From Calothrix anomala FACHB-343 (GTDB lineage: Bacteria; Cyanobacteriota; Cyanobacteriia; Cyanobacteriales; Nostocaceae): a DNA stretch of 53,857 bases. The stretch spans positions 1-53,857 of the forward strand of contig NZ_JACJQG010000070.1 of assembly GCF_014696435.1 (NCBI RefSeq). Reading direction: 5' to 3'. Below the pieces are notes generated by a model. The model did no database searches. It was not told where the DNA came from and saw only the letters and a list, made by a program, of their open reading frames with translations. Positions 1 to 53,857 of the stretch are shown one piece after another. The first letter of the stretch is position 1; every line of letters starts with the position of its first letter. Position numbers and translations under genes: made by a program.

Positions 1-2712
1 TCTTTCAATCTGGCTGCTGTCAATGATGCACCCACGGGTACAGCCAGTGCATCCTTAGCAAATGGCACAGAAGATGAGAATTACACCATTAATGTCTCAG
101 ATTTACTGTCAGGCTTTAGCGATGTTGATGGCGATAATCTCTCAGTCACCAACTTGACAGCGACTAACGGCACATTAGTCAACAACAATGATGGTACTTA
201 CACTTTCGAGCCAAATGCCAACTTCAACGGCACAGTTAACCTCAGCTACAACGTAGTTGATGGTAATGGTGGTACTGTTGCGGCGACTCAATTTTTCAAT
301 CTGACTGCTGTGAATGATGCACCCACGGGTACAGCCAGTGCATCCTTAGACAATGCAACAGAAGATACCCCTTACAGCATTAAGGTTTCAGATTTACTCC
401 AAGGCTTTAGCGATGTCGATGGCGATACTCTCTCAGTCGCCAACTTGACAGCGACTAACGGCACATTAGTCAACAACAATGATGGCACTTACACTTTTAC
501 CCCAAATGCCAACTTCAACGGCACAGTTAACCTCACCTACAACGTAGTCGATGGTAATGGTGGTAATGTTGCGGCGACTCAATCTTTCAGTCTGACTGCT
601 GTCAATGATGCTCCTGTTGCTACAAATGATGCTGTCACTACTGTTCAAAATACTCCTATTTCAATTAGTGCCGCTACCTTACTCAGCAATGATAGTGATG
701 TAGATGTTACAGATGTCTTAAGTATTATTTCTTTTAGCCAACCTAGCCAAGGAACTTTAGTTAACAACAATGGCACTTACACTTACACTCCTGTTACTGG
801 CTATTTTGGTTCTGATAGCTTCACTTACACCATCACTGATGTATTAGGACTCACCAGCACTGCCACTGTCAACTTAACTATTAATCCTAATTTCAATGTG
901 ATTAATGGCACTTCAGGTGCAGACAATTTAACTGGTACTACGCAAAGAGATATGATCTCAGGCCTTCAGGGCAATGATACAATCTCAGGGCTGGATAATA
1001 ACGATCTCCTTAATGGTGGCGATGGTAATGATAGTCTAGTTGGCGGTGCTGGCAATGATACTTTGTTTGGAGAAGCAGGTAACGATACCCTAGTTGGTGG
1101 TACTGGCAATGATAGTCTCGATGGTGGATTAGGCAATGATAATTACACCGTAGACAGCATCAATGATATTGTGACTGAAAGTGTAGATGCAGGTACGGAT
1201 TTAGTTAATTCCTCTGTAACCTGGACTCTCAGCGCAAATGTAGAAAATTTGACTTTGAGTGGTACTTCAGCAATTAACGGTACAGGTAACAATCTCAATA
1301 ACTTAATTACGGGAAATACCGGAGCTAATTCCTTAAGTGGAGGAAGTGGTGACGACACCCTAGTTGGTGGTGGTGGTAATGATATCTTAGCTGCTGGTGA
1401 CGGTAACGATCGCTTAGATGGTGGTTCAGGTAATGACAACTTAGTTGCTGGTGACGGTAACGATACCCTAATTGGCGGTACTGGCAATGATATTCTTGAT
1501 GGTGGATTAGGCAATGATAACTACACCGTAGATAGTATTAATGATGTTGTGATTGAGGGTGTAGATGTCGGTACGGATTTAGTGAATTCCTCTGTAACCT
1601 GGACTTTAAACGCAAATGTAGAAAATCTTACTCTCAGTGGTAGTTCAGCGATTAATGGTACAGGTAACAATCTCAATAACTTGATTACGGGAAATAGCGG
1701 GGCTAACACCTTGATTGGGGGAGATGGCAATGATAGCCTAATTGGTGGTGCCGGAAGTGATAGTCTTGATGGTGGATTAGGCAATGATACTTACACCGTA
1801 GACAACATCAATGATATCGTGACTGAGGGTGTAGATGCCGGTACAGATTTAGTTAATTCCTCTGTAACCTGGACTCTCAGCGCAAATGTAGAAAATTTGA
1901 CTTTGAGTGGTAGTTCAGCGATTAACGGTACAGGTAACAATCTCAATAACCTGATTACGGGAAATACCGGAGCTAACTCTTTAAGCGGAGGACTGGGCGA
2001 TGATAGCCTCAATGGTGGTTCCGGCAATGATACATTGTTAGGTGGCGAAGGTAACGATTTCCTTGATGGTGGTGCCAGTCAGGATAGTCTCATCGGTGGT
2101 TTAGGTGACGACACTTACGTTGTCAATATTAGTACTGATGTAATTACCGAAGAATTGGATGCGGGGACAGATTTAGTTAATTCCTCTGTTAGTTGGACTT
2201 TGGGTAATAACCTGGAAAACTTAACCCTAACTGGAACTGGTAACAATACTGGTACAGGTAACAATCTCAATAACATCCTCATTGGTAACTCTGGTACTAA
2301 CACTTTGAGAGGAAATGACGGCAATGATAGCCTTTATGGTAACGATGGCAATGATAGTTTATCTGGTGGTTTAGGTAACGATGTACTAGTGGGTGGATTT
2401 GGTCAAGATCAGCTAAGTGGTGGTTCTGGTAATGATAGATTTGTTTTTGAGAGTTTAAGTGAAGGCATTGATACCATTACCGACTTTAGCCGTACAGATG
2501 ATGTATTAGTGTTGCAAACCCTATTGGTTAATTTGAACTATAGCGGCACTAATCCCATTGCTGATGGTTATGTTAGAGCCGTACAATCTGGGGCAAATAC
2601 TTTGATTCAAATTGACAGTGATGGTTTGGGTACCAATGCTAGTTTTAGCACGTTAGTTACAATTAACAACTTTACTGCTGGTAACTTTAATCAAAGCAAC
2701 TTGATTTTTTAG
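1..2712 (+). CDS. Cadherin-like / RTX calcium-binding secreted protein (5'-truncated by window edge)
   Basis: The reading frame is open from base 1, so only the C-terminal ~903 residues are seen. The first part holds 97-residue Cadherin-like repeats: the [11 protein letters not shown] motif recurs every 291 bp at about 21, 312 and 603, and the copies are nearly identical in DNA. A different beta domain follows to about base 890. From about base 900 there are RTX nonapeptide blocks (GGxGNDxLx type), interrupted four times by a conserved ~65-residue module with [13 protein letters not shown] and NVENLTLSG. The C-terminus ([16 protein letters not shown] onward) looks like the usual uncleaved type I secretion signal region. 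RTX repeats bind calcium outside the cell. The role is probably adhesin or sheath protein; this is inference, and no enzymatic domain is visible in the part present. Confidence 0.9.
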
Positions 2713-2724
2713 GATTGCTGTAAA

Positions 2725-2744
2725 AGGCGGGGGAAACCCCGCCT
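2725..2744. terminator. GC-rich hairpin between convergent genes
   Basis: AGGCGGGG and CCCCGCCT form an 8-bp stem with a 4-nt loop between the RTX stop and the hpnH stop. Read on the minus strand the stem is followed by TTTT, so it fits an intrinsic terminator for hpnH. On the plus strand no T-run follows, so its role for the RTX gene is less clear. Confidence 0.65.
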
Positions 2745-2772
2745 CAATAAGTTATATCAATTCAGCCAATCA

Positions 2773-3789
2773 TTATTTACCAAACACTGTACCTAAGGAA
2801 CGGGCGATATTTTGCGGTTGCATTGCATCCATTGCGGCTGTGGGTTCATAGCCGCAGTGAACCATGCAATCGGCACATTTGGGATTACCGCTAGCGCGAC
2901 CGTATTGACTCCAGTCGGTGTCTTCTAGTAATTCTTTAAAGGTGGCGTAATAGCCTTCATTTAATAAATAGCATGGTTTTTGCCAGCCCAGAACGCTGTA
3001 ACTAGGGCTACCCCAAGGTGTACATTCATAGTCTTTTTCGCCGGTGAGGAAGTCTAGGAATAAGGGGTTGTGATTGAAATTCCAGTTTTTCTTACCAGAT
3101 TGATGGGGTGCAAGAATTTCTCTAAATAAGGCGTGGGCTTGTTCGCGTTTGAGAAAATGTTCTTGATCTGGTGCCCATTCGTAGCTGTAACCTGGGGAAA
3201 TCATCATTCCATCAGTATTTAAGGTTTCCAGAAAGTCGAAAAATTTCTGGATTTCTGTGGGGTCAGTATCCTTAAAGATAGTGGTGTTAGTTGTGACTCG
3301 AAAACCTTGGGCTTTAGCGGCACGAATGGCTTTGACAGCAATATCAAAAACCCCTTGGCGATCAACACATTGATCGTGTAACTCGCGCATTCCATCTAAA
3401 TGGACGCTAAATGTTAAGTAAGGGGAAGGTTGGAATTTATGCAGACTTTTTTCTAGTAACAAACCATTGGTACACAAGTAAATATATTTCTTGCGTTCAA
3501 CTAATCCGCGAACAATCTCATCAATTTGCGGATGTAGTAAGGGTTCGCCTCCCGGAATGGAAACTACTGGTGCGCCGCATTCTTCCACAGCAGCGAAGCA
3601 CTGTTCTGGGGTGAGGTTTTGCTTGAGGATTTCCGGTGGATGTTGGATTTTACCGCAACCGTTACAGGCAAGGTTACACCGAAATAGCGGTTCTAACATT
3701 AATACTAAGGGAAAGCGTTTGCGTCCTTTTAAACGCTGAGTTACCAAATATTTCCCGATATCTATAGCTTGTTGTAAATTAATTGCCAT
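2773..3789 (-). CDS. hpnH: Adenosyl-hopene transferase HpnH (radical SAM)
   Basis: This 338-residue protein fits HpnH, the radical SAM enzyme that adds a 5'-deoxyadenosyl group to diploptene to give adenosylhopane, the first step of C35 hopanoid side-chain synthesis. The cluster motif CNLACNGC gives C38, C42 and C45 (CX3CX2C) for the 4Fe-4S centre. GGEPLLHP follows, and a C-terminal cysteine group ([12 protein letters not shown]) is present as in the family. Full length for the family. ATG start with GAGGAG about 12 nt upstream. hpnA lies 109 bp upstream on the same strand, separated by a heptamer repeat; hpnG is about 5.4 kb away on the other strand. Function is from family knowledge; pathway placement is supported by hpnA and hpnG nearby. 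Confidence 0.92.
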
Positions 3790-3847
3790 TGACTCTGTTC
3801 ACTCCTCGATTAAGTAGAAAAACACCACGAAAAGCTCACTCTTCTAA

Positions 3848-3878
3848 GGGGCATTGGGCATTGGGCATTGGGCATTGG
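3848..3878. repeat. Heptamer short tandem repeat (GGGCATT)n
   Basis: About four copies of GGGCATT lie between hpnA and hpnH. The same heptamer or its complement appears at 9211, 17902, 31900 and 32012. Such STRRs are typical of heterocystous cyanobacteria. Confidence 0.85.
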
Positions 3879-3898
3879 TATTATCGGTGAGGTTTGCC

Positions 3899-4882
3899 TT
3901 AGTTGACATATCCCTTACTTGTAAACCAATCAACAGCATCTTGTAGTGCTGTTTTCAGGGAAGACTGAGGTAAGCCCAATTCTGTGACTGCTTTTGCCGG
4001 ATTGTAATACATTGGTTGTTGCGCCATGCGTACACCATCTAAGGGGACTGAGGGTGGTTTACCTAAGGGTGCGAGAATTTTTTCATCAATCCAAGCAACG
4101 CTCAGGGGTAGCCAACTAGGTACGGCGGTTTGCGGTGCTGTTAAACCTGTAATTTCGGCGAGTTGTTCTAGCAGTTGCTTGAGACTGAGATTTTGATGTC
4201 CTAGAATATAGCGATCGCCTTTTTTACCTCGCTGTAAAGCTAGTAAATGTCCCCAGGCTACATCTCGTACATCAATGAAATTCAGTCCTGTATCTACATA
4301 AAATGGCATTTGTCGCCGCAAAAATCGCAGAATAATATCACCTGTTGGCGTCGGTTTAATATCCAATGGCCCAATTGGGCTGCTAGGATTGACTACAACG
4401 ATTTCCTGACCTTTAATAGCTGCTTGCATAGCTACTTGTTCTGCCAGAAATTTGGACTTTTTATAGTGACCAACCAATTTTTCTAAGGGACTCTGATGAG
4501 TTTCATCTACGACTTTACCAGATTCCCCGACGCCAATGGCAGCAACGGAGCTAGTATATACTGTGCGTTCAATGCCCGCTTGTTGGGCGGCGGCAAGTAC
4601 GTTGCGCGTACCTTGGACGTTATGGTGGTAAAGTAGCTGTTTATCTGTCTGCCATAGGGAATAATGGGCGGCGACATGAAATAAATACTGACAACCTTGC
4701 ATTTTCTCTGCAAGATTGGCATCATTTAAATCGCCCTTGACAAGTTCCACCTTTAACCCTTGCAAGTTTTCTAGGTTGCTGCTATGACGTACCAGGGCTT
4801 TGACTGTATATCCTTCTTGCAGCAACAAGCGAACTACATGGGCACCTATAAAACCAGTTCCGCCGGTGACAAAGGCTTGCAT
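3899..4882 (-). CDS. hpnA: Hopanoid-associated sugar epimerase HpnA-like (NAD-dependent SDR)
   Basis: Extended short-chain dehydrogenase with an N-terminal Rossmann motif VTGGTGFIGAHVV, a YKKSKFLAE-type catalytic YxxxK and a SSVAAIG serine region. It resembles HpnA, the hopanoid-associated NAD-sugar epimerase/dehydrogenase; dihydroflavonol-4-reductase-like SDRs are the alternative annotation. I place the start at the ATG at 4882, which overlaps the stop of the upstream RND gene as TGATG, with AGAGG about 11 nt upstream. A GTG at 4894 would add four residues but lies inside that ribosome-binding site. The overlap implies translational coupling to the exporter. The exact substrate is unknown. 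Confidence 0.8.
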   Translation of the reverse strand: MQAFVTGGTGFIGAHVVRLLLQEGYTVKALVRHSSNLENLQGLKVELVKGDLNDANLAEKMQGCQYLFHVAAHYSLWQTDKQLLYHHNVQGTRNVLAAAQQAGIERTVYTSSVAAIGVGESGKVVDETHQSPLEKLVGHYKKSKFLAEQVAMQAAIKGQEIVVVNPSSPIGPLDIKPTPTGDIILRFLRRQMPFYVDTGLNFIDVRDVAWGHLLALQRGKKGDRYILGHQNLSLKQLLEQLAEITGLTAPQTAVPSWLPLSVAWIDEKILAPLGKPPSVPLDGVRMAQQPMYYNPAKAVTELGLPQSSLKTALQDAVDWFTSKGYVN

Positions 4883-7569
4883 CAAGGATTCCACCTCTTT
4901 TTAAATCGAGGAAACCAATCATCTAAAATGGCGTAGACTACAGGCACCACAATTAAACTGAGGACTGTCGAACTAACTAAACCGCCAGCAATAGCCACAG
5001 CCATAGGCGATCGCAATTCTGAACCCGCACCAAATCCTAAAGCAATGGGAAGCATCCCTAAGATAGTTGAAGCAGTTGTCATCATAATTGGTCTGAGGCG
5101 CACTACTCCAGTTTTTAAAATTGCTTCGGTACGCTCTAAGCCAGATTGACGTAGCTGATTGATATAATCTACAAGCAAAATCGCATTTTTATTTGCCAAA
5201 CCCAGCAAGAAGACAAAACCAATCAGCGAGATCATGCCAAAGTCACTTTTAGTAATGAGTAATGCTAGTAATGCGCCTACTAGTGCTAATGGCAAAGAAA
5301 CACCAATCACTACCGGATCTACCCAGCTTCTAAACAGCAAAATCAGTACTCCGACAATACACAGTGCTGATAAAACTAGAGTAGTGGCAAAACTACCCAC
5401 AACTTCACCCAGACGGGCAGAATCTCCTCCCAAATCTAAAGAAACAGTAGGCGGTAACACTGCTTTAGCTGCTGCTACTACTTCATCGGTAGCATCACCT
5501 AAGGACAAATCTTTGCCTAAGTTAGCGCTAATATAAGCTACTCGTTGATTATTTAGTCGCTCGATTTGAAAAATTTGGTCGTTGATATTTTTTTCACCTG
5601 TTACAGTCACATCAGCAAATCCCGGTAATTTGACTACTCGGTCTTTAATTGCTTTGGCTGTCTGGCTGAGTTCTTGAAGATTATCACCTCTTAATGCCAA
5701 CTGTAAGGGTTTTTGACCACCAGTATCAACAAATTGAATATCTTCCACACTGGTAGTTACATTGGGAAGACTTGGTAAAGAAGCACGAAATTGCTCTTGT
5801 AATTCCGCAGTTGTAATTTTGCGGTCTTCTTTAAGTTTGACGTAAATTGTGCCTTTGTTCGGCTCACCTTCACGAGAACCCACAGTAGTAAATACTGTTT
5901 GCACATCTGGCGATTTTCTCACCACCTCTTCTATTTTCTTCGCCACTTGTAGCGAATCTTCTAAAGGATTAGGGATAGATGAAGTATTTCCTCCCCCTTG
6001 TCCCCCCAAAACTAACTGCGCTGCTGCATCTACTGCTGAACGAAAAGCATCAGGTACAGTTAAAGGAGTGCTGTAAGTAATATTAAATTCGCCGCGATCG
6101 AGTTTGGGAATAAAACCTTTGGGAATCAAAGGTATCAGTGCCATACCGCCAATTAAGCTGAGTAAAGCTAATCCCATAACTATCTTTCTGTGAGTTAAAG
6201 ACCACCGCAGCAAGTCTCGATAAAATTGGGTAAAACTCAGCCAAATTTTTGCTTCTTGGTGCGGGGAATGGGAAGGTTTAGGTTTTAGCCAGTAGCTAGC
6301 CAAAACTGGTGACAAAGTTCGAGCAACTAATGTAGAAGCAATAAAAGCACCGGAAACCGTAATCCCGAATGGCTTAAAAAATTGTCCAACTACCCCACCC
6401 ATTAAACCTATAGGTAAAAAAACTGCTACTGCTGTAGCAGTGGTGGCGATGACTGTTAATCCAATTTCATTGGTAGCTGAATAAGCGGCTTGGCGAGGAC
6501 TTTCCCCATCATCAATGTGGCGCATGATGTTTTCTACATCAATAATCGCATCATCGATGACGCTGCCGATAACTAACGCCAAGGCTAACAATGTAATCGT
6601 TTCTAAGTTAAAACCAAAAAACGCCATGACGATAAATGTGCCCAACAAAGAGGTGGGAATCGCCAAGGCGGAAATCAGAGTTGCTCGCCAATTCCACAAA
6701 AAAGGAAAAATGACGATAATTGACAACACTACAGCTTCAATCAGTGCATTGATTGTTGATTGGGTGGCGTTGTGGATATACTCGGCTTGAGTGGCGGCTA
6801 AGGTGAGTTTGACATCCTTGAGAGAAGATTGCAGCTTTTGGACTTCATCTTCCACTCGGCTGACAACTTCTAAAGTATTCGCCGTCCCCTTTTTAATTAC
6901 CTGAAATGCTAAAGCATCCTTACCGTTAAAGCGAATTAAAGTTGCGCCACCTTCCGGTAAAGCTGCTGTATCAGCTGATAACTGGGTTGGGGAATTACTC
7001 GGTTCGCCTAACAATACAACTTTTAACACTCCTGGCAATTTAGCGATCGCTGGCACAATTTTATCTTTTGCCAACTTCGCCAAATCCGTGAGATTCCCGT
7101 TAGGACTCTCAATTGCATAACTAATCGCTGAAGACTCATTTAAGTTTAGGGGAATAATCTTATACTTTGCCCCCTCAGTTAAAGTCAAATTCTTGATTGT
7201 ATTCTCAACTTGGCGCGTCGATGTTTCTAAATTGGTACCGACGACAAAAGATAAACTAACAGCAGTTTGTCCCGGATAAGTAGATGAGCGGATATCCTCA
7301 ACTCCTTCCAGGGATTTTAACTGCTGTTCCAGTGGTTGGGTAAGTTTTGTCTCAGTATCCAGGGCTGTGGAGATAGGAGCAGTCGCATTTACTACCACCA
7401 CCGGAAAGGTAATATCTGGAAACAAAGCATACTTGAGGGAACTGAAAGCTAAAAGTCCAGCTACCGTCACAGCAATCCAAAAACTTACCGTCAGCCACGA
7501 AAATTCAATGGCCAATTTAGAAATATTGAAGCGTTCTCTTGCAGATTTAGGGCTATTAGGCTTGACCAT
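4882..7569 (-). CDS. RND-family efflux permease (AcrB/HAE1 type), short form
   Basis: Inner-membrane proton-driven exporter, 895 residues; typical AcrB-type proteins are about 1030-1050, so the periplasmic loops are shorter. An N-terminal membrane segment (~25-45) is followed by the porter domain, a membrane block with DDAIIDVENIMRHID (TM4 acidic pair), the second porter half and a C-terminal membrane block with GLANKNAILLVDY. No membrane-fusion or outer-membrane partner is adjacent. The stop overlaps the hpnA start, so both are probably on one transcript. I infer a link to hopanoid or lipid export from this coupling. Proteobacterial HpnN is also RND-superfamily but a different branch, so a general drug or metal exporter remains possible. 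Confidence 0.85.
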   Translation of the reverse strand: MVKPNSPKSARERFNISKLAIEFSWLTVSFWIAVTVAGLLAFSSLKYALFPDITFPVVVVNATAPISTALDTETKLTQPLEQQLKSLEGVEDIRSSTYPGQTAVSLSFVVGTNLETSTRQVENTIKNLTLTEGAKYKIIPLNLNESSAISYAIESPNGNLTDLAKLAKDKIVPAIAKLPGVLKVVLLGEPSNSPTQLSADTAALPEGGATLIRFNGKDALAFQVIKKGTANTLEVVSRVEDEVQKLQSSLKDVKLTLAATQAEYIHNATQSTINALIEAVVLSIIVIFPFLWNWRATLISALAIPTSLLGTFIVMAFFGFNLETITLLALALVIGSVIDDAIIDVENIMRHIDDGESPRQAAYSATNEIGLTVIATTATAVAVFLPIGLMGGVVGQFFKPFGITVSGAFIASTLVARTLSPVLASYWLKPKPSHSPHQEAKIWLSFTQFYRDLLRWSLTHRKIVMGLALLSLIGGMALIPLIPKGFIPKLDRGEFNITYSTPLTVPDAFRSAVDAAAQLVLGGQGGGNTSSIPNPLEDSLQVAKKIEEVVRKSPDVQTVFTTVGSREGEPNKGTIYVKLKEDRKITTAELQEQFRASLPSLPNVTTSVEDIQFVDTGGQKPLQLALRGDNLQELSQTAKAIKDRVVKLPGFADVTVTGEKNINDQIFQIERLNNQRVAYISANLGKDLSLGDATDEVVAAAKAVLPPTVSLDLGGDSARLGEVVGSFATTLVLSALCIVGVLILLFRSWVDPVVIGVSLPLALVGALLALLITKSDFGMISLIGFVFLLGLANKNAILLVDYINQLRQSGLERTEAILKTGVVRLRPIMMTTASTILGMLPIALGFGAGSELRSPMAVAIAGGLVSSTVLSLIVVPVVYAILDDWFPRFKKRWNP

Positions 7570-7721
7570 CTTGGAAAATTATCGTGCGGGTGACACAATT
7601 ATTCACATGCTACAGTAATCACTTACAGTTTACGAGTTCGGGTAATCCCTAATCAGCAAGATTGCTGAATGTTCTCACCTTGGTATGAATTAATTTTTTA
7701 TACTAAATGGAAAGTTGAGAT
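7570..7721. promoter_or_regulatory. Divergent promoter region, RND-hpnA-hpnH versus ferritin-like gene
   Basis: This 152-bp gap must hold the start signals for both directions if the minus-strand genes form one unit. It is AT-rich near the plus-strand gene (TTAATTTTTTATACTAAAT) with TATACT as a possible -10. I see no clear operator. Confidence 0.4.
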
Positions 7722-8594
7722 ATGAAACTTGGCTCTGTTGAACACAAGGAATTATTCTGCCGCAACTTTTTAGATAGCCACTTGGAATATGAGCCGGAAA
7801 ATTTGCCTTGGCCGAATTTAAATGAAGCAGATTTAGCTCGTTTGCAAGCAATTCCCTTTTGGGAGAAAGCACTAGATATTGAACGGGAAGCCGGCGCAAT
7901 GGTTAGCAGTTACGCCGCCACTGTTACAGATCCCCTGTTACATGAAGCGATCGCTCTCCAAGGTAGAGAAGAATCGCGCCATGCTAGGCTGATTAAAACC
8001 CTAATTGACCGTTATAGTATCAACATGCCGGAACGTCCGCCGGTGGTACTACCCCCCAAGATTGAGCCAGCATTCACCACCTTTGGCTTTGAAGAATGCC
8101 TGGATTCTTTCTTTGCCTTTGGGCTATTTGGTATTGCCCGTGACGCCAAAGTCTTTCCAGAAGCACTCTTCACAATTTTCGATCCCATCTTGGACGAAGA
8201 AGCAAGGCATATTGTCTTTTTTGTCAACTGGTTTACCTACATTCAGATTAATCGCCGTCAAGGATTTCTCCCTCTGCGGATCGTTAGAACTTTAGGATAC
8301 TATGGCAAAGCACTGAGTAATTTAATTACCGCCTTTGGCGATTCCGATCCTAGCGGTACGGGTTTTACCGCCACTGGTGCTAGCACTTTCACCGACGACT
8401 TGACATTAGAAAAGTTTCTCAGCGTATGCATTCAGGAAAATTACTCGCGCATGAGCAAGTATGACGAGCGCTTACTCAAACCCGAATTAATGCCCAAACT
8501 GGCTACTATTGCTTACCGCACTCTGCAGTTAATTCCTAAGAAGCGCCAGCAGTCAAGTATTAAGGAGAAGACAGACAAGATCGTATTTGATTAA
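7722..8594 (+). CDS. Ferritin-like diiron protein in the hopanoid locus
   Basis: This 290-residue soluble protein has the four-helix diiron carboxylate pattern. Ligand candidates are the glutamate in DIEREAGA (~residue 49), the EESRH motif (~84-88), the glutamate in PEALFTIFDP and the DEEARH motif (~159-164). Two ExxH pairs plus two single acidic residues fit a ferritin-like oxidase or oxygenase. No membrane segment or signal peptide is seen. It stands between hpnG and the divergent RND-hpnA-hpnH genes. I do not recognise a named family member. A role in oxidising or otherwise modifying a hopanoid side chain is inference from location only; iron storage or stress protection is the alternative. 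Confidence 0.75.
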   Translation: MKLGSVEHKELFCRNFLDSHLEYEPENLPWPNLNEADLARLQAIPFWEKALDIEREAGAMVSSYAATVTDPLLHEAIALQGREESRHARLIKTLIDRYSINMPERPPVVLPPKIEPAFTTFGFEECLDSFFAFGLFGIARDAKVFPEALFTIFDPILDEEARHIVFFVNWFTYIQINRRQGFLPLRIVRTLGYYGKALSNLITAFGDSDPSGTGFTATGASTFTDDLTLEKFLSVCIQENYSRMSKYDERLLKPELMPKLATIAYRTLQLIPKKRQQSSIKEKTDKIVFD

Positions 8595-8629
8595 AAAATT
8601 ACTTACAAAAAATAAATTACCCATATTCC

Positions 8630-8709
8630 GTAGTGCGAGCATCTTGCTCGCTGTTGTTCTAAAGCGAGCGAGACGTTTGTCCTTCGGACACGCTACGCGA
8701 ACGCACTAC
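8630..8709. mobile_element. Small inverted-repeat element, GTAGTG family (copy 1)
   Basis: An 80-bp stretch is bounded by GTAGTGCG and CGCACTAC, with internal inverted segments (GCGAGCATCTTGCTCGC; GTCCTTCGGAC). Outside these ends the flanks are also partly complementary (TTACCCA versus TTGGGTA). A related piece is at 12879-12960. No coding capacity; probably a non-autonomous element or RNA-hairpin repeat. Confidence 0.6.
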
Positions 8710-8906
8710 AAATTAATTGGGTATTTAAAAAATTGGATGTCCCGAAACCCAACATTTTCGGCGGCTTGTTGGGTTTACACACGGTAAGCTCAACCTACAA
8801 TTTATCCTTCACTGAACCGTATTGAGCTTTAAGCGATCGCACCCATTCTATCTCAGAAAAATAAGAGAATAGGAACAAAAAGCATTGTCCATTGACAGTG
8901 CTTTTT

Positions 8907-9179
8907 GAGTCTTTGAGACTGATTAACGAGTCTTTGAGACTGATTAACGAGTATCTGAGACTGATTAACGAGTCTTTGAGCCTGATTAATGAGTCTTTGA
9001 GCCTGATTAACGAGTCTTTGAGCCTGATTAATGAGTATCTGAGACTGATTAACGAGTCTTTGAGACTGATTAATGAGTATCTGAGACTGATTAACGAGTC
9101 TTTGAGACTGATTAACGAGTATCTGAGACTGATTAACGAGTCTTTGAGCCTGATTAACGAGTCTTTGAACCTCATTCTT
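8907..9179. repeat. 21-bp minisatellite, 12 full copies plus one degenerate
   Basis: The unit GAGTCTTTGAGACTGATTAA plus C or T repeats without spacers from 8907 to 9158, followed by a decayed 13th unit. Only four columns vary (5, 7, 12, 21). Because 21 is a multiple of three and the unit lacks stops, several frames stay open. The plus frame (8892-9182) reads ESLRLIN heptads. The minus frame (8853-9242) reads LVNQSQR heptads preceded by FEIDKLKNEVQ. All readings are leucine- or isoleucine-rich heptads that would form coiled coils. I cannot decide whether any is translated; see findings. Confidence 0.9.
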
Positions 9180-9208
9180 TAATTTATCAATCTCAAAACT
9201 CAAGCTTA

Positions 9209-9241
9209 CCCCATGCCCAATGCCCCATGCCCCATGCCCCA
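9209..9241. repeat. Heptamer repeat (CCCCATG)n spanning the hpnG start
   Basis: Four ATG triplets at 9213, 9220, 9227 and 9234 are spaced by 7 bp and so fall in all three frames. Only the one at 9227 is in frame with hpnG. Confidence 0.8.
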
Positions 9242-9937
9242 TTAATCCTTGTCCCTCAAGGCGCAGAATATCAAGCTGTGTGTCGTGGCTTAAGCCGTGT
9301 CACTACCACCAAGCCAAATGTCATTTCGATTCCTGTAGGTATAAAACCATTAACCACATATCTGCATAAATTGCAAGCAGATGGAATATTTAGCAATCAT
9401 CCACAGCTACAAGTGCTGCTGATGGGTGTGTGTGGTAGTTTATCGCCCAATTACCCAGTGGGAAAGATTGTATTGTATGAAAACTGTATTTATCAGGGAA
9501 AAGTGCAAGAGTGCGATCGCACTTTCACAGCACAGATGCGATCGCAATTAAATTCACAGCTTACCTTAGTTAAAGGGCTAACAAGCGATCGCGTAATTTG
9601 TTCCGCCGCCGAAAAACGCCAACTTGGTGAAACTCTAGGCGCTGATGTTGTCGATATGGAAGGATTTGCAGCCTTAGAATTTTTCAATTCTCTTGGCGTA
9701 GCAGTCACAATATTGCGTGTCGTCAGCGATGATTGTCACCATGATATCCCCGACTTAACATCAGCCATTAGCCCCGATGGTTCCCTGCGCCCGTTACCTT
9801 TAGCAATGACATTTATTAAACAGCCGATTGCTGCTATTCGTTTAATTCGTAGTTCTTTACAGGGATTAAAAGTATTAGAAGAAGTCAGCAAAAACATTCT
9901 AATTCCTCACTTACCCGAAATAACGCCCACAGGCTAA
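9227..9937 (+). CDS. hpnG: Adenosylhopane nucleosidase HpnG (hopanoid-associated phosphorylase)
   Basis: This 236-residue member of the purine nucleoside phosphorylase/MTA-SAH nucleosidase fold fits HpnG, which releases adenine from adenosylhopane to give ribosylhopane (or its phosphate). Seen: LILVPQGAEYQAV near the N-terminus, GVCGSL (~67-72), the VVDMEGFAAL motif typical of the family and RVVSDD at the base-binding end. The start lies in a heptamer repeat, so the N-terminus is set by slippage-prone DNA. The last codons and stop (PEITPTG) fall inside a palindromic element at 9915-10048. Together with hpnH it gives two consecutive steps of side-chain synthesis. Confidence 0.88.
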   Translation: MPHAPLILVPQGAEYQAVCRGLSRVTTTKPNVISIPVGIKPLTTYLHKLQADGIFSNHPQLQVLLMGVCGSLSPNYPVGKIVLYENCIYQGKVQECDRTFTAQMRSQLNSQLTLVKGLTSDRVICSAAEKRQLGETLGADVVDMEGFAALEFFNSLGVAVTILRVVSDDCHHDIPDLTSAISPDGSLRPLPLAMTFIKQPIAAIRLIRSSLQGLKVLEEVSKNILIPHLPEITPTG

Positions 9938-10048
9938 AGCCTGGGGCTATCGTTACCAAGCCCACCTTTGTGGGCTGGGGAAATTTAGCCCACAAAGGTG
10001 GGCTTTGTTCTATTAGCCGCACCCTTGAGGGTGACGGCGTTATTTCGG
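9915..10048. mobile_element. 134-bp MITE-like element with 13-bp terminal inverted repeats
   Basis: The ends CCGAAATAACGCC (9915-9927) and GGCGTTATTTCGG (10036-10048) are perfect inverted repeats. Inside are nested hairpins: AGGCTAAAGCCT, and AAGCCCACCTTTGTGGGCT paired with AGCCCACAAAGGTGGGCTT. No open reading frame of use. The inner hairpin pair resembles that of the 161-bp element at 19575 and 32891. The left end overlaps the 3' end of hpnG. No target duplication was recognised. Confidence 0.75.
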
Positions 10049-10128
10049 AATCAGCCAGAAGCACTCAGAGTCTAACTTGTCATCGATAATAATATTTATA
10101 TATATGTATTGCAGTCGGTGAATAAAAA

Positions 10129-10722
10129 ATGGGAAATACCCTTATGACACCACTTACATTAAATCTCAATTCTGTAATCAAACTAACTTCAGAAGAGTTT
10201 TATCAGCTATGTCAAGATAACCCCGATTTGAAGCTAGAACGAAACGCCGCAGGAGAATTAATTATCATGCCACCTACCGGAGGAGAAACAGGAAAACGTA
10301 ATGTTAATTTAATTCTGCAAGTAGCTCAATGGAACGAACAAAACCAGTTAGGAGAAGTTTTCGATTCTTCCACTGGATTTACTTTACCAAATGGGGCAGA
10401 TCGTTCTCCTGATGTTTCTTGGATTGAAAAAAGTCGCTGGAATGCTTTAACAAAAGAACAACGAGAAAAATTTATTCCCCTATGCCCCGATTTTGTCATT
10501 GAAATACTATCTCCATCAGATAGATTGCAAAAAGTCCAAGAAAAAATGCAAGAGTATTTAGACAATGGCTGTCGTCTCGGTTTATTAATTAATCGCAAAA
10601 AGCAAGAATTAGAAATCTATCGTCCCGATTATAAAGTCGAAATTTTACCAGCACCTCAAAGCTTTATCGCCGAAGATGTGTTACCCGGATTTATTTTAAA
10701 TTTGCAGAAAATTTGGGAATGA
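10129..10722 (+). CDS. Uma2 family protein (PD-(D/E)XK nuclease fold)
   Basis: This 197-residue protein fits the Uma2/COG4636 family, greatly expanded in cyanobacteria. Seen: LTSEEFYQLCQDNPDLKLER at the N-terminus, IIMPPTGGETG, the SPDVSW motif (metal-binding aspartate) and PDFVIEILSPSD (central E with downstream K) of the restriction-like fold. Start either at 10129 or at an ATG 15 bp downstream (10144, MTPLTLN), which gives the more typical N-terminus. The biological role of the family is poorly known. No partner gene is adjacent. Confidence 0.85.
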   Translation: MGNTLMTPLTLNLNSVIKLTSEEFYQLCQDNPDLKLERNAAGELIIMPPTGGETGKRNVNLILQVAQWNEQNQLGEVFDSSTGFTLPNGADRSPDVSWIEKSRWNALTKEQREKFIPLCPDFVIEILSPSDRLQKVQEKMQEYLDNGCRLGLLINRKKQELEIYRPDYKVEILPAPQSFIAEDVLPGFILNLQKIWE

Positions 10723-10735
10723 AAAAAAGCGATAA

Positions 10736-10867
10736 AAATCTCCCTCCAAATATCAAACCGAGTCGGATAGCTTGGTAGTCTGTAAAGTCGAATCAGTTGT
10801 CAGATTCATTAATGCTAAAACAAAATCAACAGAAGCATTGATCGAATGGATAAATGCTGATGTCTAA
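10736..10867 (+). pseudogene. Possible C-terminal gene remnant
   Basis: A 43-codon open stretch without a start codon begins just after an in-frame stop and ends in TAA. It reads as a protein tail (TKSTEALIEWINADV at the end) with balanced amino-acid use. An inverted-repeat element starts 11 bp after its stop, consistent with a truncated gene in a decaying region. No family recognised; it could be chance. Confidence 0.22.
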
Positions 10868-10878
10868 TCGAATTACAT

Positions 10879-10985
10879 TTACAGCAGTTTTCATGCATTT
10901 GAACCACAATCGTAGTAGTAGGGGCACGGCACCAGTAAGATTATTGTATGTACGAGAAAATTGTGGATGTTCCCTACAGTGTGGT
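10879..10985. mobile_element. TTACAGCAGTTTTCA element, diverged copy
   Basis: It begins with TTACAGCAGTTTTCA and shares AGGGGCACGGCA, CAGTAA, ATTATTGTATGTA and TGTTCCCTAC in order with the complete copy at 12999-13126. The right inverted end is not recognisable, so the right boundary is approximate. Confidence 0.55.
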
Positions 10986-11677
10986 CTATTTACCCATAAC
11001 ATTCAGGACAACCAAATAATCGAAATCTATGCCCAATGCCCATAAATACAACAACACCCAAGCTGCGACCTGCTTAGTGATTTCCTCTGCTTTATCATGA
11101 CATCTGGGGATACAATTCATAATTACATACTCGCCATGTAATTAATGTTTATTTGTATAACCCCCTCTTTACCATATTGAGGAAATATTAGCTTTCGAGT
11201 TGGGTGTTGTTGTTTGTTGACGAGACAGACTATGTAACAGCTTGTTTTACCTCTTAACTAACGTGGACTCTATCATCTTGGCTGTTGTATCTGCCAGGGA
11301 AGCTCTGTAGCTTCAATCATTAAAATAACATCATTAAATTCTGAGATCTCATACTGAAATTAAACTTTACTACTTTGATAATTCCCACTCATTAATTGCA
11401 ACGATTGCTTTACATATTTTCTACTTTTCTGTTTGCTAATCGCAGTTGCTGACAAATCAAGCGGCATATCCACATATTCTAGAGGGCATGGCATTGCCAT
11501 GCCCCTACAGTCGCATTCTTGTTTAAAATTACTCTTAAAATCAAACACAAAAATTTCTCTCCCCTAACCCTAACCCCTAGTAACGTAAATGTTGGGTTTC
11601 GTTCCTCAACCCAACCTACATTGAAGTCTAATTTAGGGTTTGAAAACAGTCCCTAGCCCCTAGCCCGTAATTAAGAA
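10986..11677. other. Gene-free region upstream of convergent pstS end
   Basis: No convincing gene is seen in these ~690 bp. It holds a palindrome at 11484-11504 and, at 11590-11622, a partial copy of the TTGGGTTTCGTTCCTCAACC sequence that forms one arm of the element at 41810-41929. It appears to be a collection site for repeats. Confidence 0.5.
11484..11504. repeat. Perfect palindrome, copy 1
   Basis: GGGCATGGCA, a single T, then TGCCATGCCC. The identical 21-bp palindrome occurs at 51476-51496. Confidence 0.8.
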
Positions 11678-12730
11678 TTATTTCTCAATATGCTGTGCTG
11701 CTGACTTTACTTGACTTACCACTTTGGGAGACAGAGGAATATATCCCAGTTCTAAACTAGATTTTTGTCCTTCAGTCACAGCCCAGTTGACAAAGTTTTG
11801 GATTGTTTGGGCTTTGGCTGGATCTGGATATTTTTTATAAGTTAACAACCAGGTATAAGTGACAATGGGGTAAGATTCAGCTGCTATCGGATCGGCTATA
11901 AAAGCAATCAAGGTATCGGTGGGTAATTTGACTGCTTCTAAGGTTTTAGCTACTGACTCTGGTGTGGGGATAATGTAATTACCAGATTTATTTTCTAAAG
12001 CGGCTACAGGTAATTTGTTATGTGTGGCGTAGACATATTCAACATAGCCAATCGCCCCCACAGTTTGTTGAATTTGGGCGGTAACGCCTTCATTTCCTCT
12101 AGCAGCAATTCCCACAGGCCATTGTATAGATCTACCAGCCCCGACTTTATTCTTCCATTCTGGACTAATAGCGCTGAAGTGTTCTGTTAAAACGCTGGTA
12201 GTTCCACTACCATCGGTTCTATGGATGACTTGAATGGGGAGATTCGGTAATTGTATCCCTGGATTAGCGCTGGCGATGCGGGGATCGTTCCAATTGGTAA
12301 TTTTCCCTAAAAATATATCTGTGTAGACTTGGCGTGATAGCTTAAGATTATTGGGTATATTTGGCACATTGTAAGCTAATACGACTGAACTAGCAGTCAT
12401 CGGTAAAGCGATCGCGCCTCTTTTAATTTTAGCTACTTGTTCGTGGGTAATGCCGATATCACTGCCTGCAAAGTCTACAGTACCATCAATCAATTGTTGG
12501 ATGCCGACACTGCTACCTAAAGATTGATAGTTAATTTCCACATGAGGATTTACCTGATTGTAGTCTGCAATCCAGCGCTGGTATAAAGGTGCAGGAAAAC
12601 TTGCGCCAGCACCTATCAAAGAAACAGTATTGACGTTTTTAGAGTTAGCACTACAGGAAGCTAAACTTAATGAGACCGCAATTAAGGGGATAAGAGCAGG
12701 CGATCGCTTAAATTGGAGATGAGATAACAT
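11678..12730 (-). CDS. pstS: Phosphate ABC transporter substrate-binding lipoprotein PstS
   Basis: This 350-residue protein has an N-terminal lipoprotein signal ending in LSLASC (lipobox cysteine ~26). It then has the PstS signature order: GAGASFPAPLYQRWI, QSLGSSVGIQQLIDGTVDFAGSD, and THRTDGSGTT-like VIHRDGSGTT context read here as VIHRTDGSGTTSVL, the loop that binds phosphate. It captures periplasmic phosphate for the PstCAB permease. No pstC, pstA or pstB is adjacent, so this is a stand-alone copy, as is common in cyanobacteria. No clear Pho box was recognised upstream, where a heptamer repeat occupies the leader region. Confidence 0.92.
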   Translation of the reverse strand: MLSHLQFKRSPALIPLIAVSLSLASCSANSKNVNTVSLIGAGASFPAPLYQRWIADYNQVNPHVEINYQSLGSSVGIQQLIDGTVDFAGSDIGITHEQVAKIKRGAIALPMTASSVVLAYNVPNIPNNLKLSRQVYTDIFLGKITNWNDPRIASANPGIQLPNLPIQVIHRTDGSGTTSVLTEHFSAISPEWKNKVGAGRSIQWPVGIAARGNEGVTAQIQQTVGAIGYVEYVYATHNKLPVAALENKSGNYIIPTPESVAKTLEAVKLPTDTLIAFIADPIAAESYPIVTYTWLLTYKKYPDPAKAQTIQNFVNWAVTEGQKSSLELGYIPLSPKVVSQVKSAAQHIEK

Positions 12731-12753
12731 GAAAATTTAGAGTTTCAATAATT

Positions 12754-12810
12754 AATAGTCAATAGTCAATAGTCAATAGTCAAGGGTCAACGGTCAACAG
12801 TCAACCGTCA
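12754..12810. repeat. AATAGTC heptamer repeat upstream of pstS
   Basis: Four or more AATAGTC units are followed by degenerate GGTCAAC units, beginning 24 bp upstream of the pstS start codon. Confidence 0.8.
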
Positions 12811-12878
12811 GATGATTATAGTAGTTGATTAAAAGATTTGTGATAGTTTTAGAAACCTCGTCCATTTTGAAACCTGGA

Positions 12879-12960
12879 GTAGTGCGGGCAGCGTTCGACT
12901 GAGCGCTCACGCCGAAGTCTTACCCGCTAAGAAGCCCAGGGAGCAAGATGCTCCCACTAC
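12879..12960. mobile_element. Small inverted-repeat element, GTAGTG family (copy 2)
   Basis: An 82-bp stretch bounded by GTAGTG and CACTAC, GC-richer than its surroundings, with internal complementary pieces. Ends match the element at 8630-8709, but the interior differs, so the relation is tentative. Confidence 0.45.
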
Positions 12961-12998
12961 TTTTAAAACTATGGTTCTCAAAATAGATGTGGTTTATG

Positions 12999-13126
12999 TT
13001 ACAGCAGTTTTCAGGTCAATAGACCACGCTGTAGGGGCACGGCATCAGTAAAATTATTGTATGTATTAAAAGATTGTCGGTGTTCCCTACGATAGATGTG
13101 GTTCAAATAGGTGAAAACTGCTGTAA
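12999..13126. mobile_element. 128-bp MITE-like element with 15-bp terminal inverted repeats
   Basis: TTACAGCAGTTTTCA (12999-13013) and TGAAAACTGCTGTAA (13112-13126) are perfect inverted repeats. A diverged relative is at 10879. There is no coding capacity. It lies between pstS and ccsB. Confidence 0.75.
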
Positions 13127-13180
13127 ATTGGTGAGCATTGCCCACCAATTTAAAAACTTGATAATTTTGTCTGGCAAATA

Positions 13181-14581
13181 TCAAGAGGATACGCCACTGA
13201 CTGGGGTTTTAACTTGACTTTCTGAGGGATTATTCAACTGCTCTAAAATATCCAACACTTGCTGTTCAAAAGCGACTTGGGCGCGATTGGTTTTACCGCC
13301 AACAAATAAGCGATCACCTTTTTTTAATGCCCAAATTTGCGAATGAGAAAAGTAACTCATTACTACACCCAACATCAGTAAAGCAAAGCCTGTATAAACA
13401 ATTGGTATACCTGGATCGGCTTTAATTTGTAAACCTGTACTACCAATGACTTCTAAAATTCTTAATCTCACCCCATTAACTTGGGTAGACATCCCCGCAC
13501 GGACTGTATCTATTAACTTACCAGTTTCATCGTAAATTAATACCATTCCTTGTAAGTCTTTGGCGATTAAAGAAACGCCTTCACTTAAATCTGGTTTAGT
13601 GGGAATCCATGTACCCCAAATTCGCCCTGCACCATTGGTATCTAACTGTGCCATTGGTAATTGAAAAATGGGGCTATTATTAAATCTAATTTTTACCCCG
13701 GAAATTCCCCAATCAGTTTGATAGAATGTGACGCCGTGATAACGCAGTGGTTGATTGACGAAAATCTTTTTATGGTCAACTTCTTTTCCCTGGTTATCTA
13801 ACACAGACATATCAGAATAAAACTGATCGATTCCGCCTGAAGGAGTGTAATCAATCCAAAAGCGATTGACGCGAACAGACCAATCTTTAGGCACTTGCGA
13901 TAATGCTAAAGGCCCCGCATCGATAATATTTTTTACCTGAAATGTAGAACCACTGGGAACCATTTCTTGAGCCATAAAACCAGTCATTGCACCCCAAATT
14001 CCCCCTAAGAGAATGGTGACAATGCCAATATGCACGATAATCGGGCCGATGCGTCCCACGATTCCTTTACGCGCATAAAGAATATCGTCTTTTTCTTGAA
14101 AAATTTTATAACGCTGATTTTTTAATATTTGGCTGAGGCTATCTAAAGAACCTGTTTCTAATTCTGCACTCAAAGCTAACTTTTGAAATTGGCGCGGTTC
14201 TTCGTAATATTTCCAACGCTGGGCTGCTTTTAATGCGGGAAGTTGGCGGGTAAAAGTACAAGCAGTCAAGCTCGTACCAAATAAGACGAGTATGCCTAAA
14301 AACCACCAGGTACGATATACATGGTCTAATCCTACTACCTGGATGACTTTCCAACTCAGGAAACCAAATAAAGCTGGATGTTCGGGGTAATTAGCTTGGT
14401 AAAAAGCGGGTGTCTGACCTTGTTCAATGACAGTACCGCTAATACTAAATAAAGCGATAATCAGTAAAAGTGCGATCGCTAAACGTAAATCTGTGAGTAC
14501 AGGTAAAAACTCTCGCCGCAAGAAGCGACCAGGTAATGACCACCAACTTGTTTGTGTGGTGGGGGAATTGTCTGTTGTCAT
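13181..14581 (-). CDS. ccs1: System II cytochrome c biogenesis protein CcsB/Ccs1 (ResB family)
   Basis: This 466-residue membrane protein delivers or ligates heme to apocytochromes in System II cytochrome c maturation at the thylakoid/plasma membrane. Three N-terminal membrane segments are visible (around 35-55, 85-105 and 185-205; [20 protein letters not shown] includes a conserved histidine). A large lumenal ResB domain and a last segment near 395-415 ([20 protein letters not shown]) follow. Length is normal for cyanobacterial Ccs1. It follows ccdA by 3 bp, so they are one operon supplying reductant and heme handling to the same pathway. CcsA is not in the window. Confidence 0.92.
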
Positions 14582-14584
14582 TAC

Positions 14585-15325
14585 TTAAAAACTTCCTAAG
14601 GGAATCCGCGAAATTAACGAAAATACACCAAATCCTACCAATAACACACCGCTAACTGGATTAATCCAACCAGACCAGCGACGCATTTCTAACAGCTTTT
14701 TAATTGCAGCAGTAAAAGTACCTGCCAAAATTAAGGGTGCAACATAGCCTGCTGTATAAGCAATGAGTAAAACAGCCCCTAAAATTAAGTCTTGGCTACT
14801 TGCCACCCAACCCAGTAAACTAGCTAAAACGGGGGTACTACAAGGTGAGGCGACTAACCCAAAAGTTAAACCCAAGGCGTAAGAACGAATTCCCGGCGGT
14901 AAATCCGTCGAAATCCAATTAGTTTCGCCTAAAGAAGGAAATTGCAGGGGTAAAGCTTCTAGTAAATTCAACCCCATGAGAATGGCGATAATACTCACAA
15001 TAATTGGTAAGCCGACTCCCACTTGTCCGTAAACTTTGCCCACAAAAGCGGCGATAATTCCCAATCCGGCGAGTGTGGTTGCTAATCCCAACGCAAACCA
15101 AGTAGATTGGGCTGCGGCTTGTAGACGGCTTTTTGCTTCATAACCGCCGATATAACCAATAGTAATCGGCAGCATCGACAGCATACAGGGCGTGAGGCTG
15201 GTAAGTAAACCAGCTAGAAAAATAATGCCAATACTCACCAAGCTGAGGTGTCCAAGTTGATTAGCAACAAGGGCGTTGGCAAATTGTTCGAGTTTGTAAA
15301 GTTGGATTTGCAAAGTCTCAAGCAT
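14585..15325 (-). CDS. ccdA: Thiol-disulfide transporter CcdA
   Basis: This 246-residue protein has six predicted membrane segments. The two redox cysteines are seen in SLTPCMLSMLPIT and in LVASPCSTPVLASLLGW, the paired P-C motifs of the CcdA/DsbD family. It moves reducing equivalents across the membrane to keep apocytochrome c cysteines reduced for heme attachment. The gene precedes ccs1 with a 3-bp gap on the same strand, so co-transcription is likely. Full length for the cyanobacterial form. Confidence 0.92.
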   Translation of the reverse strand: MLETLQIQLYKLEQFANALVANQLGHLSLVSIGIIFLAGLLTSLTPCMLSMLPITIGYIGGYEAKSRLQAAAQSTWFALGLATTLAGLGIIAAFVGKVYGQVGVGLPIIVSIIAILMGLNLLEALPLQFPSLGETNWISTDLPPGIRSYALGLTFGLVASPCSTPVLASLLGWVASSQDLILGAVLLIAYTAGYVAPLILAGTFTAAIKKLLEMRRWSGWINPVSGVLLVGFGVFSLISRIPLGSF

Positions 15326-15462
15326 GGGGCATCTTAGGCAGGGAATGCTTACTATGCTTGAATTTTAGCTTACTTTGGCTAGAGGGTGAGGAAGCCGGTG
15401 GGTTAATATAGTGGCATGGCTAAAACTCATATATGGCAATCCTATTTGAGATGCAAACAAAA

Positions 15463-15506
15463 GGGACAAGGAAGACAAGGAGGACAAGGGGGACAAGGAA
15501 GATAAG
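15463..15506. repeat. GGACAAGGA nonamer tandem repeat
   Basis: About five 9-bp units of GGACAAGGA type (A/G variants) lie between ccdA and the toxin-antitoxin pair. Non-coding as far as can be seen. Confidence 0.75.
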
Positions 15507-15574
15507 TATTTATAATTCATTTAGGATTGCTATAGATGTAGTAAAACTAGAATAAATCTGCTGAATTTATCAGT

Positions 15575-15805
15575 ATGCCGATATTATTAGATGTAACAGT
15601 TGAGCAAGTAATCGCCTTAGTCCAACAATTACCTATAGAAGGAAAGAAAGCAATATTTGAGTTACTGCAAAAAGAATTAGTGGATGGGGATAATCCTTGG
15701 CTAAAATTGGCTGGGAAATACAAAGACGATCCCCAATTTGATGAAATGTTAGCTTACATAGAAGCTGAACGAAAAGAACTTGATGCGCAAGAGGAAATTA
15801 AGTGA
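15575..15805 (+). CDS. Probable antitoxin of a VapBC-type pair
   Basis: A 76-residue acidic protein overlaps the following PIN-domain gene by 4 bp (GTGA), the usual layout of an antitoxin before its toxin. The N-terminal half (VTVEQVIALVQQLPIEGKKAIFELL, read as helices) is of the kind found in cyanobacterial DUF2281-like antitoxins. The C-terminal half is charged (EAERKELDAQEEIK) and may bind the toxin. It lacks a clear ribbon-helix-helix DNA-binding motif. Function is inferred from its position and size. Confidence 0.7.
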   Translation: MPILLDVTVEQVIALVQQLPIEGKKAIFELLQKELVDGDNPWLKLAGKYKDDPQFDEMLAYIEAERKELDAQEEIK

Positions 15806-16227
15806 GTTTGTGGATTCTCGATACCGATCATTTTTCGCTTTTACAACGAGGACATCCAGGTATCCGCAAATGTATTAGTCAAGTTAAGGTACAGGAAATT
15901 GCTATTACTATTATTTCAGCCGAAGAACAAATTCGCGGAAGACTGAATATCATTAGACGAGCAAGTTCCAATAACGATCTAGTTTTGGCTTACCGACGTT
16001 TAAAAGAGTTATTAGATGATTTGCAAACTCTCAATGTTCTAGATTTTACGCCGGAAGCTTCGCTAATTTATGACAATCTAATCCGGCAAAAAATTCGGAT
16101 TGGAACCAGAGATTTAAGAATAGCGTCTATCGCACTAGCTGTAAAAGGAACTGTCATAACCCGCAATCTACGAGATTTTGAGCAGGTTCCGAATTTGAAA
16201 CTTGAAGATTGGACTTTAGAAAATTAA
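15802..16227 (+). CDS. PIN-domain toxin (VapC-like ribonuclease)
   Basis: This 141-residue protein has the PIN metal-binding acidic set: D7 and D9 in WILDTDHFSLL, the glutamate in ISAEEQIRGRL, the aspartate in GTRDLRIASIAL and the aspartate in TRNLRDFEQV. PIN toxins cleave RNA. The start is a GTG inside the antitoxin stop overlap, indicating coupled translation. Size is typical of cyanobacterial VapC proteins. The specific RNA target cannot be read from sequence. Confidence 0.85.
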   Translation: MSLWILDTDHFSLLQRGHPGIRKCISQVKVQEIAITIISAEEQIRGRLNIIRRASSNNDLVLAYRRLKELLDDLQTLNVLDFTPEASLIYDNLIRQKIRIGTRDLRIASIALAVKGTVITRNLRDFEQVPNLKLEDWTLEN

Positions 16228-16343
16228 AGGCGATCGCCAATTGATTTTGTTTTACCAATCCTCAAAGAATGGAGTGAGCAAGAAAATATTTGATGTCATC
16301 AGCCTTGTCACAAATGACAAATGACTAATGACAAATGCCCATT

Positions 16344-16577
16344 TCAATCATCGCTTAAGGTTTCAATTAACAAATCTACCTGCTGTTGTCGCTGTTGAAG
16401 AAAATTCTCGCATTGACGTAAATATTCCACAGCAGTGGAAAACTGAGCAAATACTTGTTCTAATTCCAACTCGCCTGTTTCAATGCGAGTGATGATTGTT
16501 TCAATTTCCGCCACTTTCGCTTCATAATTCCCCGCCGTCATTGCTTCAGAATTCTCAGCTTTACTACGTTTAATCAT
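16344..16577 (-). CDS. xseB: Exodeoxyribonuclease VII small subunit
   Basis: A 77-residue helical protein with the XseB pattern ([25 protein letters not shown] and an ECENFLQ-type second helix). It binds XseA to form exonuclease VII, which degrades single-stranded DNA to oligonucleotides. The start overlaps the xseA stop by 4 bp. Confidence 0.9.
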
Positions 16578-17806
16578 TCTTGTACTTCCGTAACTTTAAC
16601 TTTAGCTTCGCCCTGCCCTAATTGAATCAATAATTCATCCCCAACAGCTAACTCAGCAACAGAACGAGCGATCGCGCCATTTTCTTGTCTAACTACGGCG
16701 TAACCACGCTGTAATACGGCTTTGGGGTCAAGTGTAGCTAATTTTTGCCGCAACAGTTCCAAATGTTGGCTGGATTGCTGCGATCGCCTTTTTGTCGCTT
16801 GAATTAATTGCTGACGTTTCCAGGCTAGTTTTTCTACTTCTTGCTTTACTTGTCGATCTAAGCGTAAATGCCTTAACCGATTTTGCAACACTTGTAATTT
16901 ATTTTGTGCAGTTTCTACAGAGTATTGCATTACCTCCTGTAAAACTGCCACTCGCTGCCGATGTTGAGTATACAATTCTGCTAGAGCGGGGACAACTATC
17001 TCGGCTGCGGCTGTCGGGGTGTGGGCGCAGACATCTGCGGCTAAATCAGCTAAAGATTCATCTCGTTGATGACCAATTCCCGTAATTACAGGTATAGAAC
17101 AATTAGCGAGCGATCGCACTACTCGTTCATCATTAAAGCAAGCTAATTCTTCCACCGCACCGCCGCCCCTAGCTAAAATTATCACCTGGGCACGACCATC
17201 TTTTTCTACTCGTTCAATGGCTTTAACTATAGATTCCGGCGCTTGCTCGCCTTGTACTGTTGCGGGTGAAAATAATATATGTAACCCTGGATACCTATGT
17301 TTGAGGGTTTTTTGGATATCGCCCCAAGCCGCAGCCGTTGGTGAAGTGACAACAGCGATAGTTTGGGGATGCAAAGGAAGCGATCGCTTTCTTGCGGGAT
17401 CGAACAATCCTTCAGCCAGCAGGCGATTTTTTAACTGTTGATAGCGTAACGCTTGTAAACCCGCACCAGCCGGGAAAGCTTGCCATACAGATAGCTGATA
17501 TTCTCCCCTTTGCGGATAAACCCTGAGACTACCTAAAATAATGATTTGCTCCCCTGGAACTGGTATTTGTGCCAATTTCGCCAATTGCCCATTCCAAGCT
17601 ACACACTTAATTCCCGCCGTACCATCAGGATCTTGCAACGTGAAAAATAAACCACTGCGATGGTGATTAGCACTAGAAACCTCTCCCACCACCCAAACTT
17701 GACGCAGGTGTTCATCCTGTTCCAATAGCAAGCGGATGTAGTCAGTTAATCCAGCGACAGATAGGGCAGTCTGAGGAATTACAGAATTGACAAAATCAGA
17801 AGTCAT
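16574..17806 (-). CDS. xseA: Exodeoxyribonuclease VII large subunit
   Basis: A 410-residue catalytic subunit of exonuclease VII. An N-terminal OB-fold ([21 protein letters not shown]) binds single-stranded DNA. The nuclease domain shows [27 protein letters not shown] and [18 protein letters not shown] coiled-coil region follows, and a C-terminal [13 protein letters not shown] segment is typical of the family. Slightly shorter than the E. coli protein (~456), usual for cyanobacteria. It forms an operon with xseB through a 4-bp overlap. Confidence 0.95.
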
Positions 17807-17901
17807 CGAAGACGCCTAAAAAGGATACACCAGCAAGAGACTATTCAAATGGTAGCAGGGAGCAGGGAGACAATTGTAGAGACGCGATGAATCGCGTCTT
17901 C

Positions 17902-17942
17902 GCCCAATGCCCCATGCCCAATGCCCAATGCCCAATACCCCA
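17902..17942. repeat. CCCAATG heptamer repeat
   Basis: Runs of CCCAATG and CCCCATG units lie between the divergent xseA and GTPase genes, preceded by a small hairpin (AGACGCGATGAATCGCGTCT, 17879-17898). Confidence 0.8.
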
Positions 17943-17986
17943 TCAACCTATTAAGATGAGAAACATCCGCCTACTGAATACCCGTT

Positions 17987-19540
17987 ATGCCTCTGTCACG
18001 GATAGTCACGCTGATTGTTGGTTTGATAGTTATTTTGGGGTTAAGCCTGTGGCTGATTGATTCCCTGTCACGCCTTTACTGGCAGTTGTCGTATTCGCCA
18101 CTGCTGGGCAATTTGCTGTTGCTGCTGTTGATTGTGCTGATTGCTGGTTTAGTAGCAGCCTTTGTTTATTATGTGATGGTGTTGCAAGCAGGTGAAACGC
18201 GATCGCGTCGTCAACGTCCCCGTGTTACACCTGCGCAAATTCCCGCCGCTAAATCTGATGCAGCTTCAACAACTTTAAAAGCTGTGCGTCAACAAGTAGC
18301 ACAAATTCAAGATGAAGTAGCTAAACAAGCTTTACTCAGCCGCTCGCGGGAAATTGAAGTCAATTTAGCACGGGGGGAAATTCAAGTTGTGATATTTGGT
18401 ACGGGAAGTGCCGGCAAAACTTCTCTGGTAAATGCCATTATGGGGCGCATGGTAGGCGAGGTAAATGCACCGATGGGTACAACCCAAGTAGGCGAAACCT
18501 ATTGTCTGCGGTTGAAGGGATTAGAACGGAAAATTTTAATTACCGATACACCAGGGATTTTAGAAGCAGGGGTAGCAGGAACAGAACGGGAACAACTCGC
18601 TAGGGCTTTGGCAACGGAAGCCGATTTACTGTTATTTGTGGTGGATAATGATTTACGCCGTTCCGAATATGAACCATTGCGGGGTTTAGCCGAAATTGGT
18701 AAGCGATCGCTGTTGATTCTCAACAAAACTGATTTATACACTGACGAAGATAAAGAAGCTATCTTAGCGAGATTGCGTCAACGAGTGCGCGGATTTATTG
18801 CGACTAACGATGTCGTTGCGATCGCGGCTAATCCCCAAAGCGCCCAACTAGAAACCGGTGAAATTTACCAACCAGAAGCTGATATTGTCCCCCTGTTGCG
18901 GCGGATGGCGGCGATTTTACGCGCTGAAGGTGAAGATTTAGTGGCAGATAATATTCTCTTGCAATCTCTACGCTTAGGAGAAGAAGCCCGCAAACTCATC
19001 GACGCTCAACGTCGCCGCCAAGCCGATAAAATTGTCGAAAGGTTTCAGTGGATTGGCGCTGGCGTAGTATCAGTTACGCCTTTACCTGTAGTAGATTTAC
19101 TAGCAACTGCGGCAGTAAATGCCCAAATGGTCGTAGAAATCGGCAGAATTTATGGTTGCGAATTAAACATGGAACGCGGGCGGGAGTTAGCCTTATCCTT
19201 AGCTAAAACCATCGCCAGTTTGGGAATTGTTAAAGGTGCGATTCAATTATTATCGACAGCTTTGCAAACTAATCCGGCTACTTTTATTGTCGGGCGAGCA
19301 GTTCAAGGTGTAACAGCCGCCTATTTAACTCGGATTGCGGGGAAAAGTTTTATTGAATATTTCCGTCACGATCAAGATTGGGGTGATGGAGGGATGACAG
19401 AAGTTGTTCAGCGACAGTTTCAAATTAATCGCCGGGATGAATTTATCAAGGCTTTTGTCTCTGAAGCGATCGCGCGAGTAGTCAAGCCTTTACAAGGCAA
19501 TATTGAGGTAGTTAAAGAAGATACAGAAGCCAATAGCTAG
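17987..19540 (+). CDS. Membrane-anchored Era-like GTPase with C-terminal DUF697 domain
   Basis: A 517-residue protein. Two hydrophobic segments (about 4-28 and 37-66) anchor the N-terminus. The G domain shows G1 FGTGSAGKTSLVN (~136-148), G3 DTPG, and G4 NKTD (~246-249). The C-terminal region from about 345 (IGAGVVSVTPLPVVDLLATAAVNAQMV) matches the DUF697/YcjF-type membrane-associated domain. Such GTPases are common in cyanobacteria; the role is unknown, possibly membrane or envelope homeostasis. It stands alone, divergent from xseA. Confidence 0.85.
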   Translation: MPLSRIVTLIVGLIVILGLSLWLIDSLSRLYWQLSYSPLLGNLLLLLLIVLIAGLVAAFVYYVMVLQAGETRSRRQRPRVTPAQIPAAKSDAASTTLKAVRQQVAQIQDEVAKQALLSRSREIEVNLARGEIQVVIFGTGSAGKTSLVNAIMGRMVGEVNAPMGTTQVGETYCLRLKGLERKILITDTPGILEAGVAGTEREQLARALATEADLLLFVVDNDLRRSEYEPLRGLAEIGKRSLLILNKTDLYTDEDKEAILARLRQRVRGFIATNDVVAIAANPQSAQLETGEIYQPEADIVPLLRRMAAILRAEGEDLVADNILLQSLRLGEEARKLIDAQRRRQADKIVERFQWIGAGVVSVTPLPVVDLLATAAVNAQMVVEIGRIYGCELNMERGRELALSLAKTIASLGIVKGAIQLLSTALQTNPATFIVGRAVQGVTAAYLTRIAGKSFIEYFRHDQDWGDGGMTEVVQRQFQINRRDEFIKAFVSEAIARVVKPLQGNIEVVKEDTEANS

Positions 19541-19574
19541 TATCGCTACGCGGAAGTTAAAAGTTAAAAGTTAA

Positions 19575-19735
19575 GGGAGCATCCCAAATGTGCAAAAACA
19601 CCCTCACCCTATAAGGGTGGGGCTAGAAATACGAAGCCTGCCTTCGCAGGCTATCAAACTTTTAGCCTGCGAAGGCAGGCTTTGTTGGTATAGCAATACC
19701 CTTCTAGGGTATTGCGTCAAAATTGGGATGCTCCC
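19575..19735 (+). mobile_element. 161-bp MITE-like element, copy 1
   Basis: It starts GGGAGCATCCCAA and ends TTGGGATGCTCCC (13-bp inverted repeats). Inside are three nested hairpins, the strongest being GCCTGCCTTCGCAGGC paired with GCCTGCGAAGGCAGGC. The flanks carry the direct repeat AAAGTTAA (19567-19574 and 19736-19743), a possible 8-bp target duplication within A-rich repeats. The complement is nearly identical to both copies at 32891-33221. A spurious small ORF inside is conserved only because the element is. Confidence 0.85.
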
Positions 19736-19839
19736 AAAGTTAAAAGTCAAAAGACTTAATATTCTGGACTTTTGCGCCATTGAGAATGGTATGTTTCTTG
19801 ACGCCGTATTGTACTAGGATATTTTCTCATAATTAAAGA

Positions 19840-19858
19840 GACGTTACATCATAACGTC
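19840..19858 (-). terminator. Hairpin downstream of SH3-domain gene
   Basis: GACGTTA and TAACGTC form a 7-bp stem with a 5-nt loop. On the minus strand it is followed by TCTTTAATT, a weak T-tract. Placed ~95 bp after the SH3 gene stop. The stem is sound, the terminator role is probable. Confidence 0.5.
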
Positions 19859-19952
19859 CCTTCAAAATTTATTTACTAGGCAATCAGATAATTATGTCTA
19901 TTTTACGAACTTAAATAAGCTTAAAACTCTCACAAATGACAAATGACAAATG

Positions 19953-20297
19953 TTAATCGGTATAACGAGAATTGCAAACGTAGTCAGAACGCACCCATCC
20001 ACGAATATCTCTGTAAGAAATTTTAAACCAGTCAAAACCATCCTGACTTCTTCTACTATTTAATACCCTCACGTTTTTTCCCGAAGGAATTTGTCGGATC
20101 TCATCGTGATGTTGTCCTGGGCCACTGCGTAAAGGTAATGTCCCACTAGGATCGTTAGTACATACAGAAGCAGAATAACCTTCTGTATGAGATATCTGAC
20201 CAACTTCGGGGAATAATTCTCCTGCACTTGCGGGTAATGCTACTGCGAATATTAATGCACTCGCCATGAGTAATTTGCGCATATGCGATCGCTCCAT
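19953..20297 (-). CDS. Secreted SH3-domain protein
   Basis: A 114-residue protein with a signal peptide (KLLMASALIFAVALPASAG, cleavage near 26) and one bacterial SH3 domain (LPLRSGPGQHHDEIRQIPSG ... WFKISYRDIRGWVRSDYVC). Two cysteines at the ends of the domain (VCTNDPSG and YVCNS) could form a disulfide. These domains usually bind cell-wall peptides or other periplasmic partners. A paralogue follows at 20464-20781 and an L,D-transpeptidase at 20826, all on one strand, which suggests a cell-wall role. The upstream-most ATG adds only MERSH; MRKLL at 20282 is the likelier start. Confidence 0.8.
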   Translation of the reverse strand: MERSHMRKLLMASALIFAVALPASAGELFPEVGQISHTEGYSASVCTNDPSGTLPLRSGPGQHHDEIRQIPSGKNVRVLNSRRSQDGFDWFKISYRDIRGWVRSDYVCNSRYTD

Positions 20298-20463
20298 TTC
20301 AAGTTAACTACTCTGAAGGTGATAAATGTAGTTAAGTTGGTTTTTATGTAGCCATTAAATAAATTTTAAAGGCTACAATATGGCGGGGATTGAGCAGTGA
20401 CCAAATTAATAATAATTATTAATTGATACAATTTTTTGCCCAATCCCATTACTTAACTAACTA

Positions 20464-20781
20464 TTAAGGGACTGCACAAATATATTGAGAATCAACCCAT
20501 CCAGTTTTATTGCCATAGCTAACTTTCACCCAATCCCTACCATTAATTCTTACAGAATCGCTGATAACATAAACACCTTGTCCTCTAGGAATTTGAAGCA
20601 TTATTCTCTGGTTTTGACCAGGTCTTCTACGTAAATTTAGAGTACCACCAACATCGTTGGTACATACATAAGCAGGATAAGAAGATTGAGCTATTTTAAA
20701 AGATTTAGAGTTTACTTCTTGAGCGCCTACAGGTAATGCTGCTGTCAAGATTAAAGCACCGGCCATTAATAGTTTAAACAT
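20464..20781 (-). CDS. Secreted SH3-domain protein (paralogue)
   Basis: A 105-residue protein with a signal peptide (MFKLLMAGALILTAALPVGAQ) and one SH3 domain flanked by cysteines (VCTNDVGGTLNLRRRPGQ ... GWVDSQYICAVP). It shares layout and several motifs with the gene at 19953, so they arose by tandem duplication, now clearly diverged. It lies 44 bp after the L,D-transpeptidase gene on the same strand, consistent with one transcript. Confidence 0.8.
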   Translation of the reverse strand: MFKLLMAGALILTAALPVGAQEVNSKSFKIAQSSYPAYVCTNDVGGTLNLRRRPGQNQRIMLQIPRGQGVYVISDSVRINGRDWVKVSYGNKTGWVDSQYICAVP

Positions 20782-20825
20782 GGTTGATAATTTCCTTTTG
20801 AGTTAACAGTTTTGCAGTGAAAAAT

Positions 20826-21551
20826 TTAGCGAATAGATACGTTAATAAATTGAGGTTTGTAGGTACGAACGTATTCCAAAACCTCTGTCAATTCCTGTCG
20901 ATTAGTTAAGGCGATGCATCCGGATGTTCCATCTTCACCGTTGTTTTTATCGAAAGATGGATCGTAATGAATGCCTAAAGCGGTACGACCTGTGCGAAAT
21001 TGTGGTTGTATTGCTAGAAATCTATCGCCAGCTTCAGCAATAGTCCCGCGAACTACTTGTTTAGCAACTGTATATCTTCCATCTGGTAGGGGTGCTTCTG
21101 TTCCAGAGCGATCGCGGTCTCTATTTTGAGTATGCGCGCGTCCTGTGACGGTTCTGTATGCACCGACTTGTTGGCCGTTAGCGTAAAGCAGCAAACCATA
21201 TATCGGGTTTCCCAGCTGATTCACCTCGTTAGTTTTCACTAACTGCATGTAAGTACCGCTTGTTGCAACTGAGTATTGGTTAGGTTTGGGATTACCTTTA
21301 CTCAAATTCTGTTCATTAGGTTGAGCAGATACATTTGTTAAATTACCTACAGGGGCGGTAAATTTATCTGTTTCATGTTGTTGGGGAATTTTAGCTGTAT
21401 TAGTACTGCTAATTTTCTCTGTCTTAGCTGATATTAATTTCTCAGCAGTTTGTTCATTATTTGAAGTTCCTGATGTTTTAATTTCTGCATTAGCGCTACA
21501 ACTAGTAGTGACTACACAAACTAAACTTATTAAAAGTAATCGAAAAAACAT
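20826..21551 (-). CDS. L,D-transpeptidase (YkuD domain) lipoprotein
   Basis: A 241-residue protein with a hydrophobic N-terminus ending in TTSCSAN, a probable lipobox cysteine. A low-complexity linker (~25-100) precedes the YkuD domain, which shows GLLLYANGQQVGAYRTVTG, the histidine in LGIHYDPSFD and the catalytic cysteine in GEDGTSGCIALTNR. The family's SHGC is SSGC-like here (TSGC). It forms or modifies 3-3 peptidoglycan crosslinks. The two SH3 genes downstream could help target it to the wall. The histidine substitution next to the cysteine is seen in other family members and need not inactivate it. Confidence 0.85.
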   Translation of the reverse strand: MFFRLLLISLVCVVTTSCSANAEIKTSGTSNNEQTAEKLISAKTEKISSTNTAKIPQQHETDKFTAPVGNLTNVSAQPNEQNLSKGNPKPNQYSVATSGTYMQLVKTNEVNQLGNPIYGLLLYANGQQVGAYRTVTGRAHTQNRDRDRSGTEAPLPDGRYTVAKQVVRGTIAEAGDRFLAIQPQFRTGRTALGIHYDPSFDKNNGEDGTSGCIALTNRQELTEVLEYVRTYKPQFINVSIR

Positions 21552-22471
21552 TTACCTGTTTAGTGATTTGTTTTTCGACTATAATCGCCATTTTTAGCCT
21601 ATAACATGAGGAATTACTCGTAACTTTGAATTGATTAGCAGTTGCGTAAAATTTAGTATTTTTAACTTAAAAATATATTTAGATACTCATAACTTCTAAT
21701 TAAGCAGAACAAATGTTCTGCTTACTGAGCGTGATTATGCGCATGAGGTTGTATTTCAAAACTTCACTAAATCTTCAGTCGGTAAATCATGGATATTGCT
21801 TTGAGCAATATCTAATTCAACAACTTTATCCTCAAACTCACTCTGAACCAATTTCTTTATATCTCAGAGTATTTACTGAAAACAAAGTGTATATTTTGTC
21901 TGATAACAACCAAAGATAAGATACTGATACATATTGCTATTGCTTCTGTATGTAAAGTTGAAGCAAAAAATACTGTCACAAGAGGCAGGGGAGCAGGGAG
22001 CAGGGAGCAAGGGGGAAGGCTTGGAACGAAGCTTGGACTCCGCCCCGGTAAGAGCGCCCTAGAAGGGCGGGGCTTGATACCCGTGTTCCGCTCCGCTCCA
22101 CGGCTCCAGGGTAGGGGACTGCTCCCCCTGCTCCCTGCCCCTCCGCCTCTTCGCTCAAAGATCTGCATTTACTTTTTGTTACATAATGCAGTTTTTTTTT
22201 ACACTTTCTGAATCATGATGGTGAATGACTTTGTTTTGATATCTGCACAAACTTAAGGATTTCGTAACATTGGCACTATTTAATACAAAGCTTGTAAATA
22301 TCACATTTTGTATAAAAACCTGAAAGTACTATTTTTTCTGGTAAAAAATACTTACATTACTACGCTGGGCATTGTGGGAGCCATCTCTCCGTAGAATTAA
22401 TTATCAGGCATTCCGGAAAGAGGAGTAAAAACTGAGAAAACCTATATCAGGACTTACTCAGTAACCAGCTC
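21552..22471. other. Gene-free 920-bp region with GC-rich inverted repeat
   Basis: No convincing gene. At about 21982-22143 lies a GC-rich segment whose ends are complementary in type (GAGCAGGGAGCAGGGAGC on the left, GCTCCCCCTGCTCCCTGC on the right), with inner hairpins (GCGCCCTAGAAGGGCG). It is probably another small repeat element. The remainder is AT-rich and would hold the promoters of the divergent transpeptidase and kinase genes. Confidence 0.5.
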
Positions 22472-24202
22472 ATGACCCACCCCATGATCGGTAAAGTACT
22501 ACAAGCGCGTTACCAAATTGTCCAAAGCCTAGGTGCAGGGGTATTTGGACAGACATACATTGCTGTAGACATAGAATACCCAGAAAATCCCAAGTGCGTT
22601 GTTAAACAACTCAAAGTTAACAATATGCACCCCAGTTATTTAGATGACTTAAGGCTGCGTTTTCTCACGGAAACTGAAACCTTGAAGCGTCTGGGAAGAC
22701 ATAGACAAATTCCGGAACTGATCGCCTGTTTTGAAGAAAATGAGCGATTCTACTTAGTGCAAGAATTTATTGAAGGACATCCACTGACAGAAGAATTACC
22801 TATTCATAAAAAGTGTGGGAAAATTTGGAGTGAAACAGAAGTCATCGAATTTCTGGAAGATGTCTTGGGAATTCTGGATTTTGTTCATTCTCAGGGGGTA
22901 ATTCATTGCGATATCAAACCAGAAAATTTGATTAGACGGGCGTTTGATGACAAATTAGTGCTGATTGATTTTGGCTCAATCCAGCCGGTTGATTTTGGTG
23001 AAGACACAGAATTACCGATTCATTCGGTTCCTGTAACTTCTTTGGGATATATTCCACCAGAGCAATTTATTGGTCAAACTCAGCCCAACAGTGATATTTA
23101 TTCCTTGGGAATCATTGCTATCCAAGCTTTAACAGGTTTATCACCATTAGAATTTAAATTAGACCCTTATACTAATGAGATTATTTGGCATTCTCCCCAT
23201 ATAGCTGTGAATGATTATTTAGCAGCTATTCTTAGCCAAATGATCCGCTACGATTATCAAGACCGTTTTCAATCTGCAAGTGAAGTATTACACATACTTC
23301 AGGAAATGCTCTGGGAAACCGATGTCCCCAGCATACAAGAAGTAGAGGGGAGCTTACTTGTGGAGCAACCAGCTACAGCGAGTCGGTTACCAGAAAATTA
23401 TAAATCTCCAAAATCGCCTCCCTTAATCACTGGAATGAAAGTCGGGATAGCGACTAATTCGGTGTTGCTGGGATTGGGGATGTATTCGGTATTTACTAAT
23501 TCTCCCGCATATTCGGAAAAGGAAACTTTATATCAGGCTACGGAAGAATATCAAGCAGGAGATTTAAAAGAAGCGATCGCTCTGGTGAAATCCATTCCCT
23601 CAGATAGTAAAATTTATCCAGAAGCGCAAGCTACAGCAGATGAATGGCAAGAGCAATGGCAAATTGCTGCTAAAAACTATCAATTACTGGAAACTGCTGC
23701 TAGTGCGGGTAGATGGTCAGATGTATTGCGAATTGCGGCTAATGTGCCAGATATTTTATATTGGCAATCGAAAACCGATAAACTGGTAGAAGAAGCACGC
23801 AACCAAGTAGAAGCGCAAACGCAAGATTTATTAGCCAAAGCTTACGAAAGCGCTAATAAAAAGGACTTTTCTGGCGCTATTGAGTATTTGCGTCAAGTTC
23901 CCATTAACAGTTCTGCTGGTGCTATTGTTCAGCAAAAATTGGCGGAGTACGATCAAAAGCAAAAAATTCGCGCTACTTATTTTCTCCAAAAAGCTTATAA
24001 CAAAGCTTCTTTGGGCGAATTTGACGATGCTATGCAATTTTTGCGCAAGGTTCCCAAAAACACACCTGTTTACGTCCAAGCTCAAATGAAATTAAACGAA
24101 TATACCCAAAAGCAACGCTTGCGATCGCAATCTAGTAAAGTAGCTTTATCCCGCAGCAATTCTGCACCTAAAAAATCTCGCTCAGATAGCCGTTACTTTT
24201 AA
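22472..24202 (+). CDS. Serine/threonine protein kinase with C-terminal TPR-like repeats
   Basis: A 576-residue protein with an N-terminal Hanks-type kinase domain (~13-285): glycine loop GAGVFGQTY, ATP lysine in CVVKQL, catalytic loop HCDIKPEN and DFG (LIDFGSIQP). The HRD arginine is a cysteine here. A single membrane segment sits near 326-345 (GIATNSVLLGLGMYSVF). The outer part has helical repeats with AIxxLRxVPxN patterns (three copies). It ends in a basic tail. The layout is that of cyanobacterial sensor kinases. The loss of the HRD arginine suggests activation without activation-loop phosphorylation. It is convergent with another kinase. Confidence 0.88.
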   Translation: MTHPMIGKVLQARYQIVQSLGAGVFGQTYIAVDIEYPENPKCVVKQLKVNNMHPSYLDDLRLRFLTETETLKRLGRHRQIPELIACFEENERFYLVQEFIEGHPLTEELPIHKKCGKIWSETEVIEFLEDVLGILDFVHSQGVIHCDIKPENLIRRAFDDKLVLIDFGSIQPVDFGEDTELPIHSVPVTSLGYIPPEQFIGQTQPNSDIYSLGIIAIQALTGLSPLEFKLDPYTNEIIWHSPHIAVNDYLAAILSQMIRYDYQDRFQSASEVLHILQEMLWETDVPSIQEVEGSLLVEQPATASRLPENYKSPKSPPLITGMKVGIATNSVLLGLGMYSVFTNSPAYSEKETLYQATEEYQAGDLKEAIALVKSIPSDSKIYPEAQATADEWQEQWQIAAKNYQLLETAASAGRWSDVLRIAANVPDILYWQSKTDKLVEEARNQVEAQTQDLLAKAYESANKKDFSGAIEYLRQVPINSSAGAIVQQKLAEYDQKQKIRATYFLQKAYNKASLGEFDDAMQFLRKVPKNTPVYVQAQMKLNEYTQKQRLRSQSSKVALSRSNSAPKKSRSDSRYF

Positions 24203-24315
24203 TACATGAATGAGATCGAAGGTCACAGGAGGGGGCGCTGTCGGCTTTATTTTGCTAGAGTTGACAGTGCCATTCTATGTGTTAATACTTAAGTTTAATG
24301 TATAATTCGTATTGT

Positions 24316-26445
24316 CTAACGCGGTTTTTGATTGGGAAATAAGGGATTGGGAATGGGAATGACGGGAACAACTACAGGTTGTGGTTTGATGGTTTGCTGT
24401 TGATTTTCTGCTTGCTTTTTGGCGGTGATGGCTTGTTGATAGTCTGGCTTGTATTTGATAGCTTGATTATAAGATGCGATCGCTTCTTGATAGCGCTGTA
24501 AATTGACTAAGGCATTACCCCGACTATACCAGCTTTCGTAATGGTCTGGTTTGTAACGGACTGCGCGATTGTAGGATGCGATCGCGTCTTGATATTTCTG
24601 TAAATTGTATTGAGAATTTCCCAAGTTATACCAAACTTGATAATCGTTACGCTTCAAAGTTATTGCTTGATTATAAGCTGCGATCGCTTCTGCATAGCGT
24701 TGACTTTGATGTAATGCCCAACCTCGGCTATATACAGCTTGGTAATTATTGGGATTATATTTAATTACTTGACTAAAGGATTCTACCGCTTCGGGATAAC
24801 GTCTTAAAGTCATTAGCACATTACCCAGAGATAACCAAGCTTGGTAATAATCGGGTTTATATTGTACCGCTTTTTCGTAAGCTCTATATGCATCTTCGTA
24901 GCGGTTTAAATTTACCAGAGAATTACCCCGATTATACCAAAATGATTCATTATCTGGTTTTAATTCTATGGCTTTATCGTAGGCTGTAACTGCATCTTCA
25001 TAACGTTTTAAGTTTTGCAGTGCTAATCCTTTATTATACCAGGCAATGTAATAATCTTTTTTCAATTCAATCGCTTGCTCGTAAGCTTTAATTCCATTCT
25101 CATATTGTTTTAAATTACTATAGGCATCACCTTTAGCATTCCAAATTGCGGGAGAGTTATTTTCTAATTGTAGAGCTTTATCAAAAGACGCGATCGCTTC
25201 TTGGTAGCGCTGTAATTTTTGCAAAACAAAGCCACGACTCGTCCAAGCTTCTAAGTAATCTGGCTCAAGTTGAATAGCTTTATCGTATGCGGCTAGAGAT
25301 TCTTGATATTGCTTTAAAGCCGAGAGCGTATTACCTCTTCCATACCAGCCTTCAGCATAATCTGGGCGAATATTCACCGCTTTATCATAAATAGCTAATG
25401 CATCTTGATAGCGTTGTAAATCAAATAAAGTATTGCCTTGTTTATATAATTCTGTAGCGTTCTTAGTATGTAAACCATCAATAATAAATAAACCTGCTAT
25501 ACCACCGACACCTAAAATTAATATCCCGGCAAACATCTTGGGAATTATATTTTTTTTATATTGATATGTTGTTAAATTTTTAAATGGCAAAGAGGGAATT
25601 AACGCCACTGTTTTAGGAGTGGGTTTTGTTAACTCTTGTAATGCCTGTAAAGCATCCGTAGCTGAACTGTAGCGTTGCCGAAAATCATAACATACCATTT
25701 TGTCTAAAATTTGGGCAAACTCCGGCGAAACTTGAGTCTGATTTTGCCAGATAATTTCATTACTATCAGCATCTCTTGCTAATTGTTCTGGAGGTAATCC
25801 TGTCAAAGCTTGAATCGCAATTATCCCCAACGCATAGATATCACTGCTAAATTTGGGATTACCTTGTGCTTGTTCTCCAGGAAGATATCCAGGTGTTCCA
25901 ATCGCCACAGTCGCTTTAGTTTGTCCTTGGGGTGTAATCACTTGGGTAGTAATTTGTTTAACCGCACCAAAGTCAATTAAAACTAAGCGATTATTTGATT
26001 TACGTCTGAGTAAATTTCGCGGATTGACATCGCGGTGAATCACCTTTTGTTGATGAACAAATTCTAAGATTTGTAATATCTCTGTTAATAAAGCAATTAC
26101 CTCATCTTGACTGAAAGTTTTCCCTGGTACTAATTCTTGACTCAGATCGTGCCCTTCGATAAATTCTTGTACTAGATAGAATTCGGCATTCTCCTCAAAA
26201 TATGCTAAAAGCTGGGGAATAGATGCATGAGTTCCTAATTTATACAGAACTTGCGCCTCTGTATCAAATAAACGTCTCGCAGTCTCTAAAGTTACCGGAT
26301 CGCTTGCTTGCGGCTTTAGTTTTTTAACGACACATGGCGGCGAACCTGGTAATTGAGTGTCACAAGCTACAAACGTTTCCCCAAATCCACCTCCTCCCAA
26401 GTGACTAACAATTTGGTATCTACCAACAAGTGTGTTTCCCAACAT
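24316..26445 (-). CDS. Serine/threonine protein kinase with ten TPR repeats
   Basis: A 709-residue protein: kinase domain (~8-270) with GGGGFGETFVA, ATP lysine in CVVKKL, catalytic loop HRDVNPRN and LIDFGAVKQ; a membrane segment near 303-325 (MFAGILILGVGGIAGLFII); then ten tandem TPRs (~330-675) of WYNRGNxLxxLxRYxxA type; and a proline-rich tail. In the catalytic loop the lysine of HRDxKPxN is an asparagine, which could weaken phosphotransfer. TPRs bind partner proteins. No substrate is evident. Kinase-TPR fusions are common in Nostocales. Confidence 0.9.
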   Translation of the reverse strand: MLGNTLVGRYQIVSHLGGGGFGETFVACDTQLPGSPPCVVKKLKPQASDPVTLETARRLFDTEAQVLYKLGTHASIPQLLAYFEENAEFYLVQEFIEGHDLSQELVPGKTFSQDEVIALLTEILQILEFVHQQKVIHRDVNPRNLLRRKSNNRLVLIDFGAVKQITTQVITPQGQTKATVAIGTPGYLPGEQAQGNPKFSSDIYALGIIAIQALTGLPPEQLARDADSNEIIWQNQTQVSPEFAQILDKMVCYDFRQRYSSATDALQALQELTKPTPKTVALIPSLPFKNLTTYQYKKNIIPKMFAGILILGVGGIAGLFIIDGLHTKNATELYKQGNTLFDLQRYQDALAIYDKAVNIRPDYAEGWYGRGNTLSALKQYQESLAAYDKAIQLEPDYLEAWTSRGFVLQKLQRYQEAIASFDKALQLENNSPAIWNAKGDAYSNLKQYENGIKAYEQAIELKKDYYIAWYNKGLALQNLKRYEDAVTAYDKAIELKPDNESFWYNRGNSLVNLNRYEDAYRAYEKAVQYKPDYYQAWLSLGNVLMTLRRYPEAVESFSQVIKYNPNNYQAVYSRGWALHQSQRYAEAIAAYNQAITLKRNDYQVWYNLGNSQYNLQKYQDAIASYNRAVRYKPDHYESWYSRGNALVNLQRYQEAIASYNQAIKYKPDYQQAITAKKQAENQQQTIKPQPVVVPVIPIPNPLFPNQKPR

Positions 26446-26738
26446 CTGGTTTGCCTAGTTTAATGCGATAATATCTGATTCCAATCTTGACACAGGCGAA
26501 CCGGATTCACAGGGTATAACTTTCAATCGGTTACTGGCTGAGGTATAACAATCCTCAATCATTTATGAAATCTACAACCTCTCACTTTCTTCTCTTATCT
26601 TGGCGTACTTGGCGTACTTGGCGGTTCATTAAAAAAAGATTTTCACAACGCTTACGCAGTATTACAGAAGAATAAGCCGCGACGCAAAACACCGTATTTA
26701 GAGTAAGATACTTGGGAAGTAAAATTTTTTGATCTTAT

Positions 26739-29270
26739 ATGATTCGGCGTCGATTGAATCGCAAAACCAGGTCAAGATTTACCATTTCTTTATTGTTAGC
26801 ATTGATCGCCTCAATTGCTGTTTTGCAACTTTCAGCAAAACCCACTCCAGCCATAGATAAACAAAGCCATTACGCCATACATATCCGCCAAAATTTTAAT
26901 CAATCTCGCTTTTATCCTCTTGATAAAATTCCCCAGGCTCAAATTTATAAACCAATTGCTGATTGGGTGGGTAGATTAATTTTACCAACAGAACAACAAT
27001 TACAAGATGGTCAAGATTGGGTATGGATGGAAGTACAATATGCGCCTGCGAATGCACAAAATTTAGTAGGTAAAATAGTGCGTTTAGAATGGCAAAATAA
27101 TCCAGATGTCCTCAATTACGTTGAATCTGTCAAACAAGATATAAATTTCAATGCGGAAATCTTAGAAAGCTTAAAAAAAGGTAACATTCATCCTGTACGC
27201 TTAAATGGAGTCCGTCAGGTAGGGGTTTTACGTTCTTTAGCTGGTGCGAATCCTGATGATGAGACAATTGTGGCTTTAGATGCGACGACAAATATTGCGA
27301 CAAGCGGTAAAACAAATATTTTACAAATTGAGCATGAACCGATTATTGTGACTGGTAGGTTTTACGGCTTAGTCAAAATTCTTAATCCGATTAAAAATAT
27401 CAATAAAAATCTTTTATCTTCCCCAGCAAATCCGCCAAATGATTATTTTTTAGTCCAACATTATAACCCCAGTTCTCAGAAGTTTGATGGCGTGCAAGAA
27501 ACTATTCGCATTCCCCAACAAATTATCGATACACGAAATTTTGCACCTTCAAGCATCCAAGCAATTGAAAAATCACCGGCAGGTAAAGATGGGTGGTATA
27601 TTTATGGTGCCCAAGATGCAAAAAATGTATTTACTGTCAGGGCGCTTGTGCCTCGTTCTTTATTGCAAATTCAACCCCGTCAAATTATTAATGACGAGCA
27701 ATTAGCAATCAATTATATTCAAACTACAAATTGGCGAAATCCTGCAAAAAATAAAGGCGAATTGAATACATTATTGCTAGATCCCCAAAATTCACCCAGT
27801 CAATCTATTGTAAAATGGCAGGAAGGCGATAAAGCGATCGCACTTCATCTGTTTGGCGGCATTGGCGGCAATAAAGCAGAATCTCTAGGAGTACCATATA
27901 CAGTTACCGGACATTTTGCTTTTGGTATCGCTGAAGTTATCCGCGACGAGTTTACGCAAGAATTACGGTTTGATCCTCAATATTATCAAATCTATACCCA
28001 TAACCCCGATGGCATTATTGCTGCTAAACATACATGGGCTGATTATATGGGTAATTTACAACGCGGTTGGTTAGCAACTCGCCCAGTATCGGATATTCTC
28101 ATCAAATTTCCTCCTGTCACCCAAGATTACAATTTTGACGAGATGAAAATTTCCCCTTTAGAAGAATTCCAGCGACAATTACAAGTCACAATGGCGCGTT
28201 ATCGGGTTGGCGATGGTACTGGTGGGGCAATGGTATCACCTGCTACTTCATGTATCCAAGACTCCAGCCAAGCGCTATTTGCAGCTATCCTCGCAATTAA
28301 AAATCAAGTCGCTGCAAACGATAAAATTCAAACTTGGTTAAAAGCCAACGCCAACCACCCAGAAGCATTACGCTTTCAGCAGCTAATGAAATTAGGCGAA
28401 TCACTAGATAAACAATTAGCACCCTTGGGTATAGTTCGCGCTGATTGGCAAAGCCAAGCTGGTATACTAACGGGGACAGGAAGAGACAAAACCCAAAAAG
28501 TATTTCAAGATCGTAGTATTTGGGCTGGTTTGACAACATGGCGAACTATCATGCCAAGACAAGCCCATGATGACTTTGCCACGATATTCTTAACACATGG
28601 GGCGATGATGCAAGTATTACGCACCAATCAAGTAGGCGGTTGGCAAGCGGATATTATACCAATTGCGCCAACAATATTGTTAGGACAAATTCAGCTTCCC
28701 TTTACCGATATTGCACCACTGTCACTGCTGTTCAATCGGTTTTTAGGTTCATTAGCAATTCCCACAATTCAAGATTGGTTAGTAATTGTTGTCATGTTAC
28801 TAATTTATAGCTTGATTGCCTTACCTTATGGACATAAATCTCAATTTTTAAATATACAAGTTTGGGCGGCAAATTGGCGACATAAAAGTTTGTTAAGCTT
28901 GCGCTGCTTATTTGCACCCGCATTGCTGGAAGAACTGATTTTTCGGGTATTTTTATTGCCTCATCCTAGCGAACATAGCAATTTTCTCACCTGGAGTTTA
29001 TCAGCAATAGTCAGTTTATTACTATTTATTTTCTATCATCCATTAAATGCTAAAACCTTTTTTAAAGCTGGCAATCCCACCTTTATGCAGCGTGATTTTT
29101 TAGCTTTAGCTACATTGTTAGGGATTATCTGCACTGTTGCCTATAGGCTAACAGGTTCTTTATGGGTGATAGTTTGTATTCACTGGGTTGTAGTCGTAGC
29201 TTGGTTAATTATGTTTGGTGGTATTGCCAAATTAGATCCTCAGCAAAAAATTTTGCCATCTAAGATGTAA
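26739..29270 (+). CDS. Large exported/membrane protein with C-terminal CPBP intramembrane protease domain
   Basis: An 843-residue protein. The N-terminus is basic and hydrophobic (about 18-38), a signal anchor. A region of ~600 residues of unrecognised, mostly beta-rich sequence follows and probably lies outside the cytoplasm. The last ~170 residues hold about four membrane segments with the CPBP/Abi motif APALLEELIFRVFLLPH (glutamates ~731-732), then FYHPLN and IHWVVVVAW, the histidines expected in the active site. The CPBP part is thus intact. The long N-terminal domain is not seen in typical CPBP proteins of ~250 residues; it may bind a substrate. Confidence 0.8.
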   Translation: MIRRRLNRKTRSRFTISLLLALIASIAVLQLSAKPTPAIDKQSHYAIHIRQNFNQSRFYPLDKIPQAQIYKPIADWVGRLILPTEQQLQDGQDWVWMEVQYAPANAQNLVGKIVRLEWQNNPDVLNYVESVKQDINFNAEILESLKKGNIHPVRLNGVRQVGVLRSLAGANPDDETIVALDATTNIATSGKTNILQIEHEPIIVTGRFYGLVKILNPIKNINKNLLSSPANPPNDYFLVQHYNPSSQKFDGVQETIRIPQQIIDTRNFAPSSIQAIEKSPAGKDGWYIYGAQDAKNVFTVRALVPRSLLQIQPRQIINDEQLAINYIQTTNWRNPAKNKGELNTLLLDPQNSPSQSIVKWQEGDKAIALHLFGGIGGNKAESLGVPYTVTGHFAFGIAEVIRDEFTQELRFDPQYYQIYTHNPDGIIAAKHTWADYMGNLQRGWLATRPVSDILIKFPPVTQDYNFDEMKISPLEEFQRQLQVTMARYRVGDGTGGAMVSPATSCIQDSSQALFAAILAIKNQVAANDKIQTWLKANANHPEALRFQQLMKLGESLDKQLAPLGIVRADWQSQAGILTGTGRDKTQKVFQDRSIWAGLTTWRTIMPRQAHDDFATIFLTHGAMMQVLRTNQVGGWQADIIPIAPTILLGQIQLPFTDIAPLSLLFNRFLGSLAIPTIQDWLVIVVMLLIYSLIALPYGHKSQFLNIQVWAANWRHKSLLSLRCLFAPALLEELIFRVFLLPHPSEHSNFLTWSLSAIVSLLLFIFYHPLNAKTFFKAGNPTFMQRDFLALATLLGIICTVAYRLTGSLWVIVCIHWVVVVAWLIMFGGIAKLDPQQKILPSKM

Positions 29271-29389
29271 TTATGCTGTTAATTATGCTGTAATATTAAG
29301 TGGTGCTATGGTGATGTGTTGAGCGATCGCCTTCACTAGCACTCAGTTATGACTATTCTGTTTCAGAAAATAATTCTTTAATTTAAGAG

Positions 29390-29462
29390 TGGAGCTAAGC
29401 GGATTCGAACCGCTGACCCCTTCAATGCCATTGAAGTGCTCTACCAACTGAGCTATAACCCC
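29390..29462 (-). tRNA. tRNA-Ala (GGC)
   Basis: The 73-nt cloverleaf folds completely: a 7-bp acceptor stem including the G3-U70 alanine identity pair, D arm GCTC/GAGC, anticodon stem CTTCA/TGAAG with loop ATGGCAT (anticodon GGC), T arm AGCGG/CCGCT with TTCGAAT. CCA is not encoded. Confidence 0.97.
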
Positions 29463-29555
29463 TTGAGAAGCCTTATCTATTATGCCTAAACAGATGAGGT
29501 TTGTCAACAATAAATCGCTTGCGGCTACCAAATAAACAAGTACTCAGCAGTTAAA

Positions 29556-29747
29556 TTAAGAAACTTGTAGCAGGTAGCTCATACAGTGACCCATGAGAAA
29601 GTAAACTACTAACATAGCAGCAGCCGCTAGGGCGACTAATGTACCAGCTAACATTAGCGAGAATTCCTTGTGCTCAAAGGCTTTCTCCATCAGGTGTAGT
29701 GACCAAGCCACTAGTGCTACATCAAATAATAAAATAGGAATCAACAT
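29556..29747 (-). CDS. Small membrane protein, unknown
   Basis: A 63-residue protein with two hydrophobic segments (about 2-18 and 33-55) joined by LMEKAFEHKEFS. An ATG start is preceded by AT-rich sequence. No family recognised. It lies between tRNA-Ala and hisF on the same strand. Confidence 0.6.
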   Translation of the reverse strand: MLIPILLFDVALVAWSLHLMEKAFEHKEFSLMLAGTLVALAAAAMLVVYFLMGHCMSYLLQVS

Positions 29748-29847
29748 ATTTGTTAATATTTATTCATACTAGTTAATTCATATTAACACTGTTTTGGGGA
29801 AGCGTCTCTGACCTGGGATAGATGTGAGTATAAGGATAATTCATGGT

Positions 29848-30621
29848 TCAGTTAAGCATTCTTACTGGAATAGAGCGATCGCGCAAATAATTTTTGATTT
29901 GTTCTACACTCAATTGCCCGTAATGTAACAGCGATGCTAATAATGCTGCTTCAGCCTTCCCCTGGGTGAGTGCAGCATAGATATGTTCGCAATTTCCAGC
30001 ACCACCAGAAGCAATGACAGGAATTTGCACAGCATTAGCGATAGATTTTGTCAATTCCAGGTCATAACCGGCTTGAGTCCCATCAGCATCCATACTTGTG
30101 ACTAATAATTCTCCGGCTCCCCGTTTTTCAACTTCTTTCGCCCAAAGTAAGGCGTCTTTACCTGTATTTTCCCTTCCACCGCGCACGTACACATCCCAGC
30201 CTGGGTTTTGTGGGTCATTTCTGCGTCTAGCATCAATAGCAACTACTATGCATTGATTACCAAAGCGATCGCTTGCCCGATTAATGAGGTCTGGGTCGCG
30301 TACTGCCGCAGAATTAATACTAACCTTGTCTGCCCCAGCTCGTAACAAACCTTTAACATTTTCTAAGGTTTGAATCCCTCCCCCCACAGTCAGGGGAATA
30401 AAGACCTGTTCAGCCGTGCGGTAAACTACATCAATAATTGTGTCTCGGTCTTCATGAGTCGCCGTAATATCCAGAAACACTAACTCATCAGCACCGGCAT
30501 CATTGTAAACCTTAGCCAGTTCTACCGGATCGCCCGCATCTTTGAGGTCAACAAAGTTAACTCCTTTAACAACCCGTCCCGCCTTCACATCTAAGCAAGG
30601 TAAGATTCTTTTAGATAACAT
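29848..30621 (-). CDS. hisF: Imidazole glycerol phosphate synthase subunit HisF
   Basis: A full-length 257-residue TIM barrel. It begins [19 protein letters not shown] (catalytic D11 region), with [47 protein letters not shown] (catalytic D130 region) and [11 protein letters not shown]. With HisH it closes the imidazole ring in histidine biosynthesis, releasing AICAR. It is not adjacent to other his genes, as usual in cyanobacteria. Divergent from ruvB. Confidence 0.97.
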
Positions 30622-30776
30622 AAAATTTTTTTAACTCCTGGGTAATTGTCCGGAATTTAAATTTTAAATGGGCGTGCGTCTTCTGTTGCGAAAATCTTTG
30701 GATGCCTTGTTTATGCCTAGTTTTGTGTCCCAAATCTCCCTCACATAGTCCTTAAGTTAAAGTTGATAGCTGAATT

Positions 30777-31880
30777 ATGGCGATTATCTCCTCGAAAAAA
30801 CAGCCTCAAGAACCCAATGGACAACCAAAAAAGCAGCCGCAGGAATCTGTGAAAGCTTCTTCTCATCAAGAACTTTTGCAAGCCGAAGCTGCTGTGGATG
30901 AACAAGGTAAGCAGGAAGAAAGTATTCGGCCACAGCGATTTGCCGATTACATTGGTCAAAAAGACTTAAAAGATGTGCTAGATATTGCCATCAAAGCTGC
31001 TAAGTCACGAAATGAAGTGCTGGATCATTTGCTACTATACGGGCCGCCGGGATTGGGTAAAACCACAATGGCAATGATTTTAGCATCAGAAATGGGGGTA
31101 AACTACAAAATTACAAGTGCGCCTGCACTAGAACGTCCACGGGATATTGTAGGGCTACTAGTGAACTTAAAACCAGGGGATATTCTGTTTGTCGATGAAA
31201 TTCATCGGCTTTCGCGGATGACAGAAGAAATTCTTTATCCAGCAATGGAAGATTATCGCTTAGATATTACCGTCGGTAAAGGTTCCAGCGCCCGCATCCG
31301 CAGTTTACCCCTGTCAAAATTTACCCTAGTGGGAGCTACAACTCGCGTTGGTGCTTTAACTTCACCATTACGCGATCGCTTTGGCTTAGTCCAAAAACTC
31401 CGATTTTATGAAGTTGATGAACTCAGCAAAATTGTACTCCGGACTGCCCAATTACTCCAGACCCCAATTACAGAAGATGGAGCTACAGAAATTGCTAGGC
31501 GATCGCGCGGTACGCCACGGATAGCAAATCGACTACTAAAGCGAGTCCGGGATTATGCGGAAGTAAAAAAAGCTGGTGAAATTAACCAAAGTATTGCTGG
31601 TGAAGCATTACAGCTATTCCAGGTAGACCCATGCGGTTTAGATTGGACAGATCGCAAAATGTTGAGTGTGATAATTGAACAATTTAATGGCGGGCCAGTC
31701 GGCTTAGAAACCATCGCCGCCGCCACAGGGGAAGATACTCAAACAATTGAAGAAGTCTACGAACCATATTTAATGCAAATTGGCTATCTTAGCCGCACCC
31801 CCCGTGGGAGAACAGCCACAACCGCAGCATACAAACATTTAGGTTTTAAGCCACCTAACGAACAGATGTCTTTGCTGTAA
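30777..31880 (+). CDS. ruvB: Holliday junction branch migration helicase RuvB
   Basis: A 367-residue AAA+ ATPase. A ~40-residue charged N-terminal extension precedes [11 protein letters not shown], typical of cyanobacteria. Walker A is GPPGLGKTT, Walker B is [11 protein letters not shown], sensor 1 is GATTRVG, and arginine finger region SPLRDRFG. The C-terminal winged helix shows [15 protein letters not shown]. It drives branch migration with RuvA during recombination. Full length. Confidence 0.97.
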
Positions 31881-31899
31881 TGATTTTAGATAGGAAATG

Positions 31900-32045
31900 G
31901 GTATGGGGCATTGGGCATTGGCTAAAAGTCAAAAGTCAAAAGTCAAAAGTCAAAAGTCAAATAGAATTCTTAATTTTGAATTTTGAATTGTTTGTCCTCC
32001 TTGTCCCCACATCCCATGCCCCATGCCCTATGCCCTATGCCCATT
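31900..32045. repeat. Cluster of heptamer repeats
   Basis: Three STRR types stand together between ruvB and the TPR gene: GGGCATT (31900-31918), AAAAGTC five to six copies (31924-31959) and CCCTATG/CCCCATG (32012-32045). Confidence 0.85.
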
Positions 32046-32072
32046 ACAGATAGACACAAATCGACAAATTAG

Positions 32073-32879
32073 ATGATTCAGTTAATTAGTATTTTTCTCA
32101 GTCTGTTGGTTGTGTTTGGCTGGGCAACACCAGTCATGGCACAATCTCCACAACCCACATTTACGCAAGAGCAATTAGAACAGGGAAATGAATGGGCAAA
32201 TCAGGCTTTTGCAGCCACAAATAAAGGTGATTTTGCCACGGCGGAAGGTTTCTGGACACAGATAATTGAGCAATTTCCCACTAATGCAGGTGCATGGAGT
32301 AATCGCGGAAATTCTCGCGTGAGTCAGAATAAATTAGAAGCTGCGCTGACAGATTACAACAAAGCGATAGAATTAGCCCCAAATGTCACCGATCCTTATT
32401 TAAATCGTGGTACAGCATTGGAAGGTTTGGGTAAATGGTCAGAGGCGATCGCGGATTATAATCATGTCCTAGAATTAGATCCGAACGATGCGATGGCATA
32501 TAACAATCGTGGTAATGCTCAAGCTGGGTTGGGTAATTGGGAAGATGCGATCGCAGATTATAAAAAATCCGTAGAAATTGCCCCAAATTTTGCCTTTGCT
32601 CGCGCAAACTACGCCTTAGCTTTGTATGAGACTGGAAAAATAGACACAGCTATTCGCGAAATGCGCAATATTGTTCGTAAATATCCGAAATTTGCCGATA
32701 TGCGTGCAGCTTTAACTGCTGCTTACTGGGTAAACGGAAATCCAGGCGAAGCTGAAAGCAATTGGGTAGCCGCTTATGGGCTAGATAACCGCTACAAAGA
32801 CATTGATTGGGTGCAAAATACCCGTCGTTGGCCTCCTAGCATGGTAGCTGCTTTAGATAAGTTTTTGAAACTTCAGTAG
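32073..32879 (+). CDS. Secreted TPR protein
   Basis: A 268-residue protein with a signal peptide (SIFLSLLVVFGWATPVMAQ; cleavage ~24). About five tetratricopeptide repeats follow (AWSNRGNSRVSQNKLEAA, PYLNRGTALEGLGKWSEA, AYNNRGNAQAGLGNWEDA). The C-terminal ~65 residues (NPGEAESNWVAAYGLDNRYKDIDWV) are conserved-looking but unknown to me. It probably acts as a scaffold in the periplasm or thylakoid lumen. No operon partner. Confidence 0.8.
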   Translation: MIQLISIFLSLLVVFGWATPVMAQSPQPTFTQEQLEQGNEWANQAFAATNKGDFATAEGFWTQIIEQFPTNAGAWSNRGNSRVSQNKLEAALTDYNKAIELAPNVTDPYLNRGTALEGLGKWSEAIADYNHVLELDPNDAMAYNNRGNAQAGLGNWEDAIADYKKSVEIAPNFAFARANYALALYETGKIDTAIREMRNIVRKYPKFADMRAALTAAYWVNGNPGEAESNWVAAYGLDNRYKDIDWVQNTRRWPPSMVAALDKFLKLQ

Positions 32880-32890
32880 AATATTGATTC

Positions 32891-33051
32891 GGGAGCATCC
32901 CAATTTTGACGCAATACCCTAGAAGGGTATTGCTATACCAACAAAGCCTGCCTTGGCAGGCTAAAAGTTTGATAGCCTGCGAAGGCAGGCTTCGTATTTC
33001 TAGCCCCACCCTTATAGGGTGAGGGCGTTTTTGCACATTTGGGATGCTCCC
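32891..33051 (-). mobile_element. 161-bp MITE-like element, copy 2
   Basis: Same element as 19575-19735 in the opposite orientation, with the 13-bp ends GGGAGCATCCCAA and TTGGGATGCTCCC. It is bordered on both sides by the 9-bp direct repeat TATTGATTC (32882-32890 and 33052-33060), which reads as a target-site duplication. It sits 11 bp after the TPR gene stop. Confidence 0.88.
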
Positions 33052-33060
33052 TATTGATTC

Positions 33061-33221
33061 GGGAGCATCCCAATTTTGACGCAATACCCTAGAAGGGTAT
33101 TGCTATACCAACAAAGCCTGCCTTGGCAGGCTAAAAGTTTGATAGCCTGCGAAGGCAGGCTTCGTATTTCTAGCCCCACCCTTATAGGGTGAGAGCGTTT
33201 TTGCACATTTGGGATGCTCCC
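33061..33221 (-). mobile_element. 161-bp MITE-like element, copy 3 (tandem)
   Basis: Head-to-tail duplicate of copy 2, differing at about one base (GAGAGCG versus GAGGGCG). It is also flanked by TATTGATTC (33052-33060 and 33222-33230), so the pair shares the middle 9-bp repeat and the unit length is 170 bp. Confidence 0.88.
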
Positions 33222-33475
33222 TATTGATTCTGCATTCACCAAGCACTTTCTTGATTAACTACGAACTCATCAATTTTATTGGTGAGTTCTTTTAATTAGG
33301 TAGGAAATTTTTAAGAAATATTGCTAAATTATTGCAATAAATAAATAGCGATCAAGTTTAGTAAATACATGGTGCGGATAGAAAATAAGGTGCTACATTA
33401 AGAGCAAGGTACAGAAAGGTTAAAAGTTCATCAAAACCTTTGATATTAGAGCCTGTGCCTCCTGCTCTAATTTCC

Positions 33476-33635
33476 TCGCATTTCCCCACTCAGTTGTCGC
33501 ATCCGTTTAAGTGTTTTCGCCTTAAGCTCATTGATAGATAATTGTCGTGGAGGTGATATAACGTATAGCCAGAAATACCTGCCTAGTCGGATCGTGGATG
33601 CGCAAGCAGTTCTGGTTTGAGAGATGGGGTTGCGA
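33476..33635 (+). ncRNA. Candidate structured RNA, 6S-like architecture
   Basis: A gene-free region folds as a long interrupted hairpin. TCGCA (33476-33480) pairs with TGCGA (33631-33635), CCCCA (33484-33488) with TGGGG (33625-33629), and CTCA (33489-33492) with TGAG (33618-33621). An asymmetric open region follows, then CGCATCC (33498-33504) pairs with GGATGCG (33596-33602), with an apical domain beyond. A closing stem, a central bubble and an apical stem in ~160 nt resemble 6S RNA. I do not recognise conserved 6S bases with certainty. Strand is assumed plus; the stem reads on both strands. Other structured RNAs or chance remain possible. Confidence 0.35.
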
Positions 33636-33711
33636 AAGTTGTCCGTAGTTCACATTAGTTTAGTTATTTCCTCTGAATTTTAAAATTTCTCGAACGATTG
33701 CGTTCTCAAGG

Positions 33712-33757
33712 AACCGCCCAAGCTACCGATATTCTCCCATCGTAGCTAGAGGCGGTT
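33712..33757. terminator. Strong two-part hairpin
   Basis: AACCGCC (33712-33718) pairs with GGCGGTT (33751-33757), and inside AGCTACCGAT pairs with ATCGTAGCT with one bulged C. It is followed by TCAACTGTTTT on the plus strand. It could end the upstream candidate RNA or the minus-strand phosphoesterase mRNA; direction unclear. Confidence 0.5.
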
Positions 33758-33769
33758 TCAACTGTTTTG

Positions 33770-33880
33770 GTCAATGGTCAATGGTCAATGGTCAATAGTC
33801 AATAGTCCAAAGTCAAAACTACGAAGCAGAGAATAAATCAATAATTACCAGTGACAACTGACAACTGACAACTGACAACT
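33770..33880. repeat. STRR cluster: TCAATGG/TCAATAG and GACAACT
   Basis: Heptamer runs at 33770-33807 and 33852-33880 lie directly downstream of the phosphoesterase stop codon. Confidence 0.8.
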
Positions 33881-33882
33881 AA

Positions 33883-34716
33883 CTATTGACCAACTAAAGT
33901 AATTACCGTGACTTCTGGGGGACAAAATAAGCGTCCTGGGCGATAAGTTCCTAAACCTCGGTTGACGTATAGCTGATTATTTCCTACTTGGTGAAAACCT
34001 TGCGCCCATTCCCAATATCGCACCACTTTCGAGAAATCTCCTAAAAATAAAGACACCCAAGACCGCAATTTTTTGGGTAGTTTTTTCAACAGCTTTTTAT
34101 AGTGAAACACTAAAGGGCCAATACCTGGTAATGCAATATGTCCTCCGTGGGTATGACCAGATAGCTGTAAATCTACTCGCCATTGTTCCAATATTTTAGC
34201 AGTATCTGGGTTATGAGATAAAACGATGCGCGGTGTAGCGGAGTCTATTTGATCCATGACTGGCGCAGGTTGAAATTCTCTTGACCAATAATCAGCTAAT
34301 CCAATTAAGGGTAATTCTTCACCTAATGGATAGGCAATCTGATTCCATAAAACATTCACGCCAATGCTAGTAAAAGCATCTGTAATTTCTGATTTTGATT
34401 GGTTGTAACGGATATCATGATTACCAAGTATGGCATAAATACCATAACGACTTTCTAAATATTTGAGTCGTTGCGCCAATCTGTAAATTGGGGAGGGATC
34501 GTCAGTAACATAGTCACCGGTTAAGACAACTAAATCGGGTTCAGCTTCATTACTACGCGCGATCGCTTCTGCTAACATAGATTCCGATAGCCGCATTCCA
34601 TCATAATGAAAATCAGACAATTGCACAATCTTTGTTCCTACTAAAGATGCAGGTAGATCAGCAATCTTAACCGTGATTTCATCTACCCTTAAATGTCCTG
34701 TAAATAACCAATGCAT
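33883..34716 (-). CDS. Calcineurin-like metallophosphoesterase
   Basis: A 277-residue YkuE-type phosphoesterase with the full dimetal set: LSDFHYDG, LTGDYVTDD, LGNHDIRY, LSHNPD and LSGHTHGGH. A membrane anchor is not obvious. It may act on UDP-diacylglucosamine or another phosphorylated lipid, as some relatives do; this is inference. It is a tandem paralogue of the gene at 34880, with the same C-terminus (YVNRGLGTYRPGRLFCPPEV). The 163-bp gap suggests that each may have its own promoter. Confidence 0.87.
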   Translation of the reverse strand: MHWLFTGHLRVDEITVKIADLPASLVGTKIVQLSDFHYDGMRLSESMLAEAIARSNEAEPDLVVLTGDYVTDDPSPIYRLAQRLKYLESRYGIYAILGNHDIRYNQSKSEITDAFTSIGVNVLWNQIAYPLGEELPLIGLADYWSREFQPAPVMDQIDSATPRIVLSHNPDTAKILEQWRVDLQLSGHTHGGHIALPGIGPLVFHYKKLLKKLPKKLRSWVSLFLGDFSKVVRYWEWAQGFHQVGNNQLYVNRGLGTYRPGRLFCPPEVTVITLVGQ

Positions 34717-34879
34717 AGTCCAATATAAACTCCCAATAGCAGCGCTTACAGCTTACCAAAAAATAAAATCTATCTTAATTTATTGCTATCAATTACAGCA
34801 CTTTTTATTTAGCGAGAAAATATGTAATACGTAAAATAATCAATTTAATTACTAATTTATTTGTAATTTTGTTACTAAA

Positions 34880-35719
34880 TTACTCTCGTTGTAAGGTGAT
34901 GACTGTCACTTCTGGCGGGCAAAATAAACGCCCAGGTAGATAAGTTCCTAACCCGCGATTGATGTATAATTGATTTTTTCCTACTTTATGGAAACCTTGT
35001 CCCCATTCCCAACGATGTACTACAAATTTATCGCCACGAAAATAGGGAATTCGACGCCGCAATTTTTTAGGAATTTTTCGCACTATTTTTTTGTAATATT
35101 GTAATGCAGGCCCGAATCCGGGAATGACAATTTGTCCCCCATGAGTATGACCGGATAATTGTAAATCTACTCGCCATGTTTGCAATAATTCGGCTGTATC
35201 TGGGTTGTGAGATAAAACAATCCGGGGAGTATGATTTTCTAGGTGATTCATCACTGCTACAGGGTTAAATTCCCTTGAGTAAAAATCTGCTAAACCCACC
35301 AAAGGTAATACACTCCCAAATGGATAGGCGATTTCATTCCAGAGAACTTTAATCCCAATGTTATTTAACGCCTCTGTAATTTCTCCTCTTGATTGTTGGT
35401 AACATAGATCGTGATTACCCAATATGGCATAAATACCAGCGCGACTTTGAAGATTTTTCAGATGTAAAGCTAATTTATGAATCGGTTTTGGATTAGCATT
35501 GACATAGTCACCAGTCAATAAAACTAAATCTGGTTCAGCTTGGTTACTAACTGCGATCGCTCTTTTTAACATCGCTGTCGATAAGCACCAACCATCATAA
35601 TGGAAATCTGACATTTGCACCAGCTTCTTACCTTGTAAGGAAGCAGGTAAATCTGCAATCTTCACCGTCAATTTCTCGATACTCAACGGCCCAGATAGTA
35701 ACCAGTGCATAAAGCGCAA
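34880..35719 (-). CDS. Calcineurin-like metallophosphoesterase (tandem paralogue)
   Basis: A 279-residue enzyme with the motifs MSDFHYDG, LTGDYVNAN, LGNHDLCY, LSHNPD and LSGHTHGGQ, so the metal site is complete. It aligns end to end with the downstream gene without gaps of note. MRFMHWLLSGPL at the N-terminus matches MHWLFTGHL in the other, so MHW at 35710 is the more probable start. Substrate unknown; the pair could have split specificities. Confidence 0.87.
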   Translation of the reverse strand: MRFMHWLLSGPLSIEKLTVKIADLPASLQGKKLVQMSDFHYDGWCLSTAMLKRAIAVSNQAEPDLVLLTGDYVNANPKPIHKLALHLKNLQSRAGIYAILGNHDLCYQQSRGEITEALNNIGIKVLWNEIAYPFGSVLPLVGLADFYSREFNPVAVMNHLENHTPRIVLSHNPDTAELLQTWRVDLQLSGHTHGGQIVIPGFGPALQYYKKIVRKIPKKLRRRIPYFRGDKFVVHRWEWGQGFHKVGKNQLYINRGLGTYLPGRLFCPPEVTVITLQRE

Positions 35720-35793
35720 TAATTCTAAATATTAGCGCTTATAGCTTAACTAAAAATTATGCGATCGCCTGTGCTAATGATACAACTTCTTCA

Positions 35794-35809
35794 AAACTTC
35801 ATGAAGTTT
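35794..35809. promoter_or_regulatory. Perfect 16-bp palindrome AAACTTCATGAAGTTT
   Basis: It lies in the 340-bp AT-rich gap between the divergent phosphoesterase and Mrr-ParA genes and has the form of a dimeric regulator site. No matching regulator is known in the window. No other feature is seen in this gap. Confidence 0.4.
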
Positions 35810-36060
35810 GTAACTGATTTACGCATTTATACTTAAATAATACAAATTTGTTTGCTGAAGACTTTTGTCAAGCAGAAGTAAATTCCCTCAACCCTTCTTG
35901 GTTGATTTGGAATAAAATAATACTAGAAGTGTGGTTTTAATACAGAGTTAGCGACATTATTTTTATATTTAAAAAATAAATTACTTAAATATTACTCATT
36001 ATCAAATCTATTTAATTAAACCACTCTGCAAATTTGAAAAAATTTCAAAAGCTTTTATTT

Positions 36061-37227
36061 ATGCAATCATCTTTAGAGCCAGCATATATCCAAGACTTTA
36101 TTCATTTTGAGCAGCACGTAGCAAAACTGATCCATAGGGCGGGTTGGACAGTTGAAACTGCTAAAACAAACCAGCGTGGTTATGATTTAGTTCTTAAAAA
36201 AGACAATTTAGTAGGTGCCGTTCAGGTGAAGTGGCTAAAAAATAATGTGACAGCACCTCAGCTTTTAGCTTTTGCTAATTTTTTAGATTCAGAGGAAGGT
36301 AAAAAATTTAATTTTGGTTTGTTTGTAACTACAAAAGGTTTTGGTGGCCCAGCACAGGCATTAATTAGAAGCTGGGGTAAAAATAGTAAAATCCGTTGTG
36401 TAATTGCTCAAGAAAATAAGTTAATTAGTTTTGATACTGGTATTGGAATTGATGACGAAGATAATTCAGGATACCCCAAGCCAAATCTTCCAAAAAAAGT
36501 CTATTTTGGAGTATTTACTTGTAAAGGAGGAGTAGGTAAAACAACTGTAGCAGCACACTTAGCAGGAGCATTAGCCCTGCAAGGATTTAATATTGCTCTG
36601 GTAGATTTAGATCCAGAAAAAAATTTACAAAAGTTAGTCGGTGATGGCATTTTTGTTCCTAATACTACAGGTATTGGTACAACCATCCAAGTATTTGATG
36701 AAGGTGATTGGCATGAAGATTCTGCCCGTGATTGTCAAATAGTTATCTGTGATTGTTCACCTGCATTAGAGCGTAATCCAGAAGAGCTAGTTAAGCGATT
36801 AGATTATTGCATTATCCCAACAACTTTAAATCCGCTAGGTATTAACAAGCATGGTAAAGTTATTCAAGATACTGTTAAAGAAATACGCGAATTGAATCAA
36901 AATGCTCATTTGTTTGTCCTAGTCAACAACTTTAAAGATCCAGGAGTAAGGCGATTAAAACTTCTAAAAAATGTTTATTTTGATGCTTATAAGGAAATTA
37001 GTAAAACAGATGATAAGTTTCATTGTATAGACCCGGAAGAAGTTTGTATCAGAGCTAGTGACTTACTTTATTACTGGGGTATACATATTATCGAAAACCC
37101 AACAAATCCTGCCAGTAGATTAGCATTTGATCTAATAGGTGGAAGATGTTATCCCCGTGAAGACTTTATCAGTTTAGCTGATTACATTGAAACGAAAGCT
37201 GGTATTGGATTTTTGCGGAATCACTAA
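36061..37227 (+). CDS. Fusion of Mrr-like restriction endonuclease domain and ParA/MinD-type ATPase
   Basis: A 388-residue protein in AT-rich sequence unlike its neighbours. Residues ~10-115 match the Mrr-type restriction-endonuclease fold: HFEQHVAKLIHRAGWTVE, GYDLV (predicted metal aspartate D42), VQVKW (Q55-x-K57, the QxK form) and GLFVTTKGFGGPA. Residues ~145-385 are a ParA-type deviant Walker ATPase: CKGGVGKTT (153-161 region, with the signature lysine), LVDLDPEKN and VICDCSPAL. ATG at 36061 is chosen; an in-frame TTG at 36034 would add nine residues, and neither has a clear ribosome-binding site. There is no ParB, methylase or helicase neighbour. A defence or element-partition role is inference. 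I know of no described system with this exact fusion. Confidence 0.8.
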   Translation: MQSSLEPAYIQDFIHFEQHVAKLIHRAGWTVETAKTNQRGYDLVLKKDNLVGAVQVKWLKNNVTAPQLLAFANFLDSEEGKKFNFGLFVTTKGFGGPAQALIRSWGKNSKIRCVIAQENKLISFDTGIGIDDEDNSGYPKPNLPKKVYFGVFTCKGGVGKTTVAAHLAGALALQGFNIALVDLDPEKNLQKLVGDGIFVPNTTGIGTTIQVFDEGDWHEDSARDCQIVICDCSPALERNPEELVKRLDYCIIPTTLNPLGINKHGKVIQDTVKEIRELNQNAHLFVLVNNFKDPGVRRLKLLKNVYFDAYKEISKTDDKFHCIDPEEVCIRASDLLYYWGIHIIENPTNPASRLAFDLIGGRCYPREDFISLADYIETKAGIGFLRNH

Positions 37228-37271
37228 GAGACTTTTCTTGTCATTAAAAATATATTTAGAAGATTGCAAAA

Positions 37272-38465
37272 TTAACTAATTTGAATTTTTTTCATAATCA
37301 CAACAGATCCAGCTACTACGAAAAAAGCTAGCTCAGAAAGTAAAAATGCTCCTAACGCTCCAATTAATCCTTGTTTAACGAAAAGCGATACTAAAGCCGT
37401 AGCACCAGCAGCACCACCAAAAAATAAACCAGTAGCTAAACCTGCTTGATGTGGTGGTAACTTTCCTAAGCAAAAGGGAATCATGCTGACTAAAATTAAG
37501 CTAACACTGATACCAAAAGCAAAAATATAACCGACGATAAATGTATCGATATCGTTTAATAGTGCTAAACCCATTAAGCCTGTGAGGCTACCTAAGCCGA
37601 GTAACAACGCTTTATTAGCGCCTATTTGTGCGGTCCATTCGCCAAAAATTACAGCAGCCATTGCCGATACAATCAGGATACTAGAGGTAATAAATTCTAA
37701 TCTTACCGCCGGGAATTGACGTTGTAATTCTTGGGGAAATACGGACATTAACAAATTTATTTCTAACCCTGTACCTAAACCAACGACAAACAGTAAAATT
37801 AATAATAAATTGTGAGTTTTGCTGGGAATCTCTTCATTAGCAGAATCAGGCTTCCAGGTATGCGTAGGAATTAGCGATCGCAAAATATATGCAGCCATCA
37901 TTAAAGCGATCGCAGCTAATAAAAAAGTGATTGACGCACCCAAATTATTTAACAGAATTCTTAATATTGGCTCCAGTGAAGCCACAAAGCCAAAGACGAA
38001 GACTAAAACCGCATTAGCCTGGGGTAATTCGCTCATCGGCGCAAACTGGATTAATAATGCGATCGCCGGGCTGCGAAATATAATCATCGCTAATAGCCAC
38101 GCAGTCATTAATACTGGTACTAACCAACGGATTATTCCGTGTAAATTTTGTTCCACTAATAGGGAAATAATCGCCAAAATTAACCCAGCTAAGGTTACGC
38201 CAACACTAATCATCGGTAGGCGATTACCTATTAATTGTTGTAAGCGATCGGAGAATTTACCTATTATTGGTTCGGTAACAATAGCTAATAAACCTTGGAT
38301 AATTGCTAACCAACCAACTAATTCACCAAATTCTAGCCGATGTAAAATTTTTGGCTGATAGAAACTATACACTATCCAACTGAAGATAATAGCCGCCAAT
38401 AACGCCGCTAATCCCCAAACCTGTTGCCATAAAATCTCTGTCCGAGCATCAAAAGTTTTCACCAC
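37272..38465 (-). CDS. Major facilitator superfamily transporter
   Basis: A 397-residue protein with about twelve membrane segments and the loop-2-like motif GKFSDRLQQLIGNRLPMISVG between TM2 and TM3 (positions ~65-85). The second half shows GLATGLFFGGAAGATALVS. Substrate unknown. It is convergent with the Mrr-ParA gene, 44 bp apart, and not part of a visible operon. Confidence 0.85.
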   Translation of the reverse strand: MVKTFDARTEILWQQVWGLAALLAAIIFSWIVYSFYQPKILHRLEFGELVGWLAIIQGLLAIVTEPIIGKFSDRLQQLIGNRLPMISVGVTLAGLILAIISLLVEQNLHGIIRWLVPVLMTAWLLAMIIFRSPAIALLIQFAPMSELPQANAVLVFVFGFVASLEPILRILLNNLGASITFLLAAIALMMAAYILRSLIPTHTWKPDSANEEIPSKTHNLLLILLFVVGLGTGLEINLLMSVFPQELQRQFPAVRLEFITSSILIVSAMAAVIFGEWTAQIGANKALLLGLGSLTGLMGLALLNDIDTFIVGYIFAFGISVSLILVSMIPFCLGKLPPHQAGLATGLFFGGAAGATALVSLFVKQGLIGALGAFLLSELAFFVVAGSVVIMKKIQIS

Positions 38466-39058
38466 GATCGTGCCTCACTTTCTTGTACCAGTGGTGTGAT
38501 TCCGGGACAAGTCTGATAGGAAAACCGCATTATAAATTGCCTAATGCTGATGTCGCAACCCACCTATTAATTGATACTTACATTTGGCTTGGGAAAAATA
38601 TGCACTTAATCAGTCAATAATTATTTATTATTAGCAATAAATTCATAATTTACCCATCACAAAAGCAAGTTTATTTTGCTGGTAACAAGTATTATTTTGC
38701 ACATTCAAGCCCAATGCTAATAATTTATCCATGCAGCAAGCAACATGATAATTGGTAATTACCAAGCAACAGATATTTTTTATTCTATTAATTTTGTTTG
38801 TAAGGGAATTAGGGGTTGATACCCATCAAAAAATAAAATTCTGCCAAAGTTATTAGTTATTGGTCACGAGTTATTTGTCAACTGTCGTTAGTTGTAGATT
38901 TTGTGAGATTTTAATGTGTAAAACAACTATTTCGGCTAAATCTAGCCTGACAACTGTGAAGCATATTGTCTAGGGAAATGGGCGATTTTAACCGATATTG
39001 TTGACTGATGACTGTTGACTGATGACTGTCAACCGTCAACCGTCAACCGTCAACGAGT
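38466..39058. other. Gene-free AT-rich region with palindrome and repeats
   Basis: No gene seen. It holds the perfect palindrome TTGGTAATTACCAA at 38752-38765, a possible regulator site, and GTCAACC/GACTGAT heptamer repeats at 39001-39055 next to the ATP-grasp stop. Confidence 0.5.
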
Positions 39059-40000
39059 TTAACGAATGCGATTGTTACCTATAAGTAAATTAGCGATCGC
39101 CTGACTAATAGGTTGACCTGTAAACTGTTGGTAGTAAGTAAATCCCGGTGAAGGATTTACTTCAAAACAGTACCATTCACCCGTTGGTGTCCGGCGTAAA
39201 TCGATACCGCAAAGAGGTAAATTTATGGCTTTTGCCAATATTCTACATTGCTGTTCTACTTCTTGTGGTAGATAACAAGCACGAATTTCTGTAGATTCAT
39301 CATCCTCTGCTGCATAGCGGTAATCATCAGCTTGAGAAACTATCTCGCTGGCGAAAACTTCAGTTCCCACAACATGAACGCGGTAATCTCTCCCCGGTAT
39401 GTACTGTTGAAACTGAGTCGGACACCAAGCTACATCATCAAGTCGTTCTAAATGTTCAACTCCCAAACGGGAGACTTTGCTGCGAATACCGCTAATTGAT
39501 TTATAAATTACATTACCGTGAAGTTGCCAAAAAGCCCGTACAGCTTCAGGATCTGTAGTTACAAGCGTGTCCGGAACTTTGAACCCTAACGAGCGAATTT
39601 GCTGTAATTGGTAAGGTTTAGAACCATTAGCCGCCATGAATGAAGGGCGATTGATAACAAAAGCAGGTGTAATTTCTGACCAACCCATCAAAGTATCATC
39701 AACCGCGATCGCATGTTGCCAAGCTGGACTATTTGCCCCTGATGCGGTAATTTGCGGCAAACGGCGGGAGTCGTAAGGGCGTAAGTAAGCTGCGGTAATT
39801 TCGCTTAAGTCGATTTTTTGATACCAAGTACGAATTTGTCCTTGAATCGGTCGCTGTAAATCGCCTACACAAAGTTCAATTTCTGTATCTAAAATATCTC
39901 GTTGGTCGAGGATGACTGTAGGTACACCTAAATGATTGAGTTCTGAGTAGACTGCTGCTAAAGGAGATTCTTCGGAAATTCCCCACAATAAAATCAACAT
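39059..40000 (-). CDS. RimK-like ATP-grasp ligase
   Basis: A 313-residue ATP-grasp enzyme. Seen: YLRPYDSRRLPQI in the pre-ATP-grasp domain, INRPSFMAANGSKPYQ, the ATP lysine in VIYKSISGIRSK, QYIPGRDYRVHVVG, and the metal-binding FEVNPSPGFTYYQ near 275. These match the ligase family that contains graspetide (MvdD/MvdC-like) and RimK-type amino-acid ligases, which join a carboxylate and an amine through an acyl phosphate. It overlaps the preceding gene by 7 bp and is third of three minus-strand genes. The natural substrate is unknown; the gene at 40708 is a candidate. Confidence 0.85.
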   Translation of the reverse strand: MLILLWGISEESPLAAVYSELNHLGVPTVILDQRDILDTEIELCVGDLQRPIQGQIRTWYQKIDLSEITAAYLRPYDSRRLPQITASGANSPAWQHAIAVDDTLMGWSEITPAFVINRPSFMAANGSKPYQLQQIRSLGFKVPDTLVTTDPEAVRAFWQLHGNVIYKSISGIRSKVSRLGVEHLERLDDVAWCPTQFQQYIPGRDYRVHVVGTEVFASEIVSQADDYRYAAEDDESTEIRACYLPQEVEQQCRILAKAINLPLCGIDLRRTPTGEWYCFEVNPSPGFTYYQQFTGQPISQAIANLLIGNNRIR

Positions 40001-40701
40001 TTGCGATCGCCTCCACTCAGATATTCAAATATGGCATCGCTGACATCTGGTACAGAAATATCAGTCCACAAATCAGCGCCCACAAACTCTGCTGAGGCTT
40101 CGCGACTGCTAAAAGAAACCGTCAACAAATCAACTTGCGCCGCATCAGCCAACCGCCTCGCATAAACTTTTAGCTGGTTATCAACATCACCTAAACAGCG
40201 ATCGCCTACTACAATCACCTTAACTCCAGCTGGTTCGCTTACCTGGGAATTAACATGAGATAACAGCGAACTTTGTCGCCGGACTGGACGTACCGGAATA
40301 CCCAGTTGAGCAGCTGCATAAGCCCATTGTTCCAATCGCCAAGCCGGCCCCAATAAATATGTTGGTGTTGGTCGGTTCAAGACTGGACAATTGAGGCTAG
40401 ACAGCCAAGCAATCAAAAAGGCATTCATTTCCCCTGCCACATATACCCGGTCTTCCGGGACAATGTGTAAAAGTTCCTGTGGTAAAATTGCCGGTAGGCG
40501 AGAGAGAACACCAGTAATTTGATCGAGAGAGAGCGATCGCTCACCTACCACGGCTTGAGAATCTGCCGGAGAATTTAAGTATTGTCGCCATCCCACCACG
40601 GACAAATCTTCAGGTGTCAGAAGGCTTACACCATCAGCCGCCCAATTAGCAACCAGCGCCTCGGCGGCTTTGTCATGGCGACTGGCGACAATAACTAACA
40701 C
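39994..40701 (-). CDS. Unknown partner protein of ATP-grasp ligase
   Basis: A 235-residue soluble protein. It resembles the N-terminal (pre-ATP-grasp) half of ligases in style: LVIVASRHDKAAEALVANW at the start, a RLPAILPQELLHIVPEDR stretch, NAFLIAWLSSLNCPVLNRPTPTYL-type motif (cf. NRPSFMA in the ligase) and VIVVGDRCLG. It lacks a complete ATP-binding motif. It overlaps the ligase gene and starts 6 bp after the gene at 40708, so all three are probably co-translated. I infer a regulatory or substrate-presenting subunit. Confidence 0.7.
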   Translation of the reverse strand: MLVIVASRHDKAAEALVANWAADGVSLLTPEDLSVVGWRQYLNSPADSQAVVGERSLSLDQITGVLSRLPAILPQELLHIVPEDRVYVAGEMNAFLIAWLSSLNCPVLNRPTPTYLLGPAWRLEQWAYAAAQLGIPVRPVRRQSSLLSHVNSQVSEPAGVKVIVVGDRCLGDVDNQLKVYARRLADAAQVDLLTVSFSSREASAEFVGADLWTDISVPDVSDAIFEYLSGGDRKC

Positions 40702-40707
40702 CCTGTT

Positions 40708-41583
40708 TTAATTCCTTGGTTGATTAACTACTTGTTGACCAACAGTGGGACGTTCTTGAGCTTGGATAAAAGACTTACCATTTTGGGTATTACCCATTTG
40801 CTGTTCTATTTGATCCAAACGTTGAGCCATCAAACCAATTAATCGTTGTAAATCATTTCCCGCATTTACAGGAATTGGATTTGCCAATTGATCGATTTCT
40901 GGAAGTTTTTCAACTTGAACTTTCTCGAAGTCTTTCTCTTTTTGAATTTTCTCAAACTCCTTGACTTCTATCTTTAACTCCTTGCTCATTTTGGCTACAG
41001 GGCCTGAAAGGGTAAACAGGCTACCACCAGTAGATGTGGGTATAGAATAAGCCAATTGATCCAAGTCAAGATTGCGAGAGGATAGATTTTGAGGTAAGAA
41101 TGTACCTCTATGTTCTGGTGTCAATAGCAAGTTAACAGGAGTAGCTGCAGAAGGAGAATTGACAAGAATTTCCACATATCCGCGAATCTCTAATTTTGCA
41201 GCTTTGACAATCTCTATTTTGCTAACATCAGGCAGCAAAGTAAGCAAAGCTGTATCATTAGCTCGAATACCCAAACTAAAAGTAAATCTGCTAGGATCGC
41301 CAGGAACAGGGGTGAGATCGCTAAAGTCATTAGTTCCTTGAACATCAGTGATTGTCACTGTATCCGCGATATTTAACGCTGGTGTAGTCGCAGTAAATTG
41401 CAACGTCAGTTTGACATCAGAATTACTAGTATTGGCAATAGTCAAAAAGTAACCTTGAACAACGGTACGCGCAACAGCTTCGGTACCAGGAGCAGTAACA
41501 GGGGTAATTGGTTTGACTAGTAGTTCAAAAGTAGAAACTAAAGTAGGTTTTTGTCTAATGATGCCGATTGATATGTCTGTCAT
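40708..41583 (-). CDS. Unknown beta-rich protein, first gene of ATP-grasp operon
   Basis: A 291-residue protein that I do not recognise. Residues ~1-160 look beta-rich (GYFLTIANTSNSDVKLTLQFTATT, here 20 or fewer core residues LTIANTSNSDVKLTLQF). A charged helical stretch follows (KELKIEVKEFEKIQKEKDF), then a putative coiled coil (LQRLIGLMAQRLDQIEQQM) and a polar tail. The start at ATG 41583 (MTDISIGII) is preferred to the in-frame TTG at 41613, which has no ribosome-binding site. It precedes the ATP-grasp pair by 6 bp and could be its protein substrate or a scaffold. Confidence 0.65.
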   Translation of the reverse strand: MTDISIGIIRQKPTLVSTFELLVKPITPVTAPGTEAVARTVVQGYFLTIANTSNSDVKLTLQFTATTPALNIADTVTITDVQGTNDFSDLTPVPGDPSRFTFSLGIRANDTALLTLLPDVSKIEIVKAAKLEIRGYVEILVNSPSAATPVNLLLTPEHRGTFLPQNLSSRNLDLDQLAYSIPTSTGGSLFTLSGPVAKMSKELKIEVKEFEKIQKEKDFEKVQVEKLPEIDQLANPIPVNAGNDLQRLIGLMAQRLDQIEQQMGNTQNGKSFIQAQERPTVGQQVVNQPRN

Positions 41584-41809
41584 ATATTTGTTTACAGAGC
41601 AACTACATATCAAACTTAACTTTCTAGATTGGGTGATGGGTATTACCCCTTAGGGTACCTTTTTCTGGCAAATAAAACCCTTCTGCACGATCAATCCTTG
41701 TTGACACACCCTACGAATTCTTCTCCCAAGGGGAGAAGCTGCGCGTTGGCGGTTCAATAAATTAAGCTTTTTGGCAATTTTTGCGTAAGTTCTATTTATA
41801 TCAATATGG

Positions 41810-41929
41810 TTCAGTTAAGGATAATTGTAGGTTGGGTTGAACGAAGTGAAACCCAAAAAACCCCTGGAAATGTTGGGTTTCGTTCCTCAACCCAACCTAC
41901 GCAGCTTAAGGTTTTTGCCGCTAACTGAA
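41810..41929. mobile_element. 120-bp MITE-like element (TTCAGTTA ends)
   Basis: Outer ends TTCAGTTA (41810-41817) and TAACTGAA (41922-41929). Inner long inverted arms GTAGGTTGGGTTGA / TCAACCCAACCTAC and GTGAAACCCA / TGGGTTTCGT-like. A partial copy of one arm is at 11590-11622, and a related piece with TGTTGGGTTT near 8765. Nearly the whole element can form a hairpin. Confidence 0.75.
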
Positions 41930-41980
41930 CTGTTTTGCTATTTAAATTGGTGTAATGCGATCGCCTTTTGTATTAGTCGC

Positions 41981-42014
41981 AAAAAAATCAGGGACATAGT
42001 ATAACTATGTCCCC
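41981..42014 (-). terminator. Rho-independent terminator after desD
   Basis: On the minus strand GGGACATAGT pairs with ACTATGTCCC (loop of 3) and is followed by TGATTTTTTT. It lies 34 bp after the desD stop and ends the desaturase cluster. Confidence 0.85.
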
Positions 42015-42047
42015 AAAAAATACTAGCAAAGAGAAAGATAAATTGTC

Positions 42048-43169
42048 CTAGCTCTTAACTAAAGGTAAAACTTGATATTCTACATTTGGTGTAGTTCCTA
42101 AATATTTCAGCCATCGGAAGTTAGAAGCCAGCGCTCCCCAAAATGTGGGATATACATTATACTTAACCCCATACTCTTCACATAACTCTGCCAAAATAGG
42201 AGCAATTTTCGGATAGTGAATATGACAGATTTGGGGAAATAAATGATGAACAACTTGATAATTTAATCCGCCCAAATACCAATTCAGAAAATAATTCTTG
42301 GGTGCAAAATCTACAGTTGTTCTAATTTGAAAAATCGCCCATTCATCATCAATTTCTTCTGGTTGTCCATTTGGTTGGATAAACTCTGCTGTATCCATTA
42401 CGTGAGCCAGCATAAAGACGATACAAATCCAAAAGCCATAGGTCATGTAAGTGATGATAAATCCTAATAATGCTTGTATTGGGCTGTATCCAACAGCAAT
42501 GGGTATTCCTAAAAACAGTGCTAACCAAATAATTTTACCGCCAAACAGAATCAGCATATCTAGCGGTTTAGGTGTAGGAACTACATGGGAATGATATTTA
42601 CGCTTAAACAGAATGATATGTATATCAGCAAAAGACCAGTAAATAGGAATGATTGTATAGATAGATAAAATAAATATATGTTGAAATCTGTGATACCATT
42701 TATGCTCCATATAAGGAGTCATCCGCACTAAGCCATCACCATGTATTTCCACATCATGACCTAAAATATTGGTGTAAGTATGATGTAAAAAATTATGTCG
42801 ATATCGCCATAAATAACTAGATAATCCAATTACGTCATATATCGAACCTATCAGAGTATTCACCCATTTTTTACTCGAATAGCCACCATGATTAGCATCA
42901 TGTCCAATACTAAATCCTACAGCAGCAATACCCAAACCTAAAACCATACAGCCAATTATTTTTAGCCAGATTTGCGGCGGGCCGAACAGAGTAAATGTCC
43001 AAGCAGAAATCACCCATATTGCGATAGTGAATGTTTTAAAATACATTGCAGGATTATCTCTGGGAGCAATGTTATTAGACTTAAAATAAGCATCTACTCG
43101 CTTATTGAGTTCTTTTCTAAAACCAAGGTTTTTAGTAAAAGTGACTCTTGTTTCTGGTGTCGTTGTCAT
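42048..43169 (-). CDS. desD: Acyl-lipid delta-6 desaturase DesD
   Basis: A 373-residue membrane di-iron desaturase. The histidine boxes are HDANHGG, RHNFLHH and QVVHH. The glutamine in the third box marks front-end (delta-6) desaturases. Also NILGHDVEIHGDGLVRM and TYMTYGFWICIVFMLAHV. Like Synechocystis DesD it lacks a cytochrome b5 domain. It makes 18:3 (gamma-linolenic) and 18:4 chains on membrane lipids. I choose ATG 43169 because MTTTPETRVTFTKNLGFRK aligns with the known DesD start; ATGs or other starts upstream (43193) add unlikely residues. Last gene of the cluster, with its own gap containing a terminator for desB. Confidence 0.92.
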   Translation of the reverse strand: MTTTPETRVTFTKNLGFRKELNKRVDAYFKSNNIAPRDNPAMYFKTFTIAIWVISAWTFTLFGPPQIWLKIIGCMVLGLGIAAVGFSIGHDANHGGYSSKKWVNTLIGSIYDVIGLSSYLWRYRHNFLHHTYTNILGHDVEIHGDGLVRMTPYMEHKWYHRFQHIFILSIYTIIPIYWSFADIHIILFKRKYHSHVVPTPKPLDMLILFGGKIIWLALFLGIPIAVGYSPIQALLGFIITYMTYGFWICIVFMLAHVMDTAEFIQPNGQPEEIDDEWAIFQIRTTVDFAPKNYFLNWYLGGLNYQVVHHLFPQICHIHYPKIAPILAELCEEYGVKYNVYPTFWGALASNFRWLKYLGTTPNVEYQVLPLVKS

Positions 43170-43203
43170 AGAATTTGCTCGCGTAAATTTCATGTCGAAA
43201 CAT

Positions 43204-43261
43204 AAAAAGCGTAGGGAGATATGCAGTATCAATAAACTTCAAATCTCCTAACCTACGCTTA
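43204..43261 (-). terminator. Hairpin terminator after desB
   Basis: On the minus strand AAGCGTAGG...GGAGAT pairs with ATCTCCCTACGCTT and is followed by TTTATG, making TTTTT. It lies 9 bp after the desB stop and in the desD leader, so desD probably has its own promoter or depends on read-through. Confidence 0.65.
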
Positions 43262-43270
43262 GGGTTCACT

Positions 43271-44422
43271 TCAGACAATATTGTCTATTGATGAACTTTT
43301 ATAGCGTTTACTATGAGATGTATAGTAAACTTTTCCCCCAGAATCTGGTACAAAATGACAGCTGATACATGAACGCCATAACGACTTCCATATTGGTTCG
43401 TGAGACTCACGGAAAAATTCCCCCATTACAGGTTTAATTGCTGCAGTTGCTTTTAACAAATTGTAGTGAGGAATATTGAGAAAGATATGGTGAGCTACAT
43501 GAGTACCAATATCGTGATGGATATGATTGATGAAACCGTAATTACGGTCAATGCTAGAAATAGCACCCTTTAAGAAAGTCCAATCTTCTCCTCGATACCA
43601 GGGGATATCTGGCTCAGTATGATGCAGAAAAGTCACCACATCTAGCCAAATGATAAACACAATGTAGGGTACGGCGTAATTTTTTAATAACCACATCCAA
43701 CCCCATTGATATGTGAGAAACCCAAGCAAAGCTACCATGCAAGTCCATAGGACAGTGCTAGTAATCACATCCCATTTTTCTGATGGCTTGAACAGTGGGC
43801 TACCGGGTAAAAAGTGAGAACCCTCTTTATTAGGAGAGCGTTTAAACAGATATACCGGATAAGCCAAGAAAAACACATAATATCGGCCTATCTTTTGTTC
43901 CCACGGCATTTCTTTATATTGTGATTCGCTCACAGGATACCAGCTTTCATCATTATCGATATTGCCAGTATTGAGATGGTGGGTTCTGTGGCTAATTCGC
44001 CAACCATGATAAGGGACGAGTATTGGTGTATGTGCAAGATGACCAATCAAATCGTTGAGCCATTTCTTTTTAGAAAAAGATTGATGTCCGCAGTCATGTC
44101 CAACTACAAACAAAGCCCAAAACATTGTTCCTTGCATGAGCCAAAAAATCGGCCAGAAAAACCAAGAATCTAGGTAATTAGCCACTGCATAGAGTAGACC
44201 AATAATCAGGATGTCTCGGAAAAAGTAATAAAGAGATTTACCTAAATCTGGCTGAAAACATTCAGGAGGGATTGCAGCTTTTAATTCCTGAAGGGTAAAG
44301 GGCAATTTTGGTAAATTTGCAGATGATTGTGAGCTAGAAACAGGGATTAGCTGAGGGTTATTGGCAGGAATACTATTTAATGACACTGGATTCGATGAAA
44401 TGTAGATTCTAGTCTTGCTCAA
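43271..44422 (-). CDS. desB: Acyl-lipid omega-3 (delta-15) desaturase DesB
   Basis: A 383-residue membrane desaturase with histidine boxes HDCGHQSF, HRTHH and HVAHHIF, and the omega-3 pattern HLNTGNIDNDESWYP. The ~40-residue N-terminal extension is polar and variable, the rest full length. It introduces the delta-15 double bond into 18:2 (or 18:3) on glycerolipids and is cold-inducible in known cyanobacteria. Between desA and desB lies an inverted repeat in the leader (44497-44540). Confidence 0.93.
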   Translation of the reverse strand: MSKTRIYISSNPVSLNSIPANNPQLIPVSSSQSSANLPKLPFTLQELKAAIPPECFQPDLGKSLYYFFRDILIIGLLYAVANYLDSWFFWPIFWLMQGTMFWALFVVGHDCGHQSFSKKKWLNDLIGHLAHTPILVPYHGWRISHRTHHLNTGNIDNDESWYPVSESQYKEMPWEQKIGRYYVFFLAYPVYLFKRSPNKEGSHFLPGSPLFKPSEKWDVITSTVLWTCMVALLGFLTYQWGWMWLLKNYAVPYIVFIIWLDVVTFLHHTEPDIPWYRGEDWTFLKGAISSIDRNYGFINHIHHDIGTHVAHHIFLNIPHYNLLKATAAIKPVMGEFFRESHEPIWKSLWRSCISCHFVPDSGGKVYYTSHSKRYKSSSIDNIV

Positions 44423-44496
44423 AGCAAGGAAAAGTTACCTCTGCAATGGAAATTATGGAAGACATTTCTGTTCTCAAAAACCCGCACGAGGACGTT

Positions 44497-44540
44497 TCTG
44501 GCAATTTCTTAAACAATTTTCATTAAGAGAAACTGCCAGA
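44497..44540. promoter_or_regulatory. Inverted repeat in the desA-desB gap
   Basis: TCTGGCAATTTCTTAA (44497-44512) pairs with TTAAGAGAAACTGCCAGA (44523-44540) with small mismatches and a ~10-nt loop. It is not followed by a T-run on the minus strand, so it could be an mRNA leader structure of desB or a protein site rather than a terminator. Confidence 0.5.
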
Positions 44541-44638
44541 ATTAAGATTGCTAAACAAGGTTAAATTAAAGCACAGATCAAGACATAACTGGTCGGAATC
44601 ATATTATACAACTCCCCCAGTTATACTTCATCTTTGAT

Positions 44639-45691
44639 TTATCGCCCTGCATGATATTCGTCAAATGTGATATAGCCCACATCAGTGACGTAGAGTTGAC
44701 ATTTATCTGTAATTTCCTTCATTAATGCCCAAGAAAATTTACTTTCATCATGTAAGTAAGGCTGCCAATTTTCTTTGATGCTCTTGTAAGCTAATCGCAG
44801 ATTATAAGAAGGGATTGCCGTAGATAGATGATGTGGTACGTGGACATTGATATCGTGGCAGAGAAATTCTATCCAGCGTGGATAATCACAATGAATAGTA
44901 CCAGATAGTTGTGCTAGTGCCTCGTTCCACTTGTGAGCGGCGACAAAAGGAACATCAAAGGTAGTATGGTGAACAATTGTGAAAGTACTCATCCAAAAAT
45001 GGTAAACCATCCAGGGTAACAGCCAAAATTTGACAAATCCCCAAATACCAGTTGTGGCGATGAGAAGCGGGAAAGCAACTACAGCAAATAGAACAACTAC
45101 AGCTACAGAGAATTTAATACTAGATTGGTCTTTGGTTTTGAAATTCCGCCAATCAAAATGAACAACTGCCCAATGTCCAATAGAACCTAGCCACCAAAGG
45201 CGATTACGCATAAAGCCTTCAAATACTGCTTTGCGGAATGGGCCCCAAGTTTCAAATACTTCTGGTCTAATTGGATGCCAAGCGTTGTCTTCATCCAGTT
45301 TATTTGTATGTTTATGGTGATGATTGTGCTTAATCCGCCAACTGTGGAAGGGATAAATCAAAGGTAGGAGTAATACATGCCCGACTAAATCATTTACCCA
45401 ACGACGGTTAGCAAACGAACGATGACCGCAATCATGAGCGATGACAAAAAAACCTGTTAAAGCAGTGCCTGTAAAAATCCAAGCAAAGGGTAAGAGAAAC
45501 CAAGGAGAAATAGCGATACTGACGTAGCCTAAAGCAACCATCAAAACTGCGATCGCCACATTTGTCCAAGCTTTAAACCGATTTTTTTTAAAGCACTCCT
45601 TTGGCAAGGTTTTAATAATATCTTTTAGCCTTAGGTCGGAGTTCCCAAGGTCATAAGTTTGATTTTGATTTTTGATTATTGATGTAGTCAT
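44639..45691 (-). CDS. desA: Acyl-lipid delta-12 desaturase DesA
   Basis: A 350-residue membrane desaturase with histidine boxes [17 protein letters not shown] and HVPHHLS. It converts oleoyl to linoleoyl groups on membrane lipids and supplies DesB and DesD. The start is ATG 45691 (MTTSIIKNQ) with AGG nine nt upstream; a GTG at 45721 adds ten residues and is less likely. The leader TTCAGGTTTTCATGAC is almost the same as that of desC. desC lies 217 bp upstream on the same strand. Confidence 0.93.
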
Positions 45692-45908
45692 GAAAACCTG
45701 AAAAACAACACAACCTATCACCTACACACCACAAAGTGGTTTGCCGCAAAGTTTCTTAACATTAACGTTTTGGATTATAGCAACCTAACCCATCCTGTAT
45801 GCGGAATTAGTAAATGGATATTTTTGTTGCTAAGAAAACTTTGTCACTAATTTACTGTCTACAGTCAACCTTCTCATGTCAAGGTTGGACTGAGCCGCAT
45901 TGACTGAC

Positions 45909-46727
45909 TTATGACTTTTTCTCTGCTAGCTTTACATTTGTAGCGAGACCAAGCAGTTGTAGCAATTGAATCGTCATCCAAGTCAGATCAATTTCCCACC
46001 ATTCCAAGCCGTGACGAGCTGAGTATTGGTAAGCGTGGTGATTATTGTGCCAGCCTTCACCAAATACCAGTACAGCTACCCACCAGCAATTGGTTGAGTT
46101 ATCGCCAGATTCATAGGTGCGGTAACCGAACTTGTGAGTAGCACTATTTACTAACCAAGTGCAGTGGTAAACCCAGACAATCCGCACAAAAATTCCCCAA
46201 ACAACCATCGGCCAACCACCTATCGCCAACAGCAACAAACCCAGAGCCACTTGGACGAGAATAAAATATTTTTGCAAAAACTGATAAACTGGGTCTTCGG
46301 CAATGTCTTTAGTGAAGCGAGGAACTTCAGCGTGAGCGGGTGCGTGATAAATCAGCCAACCCATATGGCTCCACCAAAAACCCTTATTAGAATCATGGGG
46401 GTCTTTTTCCGTATCCGAGTGTAGATGATGGATACGGTGTGTACCTACCCACTCAATTGGCCCGCCTTGACAGGCGAGAGTTCCACAAAGCACCAGTAGA
46501 TATTCCAACCATTTGGGAGTTTGAAAACTGCGATGGGTAACCAGGCGGTGAAAACCCAAAGTAATACCTAATCCACCAGTTATCCAGTAGAGCAATAAAC
46601 CGACACCAACTGCTGTCCAGCTAAAGTTGCTAGGTAGCAAGGCAAACAGCGCTCCGATGTGCAACGCAGCAAAGAATAGGGTATTAACCCAGTTAATTTG
46701 AAGTTTGGTTGAGGTAGCAATTGTCAT
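45909..46727 (-). CDS. desC: Acyl-lipid delta-9 desaturase DesC
   Basis: A 272-residue membrane desaturase with boxes HRLVTHRSF, HRIHHLHSD and EGWHNNHHAY, typical of cyanobacterial DesC. It puts the first double bond into stearoyl (or palmitoyl) groups on glycerolipids. First gene of the des cluster; the 83-bp gap to the divergent PLP enzyme gene must contain its promoter. ATG 46727 is preceded by the same TTCAGGTTT leader as desA. Confidence 0.93.
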   Translation of the reverse strand: MTIATSTKLQINWVNTLFFAALHIGALFALLPSNFSWTAVGVGLLLYWITGGLGITLGFHRLVTHRSFQTPKWLEYLLVLCGTLACQGGPIEWVGTHRIHHLHSDTEKDPHDSNKGFWWSHMGWLIYHAPAHAEVPRFTKDIAEDPVYQFLQKYFILVQVALGLLLLAIGGWPMVVWGIFVRIVWVYHCTWLVNSATHKFGYRTYESGDNSTNCWWVAVLVFGEGWHNNHHAYQYSARHGLEWWEIDLTWMTIQLLQLLGLATNVKLAEKKS

Positions 46728-46810
46728 GAGAAACCTGAATAGGAACGGTTAAGCCTAATCTGCGCGATCCCAAAAATCCGCATATTTATTTAATTTTTAA
46801 TGAGGAACCA

Positions 46811-48040
46811 ATGAACAGCTTGGAACAGCTGCGGCAAGCAGAACAGGCACTGTTAGAGATTTTTTCTGGAATTGACGCTCAGGTCAAGCAAAATCTTCAA
46901 CGAGTTTTAAATGCCTTTCGTCACCAACGTGTAGGGGCACACCACTTTGCAGGTGTAAGTGGCTACGGTCACGATGATTTAGGAAGAGAAACTTTAGATA
47001 AAGTTTTTGCCGAAGTAATGGGTGCCGAGGCTGCGGCAGTACGGGTGCAGTTTGTGTCTGGGACTCACGCGATCGCTTGTGCCTTATTTGGTGTGTTGCG
47101 TCCTGGAGATGAAATGTTAGCAGTGGTCGGTTCTCCCTACGATACGCTCGAAGAAGTCATTGGTTTAAGGGGTCAAGGACAAGGCTCCCTTATTGAGTTT
47201 GGCATAAATTACCGCCAATTAGACTTAACTAGCGAAGGAACTATAGATTGGCAGGCTTTAAGTACTAGCGTGGCTAATAACACAGGTTTAGTATTAATAC
47301 AACGTTCTTGTGGTTATTCTTGGCGACCGAGTTTATCGATTGCTGATATTGAAAAAATTGTCAAATTAGTCAAACAGCAAAATCCCAATACTGTGTGCTT
47401 TGTAGACAATTGCTACGGCGAATTTATCGAAACTCAAGAACCCACCCATGTGGGTGCCGATTTAATGGCTGGTTCCTTAATTAAAAATCCAGGTGGCACT
47501 ATTGTCACTGCCGGTGGCTATGTCGCCGGTCGTGCTGACTTAGTCGAAGCCGCAGCCTGTCGCCTTACCGCCCCTGGGATTGGCAGTTATGGCGGTGCTA
47601 CCTTTGACCAAAATCGGCTTTTATTCCAAGGCTTATTTCTCGCACCCCAGATGGTAGGAGAAGCGATGAAAGGCACTTATCTGACAGGGTATGTATTTGA
47701 TAAATTAGGTTATCCTGTCAATCCAGCACCTTTAGCGCCCCGTGGCGATGTCATTCAAGCCATCAAACTCGGTTCCGCCGAAAAGCTAATTGCCTTCTGT
47801 AAAGCCGTACAACAGAATTCTCCTATCGGTTCCTACCTAGACCCCATCCCCGATGAAATGCCGGGGTATGAGAGCCAAGTAGTCATGGCTGGAGGCACGT
47901 TTATTGAGGGTAGCACCTTAGAATTTTCTGCGGACGGGCCGTTGCGCGAGCCTTATGTAGTTTATTGCCAAGGGGGGACGCATTGGACGCATATTGCGAT
48001 CGCATTGGAAGCGGCGATCGCATCTGTGGGGCCTGCTTGA
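46811..48040 (+). CDS. PLP-dependent enzyme of the aluminium-resistance / methionine gamma-lyase family
   Basis: A 409-residue fold-type I PLP protein of the YnbB-like family. Seen: AVRVQFVSGTHAIACALFG, VVGSPYDTLEEVIG, CFVDNCYGEF (PLP-ring aspartate) and SLIKNPGGTIVTAGGYVAG with the Schiff-base lysine. Relatives are annotated as aluminium resistance protein or C-S lyase; the true reaction is not established. Full length; start ATG with GAGG 6 nt upstream. It is divergent from desC. Confidence 0.88.
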   Translation: MNSLEQLRQAEQALLEIFSGIDAQVKQNLQRVLNAFRHQRVGAHHFAGVSGYGHDDLGRETLDKVFAEVMGAEAAAVRVQFVSGTHAIACALFGVLRPGDEMLAVVGSPYDTLEEVIGLRGQGQGSLIEFGINYRQLDLTSEGTIDWQALSTSVANNTGLVLIQRSCGYSWRPSLSIADIEKIVKLVKQQNPNTVCFVDNCYGEFIETQEPTHVGADLMAGSLIKNPGGTIVTAGGYVAGRADLVEAAACRLTAPGIGSYGGATFDQNRLLFQGLFLAPQMVGEAMKGTYLTGYVFDKLGYPVNPAPLAPRGDVIQAIKLGSAEKLIAFCKAVQQNSPIGSYLDPIPDEMPGYESQVVMAGGTFIEGSTLEFSADGPLREPYVVYCQGGTHWTHIAIALEAAIASVGPA

Positions 48041-48224
48041 GGAAGGCAGGAGGCAGGAGGTTTTGTTTAAGTAGGGTGGGAATATTCACTTAATCAGTAA
48101 TTAGAGCCACCAAATCTTTAATTTTGGTATATTTTTTACCCTTCGTTTTCCTGGCTTTTGACTGTAGCCGCAAAAATGCAAAGACCATTTTTCCTTCTGC
48201 CTCCTGCCCTCTGCCCTCTGCCTT

Positions 48225-49418
48225 TTATTCCGGTAACTTATACTGTTCAACAATCCGTTTAGCATACTCCGGCACATGCGCCTCTAATTTCTCCGGATGA
48301 TTCCGCTTCACATACAGATAATTCCGCGTAAAGTGAGAATCAATCGAAAATCTTGCATATTCTAAACCTTTCGGGCCGATTCTCTCAATTACCACACCCA
48401 TTAATTTTGCTGCCCACATTGGTAAAGTCACAGCTTTATCGTAAGCCGGAATGCTTTGCTGTACAGCTTCTTTACGATTACCTTGGGACATTACAGGTTG
48501 AGTATCTAACTGATCTTTTACCAAGTCCAGCATTTCTTTACCTGTATCATTTCTCACCACAATCCATTGCCAGCCAAAGGGCGCGCCCATGTAGCCGACA
48601 ACTAAATCGGCTAGGGAATTAACGTAATCAAAGCAACTCATACATGAGGGGGCAAAGACATCTTTGAGTTTGTTGGTTTTTAAGCCAAAGAAGGGCACGG
48701 TTTCTGTAGATCCGTCCTCATGTTTGAAGTGAACGCGGAAGTCTTGCATAAATTCATAATGCACGACTGTTTCAGGCGAGCGGCTGGTGGTTTCTAAGAA
48801 TTTTTGCAGTCCAGCGCGGGTGACATTATCTACGCAAGGTGTACCTAAAACATAGAGCTTTTCTAAGCCTAGTTGTTTTTCTACGGCTCTTAATGCCTGG
48901 ATTTGGCAACCAACGCCAATTACTAATAGCCGCTTCATCCCCGATTTTTCGATTTCCTCTAAAACTGAGAGATTGGGCGATAGTGTTGGTTTATTTACTC
49001 GTGCTGCCAGTATTTCCTCTGGGGTACGGGCGATGATGGGCATTGGTTGAAAGCGATCTTCTTTGGTATTTTGCACGCAAACAACACCTTCAACTATGCC
49101 GCGATTCAACATTTCAATGGCGAGGGAACTGACAATACCCGTCCATTGTGCGCCTTCGATAGGCTGCTGTTTCCGCGCCGCCATCATGTCTTGATGAACG
49201 CCAAAGTAGAGTTCATCGGGGTTATCGAGGTTGCGGGGGCGGTTGTGGGCTTGTGTTTCTAAGTCGCCAATCTGCTGATTAATGAAAGCGCAGGCTTCTT
49301 TGACGTAGTGGATGTAGTATGTATCGCACAATCCACACTCGCTGCACAGTTCTTTAGCAGGGCGGCGGCTAGTGGGTTTTAAGGCTTTGGCTTTTTTATG
49401 AGGAGAAACCGAAGTCAT
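48225..49418 (-). CDS. bciB: 3,8-divinyl (proto)chlorophyllide 8-vinyl reductase, BciB/CvrA type
   Basis: A 397-residue iron-sulfur flavoprotein of the F420-hydrogenase beta-subunit family. N-terminal CSECGLC (C25, C28, C31) plus C41-area KEAC provide cluster ligands; FAPSCMSCFDYVN gives a second set. Length and sequence style match Synechocystis Slr1923, the ferredoxin-dependent 8-vinyl reductase needed for monovinyl chlorophyll. The related plant-type 7-hydroxymethyl chlorophyll a reductase is the alternative. It stands as a single gene, convergent with the PLP enzyme. Confidence 0.88.
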   Translation of the reverse strand: MTSVSPHKKAKALKPTSRRPAKELCSECGLCDTYYIHYVKEACAFINQQIGDLETQAHNRPRNLDNPDELYFGVHQDMMAARKQQPIEGAQWTGIVSSLAIEMLNRGIVEGVVCVQNTKEDRFQPMPIIARTPEEILAARVNKPTLSPNLSVLEEIEKSGMKRLLVIGVGCQIQALRAVEKQLGLEKLYVLGTPCVDNVTRAGLQKFLETTSRSPETVVHYEFMQDFRVHFKHEDGSTETVPFFGLKTNKLKDVFAPSCMSCFDYVNSLADLVVGYMGAPFGWQWIVVRNDTGKEMLDLVKDQLDTQPVMSQGNRKEAVQQSIPAYDKAVTLPMWAAKLMGVVIERIGPKGLEYARFSIDSHFTRNYLYVKRNHPEKLEAHVPEYAKRIVEQYKLPE

Positions 49419-49594
49419 ATAAATTCGTTGTTTTATCCAGGCATCGCTTTTACTACAATACCTTCATAGGCTATGCACTTCACGATAGAAATTGAGCATG
49501 AAGAGGATAGACACAGTTTTAAGTATTTTTTCCATTCTCATCTGTTTTTTATTTGGAGCATCGTTGATTAAGAGATTCTCCAAATCAATTTAAA

Positions 49595-51361
49595 GTGACT
49601 AAAAATTCTCAAACAGGTGCAGCATTTATTGCTGGAGGTAGCATAACAGGCGCTGGTGTTTCCGCAACAGTTGGCGGGATGGGGTTAGCCGGAGGATTTG
49701 GTGCTGTAGGAATTGGTACAGTTCCAGTAGTTGGGATTGGTGCTGTCGGTGGTGCAGCAGTTTATGGCGCTTTTACAGCAATAGCACAAGGAGATGCGGC
49801 TGCTTTCGGTGCAATGGGAATTGGCGCAGTTGGTGGTGCTGGCTTTTCTAGCGTCGTGGGTGGTATGGGATTAGTTGCACCAAAAATAGGGCTGGCGTTT
49901 GGTATTGGTACAGTACCTATGGTAGGAGTTGGTGCGGTGGTAGGACTGGCTGCTTATGGTATCGCCAAGCTTTTAGATGAATCGGAAATTCGGGAAACTC
50001 CCACACAGGTTTTTGAACGAATGGAAGAGAAAGTCTTACAGATGGATTATTCTGCCGCAGCAGTGATGGAGTTGGAAGCATTTTTATCTGGTGAGGATCT
50101 CAATCAAAAATTTGCGGCTTTGGAAATTGAAGATGAGTTGCAAGTATTGAAGGCTAAATTCAAGGAAAAACAGAAAACCCAGAATGATAAATTTGTTAAT
50201 CCTCAACCTGAGACTCCCAAAACTCAAAAAAAAATAATTCCTGTCATCATCCCAGCAACTGAAGCTTGGAAATGTGTGAACACACTTAAGGGACACTTAG
50301 CGGCAATCAATGCGATCGCTCTTAGTCCTGATGGTAAAATCCTGGCTACTGGCAGTAATGACAAACAAGTTCATCTCTGGGATTTAAGGACTGGAAAATG
50401 GCTGTATACCTTCTCTGGGCAAGCAGAAGCCGTTTTATCTGTAGCGATTAGTCCCGATGGACAGAAAATTATCAGTGGTAGTGGCGATCGCAAAATTAGC
50501 AGTTGGCAGATAAATACTCAAAAATTCTGGCGGACATATTCTTATTTAAACTCTCCCTACAGTCATAATGGTTTTGTTAATTCAGTAGCTTTTAGTCCAG
50601 ATGGTAAATACATTGCTAGTGGTAGTAGCGATAAAACTATCAGAATTTGGGGAAGTGATACGGGAACAATCAAATCTACGTTAAATGGACATTTAGATGC
50701 AGTTATATCTGTTGTTTTCAGTCCAGATGGTAACTATATTATTAGTGGTAGTGCAGATAAAACTATCAGAATTTGGGATATCAAAACTGGTAAACAGCGC
50801 TTTATATTATCTGCACATTTAGGAGCAGTTAATACAATTGCTATTTGTGCTGATAGTCAAACTTTGATTAGTGGCAGTACAGACACCACAATTAAACTTT
50901 GGCATCTCAACAATGGCGAATTAATCCGTACTCTAAATGGACACAAAACGGCTATTTTATCTATTAGTCTCAGCCGTGATGGGAAAACTTTAGCTAGTAG
51001 CAGCAGTGATGGTATAATTAACATTTGGGATATTCTAACAGGGGAAATTATCCAAACTTTTTATGGATTTAGTCCCGTAGCTTTTAGCCCAGATGGTAAA
51101 ACCTTGATTAGTGGGGGTAATCATGGTACAGCCAAAATTTGGCAACAAACTCAAAGCTTTGAAGAATTAATAATCCATAATTTACTTTCTAGCTCTTGGT
51201 GGGAAGTTTTGGGTGTCGATAAAAATGCTCATCCTCAAGAAGTAAAGCTTGCTTACCGTCAATTAGCTAGATTGTATCATCCTGATATCAATACTTCTGA
51301 GAATGCTAAAGCATCAATGCAAGCACTTAATCAGGCTTATCAAAAGTTTCTCAAACAATAG
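49595..51361 (+). CDS. Glycine-zipper membrane domain, WD40 repeats and C-terminal J domain fusion
   Basis: A 588-residue protein with three parts. Residues ~5-130 are very rich in glycine, alanine and valine (VGIGTVPVVGIGAVGGAAVYG recurs as FGIGTVPMVGVGAVVGLA), probably membrane-inserted hairpins. A helical acidic linker (~130-220) follows. About seven WD40 repeats (~225-520; FSPDGKYIASGSSDKTIRIW type) should form a propeller. A J domain ends the protein (WWEVLGVDKNAHPQEVKLAY with HPD near 568). J domains stimulate Hsp70 ATPase. GTG start at 49595 without an evident ribosome-binding site, so the start is uncertain. No operon partner. Confidence 0.85.
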   Translation: MTKNSQTGAAFIAGGSITGAGVSATVGGMGLAGGFGAVGIGTVPVVGIGAVGGAAVYGAFTAIAQGDAAAFGAMGIGAVGGAGFSSVVGGMGLVAPKIGLAFGIGTVPMVGVGAVVGLAAYGIAKLLDESEIRETPTQVFERMEEKVLQMDYSAAAVMELEAFLSGEDLNQKFAALEIEDELQVLKAKFKEKQKTQNDKFVNPQPETPKTQKKIIPVIIPATEAWKCVNTLKGHLAAINAIALSPDGKILATGSNDKQVHLWDLRTGKWLYTFSGQAEAVLSVAISPDGQKIISGSGDRKISSWQINTQKFWRTYSYLNSPYSHNGFVNSVAFSPDGKYIASGSSDKTIRIWGSDTGTIKSTLNGHLDAVISVVFSPDGNYIISGSADKTIRIWDIKTGKQRFILSAHLGAVNTIAICADSQTLISGSTDTTIKLWHLNNGELIRTLNGHKTAILSISLSRDGKTLASSSSDGIINIWDILTGEIIQTFYGFSPVAFSPDGKTLISGGNHGTAKIWQQTQSFEELIIHNLLSSSWWEVLGVDKNAHPQEVKLAYRQLARLYHPDINTSENAKASMQALNQAYQKFLKQ

Positions 51362-51475
51362 CAAGTTAATAATCAAAGCCGAGTTAATTAATTGTCGGTT
51401 TTTGTTGCGGTAAAACCATCAGGTTGGAAAATTTAACTAATCATTCTTCTCAAAAAAAATGTGACCAATTGGTAG

Positions 51476-51496
51476 GGGCATGGCATTGCCATGCCC
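51476..51496. repeat. Perfect palindrome, copy 2
   Basis: Same 21-bp palindrome as at 11484-11504, here between two convergent genes, where it could form a terminator stem for both. Confidence 0.8.
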
Positions 51497-51505
51497 TATT
51501 CATAA

Positions 51506-52702
51506 TTAATTTGTAGTTGATTTGGCAATTGCACCTAATTGCAAACCTGAGGGATAATTACCATCTTCTTTGATGCGTTTAATTTCTGCATCACCAATTC
51601 GTAAATTGAGTTTTTGCGCTATTGTCCTGACAATATCTCCGCGATCGATGACGCCAGCTACTGCACCAGCAGGAGAAATTACGGTAATCCTTGGTAACTG
51701 TTCATTCTCCATTTTATTAATTACTTCTGCTAAAACAGTAGATTCGGCAATTGTAGGTATTTCTGATAAAGGATGCACGATACTTTGGATAGTTTGAGTT
51801 TCCCAGGCGCTTCTTTCTACTAAGCGTAAATCATCAATGGCAACCATACCGCGATAACGTCCATCAGCAGCTGCAAAATAAATTGGTGGCGCATTACTAT
51901 CTAATAAATAGGAATCAGCAAAGGAACGCAATGTTTGCTCGGCGTCAACTACGCGAAAATCGCGAGTCATTGCATCGCTAGCTGGGACTTTTAACAGAGT
52001 TTCTTGTAATGTGGTGACGCTGTCGTAGGTGTTGGCGTTGCGAATGCCAAACCAACCTATCAAGACAATCCACAAACCTAAGGCTAGTTCTCTGGTAAAA
52101 AAGTCTATGGCAAAACCTAAAGCGATCGCTCCATAACCTAAAATTTGTCCCGCCCTTGCTGCTAAGTGTACCGCTTGAAAGCGATCGCCTGTAATTTTCC
52201 ATAATGCAGCTTTGAGTACTTGTCCGCCATCTAGGGGTAAGCCGGGAATTAAGTTAAATAAGGCGACAACTAAGTTAATTCTCGCTAAATCGCTCACCAT
52301 AACGCTAATGGGGCTAGTTTCTGGTAAGACATAAGATAGTAACCGCAGGATAAAAAATAACCCAATACTTACTAAAGGCCCCGCGATCGCTACTTGAAAT
52401 GCTTTAAACGGTGTTTTCGATTCTTCTTCTATTGCGGCAATTCCACCGAATAAAAATAAGGTAATGGAATTAACTCGAATTCCTTGCGATCGCGCTGCTA
52501 AACTATGACCGAGTTCGTGTAATAACACTGAAGCAAATAGCAGCAGTGCCATTACCATTCCCGCACTCCAAGCTAACACGCTTCCCCATGCTTCATAAGC
52601 TACCCCAAAGTTGAGGGTGGCTAACCCTAAAATTACGAACCACAAAGGATCTAAAAATAGTGGAATGCCAAATAAAGATCCGATTTTCCAATTTGTTTGC
52701 AT
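51506..52702 (-). CDS. Site-2 protease (M50 family) with CBS domains
   Basis: A 398-residue intramembrane metalloprotease. HELGH (VLLHELGHSLAARS, ~62-66) and NLIPGLPLDGGQVL (~155) supply the zinc ligands within about six membrane segments. Two CBS domains follow (~240-375: VPASDAMTRDFRVVDAEQTL and SIVHPLSEIPTIAESTVL), probably nucleotide-binding. Such proteases cleave membrane-bound anti-sigma factors or transcription factors. No partner is adjacent. Full length. Confidence 0.9.
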   Translation of the reverse strand: MQTNWKIGSLFGIPLFLDPLWFVILGLATLNFGVAYEAWGSVLAWSAGMVMALLLFASVLLHELGHSLAARSQGIRVNSITLFLFGGIAAIEEESKTPFKAFQVAIAGPLVSIGLFFILRLLSYVLPETSPISVMVSDLARINLVVALFNLIPGLPLDGGQVLKAALWKITGDRFQAVHLAARAGQILGYGAIALGFAIDFFTRELALGLWIVLIGWFGIRNANTYDSVTTLQETLLKVPASDAMTRDFRVVDAEQTLRSFADSYLLDSNAPPIYFAAADGRYRGMVAIDDLRLVERSAWETQTIQSIVHPLSEIPTIAESTVLAEVINKMENEQLPRITVISPAGAVAGVIDRGDIVRTIAQKLNLRIGDAEIKRIKEDGNYPSGLQLGAIAKSTTN

Positions 52703-53225
52703 GACATTGTCCTAAAAGTAGATATTTACATTTCCAAGTGATATAAATAATACAAGTACGTTTTTATACTCAATATTTGCCTATGGGCGAGCGATCGCTC
52801 AAAACTCAGATCTACCAAGTCTTGAGGGTAATGCTCTCATTTCTAGAATAGACAATTAATCATATTTAATCACTTTGAGAAAATAAATTGATTCTTCCTC
52901 AAGAATCAATAAATCTGATAAGTGCCCAGTCAGCAACCATAATTTCTCAAGTTGCAAATTTGACTGACAGTAAAACTAATCAAATTTATTAAAACTGTTG
53001 CAGCACTTATTACAGCAAATTTCTGTCTTGTTCGGCAAATCTGCTGAAATCAATGCATTCCCTACTTAATAATCAGTAATTTTTTGTGACTTTTAACAAT
53101 TCAAGTATCGGCTTATTTACCCATTTTATCATTTTTGTAAATAGCCGAACTCTTACATAAAAGAGATTATGTTAGCGTTAAGTTAACGCTGGATTTAGTA
53201 ATACTATATTTTTGAGATAGACAGT
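52703..53225. other. AT-rich gene-free region with operator-like palindrome
   Basis: No gene seen. At 53174-53190 is AGCGTTAA, one G, TTAACGCT, a palindrome 36 bp before the next start codon. TACTATATT at 53203-53211 could be a -10 box for that gene. Confidence 0.45.
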
Positions 53226-53513
53226 ATGCTTTTACCAGTTTTATACATGGAAAGCCTAGATGAAATAGACAGCGAAAATCTATCTCGCGGTGAAATTCAA
53301 GTGCGTCAGATTGCTAGAAATATGTCTGTATTTCCGGCTTTTTGTATTTATGCACTATTTTTACCGCTACTGATGATTTTATATTACTGTTATGAACCAG
53401 CGAAAGAAGCCTTTCAAGGTTTTATCTTTACTTTTATTCTCAAACCAATTCGCTGGGTTTGCTACAAAATAGTTTTTATAATTTGTGATGCTGTCAGAAA
53501 ACTTAATAGTTGA
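53226..53513 (+). CDS. Small membrane protein, unknown
   Basis: A 95-residue protein. An acidic N-terminus (ESLDEIDSENLSRGEIQVRQI) is followed by hydrophobic segments at about 34-57 and 64-88 with a tryptophan and several cysteines. The start could be ATG 53226 or 53247 (MESLDEI). No family recognised. Flanked by copies of TAGCGTTAAGTTAA on both sides (53173 and 53606), suggesting specific regulation or an inserted unit. Confidence 0.6.
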   Translation: MLLPVLYMESLDEIDSENLSRGEIQVRQIARNMSVFPAFCIYALFLPLLMILYYCYEPAKEAFQGFIFTFILKPIRWVCYKIVFIICDAVRKLNS

Positions 53514-53538
53514 AGAATAATATTAAATATTCAAAATC

Positions 53539-53578
53539 GGCAGAAAACTAAGCACTTCTAAGCACCTAGCTTTCTGCC
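53539..53578 (+). terminator. Hairpin after the small membrane protein gene
   Basis: GGCAGAAA (53539-53546) pairs with TTTCTGCC (53571-53578), 25 bp after the stop. No T-run follows on the plus strand, so it may act as a weak terminator or mRNA end structure. Confidence 0.45.
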
Positions 53579-53713
53579 TATAGAATCCGTTAATCAGAAT
53601 ATATCTAGCGTTAAGTTAATCTGAAAACGGTAGCAACGCATCAATTTAGGTGAGAAACAACCTGAATAAATTTTCAGGATTGTCCCGCTTTTATTCCTAA
53701 AAATTTTGACACT

Positions 53714-53763
53714 CCCCTGCCTGATTAAATTTTGCTACGCTCATTTAATGGAAAAGGCAGGGG
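53714..53763. repeat. Hairpin resembling an IS200/IS605 right end
   Basis: CCCCTGCCT (53714-53722) pairs with AGGCAGGGG (53755-53763), with ATTAAA / TTTAAT inside. Subterminal hairpins of this type mark the ends of IS200/IS605-family elements in cyanobacteria. Confidence 0.45.
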
Positions 53764-53857
53764 ATTCTTGGTTCATCCAGCAAGCCGTAAACCTTTGTGT
53801 CCCTATTCCCAACGCTGTTGGTACAAGGGCAGTACTTAACCAAGCATCCGCTACTGC
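53741..53857 (-). CDS. Possible C-terminal tail of IS200/IS605-type TnpB (cut by window edge)
   Basis: An open frame runs from the window end to a TGA at 53741 and ends in ACWMNQESPAFSIK. The GIGTQ...MNQESPAF ending and the overlapping hairpin are as in cyanobacterial TnpB genes, from memory. Only 38 codons are visible, so the catalytic part cannot be judged. Confidence 0.35.
   Translation of the reverse strand, partial: AVADAWLSTALVPTALGIGTQRFTACWMNQESPAFSIK

Follow-up and report, generated by a model that had tools for sequence, protein, structure and literature searches.

An uncharacterised gene of Calothrix anomala FACHB-343 encodes an Mrr-type nuclease and a ParA-type ATPase in a single chain, and belongs to a real, conserved fusion family that is patchily kept. 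The two conserved enzyme sites are kept together across the order in a gene that stands alone. Our tentative reading of the product, ranked first though still open to doubt, is a stand-alone, chromosomally encoded DNA endonuclease, gated by ATP and directed at foreign or aberrant DNA; a part in genome maintenance was ranked second, a restrained toxin third and a partition remnant last. The window analysed here is the whole stretch of 53,857 nucleotides from which the following features are taken.

33883..34716, minus strand: second tandem phosphoesterase copy, an anchor of the slot
34880..35719, minus strand: calcineurin-like phosphoesterase, head-to-head neighbour; an anchor of the slot and not a proposed partner
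35873..37267, no strand assigned: presence/absence unit, missing in the close relative G012 (locus L116), where the flanks are 96.1% and 96.2% identical
36061..37227, plus strand: Mrr-ParA fusion gene, 388 aa, with an alternative in-frame TTG start at 36034
36103..36372, plus strand: Mrr-type PD-(D/E)XK nuclease domain, residues 15-104, with E17, D42, Q55 and K57
36397..36495, plus strand: variable linker, residues 113-145, with low pLDDT at 126-142 and dN/dS of 0 to 1.2 in hand-picked pairs
36496..37224, plus strand: ParA-type deviant-Walker ATPase domain, residues 146-388
36523..36546, plus strand: deviant Walker A motif KGGVGKTT (signature lysine K155, and K160), invariant across 51 aligned members
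37066..37155, plus strand: family-conserved C-terminal patch (L336, Y338-G340, H342, L354-F356, G361, P365), invariant in alignments
37272..38465, minus strand: MFS transporter, the anchor on the other flank of the slot

The open reading frame is intact, running from an ATG at 36061 to a stop codon that ends at 37227. Pfam placed Mrr_cat on residues 15-104 (50.1 bits against a cut-off of 21; 3.5e-13) and the CbiA/ParA (ParA/MinD) nucleotide-binding domain on residues 154-294 (54.4 bits against a cut-off of 25.4; 1.6e-14); at a Pfam E of 0.1 solely nuclease and P-loop NTPase families were matched, nSTAND3 reaching 13.9 bits against its cut-off of 27.2. The NCBIfam ParA partition model scored 58.3 bits against a cut-off of 180, while PADLOC-DB gave single-domain matches only (best 5e-06) and no full-length match. 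PHROGs assigned a ParA-like partition protein to the ATPase half (1e-17) and gave weak matches on the nuclease half to families of unknown function. Both halves are thus recognised families, and their union is nameless in the Pfam, NCBIfam, PADLOC and PHROGs libraries. Judged by its Mrr_cat match and its D...Q/E-x-K residues, the N-terminal half is an Mrr-type PD-(D/E)XK domain; the C-terminal half, with its signature lysine and ParA fold, is of the ParA/Soj deviant-Walker class. Against a fold library, the N-terminal structure model matched AF1548, AspBHI and MspJI and also resembled Holliday-junction resolvases and EndoMS, and the C-terminal model matched ParF and Soj. Resemblance of the nuclease-half model to XisH and to RPB5-type folds was read as shared fold only. 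Model confidence within the C-terminal patch was low at residues 339-346 and 348-363. Mrr_cat was found at two places in the genome of the window, one being the fusion gene and the other lying within a 1582-aa frame.

The description of the gene as AT-rich, made in a first-pass annotation from the sequence alone, agreed with its GC content of 35.4% against 40.8% for the window. The same tendency was seen in 49 of 51 members, which fell below the mean GC of their local genes by an average gap of 4.5 points; since gene-length N stretches lowered the local mean in a few loci, this test is conservative.

Conservation of the two sites was assessed in an alignment of 51 members, window included, made up of 41 main-clade and 10 distant sequences; three further loci entered neither the alignment nor the tree nor the counts (L110, partial with an internal TAA; L111, at a contig end; L115, a 114-aa fragment). 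Among the catalytic residues of the nuclease, E17 was present in 47 members, D42 in 50, Q55 in 45 and K57 in all 51, with all four residues together in 44. In the ATPase, K155, K160, D182, D184 and D231 were invariant, as were Y338-W339-G340, H342 and L354-A355-F356 in the C-terminal patch. The first-pass annotation had described the nuclease site (D42, Q55-x-K57) as intact and the ATPase as a complete deviant Walker type with its signature lysine (K155-GGVG-K160-TT), and both descriptions hold for the family; the lack of conservation at D42, Q55 and K57 that it had named as counting against its proposal did not appear. A degraded nuclease was ruled out for the family by this residue conservation, the exceptions being L114, which lacks both E17 and D42, and six members in which position 55 is changed to H, C or A (L077, L078, L081, L100, L101 and L094), the first five of these forming one subclade (100/99). 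E17 was replaced by K in L077, L094 and L100. The loss of Q55 in six members and of E17 in four is a point against a defence-type nuclease.

Substitution rates were compared by a simple counting method in 14 close pairs picked by hand. In these pairs dN/dS was 0.04-0.21 in the ATPase part and 0.07-0.40 in the nuclease part, where 13 of the 14 pairs did not exceed 0.23; the linker gave the range listed above, with one pair saturated. These low ratios in hand-picked close pairs show that the nuclease and ATPase parts are both under purifying selection.

A second suggestion of the first-pass annotation was a partition factor of a lost element, which in its fuller form would be a plasmid or phage leftover whose nuclease domain serves as a passive DNA-binding module. 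We regard this as very improbable. The conserved nuclease site under purifying selection speaks against it, as do the chromosomal slot and a tree that largely follows the hosts. Nor did the homologues beside ParB on plasmids, with a degraded nuclease, that the annotation had named as counting against its proposal appear: no plasmid record covered 80% of the protein, whether among five matched by the window protein or among 1153 matched by a distant-set query. Phage records gave no Mrr-ParA match, a viral sequence search found no full-length relative, and in a profile-based viral scan none of the best 80 of 242 loci had the nuclease profile at E 0.01. A plasmid, phage or viral origin was therefore rejected for want of a full-length match in these searches (the viral one covering the best 80 of 242 loci). 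What favours a partition remnant is that, of the five plasmid ParA matches, the two examined both adjoin a ParB gene, and that a ParB_N protein (6.9e-07; L104:15944-17272) lies about 6 kb from one distant Mrr-ParA gene, another member of its cluster being present in the neighbourhood of L107. Against this, no ParB was found among the eight neighbours of the window gene, where a ParAB system would have it beside the ATPase gene.

The protein was found in 39 of 218 Nostocaceae genomes (E 1e-30), 37 of 388 order genomes (E 1e-20) and 11 of 386 phylum genomes (E 1e-20), its own genome being counted each time and few candidates being scored per genome; these counts cover the three sets and carry no claim of absence outside Cyanobacteria. 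When the Nostocaceae set was restricted to genomes with completeness of 90% or more and contamination of 5% or less, 38 of 207 carried the gene. A single main-clade match was present in each of the 39 positive Nostocaceae genomes, and two of these genomes also had a distant-set match; identity of the window protein to other members of the family was 71-86%. The 37 order positives held a main-clade member (60-100% identity) in 31 genomes, a distant one (43-47%) in 10 and both in 4; outside the order, G579 and G726 carried distant members at 45% and 40% identity. A scan of genome contigs gave two close Nostoc loci. In the tree, families f8, f20 and f15 each occupied a single branch (f15 support 93/81) and 25 of 26 f1 rows grouped together (99/97), L099 and L085 being the exceptions, so that the tree is largely congruent with host families. 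L099, of family f1, clustered with f15 rows (91/82) and is adjoined by transposase-like genes, on which grounds it may have been acquired by transfer. The ten distant rows fell into two groups of five and so need not be one clade, the root being a midpoint only.

Genomic position was compared in 26 Nostocaceae loci, window included, out of the 39 positive genomes, and in 21 of these the gene stood head-to-head with the calcineurin-like phosphoesterase. The tandem pair to which this phosphoesterase belongs (window 33883-35719) is kept as a pair in many relatives. A phosphoesterase was also retained in all 20 gene-less genomes tested, among close relatives in G012, where it is 97% identical to that of the window and the Mrr-ParA segment is missing; G013 showed a similar gap, and G014, G017 and G018, of the same genus, carried the gene in the phosphoesterase slot. 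At the empty site of L116 no target duplication or inverted repeat was seen by eye in the printed ends. This lack of visible repeats, together with the mostly host-following tree, ruled out a mobile cassette as the general mode, and the tree and a slot kept with or without the gene fit a history of mainly vertical descent with many losses. The gene is dispensable, as it is absent from 179 of 218 Nostocaceae genomes and cleanly missing from the near relative G012.

This history bears on the second-ranked reading, in which the ParA half would ride the polyploid nucleoid and the nuclease would process branched, modified or entangled chromosomal DNA during segregation or repair. We consider such a role in genome maintenance unlikely on balance, although the single main-clade match per positive Nostocaceae genome (39, with an extra distant-set match in two), the preferred slot, the host-congruent tree, the 71-86% identity to other members and the likeness of the N-terminal model to Holliday-junction resolvases and EndoMS all speak for it; it is the dispensability of the gene that weighs against it. 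The host-congruent tree and preferred address also count against a defence-type nuclease, being unlike those of typical mobile defence genes. To our knowledge, the processing and sorting of chromosome copies in polyploid cyanobacteria are poorly understood, and were genome maintenance the true role, the gene would offer a lead on how these organisms process and sort their many chromosome copies.

Of the eight neighbouring genes scanned in the window, two had no family over the Pfam cut-off; the others encode a pair of phosphoesterases, an MFS transporter, an ATP-grasp protein, a desaturase and a TPR protein. No ParB, methylase or helicase was found among the eight by Pfam, which is what the first-pass annotation had stated. 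Across the family, 147 of 181 clusters lying within four genes were scanned, proteins shorter than 100 aa, longer than 900 aa or containing N being dropped. PADLOC families matched at 1e-15 had one member each among the 25 of 58 listed, which include SngB, SngC, BREX-type kin, kinases, a Cas12-like protein (presumably a transposon TnpB), SWIM_XIII, HEAT-ARM_XIII and Csx1. Most of the Pfam families listed, 25 out of 219, have metabolic, transport or regulatory roles; Uma2 occurred in three clusters and transposase in two. Neighbours of Mrr-ParA genes, among the families listed, are mainly non-defence, and this also counts against a defence-type nuclease.

A known defence system does stand beside the gene in some genomes. 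SngA, SngB and SngC of Shango were all near it in seven of 40 main-clade loci (L075, L077, L078, L082, L083, L084 and L099), and SngA alone in L086 and L087. The cassette at L083:1514-6403 gave PADLOC matches of 9.1e-251 for SngC, 1.1e-173 for SngB and 9.2e-14 for SngA, and a DUF815 AAA gene adjoins in six of the seven loci (the L099 stretch ends first). Two families have complete cassettes beside the gene, arranged in opposite order. However, SngB occurs in 98 of 388 order genomes, and SngC lay on the same 18-20 kb stretch at six of 20 gene-less phosphoesterase loci (L122-L125, L133 and L134), with SngA and SngB besides in L122, L123 and L125. In the genome of the window SngB is on a different contig (C123), and among the 31 main-clade order genomes 14 had SngB (1e-60), within 10 kb of the gene in five, on another contig of the draft in five and far off on the same contig in four. 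The adjacency is therefore old synteny, a further point against a defence-type nuclease, and the 98 of 388 genomes suggest that Shango has long been a resident cluster of these cyanobacterial chromosomes. The Mrr-ParA gene does not belong to Shango: it is neither SngA, SngB nor SngC, has no domain in common with them and is not regularly found with them. Shango as functional partner was rejected, since the same synteny without the Mrr-ParA gene removes it as specific evidence.

The distant members offer a different kind of hint. One of them, L112 (G270), carries an extra C-terminal HEPN_Swt1 domain (1.1e-36), which would speak, as a sequence hint from one relative, for a conflict role of the family. 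An NYN-domain gene lies near this fusion gene. With the HEPN-bearing protein as query, 72 plasmid records were matched via HEPN_Swt1 without the rest of the protein, none of the 72 covering more than 80%. The gene itself (L112:8504-10165) encodes Mrr, ParA and HEPN_Swt1 as three domains in a single chain. In L104, PIN and HTH genes lie upstream of the distant member. Distant members also keep a fixed genomic address: at four loci drawn from two cyanobacterial families (L103, L104, L105 and L107) a large neighbour of cluster c24 (1227-1249 aa), which appeared magnesium-chelatase-like by eye, stands next to the gene.

The first-pass annotation had proposed a one-gene defence system. The stand-alone fusion and the conservation of both sites were borne out, and the HEPN_Swt1 relative speaks for a conflict role; on the other side, the scanned neighbours are mainly non-defence among the families listed, and the Shango cassette is also found beside the empty slot. 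A defence role appears plausible.

Among the literature matches listed, neither an Mrr-ParA protein nor a system with this layout turned up, in keeping with the earlier statement that none was known; the components are familiar, and their arrangement is new as far as these matches go. Term searches of the available text of PMC12839542 and PMC10853773 gave no match. With E. coli Mrr, a type IV restriction enzyme, the protein shares the catalytic core, the nuclease profile aligning to QAK...GVFITTSGF at 23.3 bits in a one-sequence test. Mrr has a separate recognition domain and no ATPase, whereas in Mrr-ParA the catalytic core comes first and the ParA ATPase after it. Compared with ParF (the TP228 ParA) and Soj, it has an added nuclease and a conserved C-terminal patch, with no ParB among the eight neighbours. 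Avs4 combines a nuclease with a STAND NTPase, in place of which Mrr-ParA has a ParA-type ATPase, and at 388 aa in all it leaves no room for a long C-terminal sensor; by its sequence it would thus fall outside the Avs class, which is defined by a STAND NTPase and a C-terminal sensor. MinD/ParA-like domains in conflict systems were predicted to be inactive in the part of PMC7159879 available, in contrast to the intact ATPase site found here.

The closest published idea found of a ParA-type ATPase controlling a nuclease is in the accessible part of PMC3710099, where a HEPN (MAE_18760) gene beside a ParA/Soj-like ATPase gene was postulated to form a toxin and antitoxin. There too a nuclease would form a unit with an ATPase of the ParA/Soj type, but the unit takes two genes and its nuclease is a HEPN-kind RNase, against one gene and an Mrr-type nuclease here. 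It lends some weight, with the HEPN_Swt1 fusion in one relative, to a toxin-antitoxin-like or abortive unit, in which the ATPase would restrain the nuclease until ATP was lost or a phage factor bound, and suicidal DNA cutting would then set in. Such a unit seems to us distinctly unlikely, as the precedent is itself a prediction in the text available, restraint within the chain is not readable from sequence, and the predicted structure (pTM 0.60) leaves the packing of the domains unsettled.

ParA proteins bind DNA as ATP-bound dimers that are released by hydrolysis, and restriction-type nucleases usually need two domains to cut both strands. By analogy with ParA and Soj, the C-terminal half of Mrr-ParA would be expected to form an ATP-sandwich dimer and to bind DNA without sequence preference, and the N-terminal half would be an Mrr-type catalytic core, lacking the recognition domain of Mrr and tethered by the variable linker. 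For the ATP-gated nuclease that we favour, we infer a cycle of dimerisation, DNA binding and cutting, as well as a target and a defence role: ATP-driven dimerisation would place two nuclease domains on one DNA and license cutting, and hydrolysis would reset the enzyme. Its likeliest role would be interference with phage, plasmid or damaged DNA, as an accessory nuclease of innate immunity. ParA ATPases position cargo and Mrr domains cut DNA. Their conserved combination in one gene would be an example of a DNA-surface ATPase switch coupled directly to a nuclease; if defence is the role, it would also be a compact defence system, encoded by a single gene, in filamentous and other cyanobacteria. 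A more speculative variant, to which we give little credence, is a decoy ParA. Its ATPase half would be drawn, as the ParA of a plasmid itself is, to the ParB-parS complexes that incoming plasmids or plasmid-like phages form, and would deliver the Mrr nuclease there; the invader's own segregation machinery would then mark it for cutting.

Some further neighbours were recorded. For the 348- and 660-aa proteins of L081, neither Pfam (at 1e-5) nor PADLOC (at 1e-15) gave a match; two co-directional genes of these sizes come immediately downstream of the fusion gene in a pair of genomes from the same genus (L081:5435-8538 and L101:5579-8679). The ATP-grasp gene of the window (39059-41613) has two same-strand genes upstream, of 235 and 301 aa, without a Pfam family over the cut-off. 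Elsewhere in the family, one neighbour cluster matched SWIM_XIII (1.2e-242) and one Csx1 (2.3e-35) in PADLOC-DB.
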